Shown: one piece after another, positions 1 to 25,634 of the stretch
Layout of the letters: each line of letters opens with the position of its first letter
How positions within the stretch are numbered: position 1 is the first letter of the stretch
From: Christensenella sp. UBA3857
Lineage (GTDB): Bacteria; Bacillota; Clostridia; Christensenellales; CAG-138
Length of the DNA stretch: 25,634 nucleotides
NCBI GenBank assembly: GCA_002392505.1
Contig: DGHD01000029.1
Location: 58,580-84,213 of the forward strand
Direction of reading: 5' to 3'
Program-made: the position numbers and the translations under genes
The notes under the pieces: model-generated
Databases searched by the model: none
Seen by the model: only the letters and a program-made list of their open reading frames with translations
What the model was told of the DNA's origin: nothing

Positions 1-1314
1 TTCACCGCCATGCGTGCCCGCGGCGCGCAGGTCACGGACGTCGTTATCCTCGTCGTAGCGGGGGACGACGGCATAATGCCCCAGACCGTCGAAGCGATCA
101 ATCACTCCAAGGCGGCGGGCGTTCCCATTATCGTCGCCATTAACAAGATGGATAAGCCCGAGGCGAATCCCGACCGCGTGCTCCAGCAGCTGACCGAGCA
201 CGGTCTCCTGTGCGAGGCATGGGGCGGCGACACCATCACCGTGCCCGTTTCCGCAAGGACGAAGATGGGTCTCAACACCCTGCTCGAAATGGTGCTTCTC
301 CAGGCGGACGTTCTGGAGCTTCGCGCCAATCCCGACCGCAAGGCGAAGGGCACTATCATAGAGGCGCAGCTCGATAAGGGACGCGGTCCCGTCGCCACGG
401 TGCTCGTGCAGAACGGCACGCTGCACATCGGCGATCCCATCGTCGCAGGCGTCGCGTTCGGTAAGGTCCGCGCCATGATGGACGATAAGGGCAGACGCGT
501 CAAGGAGGCAGGTCCCTCCACCGCCGTCGAGGTGCTCGGCTTCAACGAAGTCCCCTCCGCAGGCGACGAAATGATAGTCGCCGATATGGATAAGCTCTCG
601 AAGCTCGTCGCGGAGGAGCGCCGCAACAAGATCAGGGCGGAGCAGATGAAGAAGCTCTCCAAGGTCTCGCTCGAGGATCTCTATTCCCATATCGCCGAAG
701 GCGAGGTCAAGGATCTCAATATCGTCATCAAGGCGGACGTCGACGGCTCCGTCGAGGCGGTCAAGCAGGCGCTCGAGAAGCTCTCCAATGAGGAAGTGCG
801 CGTCAAGTGCATCCACGGCGCCGTCGGCGCTATCACCGCTTCGGACGTCATGTTCGCATCTGCGTCGAACGCCATCGTCATCGGCTTCAACGTGCGTCCC
901 GATTCCGGCGCGAAGGCGCTCTCCGAGCAGGAGAAGGTCGATATCCGCACCTACCGCGTCATCTATCAGGCGATAGAGGACGTCGAAAACGCCATGAAGG
1001 GTCTCTTCAAGCCCGTATATCAGGAGGTCACTCTCGGCACAATAAGCGTCAGGAACACCTTCAAGGTCCCCGGCGTCGGCATCATCGCAGGCGCCTACGT
1101 TTCCGAGGGCAAGGTGCAGAGGAACGCGCAGGTCCGCGTCGTAAGGGACGGCATCGTTATCCACGAGGGCAAGATATCCTCTCTGCGCCGCTTCAAGGAC
1201 GACGTCAAGGAAGTCGCCCAGGGCTACGAGTGCGGTATCGGCATAGAGAACTTCAACGATATCCATGAGGGCGACGTCATTGAGGCGTTCGTCATGGAAG
1301 AGGTAAAACGATAA
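1..1314 (+). CDS. infB: Translation initiation factor IF-2, C-terminal 437 residues (5' end outside window)
   Basis: IF-2 is the GTPase that places fMet-tRNA on the 30S subunit and promotes subunit joining. The frame is open from base 1, so the gene starts upstream. Residues are numbered from the first visible codon. The first residues, [10 protein letters not shown], are the stretch following G3 in IF-2. The G4 motif NKMD is at residues 48-51 and a G5-like SAR follows in VPVSART. Domain II ([20 protein letters not shown]), domain III ([13 protein letters not shown]) and the C-terminal fMet-tRNA-binding domain with its basic [13 protein letters not shown] segment follow in normal order. The N-terminal domain and G1-G3 are missing only because of the window edge. 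rbfA follows 24 bases later, the usual Firmicute arrangement, so the two are probably co-transcribed. Confidence 0.98.
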
Positions 1315-1338
1315 TCGGTATTCCGAAAAAGGTAAAAA

Positions 1339-1713
1339 ATGGCATTCAAAAGATTTGACAGGATAAATGAGGAGATCAGGAAGGCGCTTTCCGATATCAT
1401 TCGCGATATGAAGGATCCGCGCATTTCGCCGCTCACCACGGTCATGCGCGCCGAAGCCACGAACGATCTCAAGCTCTGCAAGGTCATGATCTCCGTGTAC
1501 GATAAGGACGACGAGGTCCGCCGTGAGACCGTGGCGCAGCTCAACCGCGCAGAGGGCTTCATCGCAAGGGAGGTCGGCAGGAGGATCGACATCCGCCACA
1601 TCCCCACGTTCGAGTTCAGGCTGGACGATTCAATCGAGTATTCGGTCAGGATCTCCGAGATACTGAACAAGCTCGACGCCGAGCGAAAGGAAAACGGCAA
1701 AGATGATCAGTGA
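1339..1713 (+). CDS. rbfA: 30S ribosome-binding factor RbfA
   Basis: RbfA is a small KH-fold protein that assists late 30S maturation around the 5' end of 16S rRNA. The 124-residue product has normal family length. It shows the family N-terminus (MAFKRFDRINEEIRKALSDI), the conserved KDPRI segment near residue 30, and the C-terminal RRIDIRHIPTFEFRLDDSIE block. The start is well supported: AAAAAGG at 1326-1332 lies 6 bases before the ATG. It sits 24 bases after infB and its last 11 bases overlap the nrnA start, so translation of the two is probably coupled. The C-terminal tail after LNKLD is short and charged. Confidence 0.96.
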   Translation: MAFKRFDRINEEIRKALSDIIRDMKDPRISPLTTVMRAEATNDLKLCKVMISVYDKDDEVRRETVAQLNRAEGFIAREVGRRIDIRHIPTFEFRLDDSIEYSVRISEILNKLDAERKENGKDDQ

Positions 1714-2677
1714 CTTAAAGGCGCAAAAATCAATAATAGAGGGCATCGAGAAGTATGATTCCTTCAGCATACTGACACACGTATCGCCCGACGGGGATAC
1801 GCTCGGTTCGGCGCTTGCCATGTACATTCTCCTTGCCGAGATGGGCAAAAAGGCGGAGGTCATCTGCGAGGAGCCCGTGCCTCATATCTACGGCTATCTC
1901 CCCAATGCGGACAAGGTCGTGCTTCCGGAGAACGCCGTTGGCTATCCCTGCGTCATTTCCTGCGACTGCGCGGATATGCAGCGCTTCAAAAAGGCGGAGC
2001 ATATCTTCCGCGCGGCGGAATACACGATGGCGATAGACCATCATTTCACCAACAAGGGCTATGCGGACGCGAACCTCATCTGCGGGGACGCTTCCGCCGC
2101 CTGCGAGGTGGTCTATGAGCTGTTTTGCGCCATGGACAAGCCGATCGGACATGACGCCGCGGTATGCCTCTATACCGGCATCGTCACCGATACGGGCAAT
2201 CTCACTTACTCGAACACCACTCCCGACGCCATACGCATGGTCGCGCAGATGCTCGAGGACGGTCTCAATATCACCGAGATCAACCGCAACATTTACAGGA
2301 CGGTCCCCTTCTCCAAAACGAGGCTGCAGGGGCACGTGCTCTCCAATATGCGGCTTGAGTGCGGCGGCAGGATAGGTATTGCCAAGCTCACCGTCGCCGA
2401 GATGGATATGTACGGCGCCACGAACGAGGACTGCGAAGGCATCGTCGACAGCGTACGCGACGTTGAGAGCGTCCGCATCGCGATATTCATCAGGGAAGGG
2501 CGCGACGGCACTTTCAAGGTGAGTCTGCGTTCCAAGGAATGCGCCGACGTCGGCAGGATCGCCGGCAAATACGGCGGAGGCGGTCACGCGGGCGCTGCGG
2601 GCTTTACCTCGCACGAGTCGCTTTCCACCACCATCGCGAACGTGCTGCATGATGCGGCGGAAGTGTTGGGCGAATGA
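1703..2677 (+). CDS. nrnA: DHH/DHHA1 phosphoesterase, NrnA-type oligoribonuclease/pAp phosphatase
   Basis: NrnA degrades nanoRNA and dephosphorylates 3'-phosphoadenosine 5'-phosphate in Firmicutes lacking Orn. The 324-residue protein has the DHH-domain metal motifs: HVSPDGDTLGSA near residues 26-37, a CDCAD stretch near 91-95, the AIDHH signature near residues 112-116, and VTDTGNLTYSNT near 160-171. The C-terminal DHHA1 substrate-binding motif GKYGGGGHAGAAGF lies near 287-300. Length and domain order match the family. Position between rbfA and truB is standard in Clostridia. The start overlaps rbfA by 11 bases, with AAAGG at 1686-1690 as a somewhat distant ribosome binding site. The stop overlaps the next start (ATGA). 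Exact substrate preference between nanoRNA, pAp and cyclic dinucleotide products cannot be read from the sequence. Confidence 0.93.
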   Translation: MISDLKAQKSIIEGIEKYDSFSILTHVSPDGDTLGSALAMYILLAEMGKKAEVICEEPVPHIYGYLPNADKVVLPENAVGYPCVISCDCADMQRFKKAEHIFRAAEYTMAIDHHFTNKGYADANLICGDASAACEVVYELFCAMDKPIGHDAAVCLYTGIVTDTGNLTYSNTTPDAIRMVAQMLEDGLNITEINRNIYRTVPFSKTRLQGHVLSNMRLECGGRIGIAKLTVAEMDMYGATNEDCEGIVDSVRDVESVRIAIFIREGRDGTFKVSLRSKECADVGRIAGKYGGGGHAGAAGFTSHESLSTTIANVLHDAAEVLGE

Positions 2678-3972
2678 TAAAGGCTGAAGGTGTTATATGT
2701 GTTTTGAAGCCTCCGGGGATGAGCTCCTCGGACGCTGTTACGGACGTCAGGCGGGTCTTTGATGAAAAACGCGTCGGGCATACGGGGACGCTCGATCCCG
2801 CGGCTGCGGGAGTGCTCCCCATTTGCATCGGCAGAGCGACCCGTCTGTTTGATTTTTTGGTAGACAAGCAAAAGGAATACATTGCCGAGCTCGTTTTCGG
2901 CGCCGCCACCGATACGGAGGACGCGACCGGCTCGGTCACAGCCGTGTCGGACAGGATCGTCACGGAGGAGGAGCTCGTAAATGCGCTCCCCGGTTTTATA
3001 GGCGAGATCGAGCAGACCCCGCCCGTTTATTCCGCGCTCAACGTGAACGGCGAAAAGCTGTATAAGCTCGCCCGCCGCGGCGAGCTTACCGAGGCGCCCG
3101 AGATAAAGAAGCGCCGCATCAGCGTCTATGAGCTCGAGCTCATCAGGAAGACGGGGGAGGGGCGGTTCCTTATAAGGATCGTCTGCTCCAAGGGCACGTA
3201 CATCCGCACGCTTTGCAAAAACATAGGCGACGCGGTCGGCTGTCCGGCGTATATGGGCTTTCTTTTGAGGACGCGCTCCGGCGCGTTCACGCTCGAGGAC
3301 GCGTATTCGATAGCCGAGCTCGGCGAAATGAAGGAAAACGGCACGCTCGATACGGCGGTAATACCCATGGACAGGGCGGTGAGCCATGTGAAAAGGCTCG
3401 ATATCTCCGGCATTTCAAAGAAGAACGAGCAGCTTCTCATCCACGGCGCGGCGATAAAATGCACCGAGGCGCCGCAGGATATCCCGCTCCGCGTGTATCT
3501 TCACGGGGAATTCCTCGGCATCGGCGAAGCGAGGAACGGCGAGCTTCGCATCACCGTCTGGCTCGGCGACGAGGCGCATCAGATAAAGGGCATGAAGCTT
3601 TCCGGCAGGGTCGGCAGCCACAATCATATCGGCACGAGGATCGGCTTCCCGACAGCGAATCTCGAGGGATACGACGTAAGGCAGCTCCCGCAGGAGGGCG
3701 TTTATGCGACCGTTGCGGAGCTTGACGGCAAAAAATACCCCGCCGTCACTTCGATAGGCAGGAATCCCACGGTCGGCGGGCGGAACGTGACCGTCGAAAC
3801 GCATATGCTCGGCTTCGAGGGCGATTGCTACGGACGCCCCATGACGGTGGTATTCGTCAAAAAGCTCCGTCCCATGATCAAATTCGGCTCGGTAGAGGAG
3901 TTAAAAGAGCAGATCTCGCGCGATAAGCGGGAGGCGGAAGCCCTGCTCTCCTCGTCAAAATATACCGAATAA
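2674..3972 (+). CDS. truB: TruB tRNA pseudouridine-55 synthase fused to a riboflavin kinase domain
   Basis: The 432-residue protein joins two enzymes. Residues 1-297 are a full TruB, which makes pseudouridine 55 in the tRNA T-loop. It has the catalytic block GHTGTLDPAAAGVLP with Asp41, the KEYIAEL segment at 67-73, CSKGTYIRTL at 171-180, and a C-terminal PUA-like part ending near ELRITVWL. After a linker of about 10 residues, residues 308-424 match the riboflavin kinase domain of RibF, which makes FMN from riboflavin: GFPTANL at 324-330 (substrate and Mg-ATP site), GVYATV at 342-347, IGRNPTV at 361-367 and the likely catalytic Glu375 in VETHMLGF. The N-terminal FMN adenylyltransferase half of normal RibF is absent. 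The frame is continuous with no sign of a frameshift. truB and ribF are commonly adjacent in this operon, so a deletion fusing them is a simple origin. The start overlaps nrnA by 4 bases. Confidence 0.92.
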   Translation: MIKAEGVICVLKPPGMSSSDAVTDVRRVFDEKRVGHTGTLDPAAAGVLPICIGRATRLFDFLVDKQKEYIAELVFGAATDTEDATGSVTAVSDRIVTEEELVNALPGFIGEIEQTPPVYSALNVNGEKLYKLARRGELTEAPEIKKRRISVYELELIRKTGEGRFLIRIVCSKGTYIRTLCKNIGDAVGCPAYMGFLLRTRSGAFTLEDAYSIAELGEMKENGTLDTAVIPMDRAVSHVKRLDISGISKKNEQLLIHGAAIKCTEAPQDIPLRVYLHGEFLGIGEARNGELRITVWLGDEAHQIKGMKLSGRVGSHNHIGTRIGFPTANLEGYDVRQLPQEGVYATVAELDGKKYPAVTSIGRNPTVGGRNVTVETHMLGFEGDCYGRPMTVVFVKKLRPMIKFGSVEELKEQISRDKREAEALLSSSKYTE

Positions 3973-3987
3973 TCTTGATTTTTGCTC

Positions 3988-4016
3988 TTTACACGGTCTT
4001 TCGGCTGTGTTATAAT
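3988..4016 (+). promoter_or_regulatory. Sigma-A type promoter of rpsO
   Basis: TTTACA (3988-3993) and a perfect TATAAT (4011-4016) are separated by 17 bases. Transcription would start near 4023, giving a leader of about 98 bases before rpsO. Confidence 0.75.
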
Positions 4017-4022
4017 ACATTG

Positions 4023-4109
4023 TCTATGTTTGTGGCATAGGCGATCTGCCCGCTTCGTTTGGCGATTACTCCGGCGCTTTACGCAGCCCGCAGGGATACT
4101 AAATTTTTT
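4023..4109 (+). promoter_or_regulatory. Long GC-rich leader of rpsO, candidate S15 autoregulatory RNA
   Basis: Between the predicted transcription start and the ribosome binding site lies a leader of about 87 bases. It is rich in complementary GC runs, for example CGC/GCG around 4030-4055 and GCG-CTTTA-CGC around 4073-4083. S15 is known to repress its own mRNA through structured leaders in several bacterial groups. I could not draw one convincing fold by eye, so this is a candidate based on length, position and the known regulatory habit of rpsO. Confidence 0.35.
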
Positions 4110-4120
4110 GGAGGATAAAA

Positions 4121-4384
4121 ATGGATAAGGAACGCAAGAACGAGATCATCACCACCCATGCGCTGCATGAGGGTGACACCGGCTCTCCCGAGGTACAGAT
4201 CGCTCTCCTCACTGAGCGCATCAATCACCTCACCGCTCATCTTCAGGAGCACAAGAAGGACAATCATTCCCGCCGCGGCCTTTTGAAGATGGTCGGTAAG
4301 AGGCGTGGCCTTCTCAACTATCTGAAGTCCACCGATATCGAGCGTTACAGGGCTATCATCGCTGCTCTTAACATCAGGAAATAA
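4121..4384 (+). CDS. rpsO: 30S ribosomal protein S15
   Basis: S15 is a primary 16S rRNA-binding protein of the small-subunit platform. The 87-residue product has the normal length and hallmark segments: [17 protein letters not shown], the [19 protein letters not shown] rRNA-binding loop, and the RRGLLNYL region. A strong GGAGG at 4110-4114 lies 6 bases before the ATG. The gene is a single-cistron unit in appearance, with its own promoter upstream and a hairpin terminator immediately downstream. It lies between truB and pnp, the conserved rpsO-pnp neighbourhood. Confidence 0.98.
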
Positions 4385-4404
4385 GCGAATATTCAGCGAA
4401 AAAG

Positions 4405-4434
4405 GAAAGTGGGCGGGAGTACCCACTTTCTTTT
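4405..4434 (+). terminator. Rho-independent terminator after rpsO
   Basis: A perfect 9-bp stem GAAAGTGGG (4405-4413) / CCCACTTTC (4422-4430) with an 8-base loop is followed by TTTT. It may be partly read through, because no clear separate promoter was found in front of pnp. Confidence 0.8.
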
Positions 4435-4508
4435 GAAGAGGGACTTATCCGAAAATACTCCCTTTAATCGTTTACACTAAAAGTATCATATAAAGGAGCA
4501 TTAGGAAA

Positions 4509-6599
4509 ATGCAGAGAACATTCGAAATGGAGCTTGCGGGACGCATAGTCACCGTCGTGACCGGCAAATATGCCGAGCAGGCGGGCGGTTCCGTAATGAT
4601 CTCCTGCGGCGGCACGGCGCTTCTGGTCTGCGCCACCGTTGCAAAGCAGCCCCGCGAAGGCGCCGATTTTCTCCCTTTGAGCTGTGACTATGAGGAGAAA
4701 ATGTACGCGGCGGGCAAGATCCCCGGCGGGTTCATCAAGCGCGAGGGACGTCCCTCCGAAAAGGCAGTGCTCACCAGCCGCCTTATCGACCGTCCGCTTC
4801 GTCCGCTCTTCCCCAAGGGCTTTTATAACGACGTTCAGGTAGTCGCTACCTGCATGTCCGTCGAGCAGGACATCCAGCCCGAGATACTGGCTATGATCGG
4901 TTCGTCCATCGCCCTTTCCATCTCGGAAGCCCCCTTCATGGGTCCTGTCGGCGCCGTCTCTGTCGGTCTTGTAGACGGCGAATACGTCATCAACCCCAAT
5001 TCCGAGCAGCGTGAGAAGAGCCGTCTCGCCCTCACCGTCGCCGGCACGCGCGACGCGGTCATGATGGTCGAGGCGGGCGCGAACGAGGTCTCCGAGAAGG
5101 AGATGCTCGACGCGATACTCCTCGCTCACACCCATATCAAGAAGATCGTCGAGTTCATCGATACCATCCAGGCCGAGGTCGGCAAGGAGAAGATCGTTCC
5201 CGAGATCCACGTTCCCGATGAGGAGCTCAAGGCAAAGGTCATAGAGTATGCCCGCGAGAAGGTCGTTTGGCAGCTCGATACCTTCGACCGCAAGGAGCGC
5301 GAGGCAAGGACCGCCGAAGTCACCGCCGACGTCAAGGAGCATTTCGCTGAGGAATACCCCGATTCCGCCGCCGATATCGACGCCATCCTCTATAACCTCA
5401 TGAAGGAGATCTTGCGCGACAAGATCATCAACAAGGGCATCCGTCCCGATGGGCGAGCCATGACCGAAGTCCGCCCCATCTGGTGCGAGACCGGCATACT
5501 GCCCCGCACCCACGGTTCCGCCGTGTTCACCCGCGGTCAGACCCAGGTCATGACGATGACCACCCTCGGCACCCTTGGCGACGGGCAGACGCTCGACGGC
5601 ATCGGCGAGGAGGATTTCAAACGCTACATCCATCATTACAATATGCCCCCCTACTCCGTGGGCGAGGTAAAGCGTCTCGGCTCTCCCGGCAGGCGTGAGA
5701 TCGGGCACGGCGCTCTTGCGGAGCGCGCGCTCCTTCCCATGATCCCCTCCGAGGATGAGTTCCCCTATGCGATCCGACTCGTATCCGAGGTAGTGTCCTC
5801 CAACGGCTCCACCAGCCAGGCCTCCATCTGCGCCTCCACCATGAGCCTTATGGACGCGGGCGTTCCCATAAAGAAGCCCGTCGCCGGCGTTGCAATGGGT
5901 CTTATCAAGGACGATACCACCGGCAACATCGCCATCATGACCGATATCCAGGGTCTTGAGGACTTCATGGGCGATATGGATTTCAAGGTCGCCGGTACGA
6001 AGGACGGCATCACCGCCATCCAGATGGATATCAAGATAAAGGGCATCAACGAGGAGATCCTTACGAGGGCGCTCGAGCAGGCCCGCCAGGGCAGGCTGTT
6101 CATACTCGGCAAGATGCTCGAGTGCATCGCCGAGCCCAGGAAAGAGCTCTCTCCCTACGCTCCCAGGATCCTGCGCTTCACCATCGATCCCGATAAGATC
6201 CGCGAGGTCATCGGTTCCGGCGGAAAGACCATCAACGGCATCATCGCAAGGACCGGCGTCAAGATCGATATCGAGGATGACGGCCGCGTATTCATCGCCT
6301 CCACCGATGCGAAGGCAGCCGCGGAAGCGAAGAGCATCATCGATTCCATCGTCAAGGACATCGAGGTCGGCGACGTCATGCTCGGCAAGGTCGTCAACAT
6401 TCTGCCCATCGGCGCTCAGGTCGAGCTCAAGCCCGGCAAGAAGGGACTCGTCCACATCTCCAAGCTCTCCAACCATCGCGTCGAGAAGGTCGAGGACGTC
6501 GTTTCCATCGGCGACGAGATACTCGTCCGCGTTATAGAGATCAAGCCCGACGGCAAGATCGACCTTACGAGGAAGGGCCTCATCCCCGCAGACAAATAA
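4509..6599 (+). CDS. pnp: Polyribonucleotide nucleotidyltransferase (PNPase)
   Basis: PNPase is a phosphorolytic 3'-5' exoribonuclease of the RNA degradosome-like machinery. The 696-residue protein has the complete domain order: first RNase PH domain (roughly 1-140), alpha-helical linker (roughly 145-230), second RNase PH domain starting around the [14 protein letters not shown] motif near 315 and containing [13 protein letters not shown], a KH domain with the [10 protein letters not shown] loop near residue 565, and a C-terminal S1 domain (roughly 620-690). Normal length. AAGGAG at 4493-4498 lies 10 bases before the ATG. No convincing sigma-A promoter was found in 4435-4508 although TTTACA occurs at 4471, so expression may depend on readthrough from rpsO. 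A hairpin terminator follows. Confidence 0.98.
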
Positions 6600-6606
6600 A
6601 ATGAGC

Positions 6607-6645
6607 ATACGGCAGCGGAAAAAAAGTCCGCCGCCGTATTTTTTT
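6607..6645 (+). terminator. Rho-independent terminator after pnp
   Basis: The stem pairs TACGGC with GCCGTA and, after one A/C mismatch, GCGGA with TCCGC around an A-rich loop. A run of seven T residues follows. It closes the housekeeping block. Confidence 0.88.
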
Positions 6646-6648
6646 ATA

Positions 6649-6677
6649 GTGACAAAACGACAGGAATGTGTTACAAT
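6649..6677 (+). promoter_or_regulatory. Promoter of the first dockerin/caspase-fold gene
   Basis: GTGACA (6649-6654) and TACAAT (6672-6677) are 17 bases apart, with an extended -10 TG dinucleotide one base before the -10 box. The whole element is nearly the same as the promoter at 8791-8819. Confidence 0.72.
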
Positions 6678-6707
6678 ATATCAAATACCTGAAGGGAGAA
6701 GATAAAT

Positions 6708-8708
6708 ATGAAATTCAAACGTGTATTAAGCATCGCGATCGCCGTTTTGATGGCGCTTGCCGTCATTCCCGCGGCTGCGCTTGCGGGCGGTATCATCGAC
6801 GCGCAGGCGGAGAACGCAAAGCTCGCTCTGCTTGACGCGGTATGGGCGGATCTTGAAGCGGTGGAGAACGAGCTCCTCGCTGCAAAAGCCGCAAAGACGG
6901 ACGTCGTTATGGCGGTCTATAACGCCGCGCTCAACGACGTACGCGTTGACAAGGACAGCTTCGGCGATCTGAGCGCCAACGGTTTCTTCTTCAAGGTGGA
7001 CGGCATGTGCTGCGCATACGATTACAGGGCGCGCAATTCGGAGCACCGTTCCGCTGTGGATGCGAAACTGCTTAAGACCGTTTCCGCCGCTGCCGAAAGG
7101 ATAGCGAGTACAAAGAACAACACCGGAAGCATGAACGTGCTGCTCGTCGGACCTCATTACAGCGAAGATCTTTCGGATCCCGGCTATTATGATGAAAGCT
7201 TCACCGATCAGTACATCAACGAGATCAACTCCATCGGCGCCGCCACCGGCGGTCAGGTAACGATCCTCGGCGGTCATAACGCCACCGGTCCCGCGATCGC
7301 CGCCGCATATCCCAGCGCCGGAGTCGTGATCTACGATTCCCACGGCGGAGCCATGAACGGGACTTCCTATCTCTGCCTTACCACCAAAACGGGCGTCACC
7401 ACCACGGATTTCAACAACGGATGGGCTTATAACGCGGGTTCCGCCGCTTATATCGACGGCCGCTATATCCAGAATCACATCACCGGCACTCTGCCCAACA
7501 CCATCGTTTGGATGGCTATCTGCGAAGGTATGAAGACTGAGGGCCGCGGCACAACCGGTACGGCGCTTCTCGCTGCCGGCGCGGGCTGCGTATACGGCTA
7601 TTCCCAGTCCGTCACGTTCGCGGGCGATTACGAGTATGAGACGACCTTCTGGAACGAGATGAAGGAAGGCGCCACCGTTAAGGATGCAGTCGCCTATATG
7701 AAGCAGGTCCACGGCATCCCCGATCCCTATGGCGACGCTTATCCCATCGTGATGAGCCCCGTCGATCCGTTCCCCTCGAATCCCGACGGAGCGCAGGAGG
7801 TCAACTGCGATCTTAAGATAATGCCCGACATCGAGCTTCAGAGCTGGAGCATGAACGGTTCGGTCGAAGTTTACCGCGGCTTCTCCGAGACGGTAACGTT
7901 TGACCGCATCCCCGAAAACGCCAATAACTATGAGCTCGAATGGTCCGTTGCAGACGCGTCTGTCGCCGAGATATTCGGCACGAAGAAGAGCGTCGTTATC
8001 ACCGGCGTCGCCCTCGGCTCGACCACCGTTTCCGCGAACGTCATAAAGAACGGCCAGCAGGTCGGCACCGTCTCCTGCGAGGTCACGGTTCTCGAACCTC
8101 CGACGCTCAACGAGGCGACAAATATAGAGGGCGGCATGCTGAACTTTACCTCCACGACAACGAATTATCCGTGGAAGGTCGGTATAGTGGGCGGCGAATT
8201 CGTCGCAATGTCCGGCAATGCGCATGTGGGCAATTCCACCTCCACGATGCAGCTCGTCCTCAATATGCAGGCGGGGGAGAAGCTCAAGTTCAGGTGGCTC
8301 TGCTCCAGCGAGGAGGATTACGATTTCTTCTACTTCTACGTCAACAATTCCCAGAAGGCCGTTCTCGACGGTGAGACCAATTGGCAGAATTACGTCTTCA
8401 CGGCGACGACCGCGGGCACTTACACCTTCCAGTGGAGATTCGAAAAGGATCCCTACATGGACGGCGTGACCGACGCGGGCTACGTCGATGACGTGGAGTA
8501 TGTTAGGAATTACGTCCCCGGCATGGGCGACGTCGATCTTAACGGCTCGGTCGACGGCGCAGACGCGCTCCTTGCGCTGCGCTACGCTATGGGCATCATG
8601 ACCGATCTTACTGCGGAGCAGCTCGCTCAGGGCGACGTCAACGGCGACGGCGCTGTTGACGGCACGGACGCGCTCATGATACTCCGTATGTCCATGGGCA
8701 TCAACTGA
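6708..8708 (+). CDS. Secreted caspase-fold (CHAT/C25-like) protein with Ig-like, jelly-roll and dockerin domains, paralogue 1
   Basis: This 666-residue exported protein starts with a signal peptide (KFKR, hydrophobic core, probable cleavage after AALA at residue 26). An N-terminal region (about 30-140) has no recognised family. Residues about 140-340 look like a clan CD caspase fold: hydrophobic strand then His-Gly in GVVIYDSHGG (His212), and hydrophobic strand then Cys in IVWMAICEG (Cys272). Next come GTTGTALLAAGAGCVYGYSQ and FWNEMKEGATVKDAVAYM, the layout of CHAT and gingipain-type domains. A BIG2-like Ig domain spans about 385-462. A domain of about 465-602 resembles jelly-roll modules (AGTYTFQWRFEKD, GYVDDVEYV). 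The last 60 residues are a type I dockerin with two calcium loops, Asp608-Asp619 and Asp643-Asp654. It is probably a cysteine peptidase attached to a cohesin-bearing surface scaffold. No cohesin lies in the window. AAGGGAG (6692-6698) is 9 bases before the ATG. Confidence 0.8.
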   Translation: MKFKRVLSIAIAVLMALAVIPAAALAGGIIDAQAENAKLALLDAVWADLEAVENELLAAKAAKTDVVMAVYNAALNDVRVDKDSFGDLSANGFFFKVDGMCCAYDYRARNSEHRSAVDAKLLKTVSAAAERIASTKNNTGSMNVLLVGPHYSEDLSDPGYYDESFTDQYINEINSIGAATGGQVTILGGHNATGPAIAAAYPSAGVVIYDSHGGAMNGTSYLCLTTKTGVTTTDFNNGWAYNAGSAAYIDGRYIQNHITGTLPNTIVWMAICEGMKTEGRGTTGTALLAAGAGCVYGYSQSVTFAGDYEYETTFWNEMKEGATVKDAVAYMKQVHGIPDPYGDAYPIVMSPVDPFPSNPDGAQEVNCDLKIMPDIELQSWSMNGSVEVYRGFSETVTFDRIPENANNYELEWSVADASVAEIFGTKKSVVITGVALGSTTVSANVIKNGQQVGTVSCEVTVLEPPTLNEATNIEGGMLNFTSTTTNYPWKVGIVGGEFVAMSGNAHVGNSTSTMQLVLNMQAGEKLKFRWLCSSEEDYDFFYFYVNNSQKAVLDGETNWQNYVFTATTAGTYTFQWRFEKDPYMDGVTDAGYVDDVEYVRNYVPGMGDVDLNGSVDGADALLALRYAMGIMTDLTAEQLAQGDVNGDGAVDGTDALMILRMSMGIN

Positions 8709-8730
8709 TCGTAAATTGTTTTAATACCCG

Positions 8731-8770
8731 GGACGGACGCGGCATGCCGCGTCCGTCCATTCTTTTTTTT
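8731..8770 (+). terminator. Rho-independent terminator after paralogue 1
   Basis: A perfect 12-bp stem GGACGGACGCGG / CCGCGTCCGTCC encloses CATG and is followed within four bases by eight T residues. It isolates this gene from the next paralogue. Confidence 0.92.
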
Positions 8771-8790
8771 GATTTTTTTATATAAAACTG

Positions 8791-8819
8791 ATGACAAACC
8801 GCTCGGAATGTGATATAAT
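8791..8819 (+). promoter_or_regulatory. Promoter of the second dockerin/caspase-fold gene
   Basis: ATGACA (8791-8796) and a perfect TATAAT (8814-8819) are 17 bases apart, with an extended -10 TG. The spacer shares GGAATGTG with the promoter at 6649-6677 in the same position. Confidence 0.8.
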
Positions 8820-8849
8820 ATCCCAAATCCAAGAAAGGAATAAATGATT

Positions 8850-10841
8850 ATGAGTATCAAAAGGTTCTTCTGCATCGTACTGTCCGCAATGATGGTACTT
8901 GCGATCATCCCCGCTGCTGCTCTTGCCAACGGTATCGATTACCAGATGACCGAGGCTGAGGGTATGAGGCGCTGGGATAACGTCTGGGCCGTTCTCGATC
9001 CCGTCGAGGCGGATATGATGGCTCAGGGCGCCACCCGTGCGGAGGTCACCTACGCCGTTTATCAGGCGGCGCTGAACTGCCCCCTCATCGATAAGGGCAG
9101 CATCACCGACCTCAGCGACAATGAGTTCACCTTCACCACCAACGGCATGCTCGGCGGCTACAACTACCGCGTAAGGAACTTCACCAAGGCTCCCGCGAGG
9201 CAGACCAATGCCGACATGAAGATCGAAAAGATCACCGAGACCAAGGGCTGCGGTTGGGCGCAGGCCGTCGACGTTCTTCTTGTCCAGCCCTACAGCGGAT
9301 TCGATTCCAGCTTCACTCAGCAGTATAATACCGAGGCCGCTTCCATTGCCGCCACCACCGGCGGATCTGTGACCGAGCTCAAGGGCAACAACGCCACCGG
9401 TCCCGCTATCGCGGCTGCTTACGCCGGCAAGGGCGTCGTCATCTATGACTCCCACGGCAACTGCATCGATTCCAAGCAGACCTCCTATCTCGATCTGCAC
9501 ACCAACACCGGTCTTACCACCACCGACTTCAACAACGGTTGGGCTTATAACGGCGGTTCCTTCTACGGTATCGACGGTCGTTACATCCAGAACCATGCAG
9601 TGACCCCGCTCGCATGCCCCATCGTTTGGATGGCTATCTGCGAAGGCATGAAGACCGGCGGCCGCGGCACCACCGGTACGGCGCTTCTCGCTGCCGGCGC
9701 GGGCTGCGTTTACGGCTATTCCCAGTCCGTCACCTTCGCGGGCGACTATGCAATGGAAGGCACCTTCTGGACCGATATTAAGAACGGCTCCAACGTTGCC
9801 GATGCATTCGCTCATATGGTATCCGCACACTGCCCGAACGGCTATGATCCCTACGGCGATGCTTACCCCATCGTTATGAGTGCGGACGATCCCTTCCCCT
9901 CCAACCCTGATTCCCGTCAGCATCCCGTTTGCGACTGGACGCTCTTCCCCCAGGAGCCCGTTGCGCTTGAGGGTCATGCCCTTGCAGAGTCCTCTGTTCA
10001 GGTCTACCGCACCGCTACCATTGACGTTTCGTTCAATCCCGATCCCCTGAATGCCAACCAGTATGAGCTTACCTGGGGCACCGAGGATGCTTCCATTGCC
10101 ACCGTTTCCGGCAACAACCGCAAGGTCGCCATTACCGGCGTTGCAGATGGCAATACCCGCATCTACTGCGACGTTATCGTTGACGGCGAGATCATCGGCA
10201 GGGATTACTGCGACGTTGAAGTTCTGCATTATCCCACCCTTGCCGAGGCGGCAAACGTTGAGGGCGGCACGCTTAACGTCGTTTCCGCAACCAGCAACTA
10301 CCCCTGGGCGGTCACGTTCGATGGCGACAGGGTTGCGGTAAAGAGCGGCAACGCCGGCGTCAGCAGCAGTACTTCCACTCTCCGCGTCCAGATCCAGATG
10401 CAGGCGGGCGATAAGCTCAAGTTCGACTGGAAGGTCAGCTCCGAGTCGAACTACGATAAGCTCGGCTTATATGTAAACAACACCCTGAACGGCACCCTCA
10501 TCAGCGGCACCGTCGATTGGGCTGCCAAGGAGTACACCGCCTCCAGCGCGGGCACCTACACCTTCGAGTGGAGGTTCACAAAGGACAACAGCGTCAACAC
10601 CGGCGCTGACTGCGGTTACGTCGATAATATCGAGCTTGTCCGCAGCATCGCCCCCGGCACCGGCGACGTCGATCTTAACGGCTCCGTCGAAGGCACCGAC
10701 GCGCTCCTTGCGCTGCGTTATTCCATGGGTATGGTAGAGCTCAATGAAGAGCAGCTCGCCGAAGGCGATGTCAATGGCGACGGCGTTGTAGACGGCACCG
10801 ATGCTCTCATCATCCTCCGCCTGTCAATGGGCATCAACTAA
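8850..10841 (+). CDS. Secreted caspase-fold (CHAT/C25-like) protein with Ig-like, jelly-roll and dockerin domains, paralogue 2
   Basis: This 663-residue paralogue of the 6708-8708 protein is colinear over its whole length. Its signal peptide ends in IIPAAALA. The clan CD pair is His202 (VVIYDSHGN) and Cys264 (IVWMAICEG), 62 residues apart against 60 in the neighbour. The segment from the catalytic Cys through GTTGTALLAAGAGCVYGYSQ and SVTFAGDY is almost unchanged. The Ig-like domain (about 383-460), the jelly-roll-like domain with AGTYTFEWRFTKD, and the two-loop dockerin at the C-terminus are all kept. The start at 8850 is preferred over ATG 8844 because it aligns with the paralogue's N-terminus, while AAGAAAGGA at 8831-8839 could serve either. 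Codons are strongly biased to C-ending forms (ACC, AAC, GGC), more than in the neighbour, suggesting high expression. Substrate and partner are unknown. Confidence 0.8.
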   Translation: MSIKRFFCIVLSAMMVLAIIPAAALANGIDYQMTEAEGMRRWDNVWAVLDPVEADMMAQGATRAEVTYAVYQAALNCPLIDKGSITDLSDNEFTFTTNGMLGGYNYRVRNFTKAPARQTNADMKIEKITETKGCGWAQAVDVLLVQPYSGFDSSFTQQYNTEAASIAATTGGSVTELKGNNATGPAIAAAYAGKGVVIYDSHGNCIDSKQTSYLDLHTNTGLTTTDFNNGWAYNGGSFYGIDGRYIQNHAVTPLACPIVWMAICEGMKTGGRGTTGTALLAAGAGCVYGYSQSVTFAGDYAMEGTFWTDIKNGSNVADAFAHMVSAHCPNGYDPYGDAYPIVMSADDPFPSNPDSRQHPVCDWTLFPQEPVALEGHALAESSVQVYRTATIDVSFNPDPLNANQYELTWGTEDASIATVSGNNRKVAITGVADGNTRIYCDVIVDGEIIGRDYCDVEVLHYPTLAEAANVEGGTLNVVSATSNYPWAVTFDGDRVAVKSGNAGVSSSTSTLRVQIQMQAGDKLKFDWKVSSESNYDKLGLYVNNTLNGTLISGTVDWAAKEYTASSAGTYTFEWRFTKDNSVNTGADCGYVDNIELVRSIAPGTGDVDLNGSVEGTDALLALRYSMGMVELNEEQLAEGDVNGDGVVDGTDALIILRLSMGIN

Positions 10842-10862
10842 AACATAAACGAACAGACCGAA

Positions 10863-10894
10863 CGGCGCGGCTCATGTGAGCCGCGCCGGTTTTA
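10863..10894 (+). terminator. Rho-independent terminator after paralogue 2
   Basis: A perfect 11-bp stem CGGCGCGGCTC (10863-10873) / GAGCCGCGCCG (10878-10888) with loop ATGT is followed by GTTTT and a T/A-rich tail. Confidence 0.88.
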
Positions 10895-10908
10895 TATTAA
10901 ATTGACTA

Positions 10909-10937
10909 TTGCAAAACGCTTCGGTTTGATGTATAAT
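10909..10937 (+). promoter_or_regulatory. Promoter of the tRNA-Val gene
   Basis: TTGCAA (10909-10914) and a perfect TATAAT (10932-10937) are 17 bases apart. Transcription would begin about 6 bases before the mature tRNA 5' end. The TTGACT at 10902 is too far from the -10 box to be the -35 element. Confidence 0.78.
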
Positions 10938-10949
10938 AACGCTTGCCGT

Positions 10950-11026
10950 GGGGATGTAGCTCAGTTGGTCAGAGCGCTGTGTTCACATCGCAGAGGTCTT
11001 GGGTTCGAGCCCCAACATCCCTACCA
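10950..11026 (+). tRNA. tRNA-Val, anticodon CAC
   Basis: All four arms can be drawn. The acceptor stem is GGGGATG / CATCCCT (first pair G-U). The D-stem is GCTC/GAGC. The anticodon stem is CTGTG/CGCAG with loop TTCACAT, so the anticodon is CAC, reading GTG. The variable loop is AGGTC and the T-arm is TTGGG-TTCGAGC-CCCAA. Discriminator A and CCA are encoded. Total 77 nucleotides, a single-gene transcript with its own promoter and terminator. Confidence 0.97.
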
Positions 11027-11062
11027 AAAACAAATGGGACCTTTACGGTCCCATTTGTTTTT
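11027..11062 (+). terminator. Terminator of the tRNA-Val transcript
   Basis: A 15-bp perfect inverted repeat, AAAACAAATGGGACC / GGTCCCATTTGTTTT, with a 5-base loop begins directly after the CCA end and finishes in T residues. Because it is symmetric (A-rich 5' side), it can act in both directions. Confidence 0.92.
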
Positions 11063-11073
11063 GATAATTGTTA

Positions 11074-11328
11074 GGGCTCGAAGGGGTTCGCAGCCGGTTC
11101 CCGAAGGGAATTTCGAGCATCCGGTGGATGGTCGAAAAGGCGAAGAACGGGCGGCCTTGAGAGCGAAGCGAACAGTCCGCCCCGGGATCGACGGCAAAGC
11201 CGGGAAAAGGGCCGAGGTGGAGCGTTCCTGATAAGGAAGCTTTCGTGGTATTGATTGCACAGTAAAGGCAAAGTCCATAGAATACTGGCATAAAGGAATG
11301 AGCATCGGAGTCGATCCTCCGGTGCTCA
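11074..11328. other. Hairpin-rich non-coding element downstream of tRNA-Val
   Basis: This 255-base stretch has no convincing gene but many short perfect hairpins. GCTCGAA (11076-11082) pairs with TTCGAGC (11112-11118) and encloses TTCCC-GAA-GGGAA (11098-11110). Then come CATCC-GGT-GGATG (11118-11130), GGGCGG (11149-11154) / CCGCCC (11177-11182), CGGC-AAA-GCCG (11192-11202) and TTCCT-GATA-AGGAA (11225-11238). Last is a 12-bp stem with one G-U pair at 11299-11310 / 11317-11328. GGGCTCGAA at 11074-11082 is also the reverse complement of the tRNA T-arm TTCGAGCCC at 11004-11012. It could be a dispersed structured repeat, an RNA gene or a tRNA-linked integration scar. I have an impression of similar sequences behind tRNA genes in other Clostridia but cannot verify it. 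Confidence 0.45.
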
Positions 11329-11554
11329 ATTCATTTCAAGCTTGTTGCTCCTGTATGTTCTGTCCGTATTTTTGCTGAACCATCCGATAACCGCCGGCAC
11401 CGCCGTTGTGAAGAAGCCCATGAACGCGGGCGCGGTCAATCGCGGACCTATAACGGCATGCGGAGGTCATCATGCCAAATATATTTTTACGGAGGCTGTT
11501 CGTTTTCGTCTTTTTCGTCATATTAAAGTGAGCGGCGGTTGATCCTGTGCGGAT
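11329..11554. other. Gene-free interval before the ECF sigma operon
   Basis: No confident gene lies here. Overlapping open frames exist on both strands (plus 11342-11542, minus 11590-11336) but lack ribosome binding sites and recognisable domains. The only start with a good Shine-Dalgarno sequence is the tiny frame at 11472. Confidence 0.4.
11472..11531 (+). CDS. Possible 19-residue hydrophobic peptide
   Basis: GGAGG (11462-11466) stands 5 bases before an ATG that opens a 19-codon frame, ending in TGA. The peptide begins MPNIFLRRL and continues as an uninterrupted hydrophobic run of Phe, Val, Ile and Leu ending in Lys, which could span or lie on a membrane. Size and make-up are like small membrane peptides, including type I toxins and leader peptides. 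No antisense RNA, promoter or homologue was identified. It could equally be a chance frame. Confidence 0.22.
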   Translation: MPNIFLRRLFVFVFFVILK

Positions 11555-11583
11555 TTGAACGCCTGCGGCGGTTATGATATGAT
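11555..11583 (+). promoter_or_regulatory. Candidate promoter of the ECF sigma operon
   Basis: TTGAAC (11555-11560) and TATGAT (11578-11583) are 17 bases apart, so transcription would start near 11590. A short hairpin, GGCG (11594-11597) / CGCC (11605-11608), lies just before the ATG. This sigma-A-like site does not exclude an additional autoregulated ECF promoter, which I could not recognise. Confidence 0.6.
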
Positions 11584-11610
11584 ACTTCAAAAAGGCGCTT
11601 TTTTCGCCAA

Positions 11611-12180
11611 ATGGAGCGAGTATTGAAGGAAGGATCCAAAACCCTGAACGAGATCGCCGAGAGGGAGTACGGCGCGCTGTATAAATACTGCCTCAAAAGG
11701 AGCGGTGGGGATGAGCAGTTGGCAGGTGAATGCACTGCCGAAGCTTTCCTGCGCGCTGAAAAGCTCGGAGATCCGCCGGAGCATCCGAATATTGCTGGAT
11801 GGCTCAGGCGCACGGCAGGTAACGTGATCCATGAAAAGCTGCGGGAACGAAAGGAATACGCAAAAAGGAACGTATCGTTAGAAGACCTTGCGGAGCGCGG
11901 CGAGGCGCCGTTCTTCGGCAGGGAAAGGGTCTTCATTGCCGAGCTGTTCGAGTCTGAAAACGACTTGGACGATGAGGATATAGTCCGCATCAAGGAAGAG
12001 ATATTGGGCGAGCTTCCGCCGGGCGACCGGGAACTCATAGAGCTCTTCTTTGAGCAAAAGCTTTCTCTCGGTGAGATCGCGGAACGCCTCGGGCGGTCGA
12101 AGGACGCCGTTAGAGTAAAGCTTTCGAGGCTTACCGACAAGGTCACGGAAATGGTAAGACGTTATTTCGAGAAGGAATGA
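11611..12180 (+). CDS. ECF-type RNA polymerase sigma factor
   Basis: This 189-residue protein would redirect RNA polymerase in response to an envelope signal. Region 2 covers about 16-85, with the EQLAGECTAEAFLRAEKL segment (region 2.2-like) and GWLRRTAGNVIHEKLRERK (region 2.4-like). Region 4 covers about 131-185, with LPPGDRELIELFFEQKLSLGEIAERLGRS followed by KDAVRVKLSRL as the helix-turn-helix. The linker (86-130) is acidic. No good Shine-Dalgarno lies at the usual distance. An A-rich AAAAAGG (11589-11595) is 15 bases upstream, separated by a small hairpin that would bring it closer when folded. It is the first gene of a six-gene run with gaps of 14 bases or less. The following gene is a plausible membrane anti-sigma factor. 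Confidence 0.88.
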   Translation: MERVLKEGSKTLNEIAEREYGALYKYCLKRSGGDEQLAGECTAEAFLRAEKLGDPPEHPNIAGWLRRTAGNVIHEKLRERKEYAKRNVSLEDLAERGEAPFFGRERVFIAELFESENDLDDEDIVRIKEEILGELPPGDRELIELFFEQKLSLGEIAERLGRSKDAVRVKLSRLTDKVTEMVRRYFEKE

Positions 12181-12194
12181 AAGGAGGAGACCGT

Positions 12195-12974
12195 ATGCGA
12201 ATTCCTGATGCCGCATCCCGAAGCGAATACAAGCAATATGTCCGAAGCTTGAAAAGCATTATTGCGGGAGAGAATAAAAAGCCGGAACCTTGCCGCGATG
12301 AAGAGCTGATAAAGGAATGCGGAGAAACAATAAGCTATTGCGAGCAAAGACTTTTTGAAACAAGCTCCCGCGCAAAAGGATCGCGCATGGGTAAGCCGGT
12401 CAAGATCGCGCTTATCGCCGCGATCGTCGCCGTGCTGCTGACCGCGAGCATCGTTTCGCTTGCCTCAGGCCGACCGCTTCTGTTTGATTCCCTGTATTGG
12501 GATGTTGAGCGTTTGACGGCGAATGATGACGGATCCCCCCGGTTTACCGAGACCATCCCACGCAAATCGGGCGAAAGGCATGAGTTCAAATCGGAGGAGG
12601 AGCTCAAAGCCTTTTTCGGGGACGATCTGCTCCTTCCCGGCTTCCTTAACGGTGTTTATTTCGTCTCCGCCACGTCCGAGGGCGACAAGGACAGCGCATA
12701 TATAAAATGCGAATACCGCGTGAACAAAAAGCCCATGCTGCTTGCGATAGACCGCATCTCGAACGTGCCGGAGGGCGTAGTCGTCACCGAAAACCGCGTC
12801 CTTACAGATGACGAATACGCCATGGCGTACCGCTTCGGGATCATAGTCGGCGAAGGCTCCGAATGCAGCTACGCGAGATTCGACAGCGGGTTCACGAGCT
12901 ATCTGTTCGTCGGTGAACAGGGCGCCGATATAATCGAAGATATAGCAATCAAAACGAAATGGAGCGAAAAATGA
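12195..12974 (+). CDS. Single-pass membrane protein, putative anti-sigma factor
   Basis: The 259-residue protein has a charged N-terminal part of about 68 residues predicted to be cytoplasmic. One transmembrane helix follows at about 69-91 (VKIALIAAIVAVLLTASIVSLA), then an extracytoplasmic domain of about 165 residues. This layout and the position 14 bases after an ECF sigma gene fit an anti-sigma factor that senses outside the membrane. Cysteines 33, 42 and 49 are present, but not in the HxxxCxxC pattern of zinc-type anti-sigma factors. The extracytoplasmic domain (EELKAFFGDDLLLPGFL onward) recalls DUF4367-like domains, though this is not certain. The start at 12195 is chosen because AAGGAGG (12181-12187) lies 7 bases before it. 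An in-frame ATG at 12177 overlaps the sigma stop and has no ribosome binding site. Confidence 0.68.
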   Translation: MRIPDAASRSEYKQYVRSLKSIIAGENKKPEPCRDEELIKECGETISYCEQRLFETSSRAKGSRMGKPVKIALIAAIVAVLLTASIVSLASGRPLLFDSLYWDVERLTANDDGSPRFTETIPRKSGERHEFKSEEELKAFFGDDLLLPGFLNGVYFVSATSEGDKDSAYIKCEYRVNKKPMLLAIDRISNVPEGVVVTENRVLTDDEYAMAYRFGIIVGEGSECSYARFDSGFTSYLFVGEQGADIIEDIAIKTKWSEK

Positions 12975-14335
12975 AAAGAAGGATAGTTTGTGCCATCTGC
13001 ATATTGGCTTTTCTCCTCTGCGGCTGTGTGCCCACTCCGGAGGAGGAGTACGTTGTTAATAAGGGCGACGACAAGGCGGGCGAGGCGATCGAAGCAACAG
13101 CCGCGCCGTCGGAGGCCGTAATTCAGCCTGTTTTCCCCGAACATTGGGAGGATGATATCAAGACGGATAAAGGCGAGCTGGTGATCGACGCCGATATCAT
13201 CACCGCGGGGCAGGAGAAATACCCTGTGCATCTTGTGGGCAGGCATAAGTTTTCATCAGAGGAGATGGCACGTGCCGCTAACGCGTTCTTCACCGAAATG
13301 ACGGGGTATCAGAAAGGTTACGGATTCACCGCCGAGGACTGCGAAAGAGCGCTCAAGGTTGTCGCGGGCTCCGATCTTCCCGATGAATCGAAAAAAGTCC
13401 AGATGGACTGGCTTGAAGACCTGCTTTTGGGCGCCGTGGTAAGGGATGAGGGATATACAGACGCCGATTCCTTTACGGAGGAGAGCTTCGGAGGCGATTC
13501 GCGATTCGATTACGTTATCCGTCAAAGCGGCGGACTGACGGGCCAGATCGCTTTCACCGGATCGGAGCTTGCAATGAGTCGCTGTATGTACTCGAACCCT
13601 CAGTTGAAAACCGAGGTCGAAAGATGGGGAGGCATGTATGAGGGCGAAAAGAACGCCGTCGTCATCGCGGCTATTCCTCTTGAACAAGCAATGGCAAAAG
13701 CCGAAGAGTTCCTTAAAGAGATCGGCGCCGAAGGCTTTGTGTACGTAGAAAGCGAACAAGCGCGCCTCTTAAACAGCAGTACGCTTGAATTGATAAGCAC
13801 CGGGTGGGAAATTAAGGTCACACGATCCTTCGGATATGCTGCGGCGAACTCATTCCAGCGCGACGCGACAAAAGATCGCATAGGCAAGGTCGCGGGCGAT
13901 AACGATTACAGCTATGCATGGCGGTGCGAATGGATAAATATCTACGTTTCGGAAAACGGAGTCGAATTCTTTGATTGGCACGATCCTTTGGAGGACAAGG
14001 GTACTGCCAATGAAAACGTGCAGCTCATGGATTTCGATGAGCTCACCAAGATAATAAAAAGGTACTTTACCGCAAATCTCAGCGATCCGGATTTTTGGTC
14101 TCCTTTATATTTCCGCATTGAGGAAATGACGCTGACGGTTCTGCCCTCGGGCAAAAAGGATTCCGGCGACGCCTATATGATGCCCGCATGGGTGTGCAGG
14201 ATCGGCTTGTATCACTCCGCGGAAGACGACGGATATTCGGCGTTTTACTTCCCGGGCGAGCAGAATTTGGCAGACTGGTCTACTGTCGCCTTCAACGCGA
14301 TAGACGGCACGCGGGTAGTCGTGCCTCAGTCATGA
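12971..14335 (+). CDS. DUF6034-like lipoprotein
   Basis: The 454-residue product has a lipoprotein signal (KRRIVCAICILAFLLCGC) with the lipidated Cys at position 19, so it should be anchored on the outer face of the membrane. The sequence just after the Cys (VPTPEEEYVVNKGDD) resembles the start of DUF6034 lipoproteins from Clostridia. The rest is a mixed alpha/beta sequence with no catalytic motif I can recognise. GGAG (12961-12964) is 6 bases before the ATG at 12971. The ATG at 12959 gives four more residues but lacks a site. The start overlaps the upstream stop (ATGA), implying translational coupling with the putative anti-sigma gene. It may present or sense the extracellular signal, or be the protected envelope target. 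Function is unknown. Confidence 0.72.
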   Translation: MKRRIVCAICILAFLLCGCVPTPEEEYVVNKGDDKAGEAIEATAAPSEAVIQPVFPEHWEDDIKTDKGELVIDADIITAGQEKYPVHLVGRHKFSSEEMARAANAFFTEMTGYQKGYGFTAEDCERALKVVAGSDLPDESKKVQMDWLEDLLLGAVVRDEGYTDADSFTEESFGGDSRFDYVIRQSGGLTGQIAFTGSELAMSRCMYSNPQLKTEVERWGGMYEGEKNAVVIAAIPLEQAMAKAEEFLKEIGAEGFVYVESEQARLLNSSTLELISTGWEIKVTRSFGYAAANSFQRDATKDRIGKVAGDNDYSYAWRCEWINIYVSENGVEFFDWHDPLEDKGTANENVQLMDFDELTKIIKRYFTANLSDPDFWSPLYFRIEEMTLTVLPSGKKDSGDAYMMPAWVCRIGLYHSAEDDGYSAFYFPGEQNLADWSTVAFNAIDGTRVVVPQS

Positions 14336-14339
14336 TACG

Positions 14340-16088
14340 ATGAGGGCCGTCATTTCGGAGTTAAGACGCGCCGTGACCGGGCGGCCGTTCGTGCTCGCTT
14401 CTCTGGGCACGGCCGTCTGTGTATTTGTCGGCGCGTTTTCGGACGTGTTCGCGGTATTCACCGTAGGCGGCGATATGTTCGGCGCGCATAGGGTGATCCT
14501 TCTGAACGCACTGAAAAGCAATGTGATGCTCCTTGCCGTGCCGATACTTGCCGCGATCCCCTTTTCCTCATCCTTTGCGGAGGATAAAAGATCGGGCTTC
14601 CTCAAGCAGTATCTGACACGAACTGATACGGACTCCTACCTGTGGGGCAAGGGGGCAGCTTCCATGCTGTCCGGCGGGCTTGCAATTGTGATTGGGATAT
14701 TTGCGGCCTTTTTCGTGCTGTTCCTTGTGCTCTCGCCCGTCGAATACTTCGGGCAAAGGGCGGTCGTGTCGCTCATGCCCAAGGTGCTGAAATACAGCAT
14801 CCTCTTCTTCCTTTGCGGCTGCCTGTGGGCGGGCGTCGGGCTCATAGCCTCCGCGCTCTTTAATAACGTGTATTTGGCATATGCCGCCCCGTTCATATCC
14901 TGTTATCTGCTCATCATCCTTCAGGAAAGATATCTGCGCGGCGAATTCATGGTAAATCCCCGGAATTGGCTGACGCTTGCGGGCGATTGGCCGCTTGAAG
15001 GATGGAGCGCGCATATCCTGTTATTCGCTCTGTGTCTTGCTTGCCTGCCGATATTCTTTCTCGTCGCTTCGGGACGGCTGCGGGAAAGAGACCGAGATAC
15101 CGTCTTTTCAAATCGCAAGTCCAAGGAAAAACGCATTGCCGCCCGGATCGCAAAGAGCGAGCGGAGAAGGGCAAAGCGCACCCATAAACCGAGCGAAGCA
15201 GGACAGGCGCTTTCCGTCGCCGCTTATAATTTTAAGATGTGGCGAGGCAATGCGAGGATCCCGCTGACTTTTGCGCTCGCGTTCATACTCTGCTTCATGC
15301 TCTCCGATAAGGCGGCTTCTTTCGCATTTTCGGCGGGGACCGCCATGCAGGCGTTTGAACCGTTCATCTGGACCTTCGGCGATGCGGGCTCGATACTGCT
15401 CATGTCACTGCTGCTCATACTGTTGTTTGCGGATATGCCGTATCTCGACCCCGGCGCACCGTACTATATAGTCAGGATGAAGCGCCGTACCTGGGGCTTG
15501 GGTCAGCTTATCTACACTATTGCCGCAACGGTATTGTTCATGCTGTTCGTGTTCGCTGTCACGACTCTGATGTGCGTAAAGAAAAGCTTCATAGGCAATA
15601 TGTGGTCGGAAACGGCGGCGATACTCGGATATTCCGGCGCAGGCGAGAAAATAGTGCTGCCCGTGCTTTTGAGAACGCTTGAAATGAGCCGCCCGTATAA
15701 ATGCGCCTTGGCGGTATTCCTGCTTATGCTCATGTACTCGCTCGTGCTCTCGCTCGTGATGCTGCTGGCTAAAGTGCGGCGCGGAAAGGCCGCCGGGATC
15801 GTCGCCGCGTTCGCGCTCTCGCTCTGGGGCTTCCTGCTCGATCCGCAGCTTATAAAGCAGGTACTCGGGTTTTCGGACGAGCAGATGTACAAGGCCAACG
15901 TCGCCGCCGGCTGGCTTTCGCCCCTCAATCACGCGACCTACCACATGCACAGCTTCGGTTACGATAACCTTCCGAAGCTTTGGCAGACTTATCTGATCTT
16001 CGGCTTGGCTTCGATCCTGCTTATGCTGCTCATTTTGCGGGCGATGCGGCGGTTCAATTTCGATTTCACAGGCACGGAAAATGAATAA
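14340..16088 (+). CDS. ABC-2 type membrane permease with two transmembrane units in one chain
   Basis: The 582-residue polytopic protein has two hydrophobic units. The first is about residues 16-245, with the cytoplasmic FAEDKRSGFLKQYLTR segment typical of ABC-2 permeases after the second helix. The second is about 305-570, with another membrane-proximal DPGAPYYIVRMKRRTW segment. They are joined by a strongly basic, presumably cytoplasmic linker (246-285, many Arg and Lys). About 12 helices are expected. The chain thus looks like two half-permeases fused, and it would pair with the ATPase encoded 9 bases downstream. The ATG lies 4 bases after the lipoprotein stop without a clear ribosome binding site, so initiation is probably coupled. 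The substrate is not indicated. Peptide or antibiotic efflux systems share this layout. Confidence 0.8.
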   Translation: MRAVISELRRAVTGRPFVLASLGTAVCVFVGAFSDVFAVFTVGGDMFGAHRVILLNALKSNVMLLAVPILAAIPFSSSFAEDKRSGFLKQYLTRTDTDSYLWGKGAASMLSGGLAIVIGIFAAFFVLFLVLSPVEYFGQRAVVSLMPKVLKYSILFFLCGCLWAGVGLIASALFNNVYLAYAAPFISCYLLIILQERYLRGEFMVNPRNWLTLAGDWPLEGWSAHILLFALCLACLPIFFLVASGRLRERDRDTVFSNRKSKEKRIAARIAKSERRRAKRTHKPSEAGQALSVAAYNFKMWRGNARIPLTFALAFILCFMLSDKAASFAFSAGTAMQAFEPFIWTFGDAGSILLMSLLLILLFADMPYLDPGAPYYIVRMKRRTWGLGQLIYTIAATVLFMLFVFAVTTLMCVKKSFIGNMWSETAAILGYSGAGEKIVLPVLLRTLEMSRPYKCALAVFLLMLMYSLVLSLVMLLAKVRRGKAAGIVAAFALSLWGFLLDPQLIKQVLGFSDEQMYKANVAAGWLSPLNHATYHMHSFGYDNLPKLWQTYLIFGLASILLMLLILRAMRRFNFDFTGTENE

Positions 16089-16097
16089 GGAGACAGC

Positions 16098-16748
16098 ATG
16101 AACACAAAAACGGAAAACGCGATAGAGCTGCACGGCCTCGTCAAAAGGTTCGGGCAGGATACGGTATTAAAAGGGATCGACCGCGATTTCGAGCGCGGGA
16201 AGATACATGGCGTAGTCGGGAACAACGGCTCGGGCAAAACCGTGATGTTCAAATGCATCTGCGGTTTCCTTCAGCCGACGGAAGGATTCGTGCTCGTCGA
16301 CGGCAAGCGCATAGGCCGCGACGCGGATTTCCCCGAAGATCTCGGCCTTATCATCGAAACGCCGGGGTTCCTGCCCCATCTTTCAGGTATAAGGAACCTT
16401 GAGATACTGGCGTCGCTCAAAAGAAAGATCACGCTGCGACAGGCAGCCGACGCCATGCGCCGGGTCGGACTCGACCCGTTAAGCTCCAAGCCCGTGGGCA
16501 AATACTCGCTCGGCATGCGCCAACGCCTCGGCATAGCGCAGGCGATAATGGAGGAGCCTTCCCTTCTAATACTCGACGAGCCGATGAACGGCCTCGATAA
16601 AAACGGCGTCGCCGAGATGCGCGAGCTGTTCAGGTCGCTTGCGGGCGGCGGCAGGACGATACTGCTTGCATCGCACAACGCCGCCGATATAGAAACGCTC
16701 TGCGACACCGTCTGCGAGATGGACGCGGGGGTCATGACATTACTTTGA
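16098..16748 (+). CDS. ABC transporter ATP-binding protein, BcrA-like
   Basis: The 216-residue nucleotide-binding subunit is complete for catalysis: Walker A GNNGSGKT (41-48), ABC signature YSLGMRQRLG (136-145), Walker B LLILDEP (156-162) and the switch His193 in ASHN. The Q-loop position has Glu87 in LIIETPGF, as in BcrA and lantibiotic-immunity ATPases. The chain is shorter than most because it ends soon after the D-loop/H-loop region, with no C-terminal extension. AAGGAG (16087-16092) overlaps the permease stop and is 5 bases before the ATG. It should energise the permease encoded immediately upstream. Confidence 0.92.
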   Translation: MNTKTENAIELHGLVKRFGQDTVLKGIDRDFERGKIHGVVGNNGSGKTVMFKCICGFLQPTEGFVLVDGKRIGRDADFPEDLGLIIETPGFLPHLSGIRNLEILASLKRKITLRQAADAMRRVGLDPLSSKPVGKYSLGMRQRLGIAQAIMEEPSLLILDEPMNGLDKNGVAEMRELFRSLAGGGRTILLASHNAADIETLCDTVCEMDAGVMTLL

Positions 16749-16758
16749 GGAAGATATA

Positions 16759-17682
16759 ATGAAAAGGTTATTAACATTACTTGTCGCGCTGTTGGTGTTC
16801 GCTCTGCCGATCTCGGGTCTTGCCTCGGGAGAGGAGGCAAAGCGCCCTCGGCTCATTATCGAGAGCGGCACGGTCGCTCCCGAAGCCGTTTCGGGCGGTG
16901 AGGAGATCGAGCTTACCGTCGTCATCAAGAACATAGGTAAGGCCGACGCTCATTATCTGACTGTGAAGGCTTATTGCGAAAGCGAGTTTTTCACCCTCGC
17001 GTCGGACCTGAACGGGGAGTTTGTGCAGAAGCTTTCATCGGGCAAGACCCGCGAATTCACATTCTCGTTCCGCGTGGATCCTCGCGCCGTCAGCGGCGAA
17101 TACCTCCTGCACTTCGAAGCCGTTTACGAGGATGGGAGCGGTATGGAATATGCCTGCGAGGCGGTCTTCCGCGCGGCGATCGTTCAGCCGGTCGAGATCA
17201 GCATGGATCCCGTGGAGCTGCCCGCGTTCGTGCAGAGCGGGAGCTCATTTACTCAGCTCATCAGCGTCTATAACCCATCGTGCGCGGCGGCGTATAACGT
17301 CCATGCCGCCATCAACGTTGATGGTCTGGTATGCGCTTCCGTCTTCTTTCCGGAGCTCGCTCCGGGGGAGCAGGCGGTAAAGGAGCTAAACGTGTTCGTT
17401 ATTACGCTTTCGGGCGGCTATGGGCCGACGGGAGGCGAGCTCGTCCTTACATATGAGGATGAAAGAGGTGAGATCAAGACGGTCACAACGCCCGTCAGCT
17501 GCACTATCACAGAGCCGGAAACGACCACCGACGAGGACGGGGAGCGAATCGCCCAGGAGCAGAAAAAGCAGCAAACGCTCTCCAAATGGTGGATCTCCGT
17601 TCTCGCCGCCGTTGCCGTCATCGCCATACTCTGCTCGATAATCGTCGTCGGTAAGCTGGCAAGACTGGCGAAGATGAAATAG
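16759..17682 (+). CDS. Exported, C-terminally membrane-anchored protein with CARDB-like domains
   Basis: The 307-residue protein has a signal peptide (MKRLLTLLVALLVFALPISG, cleavage near residue 23) and one C-terminal helix (about 278-299, SVLAAVAVIAILCSIIVVGKL) followed by a short basic tail. The bulk is therefore outside and the C-terminus inside. The exported part holds two beta-sandwich units of the CARDB/NEW3 kind: GEEIELTVVIKNIGKADAH near 46-66 and a second unit near 150-245. Such modules occur in proteins linked to ABC-2 exporters and in S-layer-like proteins. It starts 10 bases after the ATPase gene, with GAGGAAG (16747-16753) as ribosome binding site, and is the last gene of the ECF operon. 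A charged, Gln/Lys-rich stretch precedes the anchor. It may act as an extracytoplasmic partner of the transporter, which is inference from position. Confidence 0.72.
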   Translation: MKRLLTLLVALLVFALPISGLASGEEAKRPRLIIESGTVAPEAVSGGEEIELTVVIKNIGKADAHYLTVKAYCESEFFTLASDLNGEFVQKLSSGKTREFTFSFRVDPRAVSGEYLLHFEAVYEDGSGMEYACEAVFRAAIVQPVEISMDPVELPAFVQSGSSFTQLISVYNPSCAAAYNVHAAINVDGLVCASVFFPELAPGEQAVKELNVFVITLSGGYGPTGGELVLTYEDERGEIKTVTTPVSCTITEPETTTDEDGERIAQEQKKQQTLSKWWISVLAAVAVIAILCSIIVVGKLARLAKMK

Positions 17683-17735
17683 TGGCAATAGAACAGTTAA
17701 TCAGAGGAAGAATAATTATTGTTCGAAAAGAGTAA

Positions 17736-17990
17736 GACTCACAAGAGGAACGAAAAACTGATCTTCGGCTTTTCCTCAAAATCGTTAGAGAGCGAACGGA
17801 TATCCAGGAACTTACTCCCGAGCTTGAGAATACGCTAGTCCGCAGGATCGAGATACATGAACCGCAGATGATCGACGGGCAGCGAACTGTCGGAGTAGAT
17901 ATCTACTTCACCGGAATTGGAATGTTCTCAGTGCCCGATTTGGAAGAGCTGTCTGCTTTGATCGCCGAATTATCCAAGCATTCAGCATGA
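17736..17990 (+). pseudogene. C-terminal remnant of a large serine recombinase (TnpX/DUF4368 type)
   Basis: Codons 17736-17987 read as an uninterrupted 84-residue frame ending in TGA, with a TAA directly in front and no plausible start. It contains LRLFLKIVRERTDIQELTPE, then LENTLVRRIEIHEP, then RTVGVDIYFTGIGMF. These are the consecutive landmarks of the C-terminal segment of large serine recombinases from Clostridial transposons (F-V-x-Y-T-D-I-x-E-L-T-P, then I-x-V-H-E, then D-I-x-Y-x-F-I-G). The catalytic resolvase domain, zinc ribbon and most of the coiled coil are missing. This is best read as the scar of an excised or decayed mobile element. Confidence 0.78.
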
Positions 17991-18019
17991 AAAACGGTGC
18001 AGGCTTGAAAGCCTGCACC
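17991..18019 (-). terminator. Hairpin with T-run in minus direction
   Basis: A perfect 10-bp stem GGTGCAGGCT / AGCCTGCACC with loop TGAA lies at 17996-18019. Read on the minus strand it is followed by GTTTTT, which fits a terminator. On the plus strand no T-run follows. It may be a backup for the minus-strand operon or part of the decayed mobile element. The stretch 18020-18148 shows nothing recognisable. Confidence 0.6.
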
Positions 18020-18148
18020 AACTCAAAAAAGCATCCTTATTCGGAACGCACCGTGCGGCGCTTTTCAGTACCCCGGTGATTTGAATGAAATGACTCAGAG
18101 CCTATGGGAGAAGTGCGGCGCACTCTCTCTTCCCTCCAACCCTCCTCC

Positions 18149-18182
18149 AAAAACAACTCGACCGCCGAATCATCGGCGGTCG
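18149..18182 (-). terminator. Rho-independent terminator of the minus-strand ccdA-like operon
   Basis: A perfect 10-bp stem CGACCGCCGA (18159-18168) / TCGGCGGTCG (18173-18182) is followed, in minus orientation, by AGTTG and five T residues. It begins 15 bases past the stop of the zinc-ribbon gene. Confidence 0.85.
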
Positions 18183-18197
18183 ATCCGCTTATTTGCG

Positions 18198-19769
18198 TTA
18201 TCCTAACAGATCTATCTTCTTTCCGCCCTCTTCGAGCTTCTTCCAGTCGCCGGAAGAGAGGAGGATATAGAAGCCCTTTGCGTCCGAAATGATGTCATAG
18301 GTCGAAACGCCCTCGAATACGAAGGTCTTCTTGATGTTCCCGCCCTTGTTGAGATACACGCCGCCGTTGGTCCTGAACATGGCTTCCTTGCCGTTCGGCA
18401 GGATCTCAAACTCCTCGACGCCGTTTGCGATAAGCGTTTCAGCGCCCTTGTAAACGTGCTTGAGCGCGCCGGAACCGTCGAGATACCAGACCGTCTTGCC
18501 GTCCGCAGAGACCTTGAATTCGACGCATCCGGAAGCGATGCTGTCGGCAGATTCGGATTTGCGGTTCCTGGAGAAGAGGTTGCCGTCAGCGTTATAGAGC
18601 ACGGTATTGTATTTGTCGTTCGCAGCTGCCGTGCAGGGCTTTGCGTCAAGCATAACGGCGCCCGCCTTCTTGACGTATTTCACGAGCGCGCCGCCGTCGA
18701 AAATGACGCCGTTAAAGCTCCTGAACGGGCAGGTGACGACGTTATAGCTCCACATGAGATCGCCGCCCGCAAGTTCGCTCTCGGCGGTGCTGGACGAAAC
18801 GTTTGCCGAGACGGGCAGCACCGGAGCGACGACCGTGTTGGAATTATAAAGCTCAACGGGCTCCTTGCCCTTTACCGTGAGCATGGTAATAACGATGCCT
18901 TCGCCGGCTTCGGTGGAGAACACCACCTCGTCATGCGCGGAATTGACGTACAGCGTTTCGCCGATGTTGCTCCTGATAAACGCCGTCTTGCCCTTCTTCG
19001 ATACGGAATAGAGCGCGTTTTCGCTTATGGAGTATGCATAGATGAACTTTGCGCCGTTGGCTGCAGCGACAGGCGTCATGTTCTCGGCGATCGGCTTTAC
19101 GTTACCCTTATTGTAGAGGTACAGATTCGTATCGCCCGGCTTGTTGAAAATGACCGTTTCACCGTCGGGAGAGACTGCGAAACCGGGGCGCACTTTCTCA
19201 TTTGTGATGCTTATGGGAGCAATGCCCGCCTTCGAGCAGTCGGCTGACCACAGCATTCCGGAACGGTCAAGATAGACTATGTGCTTGCCGTCGGAAGAAA
19301 CGGTAAACGTCGTAACGTCCTTCGCAAGCATGGCGTTTTCGCCCTTGAAGCAGTTGTAGAGAGAGCCGTTCTCGCAAAGCATGCCCGCGCGCGAGCCGTC
19401 GAGCGAAGCCTCCGCAAGCGCGATCCGGGTAGTCTCGGGAACGATCGGTTCGCCGCCGTAGACGACGCCGGTGCCGTTTACCGTGTAGGCGTTTTTGCCG
19501 GGGAGGGTGATGTTGCCGGGGCGGGTGAGCACGAATATGGCTATCGCGAGAGCGAGCACCGCCATGATCACGGCAATGGCGATAATAAGACCCTTCTTGG
19601 AGCCGGTGTTGGTTCCCTCGGGGACCTTCTTGCCGTCGTGATCGAGTACCGTGATCCTGTCGGCGGGAACGTCTTCGCTGACGGAGGGGTCGGTCGGAAG
19701 TCCGATCCCGCAGCGCTTGCAAACGACTGCTCCGGGCTTGTTGTTTTTACCGCAGTAGGTGCATTTCAT
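18198..19769 (-). CDS. Zinc-ribbon, single-pass membrane protein with propeller-like extracellular repeats
   Basis: The 523-residue protein opens with a four-cysteine zinc ribbon (Cys3, Cys6, Cys17, Cys20). A Pro/Asp-rich linker and one transmembrane helix (about 60-82, GLIIAIAVIMAVLALAIAIFVL) follow. The remaining 440 residues, predicted to be outside, contain repeated units of the form FTVSSDGKHIVYLDRSGMLW, FAVSPDGETVIFN and FKVSADGKTVWYLDGSGAL. This pattern is like TolB/WD40-type beta-propeller blades. The start is taken at the ATG giving MKCTYCG, the usual beginning of such ribbons. An in-frame TTG at 19781 sits only two bases from AAAGGA and is less likely. It follows the thioredoxin-like gene by 48 bases on the same strand. 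Function is unknown. A sensor or scaffold role is only a guess. Confidence 0.72.
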   Translation of the reverse strand: MKCTYCGKNNKPGAVVCKRCGIGLPTDPSVSEDVPADRITVLDHDGKKVPEGTNTGSKKGLIIAIAVIMAVLALAIAIFVLTRPGNITLPGKNAYTVNGTGVVYGGEPIVPETTRIALAEASLDGSRAGMLCENGSLYNCFKGENAMLAKDVTTFTVSSDGKHIVYLDRSGMLWSADCSKAGIAPISITNEKVRPGFAVSPDGETVIFNKPGDTNLYLYNKGNVKPIAENMTPVAAANGAKFIYAYSISENALYSVSKKGKTAFIRSNIGETLYVNSAHDEVVFSTEAGEGIVITMLTVKGKEPVELYNSNTVVAPVLPVSANVSSSTAESELAGGDLMWSYNVVTCPFRSFNGVIFDGGALVKYVKKAGAVMLDAKPCTAAANDKYNTVLYNADGNLFSRNRKSESADSIASGCVEFKVSADGKTVWYLDGSGALKHVYKGAETLIANGVEEFEILPNGKEAMFRTNGGVYLNKGGNIKKTFVFEGVSTYDIISDAKGFYILLSSGDWKKLEEGGKKIDLLG

Positions 19770-19817
19770 TTGTGATACCAAAATCCTTTCCCGGCATAAA
19801 ATGCCGATCCTGTTCGT

Positions 19818-20183
19818 TTATTCGCCGTCCTGAGACTTCTCGCGGCTTTTTTCGGTCTCGCTCATGACCTCGAGAATAAGAGCCATGATCTGTTCCACCT
19901 TCAAAACCTTGCCGGCGGAAACGAGCCTTCCATCGATGATGAGGGAGGGGGTGCTCATGACGCCGAGCTTCGCTATGCCCGCGAAATCCGAAACGCACTC
20001 AAGCTCCTCCTCGGGAAGCCCGAGAAGCCTTACCGCCTCCTTCGTGTTCTCACGCATAGCTCTGCAGTGGGAGCAGCCCGTCGCGCAGATCTTGATCCTT
20101 GCGCCGCCGACCGCTTCAGGCAGGAGCGGACGCTCCTTTGCGCGGCGTTTCTGTTTCATTTCCATTATTTTTATGATCGCCAT
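19818..20183 (-). CDS. Small thioredoxin-fold redox protein (thioredoxin_3 / redox-active disulfide type)
   Basis: The 121-residue protein has a redox-active CSHC site (Cys37-Cys40, in ATGCSHCRAM). The cis-proline loop is at MSTPSLIIDGRLV (Pro79), and the helix MRENTKEAVRLLGL follows the active site. This matches the small glutaredoxin-like family found beside CcdA proteins. The N-terminal 27 residues are basic and precede the first strand (ARIKICATG), with no signal peptide, so it should be cytoplasmic. The last 15 residues are a charged tail. AAAGG lies 7 bases before the ATG. It starts 13 bases after the CcdA-like gene, and the two likely form an electron-passing pair across the membrane. 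Confidence 0.86.
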   Translation of the reverse strand: MAIIKIMEMKQKRRAKERPLLPEAVGGARIKICATGCSHCRAMRENTKEAVRLLGLPEEELECVSDFAGIAKLGVMSTPSLIIDGRLVSAGKVLKVEQIMALILEVMSETEKSREKSQDGE

Positions 20184-20196
20184 TTTTCAGCCTTTC

Positions 20197-20943
20197 TCAC
20201 GCGATAAGCTGCATAAGCGCCGCCGCGTGTTCATGCTCGTGCCCGAGGACGCCTTCGCTGAAAGCCTCCCAAAGGAGCCACAGGGCAACGAGGAGTATTG
20301 CGATACCGAGCAGAATCTTTATGATCCTGCCGATCTTTTCGTATTTGGGACTGTCCGAGATGCGCTGCACGAGCCCGGTCGACGTCCCCGCGACTACGGA
20401 GAGTATCGCGTGACCGAGCGAGAAGCACAGCAGCAGCACGAGCCCGAAGAGTATCTGACCGCGGTCGATGACGATGGCGAGCAGCGCAACGATGACCGGA
20501 GTCGCGCAGTGGGCGGCGAAGATACCCGCCGCAAGTCCCGCTGCGAACGCGCCCCAGCCGCCGTGAAGGCGCTTGCCGCTGAACACGGAGCCGGAGGGAA
20601 TGAGCTTAATAACACCCCACATTTGGAGCGCCATGAGTATCAGCAGCACGGCGAGGATGAGATGCATCCAGAGCTCCGCCTTTTCGAGCAGCAGACCCGC
20701 CGCGGACGCGATTATACCGAGCGTTATAAACGTAATAGAAGAGCCGAACGCAAACAAAAGCGAGAGAAAAAACGCTTTTTTGCCCTTTGCCTCGCCGCCG
20801 CCGACGCATCCGACAACGAGCGGTACGGTGGATAATGAGCAGGGCATGAGAGAGGTAAGTATCCCTCCGACAAAGGCGAGCAGCGGAGCAAGCCACATAT
20901 TGGAGCTCAGCGCTGCAGTCACTTTTTCAAGGACAGCTTCCAT
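20197..20943 (-). CDS. CcdA/DsbD-family transmembrane thiol-disulfide transporter
   Basis: The 248-residue protein has about six transmembrane helices and the paired cysteines of the CcdA/DsbD family. Cys35 is in LTSLMPCSLSTVP and Cys146 in AAHCATPVIVALL, each followed by proline within a few residues. Such proteins move reducing equivalents from the cytoplasm to extracytoplasmic thiols. The C-terminus ends with a His-rich tail (GHEHEH). The start at 20943 is supported by GGAGG (20949-20953) 5 bases upstream. The adjacent ATG at 20946 is too close to that site, and the longer open frame reaching 21024 overlaps the promoter. It is the first gene of a minus-strand operon with the thioredoxin-like and zinc-ribbon genes. 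Confidence 0.86.
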   Translation of the reverse strand: MEAVLEKVTAALSSNMWLAPLLAFVGGILTSLMPCSLSTVPLVVGCVGGGEAKGKKAFFLSLLFAFGSSITFITLGIIASAAGLLLEKAELWMHLILAVLLILMALQMWGVIKLIPSGSVFSGKRLHGGWGAFAAGLAAGIFAAHCATPVIVALLAIVIDRGQILFGLVLLLCFSLGHAILSVVAGTSTGLVQRISDSPKYEKIGRIIKILLGIAILLVALWLLWEAFSEGVLGHEHEHAAALMQLIA

Positions 20944-20976
20944 CATTGCCTCCGATCGCACAAAATCACATCTATC

Positions 20977-21005
20977 ATAATAATACATCACGGCGCGAAA
21001 TGCAA
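20977..21005 (-). promoter_or_regulatory. Promoter of the ccdA-like operon
   Basis: On the minus strand TTGCAT (21005-21000) and TATTAT (20982-20977) are 17 bases apart. It stands back to back with the plus-strand promoter at 21019. Confidence 0.62.
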
Positions 21006-21018
21006 CCGTTTTTTGGGT

Positions 21019-21046
21019 TTGCATTTCCCGGAGGCTGTGGTATAAT
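21019..21046 (+). promoter_or_regulatory. Promoter of the ProX-like gene
   Basis: TTGCAT (21019-21024) and a perfect TATAAT (21041-21046) are 16 bases apart, with an extended -10 TG one base before the box. It is divergent from the ccdA-like promoter. Confidence 0.72.
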
Positions 21047-21083
21047 CGTTTTCAGAAAGCGAACGAAAGGCGTTTTTCCGCAT

Positions 21084-21614
21084 ATGAACGGCACTTTTGA
21101 CCAACTGCACGAGAATGAGCTGCCGCCCCTGAAAAAGCTTGAAGAGGCGGGCGTCGGCTTTATCAGGATCACACATCCCGCGGCTGACACGATGGAGCTT
21201 TGCCGGGGGATAGGGGAGGAGTACGGCGCGAAGCACCCCAAAAACCTGTTCCTCGCAAACAAGCACGGGACGGAGTTTTTCCTTCTCTTAATGGACGCCG
21301 AAAAGCCCTACCGCACGAGCATAGTCAGCAAAAAGCTCGGCTCGACGAGATTGAGCTTCGGCGGCTCCGAACAGCTTCACGACGTGCTGGGGCTCAGGCA
21401 GGGCTCCGTTTCGGTGCTCGGCATGGTGAACGAGTGCGCGCTCAACGCATATCGCGAGGGCAAGCTTCACGTCGCGATCGACAGGGAGGTGCTCGAGAGG
21501 GAGCTTATACTCGTCCATCCCAACGACAACAGGGCGTCGCTTGTTATTAAAACGTCGGAGCTCATGCGCTTTCTTGAAGGAATGGGGATAGTTCCGGTCA
21601 TATTAGATATATAA
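21084..21614 (+). CDS. YbaK/ProX-type aminoacyl-tRNA deacylase
   Basis: The 176-residue protein matches the free-standing prolyl-tRNA editing (ProX/PrdX) family, which hydrolyses mischarged Ala- or Cys-tRNA(Pro) or related errors. Seen in order are the KNLFLANKHGTEFFLLLMDAEKP strands, the IVSKKLGSTRLSFGGSEQLHDVLGL segment with the conserved Lys pair, GSVSVLGMVNE, and the C-terminal VHPNDNRASLVIKTSELMRFLE. Length is normal. The ATG at 21084 is used because it follows the promoter at 21019-21046 and begins at the family's usual position. The longer frame to 20946 would include the promoter. The ribosome binding site AAAGG (21066-21070) is 13 bases away, rather far. Exact tRNA specificity within the family is not readable here. 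Confidence 0.86.
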   Translation: MNGTFDQLHENELPPLKKLEEAGVGFIRITHPAADTMELCRGIGEEYGAKHPKNLFLANKHGTEFFLLLMDAEKPYRTSIVSKKLGSTRLSFGGSEQLHDVLGLRQGSVSVLGMVNECALNAYREGKLHVAIDREVLERELILVHPNDNRASLVIKTSELMRFLEGMGIVPVILDI

Positions 21615-21619
21615 CGGGC

Positions 21620-21648
21620 TTGCATTTTTACTTAAAACGTTGTATAAT
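21620..21648 (+). promoter_or_regulatory. Promoter of the small membrane protein gene
   Basis: TTGCAT (21620-21625) and a perfect TATAAT (21643-21648) are 17 bases apart. It starts 6 bases after the ProX-like stop, and no terminator lies between the two genes. Confidence 0.75.
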
Positions 21649-21677
21649 ATAAAAAGTGTTTACAAGGGGGTCTATGC

Positions 21678-22106
21678 ATGGAGGAAACAAGGTGCAATTT
21701 CTTTACTTTCCTCAGCGGCAGCATGTACGCGGCGATCATCCATTTCGCCTGCGCCGCCGCTTTTTGGTGCAGCCCCGTATTCTTCATACTGCCGGTCGTC
21801 CTCTTCTTTATCGAGACCGACCCGCAGGGCAGGGTAGCCTGTATGCATACCGTGGTCATATCGCTGATCTATTCCGTTATAGCGGCGATCCCGATAGTGC
21901 TTTGGCTTATCCTCAAGGGCATCACCCATATGCACGGCATGCTCTTTATTATCGGATCGGTGCTGTTCATCGCCGTGATGCTCATCCTCGCATTCCTGCT
22001 CGTCGCCATTGAAGTCACCTGCGGTGTTAAAACGATGAGGGGCGAACGGGTGAGCGTGCCCGTCGTGACCGATATCGTTGCGGCGATAGCCAAAAAGATG
22101 TTCTGA
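21678..22106 (+). CDS. Small polytopic membrane protein, DUF4870-like
   Basis: The 142-residue protein has three to four hydrophobic segments (about 15-50, 57-80, 87-113). The segment ETDPQGRVACMHTVVISLIYSVIAAIPIVLW and the later GVKTMRGERVSVPVV resemble the DUF4870 pattern (charged loop, long helix, then a K-x-x-x-G-E-x-x-x-x-P motif near the end). No catalytic residues are evident and no function is assigned to such proteins. AAGGGGG (21664-21670) lies 7 bases before the ATG. Another ATG at 21674 opens a different frame without family features. The gene has its own promoter and terminator and so appears monocistronic. Confidence 0.68.
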   Translation: MEETRCNFFTFLSGSMYAAIIHFACAAAFWCSPVFFILPVVLFFIETDPQGRVACMHTVVISLIYSVIAAIPIVLWLILKGITHMHGMLFIIGSVLFIAVMLILAFLLVAIEVTCGVKTMRGERVSVPVVTDIVAAIAKKMF

Positions 22107-22121
22107 TAAGCGTATATGTCA

Positions 22122-22150
22122 AGTCGGGGGGTCATACCTCCCGGCTTTTT
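22122..22150 (+). terminator. Rho-independent terminator after the DUF4870-like gene
   Basis: A 10-bp stem with two G-U pairs, AGTCGGGGGG (22122-22131) / CCTCCCGGCT (22137-22146), is followed by TTTTTATATT. Confidence 0.85.
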
Positions 22151-22176
22151 ATATTGTGTGGAACGCCTTATTATGT

Positions 22177-22205
22177 TTGACTTTTAACACATGATATGGT
22201 ACAAT
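22177..22205 (+). promoter_or_regulatory. Promoter of the SGNH/MBOAT operon
   Basis: TTGACT (22177-22182) and TACAAT (22200-22205) are 17 bases apart, with an extended -10 TG. It lies about 55 bases before the first gene. Confidence 0.78.
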
Positions 22206-22258
22206 ATTATTTGGTCGACTTTCGGCCGAAAACATGAAAGGAGCTTGCTCGATACCGA

Positions 22259-23191
22259 ATGAAAAAAGCATTCTGCATAATCATTGCCGTTCTGCTTCTT
22301 GCCGGCTTTGCAGCCTGCAAAAAGCAAGACGAAGTTATAGATATCCCTTATCCTGCGGATGAGACCCCCGCCGCGCAGACGGATGAACCCGTTTCCACAG
22401 ATCCTGCCGTGACGGACGAACCTACGCAGGAGCCTACTCAGCAGCCGGAAGTCACTCCCGGTCCCACGCCCCTTCCGCCGCTTCCCGCAGGTCAGGTGCT
22501 CTGGCTCAACACCATGCCGCTCGACCTTTACGGCGTTTCCGAAGCGGACGCCGAGGCATGGTTCAAGGACGCCGTATTCGTCGGCGATTCCATAATGCTC
22601 GGCTGGAAGAACTACAACAACAAGCATCTTGAATCGAACGCATCCTTCTTCGGACCCACGCACTTCCTTTGCGAAGGCAGCTACGGCGCAGGTCACGCGC
22701 TCGAGCCCGTTTCCGCCAACAGCCTGCATCCCCTCTATCAGGGTCAGCAGAGGCTCCTGTGGGAGTCGATTCAGCTGATGGGCGCGAAAAAGGTGTTCAT
22801 CTGCTTCGGTCTGAACGACGTCGCCATCTACGGCGTCGAGGGCACGGCGAACAACTTCAAAACGCTTTGCGACAATATCAAGAATACCGTTCCCGATGCG
22901 AAGATCTACATCGTAAGCTCCATGTATCTGATGGACGATTCGCATCAGAAGAAGCTCACCAATGAGAATTTGAGGAGCCTTAACGGTCTTTTAAGGGAAA
23001 TGTGCGATGAGAGGGGCTACGGCTTCGTCGATATAGCGAGCCATCTTGTCGGTCCCGACGGGTACCTGAAGCGCGAATACTGCTCCGATCCCGATTCGAA
23101 CGCTCCCTGCCATCACACCTATGCCGCGTACGACATCTGGGCGCAGATACTCCGCTCCGTCGCCGCGCGCGATATCACCTACGGAAACTGA
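22259..23191 (+). CDS. SGNH/GDSL-type hydrolase lipoprotein
   Basis: The 310-residue protein has a lipoprotein signal with the lipidated Cys at position 20 (LLAGFAAC). A Thr/Pro/Glu-rich spacer (about 36-75) follows, then an SGNH esterase domain (about 100-305). The block I nucleophile is Ser111 in VFVGDSIML. An oxyanion Asn186 is in ICFGLNDV, and the C-terminal His pair is in PCHHTYAAYDIW (His285/286). Block II Gly is likely in EGSYGAGHA. Such proteins add or remove acetyl groups on extracellular polymers. It is placed outside the membrane and two genes upstream of an MBOAT acyltransferase, so the two probably share a substrate. AAAGGAG (22237-22243) is 15 bases before the ATG, a long spacing, but no other in-frame start fits. 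Confidence 0.85.
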   Translation: MKKAFCIIIAVLLLAGFAACKKQDEVIDIPYPADETPAAQTDEPVSTDPAVTDEPTQEPTQQPEVTPGPTPLPPLPAGQVLWLNTMPLDLYGVSEADAEAWFKDAVFVGDSIMLGWKNYNNKHLESNASFFGPTHFLCEGSYGAGHALEPVSANSLHPLYQGQQRLLWESIQLMGAKKVFICFGLNDVAIYGVEGTANNFKTLCDNIKNTVPDAKIYIVSSMYLMDDSHQKKLTNENLRSLNGLLREMCDERGYGFVDIASHLVGPDGYLKREYCSDPDSNAPCHHTYAAYDIWAQILRSVAARDITYGN

Positions 23192-23217
23192 TACCGTTCA
23201 TACGAAAGGAATAAAAA

Positions 23218-23703
23218 ATGAAGAAAATCGTATCTGTAATCACTCTTCTCGTTATCGCCTCCGCGCTCGTTATGAGCGCCGCCTGCGGTCCCAAGGACGT
23301 TCCCTCTGCCGAGATCCCCAGCGCGGGTCAGCTCTATAAGCTGGTCGCCGAGGCGGGCAAGCTCGAAGCCATGACCTCCGTCCCCGCGGGCGATTATCTT
23401 GACATCTACGGCATCGACGCCTCCAAGCTCGAGGAGAGCGCCTGGTATATGTCCGAAAATCCTTCCCTCAACGCGGACGAGGTAGCCATCTTCAAGCTTA
23501 GCGACGCTTCCTATAAGGATGCGCTCGTGCAGCTCCTCAACGACAGGATCGCCCGTCAGCTCCAGGTCGCCCAGACCTACAGCCCCGAAGAGGCGTCGAA
23601 GCTCGAAAAGGCGGAGGTCGTTTCCGCCGGCAATTACGTCTACTACTGCATCGGCGCCGAGAGCGACGCCATGATGAACGTTCTTAAGACCAACATCAAG
23701 TAA
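23218..23703 (+). CDS. DUF4358 lipoprotein
   Basis: The 161-residue protein has a lipoprotein signal (hydrophobic core VITLLVIASALVM, lipobox SAAC, Cys23). Its mature part follows the DUF4358 pattern: DYLDIYGIDASKLEESAWYMSENPSLNADEVAIFKL, then an amphipathic helix (DALVQLLNDRIARQLQVAQTYSPEEASKLEKA) and the strand GNYVYYCIG. DUF4358 proteins often sit next to MBOAT acyltransferases in Clostridia, as here. Function is not established. A helper of extracytoplasmic acyl transfer is the natural guess. AAAGGA (23205-23210) is 7 bases before the ATG. The TAA stop shares its last base with the next start (TAATG). Confidence 0.85.
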   Translation: MKKIVSVITLLVIASALVMSAACGPKDVPSAEIPSAGQLYKLVAEAGKLEAMTSVPAGDYLDIYGIDASKLEESAWYMSENPSLNADEVAIFKLSDASYKDALVQLLNDRIARQLQVAQTYSPEEASKLEKAEVVSAGNYVYYCIGAESDAMMNVLKTNIK

Positions 23704-25580
23704 TGATCTTTTCAAGCCTGCTGTTTTTAACAATATTCCTTGTTGCGGTACTGTTCTGCTATTACCTTATCCCGAACAGGCTCTACCGCAACATAGTTTT
23801 GTGCGTCTTCAGCCTCTTCTTCTATGCCTGGGGCGAGCCGGTCTGCGTCATCATAATGATCTTCTCGATCTTTATGAACTACATGGCGGGACTTATAATC
23901 GGCAGGTGCAGAAGCAGAGCGAAGTTGAACTGCGAACCGATACGTACCGATCTTATCCCCGTTTATAAACGGAGGATCGGGGTCAGTATTCTGCTGTCGA
24001 TCATAACGTTTGGCGTCTACAAAATCTATTGGCAATATCTTCTGGTTAAAAACACGCGGTCTGTTCAAAAGGACGAATCAAAATGCACTGGCGAGATGCT
24101 GTGCCTGATTTTTGTTCCTTTCTATTCTTTGTATTGGTGGTTCACCAGAGGAAAGCTCGTTAAAGACAGGCTTGCCGATCACGGCATTTCCGCAAAGGGC
24201 AGCGAGATCGCTTATCTGATCCTCGGTATTATGGGGCTCGATATCGTTTCAATGGCGATCATGCAGAACGATTTCAACGGGCTTTCCACAGAGCCGTTCA
24301 GATCGATCGAGCGAGATCCCAATACAGGAGCCAAGGCGGCGCTCGTCGTCGCGGTCGTACTTAATCTTTTGATGCTCGGCGTGTTCAAATACACTCCGCT
24401 CATATTCGATACGCTTAAGGCGATCATCCCGCCGCTCCGCTCCGTCGCGACGCCCATTGCGAAGCAGGTGTTTTACAAGAGTCTTTCCGGCATAATACCT
24501 CAGCTTGCAAGCGTGAAGATCACTCCGGAGGGTATGCTGCCCATCGGCATATCGTTCTACACGTTCCAGGCGATGAGCTACGTTATCGACGTCTATCGCG
24601 GCGATACCGGCGTGCAGAAGAACCCGATGATATTCGGCACCTACGTCGCGCTGTTCCCGCAGCTTATCGCAGGTCCCATCGTCCGCTATAAGGATATAGA
24701 GGATCAGCTCTGGGGCAGGAGGGAGAGCATTGAGCAGTTCACCTCCGGCGTCAAGATGTTCATGATCGGTCTTGCGAAGAAGATACTCATCGCCAACCAG
24801 GTCGCGCTCCTGTGGAACGGCTTGAGGTCCGATCCCATGACGAACGGCGCCCTCGGCTCATGGGTGGGCATGGTCGCGTACTCGCTTCAGATCTATTTCG
24901 ATTTTGCGGGTTATTCCGATATGGCGATAGGTCTCGGAAGGATGTTCGGGTTCGAGTTCCTCAAAAACTTCGATTATCCCTATATCTCCCAGTCGAACAC
25001 CGAGTTCTGGCGCCGCTGGCATATCTCCCTCGGCACCTGGTTCCGCGAGTACGTTTATATCCCCCTCGGCGGCAACCGCAAGGGGATGAAGCGGCAGATA
25101 TTCAACCTTGCCGTGGTGTGGGCTCTCACCGGTCTGTGGCACGGCGCAAGCTGGAACTTCGTACTGTGGGGCATTTGGCACGGCTTCTTTGTGGTCATTG
25201 AAAAGCTGTTCCTCGGCAAATGGCTCAAGAAATGGCCGCGCGTGCTGCGTCACGTGTATTCGCTGCTCGTGGCGGGTCTCGGCTGGATGCTGTTCGATTT
25301 CACGAATATGAAGGAGCTGTTCCGGTTCCTCGGCTCCATGTTCTCCTTCAAGGTCGGCGTCATATCGCATGACGCGCTGACGCTGACGCTGTCGTACCTG
25401 CCGCTCCTCATTGCGGCGATCGTCGCGTCGACGCCGCTTGCCGCCAACATCCGCAGGAAGTTCAACGGCAAAGCCTGGGCGGAATACGTCGATATCGTGC
25501 TGATACTCGTTGCGCTCGTGTTCTGCCTCGCATCCCTCGTCGCGAGCGGATATAACCCCTTCATCTATTTCAGGTTCTGA
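23703..25580 (+). CDS. MBOAT O-acyltransferase (AlgI/DltB-like) with an inserted DUF4234-like domain
   Basis: The 625-residue polytopic protein begins with the AlgI-type N-terminus (two to three helices, FSLFFYAWGEP at 36-46, NYMAGLIIGR at 59-68). It resumes family sequence from about residue 208 (LGVFKYTPLI, LPIGISFYTFQAMSYVIDVYRG at 279-300, FPQLIAGPIVRY at 318-329). The catalytic region has His440 (FWRRWHISLGTW) and His480 (LTGLWHGASWNF). Between these parts, residues about 85-195 form a DUF4234-like module: basic start VYKRRIGVS, SIITFGVYKIYW at 99-110, YSLYWWFTRGKLV, AYLILGIMGLDIVS and QNDFNGL. MBOAT proteins of this class transfer acyl groups across the membrane to extracellular polymers. 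The insert uses more A/T-ending codons than its flanks. Translation is coupled to DUF4358 by TAATG. No terminator follows within the window. Confidence 0.88.
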   Translation: MIFSSLLFLTIFLVAVLFCYYLIPNRLYRNIVLCVFSLFFYAWGEPVCVIIMIFSIFMNYMAGLIIGRCRSRAKLNCEPIRTDLIPVYKRRIGVSILLSIITFGVYKIYWQYLLVKNTRSVQKDESKCTGEMLCLIFVPFYSLYWWFTRGKLVKDRLADHGISAKGSEIAYLILGIMGLDIVSMAIMQNDFNGLSTEPFRSIERDPNTGAKAALVVAVVLNLLMLGVFKYTPLIFDTLKAIIPPLRSVATPIAKQVFYKSLSGIIPQLASVKITPEGMLPIGISFYTFQAMSYVIDVYRGDTGVQKNPMIFGTYVALFPQLIAGPIVRYKDIEDQLWGRRESIEQFTSGVKMFMIGLAKKILIANQVALLWNGLRSDPMTNGALGSWVGMVAYSLQIYFDFAGYSDMAIGLGRMFGFEFLKNFDYPYISQSNTEFWRRWHISLGTWFREYVYIPLGGNRKGMKRQIFNLAVVWALTGLWHGASWNFVLWGIWHGFFVVIEKLFLGKWLKKWPRVLRHVYSLLVAGLGWMLFDFTNMKELFRFLGSMFSFKVGVISHDALTLTLSYLPLLIAAIVASTPLAANIRRKFNGKAWAEYVDIVLILVALVFCLASLVASGYNPFIYFRF

Positions 25581-25634
25581 AAATACAGATAAAAAAAGGA
25601 AGGCATTGGGCGCATTCACTTAATGATATGCAGC

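Follow-up and report, generated by a model that had tools for sequence, protein, structure and literature searches.

CHAT domains (PF12770, peptidase clan CD) are mostly known from TPR-type proteins inside cells, and attachment through cohesins and dockerins has been described chiefly in plant-fibre degraders. In the rumen bacterium Ruminococcus flavefaciens, RflaF_05439, a putative cysteine peptidase, is described as an NlpC/P60 module with an X-dockerin (PMC3573020), and in Clostridium thermocellum a subtilisin-like S8 protease that bears a dockerin is reported to be docked via cohesin-dockerin attachment (PMC12484212). The domain DUF2436 is known from the gingipains and PrtH (PMC11448926).

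The window analysed here is a stretch of 25,634 nucleotides from Christensenella sp. UBA3857, a bacterium whose relatives occur in ruminant stomachs. Within it, two neighbouring tandem ORFs lie on the forward strand at 6708..8708 (copy 1, P0001, 666 aa) and 8844..10841 (copy 2, P0002, 665 aa, with an alternative start, Met3, at 8850); their products are 54% identical (366 of 681 aligned columns). In both, a signal-like start and a region left blank by Pfam precede a Big_2-type segment, with a type I dockerin after it; the full layout, from the ORF list and Pfam, is signal-like start, N-terminal region, CHAT-like domain, Big_2, unassigned module, and dockerin in copy 1 and is the same in copy 2. 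The probable signal peptide of copy 1, read by eye, spans residues 1-26 (6708..6785) and ends in ALA. The dockerins match PF00404 at 37.5 bits in copy 1 (residues 607-659; 8526..8684) and 37.7 bits in copy 2 (residues 607-657; 10662..10814), against a Pfam cut-off of 22.9, and the two calcium-loop repeats of a type I dockerin are both visible. The first-pass annotation had described tandem dockerin-bearing paralogues at 6708..10841, which the ORF coordinates and Pfam scores bear out. Its Ig-like module is recovered in copy 1, where Big_2 (PF02368; residues 385-454; 7860..8069) scores 23.9 bits over a cut-off of 22.8, but copy 2 falls just below at 21.5 bits (residues 383-440; 9990..10163). The module that it called jelly-roll-like, at about residues 462-606, has no Pfam match; Cleaved_Adhesin was tried for this segment and rejected, its score of 12.9 against four Cleaved_Adhesin sequences lying under the best of 100 block shuffles (16.7). 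Sequence searches of the PDB matched dockerins and, across the Ig-like part, a single beta-glucanase; the other matches were due to chance, and no solved structure was significant for the catalytic region.

The CHAT-like domain, as placed by the family alignment, the consensus match to PF12770, and the profile alignment given below, covers about residues 138-352 of copy 1 (7119..7763) and about residues 138-346 of copy 2 (9255..9881). The motifs YDSHG and WMAICEG are found in the sequence, and LLAAGAGCVYGYSQ is the same in both copies. The proposed catalytic residues are His212 (DSHG; 7341..7343) and Cys272 (AICEG; 7521..7523) in copy 1 and His204 (9453..9455) and Cys266 (9639..9641) in copy 2, numbered from the first ATG; counted from Met3, the latter two are the His202 and Cys264 that had been singled out, with YDSHG followed by Ala-Ile-Cys, at the outset. 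The arrangement has the clan CD order of motifs (His before Cys, His-Gly ... Ala-Cys type), with the strands being predicted.

The region is shared by a family of hundreds of proteins, in which the members scanned have no Pfam or NCBIfam assignment for the catalytic region; an NCBIfam permease match (E 0.0029), which at 16.3 bits lies under the cut-off of 690, was dismissed as noise. Both the candidate His and the candidate Cys are kept in all 122 proteins compared (the window pair and 120 relatives) and in 27 of 27 diverse members, the pair included, down to 24% identity; none of these homologues has lost either residue. The family alignment (A3) was chosen from 108 domain-covering ORF copies, duplicates included, and ORFs cut inside the domain were excluded from it. 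Only 11 columns of the 27-member alignment are fully invariant, the His and the Cys among them. Furthermore, the catalytic candidate is the sole Cys column common to all 27 members, the next best reaching 19, and thus it has no universally conserved disulphide partner. The residue directly after the Cys does vary (E, Q, L, S, Y), and the case for activity is so far one made from sequence, points that would fit a caspase-fold domain without catalysis that serves as a binding or structural scaffold module. However, decayed enzymes normally lose their catalytic residues first, and with both residues kept to such low identity, a noncatalytic role is improbable.

No match to any peptidase family exceeds the Pfam or NCBIfam cut-off in either protein of the pair or in the single members scanned, and among single members of the family no clan CD Pfam model reaches its cut-off, the best CHAT matches having E values of 0.028 (one of 27 members) and 0.049 (one of 8). 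Given these results, and with the caspase fold read from sequence rather than from a structure model, it could be argued that the domain has an unrelated fold, in which a conserved His and Cys mimic the clan CD pattern. However, one of four family consensus sequences passes the curated cut-off of CHAT PF12770 (24.6 versus 24 bits, E 2e-5), the other three having no CHAT match, and a profile-profile alignment of the family with 120 CHAT proteins places His on His and Cys on Cys over 175 collinear columns. (All 120 are relatives of one query, and 112 of them carry models that we take to be TPR repeats.) This alignment scores 43-44, with an E value of 5e-5 for this one comparison; the score is reached by none of 400 shuffles (best 29.2), the reversed control gives 16.9, and ten other window proteins, used as single sequences, and four other alignments give at most 19.2. 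Against these findings, an unrelated fold is considered unlikely. The single window sequences score 20-21 against CHAT, within the shuffle range. C11, single C25-like, and single CHAT sequences also fail against the CHAT alignment used; consequently, a missing match in this set-up means little.

Other clan CD families were also considered. For C11 (clostripain, PF03415) there is no Pfam match in the window pair, the members, or the consensus sequences, and C11 as the parent was rejected after hhalign to seven C11 proteins gave an E value of 0.49, no match. Pfam models of C14 (caspase/metacaspase) match neither the pair nor the members nor the consensus sequences. The C25 model (gingipain, PF01364) has no match in the catalytic domain and none in the source genome, and a single-sequence C25 comparison gave nothing, only one weak, sub-cut-off C25 sequence being present among 149 genomes of the same phylum, from which no profile is possible. 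The first-pass assignment to a CHAT/C25-like clan CD type is thereby narrowed: the CHAT part is upheld by the profile alignment and, in the HMM searches, by one consensus, though by no single member and by none of the other three consensuses, and the C25 part finds no Pfam match and just one weak sequence for comparison. Taken together, these comparisons support a specifically CHAT-like clan CD domain with a predicted caspase-type fold.

The two copies had also been said to be most alike around the Cys, as expected for an active enzyme. The likeness is there, with 36 identical residues among the 40 at 275-314; as an argument for activity, however, it is partly confounded, since four-fold degenerate sites are also unusually alike in this block (21 of 25, the block having been picked post hoc, versus 93 of 178 in the other blocks, a dockerin block among them reaching 14 of 18). 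Part of the likeness near the Cys may therefore stem from gene conversion, and the alignment of the whole family makes the stronger case. A recent duplication of the pair was rejected: in a quick tree with SH-aLRT support only, the two are placed in separate clades, and locus L044 holds a nearest relative for each of them, arranged in the same order.

A search of the source genome yielded six cohesin matches, three of them within one protein encoded on the same contig about 22 kb upstream of the pair, the tail of which resembles a surface anchor. One further cohesin sits in a protein that has a hydrophobic segment at its C terminus, and for two of the six (C3) hmmscan at E 0.001 gave no confirmation. 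Among genomes with the family, 42 of 46 have at least two cohesin matches, versus 6 of 48 genomes without it; in G107 and G144 the family is present and no cohesin was detected. Near the relatives, in loci L027-L122 (flanks up to 10 kb, ORFs of at least 150 aa), no cohesin was found with a model made from four cohesins of the source genome only, a model that may be insensitive, given the precomputed cohesin model carried by the relative P0114. The first-pass idea that both dockerins would dock on cohesins has thus gained support, the pairing itself being predicted.

With three cohesins in one protein, the genome does possess the multi-cohesin scaffold protein of a cellulosome. Cohesins and dockerins are cellulosome hallmarks, and R. 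flavefaciens is described as combining peptidases with glycoside hydrolases (PMC2930009). It could be postulated, then, that this is an ordinary cellulosome whose glycoside hydrolases escaped notice, the genome being 53.5% complete and the dockerin proteins having been scanned in part. However, dockerin-borne glycoside hydrolases were not seen at E 0.001 in the 44 dockerin frames scanned of 80 in two genomes, a partial scan with no positive control. These 44 comprise 25 of 26 frames in the source genome (a 64-aa fragment was left unscanned, and frame L164:7084-9000 was cut to 639 of about 742 aa) and 19 of 54 in G363, a 94%-complete genome of the same genus; 36 dockerin places lie outside the scan. 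In G363, the top 20 places by score were taken after setting aside four that belong to the family, two that are fragments, and four with frames of more than 1250 aa, and L222, where the ORF taken did not include the dockerin, was then removed to leave 19, with 24 lower-scoring places outside. Furthermore, the three-cohesin protein has no carbohydrate-binding domain in Pfam, and an ordinary cellulosome is considered unlikely. The dockerin proteins of the source genome include proteases, among them an S8 subtilase, as well as a lipase, a nucleotidase, and redoxin-like proteins, and some subtilases, lipases, and redoxins occur among the dockerin frames of the two genomes.

The computed results, namely the invariant residues, the CHAT-like profile match, the dockerins, and the cohesins of the same genome, have led to a proposal that we consider fairly probable: the pair would be CHAT-like cysteine endopeptidases docked at the cell surface, in a cohesin-dockerin system that is not cellulolytic, with fold, export, activity, cohesin pairing, and substrate being predictions. 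In this model, both proteins would be exported to the cell surface, and the CHAT-like (clan CD) catalytic domain would use as its dyad the DSHG His and the xICxG Cys. The Ig-like and unassigned modules may serve as spacers or as binding modules, and the type I dockerin at the C terminus would engage the cohesins of a scaffold on the surface, for which the three-cohesin protein is the likeliest candidate. Because the dockerin proteins seen in the source genome include the proteases and other proteins named above and no recognised glycoside hydrolase, the likeliest job would be the cleavage of extracellular proteins for peptide and nitrogen supply.

The same fold and dyad could also belong to a processing protease that matures or trims surface and scaffold proteins of its own cell, or itself. 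Clan CD enzymes are described as endopeptidases that cut at specific sites, with the P1 residue in control (PMC12445089), posttranslational processing has been suggested for cellulosomal peptidases (PMC12484212), and a family gene is found downstream of pnp, in a conserved housekeeping neighbourhood, in 9 of 79 loci. However, the presence of as many as nine matches to the family in a genome, fragments included, and the varied C-terminal partners suit many substrates better than one maturation step, and a processing role is thus unlikely next to docked endopeptidases that cleave extracellular proteins. Anchors differ as well: among 88 ORFs in named loci that span the full domain (those cut within it again being excluded), 53 have a dockerin, 16 are cut by a contig end, and 19 lack a dockerin, and SLH repeats, a surface anchor, occur in four of the five scanned from these 19. 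In the relative P0114, a precomputed cohesin model falls within the same protein.

A broader reading is offered more tentatively. This lineage of gut Clostridia might possess a non-cellulosome cohesin-dockerin surface machine, its scaffold system redirected to the digestion of protein, lipid, and nucleotides, with an undescribed family of exported CHAT-like cysteine peptidases as a main, amplified catalytic cargo and the anchor swapped between dockerin and SLH across relatives. If true, cohesin-dockerin assembly would be extended to clan CD proteases, a protein-scavenging surface complex, relevant to nitrogen loss, would be indicated in ruminant gut bacteria, and scaffold complexes that lack carbohydrate enzymes could be studied in this system as a test case.

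Among known systems, RflaF_05439 is alike in being a putative cysteine peptidase attached by a dockerin, but it has a papain-like NlpC/P60 fold with a Cys-His-Gln triad, and its host has a large set of glycoside hydrolases. The S8 protease of C. thermocellum is likewise docked, and the genome considered here also has a dockerin-bearing S8 subtilase; however, that enzyme is a serine protease of another fold inside a cellulosome. Gingipains (C25) are clan CD proteases made up of several domains, Ig and adhesin modules included, and the relative L108 bears DUF2436 and Cleaved_Adhesin, whereas the catalytic domain in the window has no PF01364 match, its beta module has no Cleaved_Adhesin match, and the family's anchors are a dockerin or SLH. 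CHAT peptidases share the strand-His-Gly-like and strand-x-Cys-like motifs, the Gly-Ala segment, and the helix-like stretch that follows, the strands and helices being predicted, but the members of the window family fall singly below the Pfam cut-off and have signal-like starts and dockerin or SLH anchors. Thus, in contrast to the mostly intracellular CHAT proteins known, the CHAT-type domain here seems to be that of an exported, scaffold-docked enzyme.

The two tandem ORFs (copy 1, 6708-8708; copy 2, 8844-10841; both on the + strand) lie between pnp (4509-6599, named from its sequence) and tRNA-Val (10950-11026), and are 54% identical. In Pfam, both copies have a type I dockerin at the C-terminus, and a Big_2 domain is above the cut-off in copy 1 and just below it in copy 2. 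Residues ~27-380 of both copies are unassigned in Pfam and NCBIfam. Elsewhere in the window, as judged by sequence, a gene for a GDSL/SGNH-like lipoprotein is found near one for an MBOAT-like membrane protein (22259-23191 and 23703-25580), which look like a surface-polymer acetylation pair. On the same basis, a gene at 11611-12974 resembling that of a sigma factor overlaps one whose product, a membrane protein, may be the corresponding anti-sigma factor.

The first-pass annotation had proposed a peptidase clan CD arrangement for the unassigned region; the clan is defined in PMC12445089 and PMC4357240. Clan CD membership is not evident from single members, for which the best E value against CHAT (PF12770) was 0.049 in one of eight and 0.028 in one of 27, nor did the consensus sequences of three subgroups match PF12770. 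The consensus of all 27 members does pass the cut-off (E 2e-5; 24.6 bits, cut-off 24). Furthermore, hhalign aligned 175 columns of the family profile with 120 CHAT proteins; taken as a single comparison, this gave E 5e-5. In it, DSHG falls on the His of CHAT, and the Cys of ICEG on that of the CHAT motif SACQTG. Three further sets of family sequences gave E values of 0.001-0.003. Once gap-rich columns were removed, the profile scored 44.4, compared with bests of 26.3 for 200 column shuffles and 29.2 for 200 block shuffles, 16.9 for the reversed profile, and at most 19.2 for ten other window proteins (as single sequences) and four other alignments. Because single window sequences score only 20-21, the support for CHAT kinship comes from the family profile. 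C11 (clostripain) did not match the family. We infer from these alignments a CHAT-like clan CD fold for both copies, in agreement with that proposal. A C11 clostripain-family protein is encoded on the window's contig, at C51:13184-13930 (L169:4588-7131), giving this genome a second clan CD peptidase, of a classical type.

Among 7997 candidates scored, 648 proteins match copy 2 residues 25-365 at E <= 0.001, and the best 120 of these were used as relatives; what source names they have are few and say little (dockerin, Ig-like, InlB-repeat or hypothetical proteins, mostly "Clostridia bacterium"). A profile of eight members retrieved 45 proteins, including 39 not found before. The His and Cys proposed as the catalytic dyad are indeed conserved, each being present in 122/122 proteins (the window pair plus these 120), and the Cys is followed by Glu in 117 and Gln in five. 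A diverse set was chosen from 108 ORF copies covering the domain, of which 27 with less than 55% mutual identity were kept, the window pair included. Eleven columns of their alignment do not vary, comprising the four of DSHG, the Cys and six more, and of all Cys columns only that of the proposed catalytic residue is filled in 27/27, the runner-up reaching 19/27. In one relative, P0114 (1035 aa), the CHAT-like domain shares its protein with dockerin, cohesin and Big_2 models, all precomputed.

In a quick tree of 104 domains, copy 1 and copy 2 fall in different clades; among the loci, the nearest relative of each lies in L044, where the two are ordered as in the window. In addition, a family gene lies downstream of pnp in nine of the 79 named loci examined (from the best 80 of 163), ~2.5 kb apart in two. 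Given these findings, the pair looks like an old, kept tandem. Around the Cys, stretches of 28, 38 and 23 identical bases (7501-7615 versus 9619-9733) and high identity at four-fold sites hint at local gene conversion.

At E 1e-10, the family is found in 7/151 genomes of the order, all within the window's own taxonomic family (10 of the 151); at E 1e-8, it is found in 46/94 genomes of that taxonomic family, and 77 of the 94 have a cohesin match. At least two cohesin matches occur in 42/46 positive and 6/48 negative genomes (Fisher p 1e-15, which overstates the association because related genomes are not independent), and at least one in 44/46 and 33/48, respectively; the positive genomes with no cohesin match are G107 and G144. 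The record title names a ruminant stomach compartment for 32 of the 79 loci; for the rest it gives horse faeces, water-deer rectum, or no source at all. A dockerin model derived from 23 sequences of the window's genome detects the module in 53 of the 88 ORFs that cover the full domain in these loci; contig ends truncate 16, and the remaining 19 lack it. Of these 19, five were scanned. SLH repeats are present in four, accompanied in one (L108:9779-14182) by DUF2436 and Cleaved_Adhesin, and the fifth joins the CHAT-like domain to endonuclease I (L102:9908-13909). DUF2436 and Cleaved_Adhesin, modules known from gingipains and PrtH, thus occur in Clostridia proteins anchored by SLH or a dockerin (L108 and L216:338-4024).

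A scaffold had been postulated from the dockerins, and the window's genome (1.42 Mb, 53.5% complete) does yield six cohesin matches. Three are in one 571-aa frame (C51:41826-43130) on the window's contig (window, C51:58580-84213), the tail of the frame reading PPVTG-hydrophobic-RKKED; a fourth belongs to a protein whose C-terminus contains a hydrophobic segment; and two, on C3, had no hmmscan confirmation at E 0.001. There are two sortase matches. By eye, two dockerin classes can be told apart: DALLALRYSMG, to which the window pair belongs, and DVTALNAYLVN, which has five members (L165, L172, L174, L178, L179) among 23 aligned. The latter class suggests a second cohesin specificity.

Besides the window pair, dockerin frames in this genome (25 scanned of 26 places) include an S8 subtilase, two redoxin-like proteins (one below cut-off), two CotH, a class 3 lipase, a 5'-nucleotidase, RCC1, LRR and Cthe_2159-type proteins, a sortase-like protein, and several without an informative domain; no glycoside hydrolase family was found among them at E 0.001. 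L180:10798-12771 pairs a sortase-like domain with a dockerin match that barely exceeds the cut-off (23.0 against 22.9 bits). In G363, a genome of the same genus (94% complete), 19 of 54 dockerin places were scanned, again with no glycoside hydrolase; they include two S8 subtilases, three redoxin-like proteins, a lipase, a CHAP/peptidoglycan-binding protein, and a DUF2436/Cleaved_Adhesin protein. Another, L219 (C8:678100-682100), joins endonuclease I, LRR, cohesin and dockerin, and is possibly an adaptor that also cuts nucleic acid.

Judged from sequence, the putative exported CHAT-like peptidases are most probably active and attached to a cohesin scaffold, one that seems unlike a typical cellulosome. 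Docked peptidases have precedents: an NlpC/P60 protein with a dockerin in R. flavefaciens (PMC3573020), where the 16 modules counted as peptidases among 222 dockerin sequences include 10 that are transglutaminase-like (PMC2930009), and dockerin-borne S8 proteases in C. thermocellum (PMC12484212). In the open-licence PMC literature, no paper was found that joins a dockerin with a CHAT domain, clostripain or caspase-like protein, 14 papers that name both dockerin and caspase appear unrelated, and the exported family is apparently undescribed. A docked peptidase and an exported clan CD protease are each already known separately; it is their combination, together with the non-carbohydrate cargo, that looks new.
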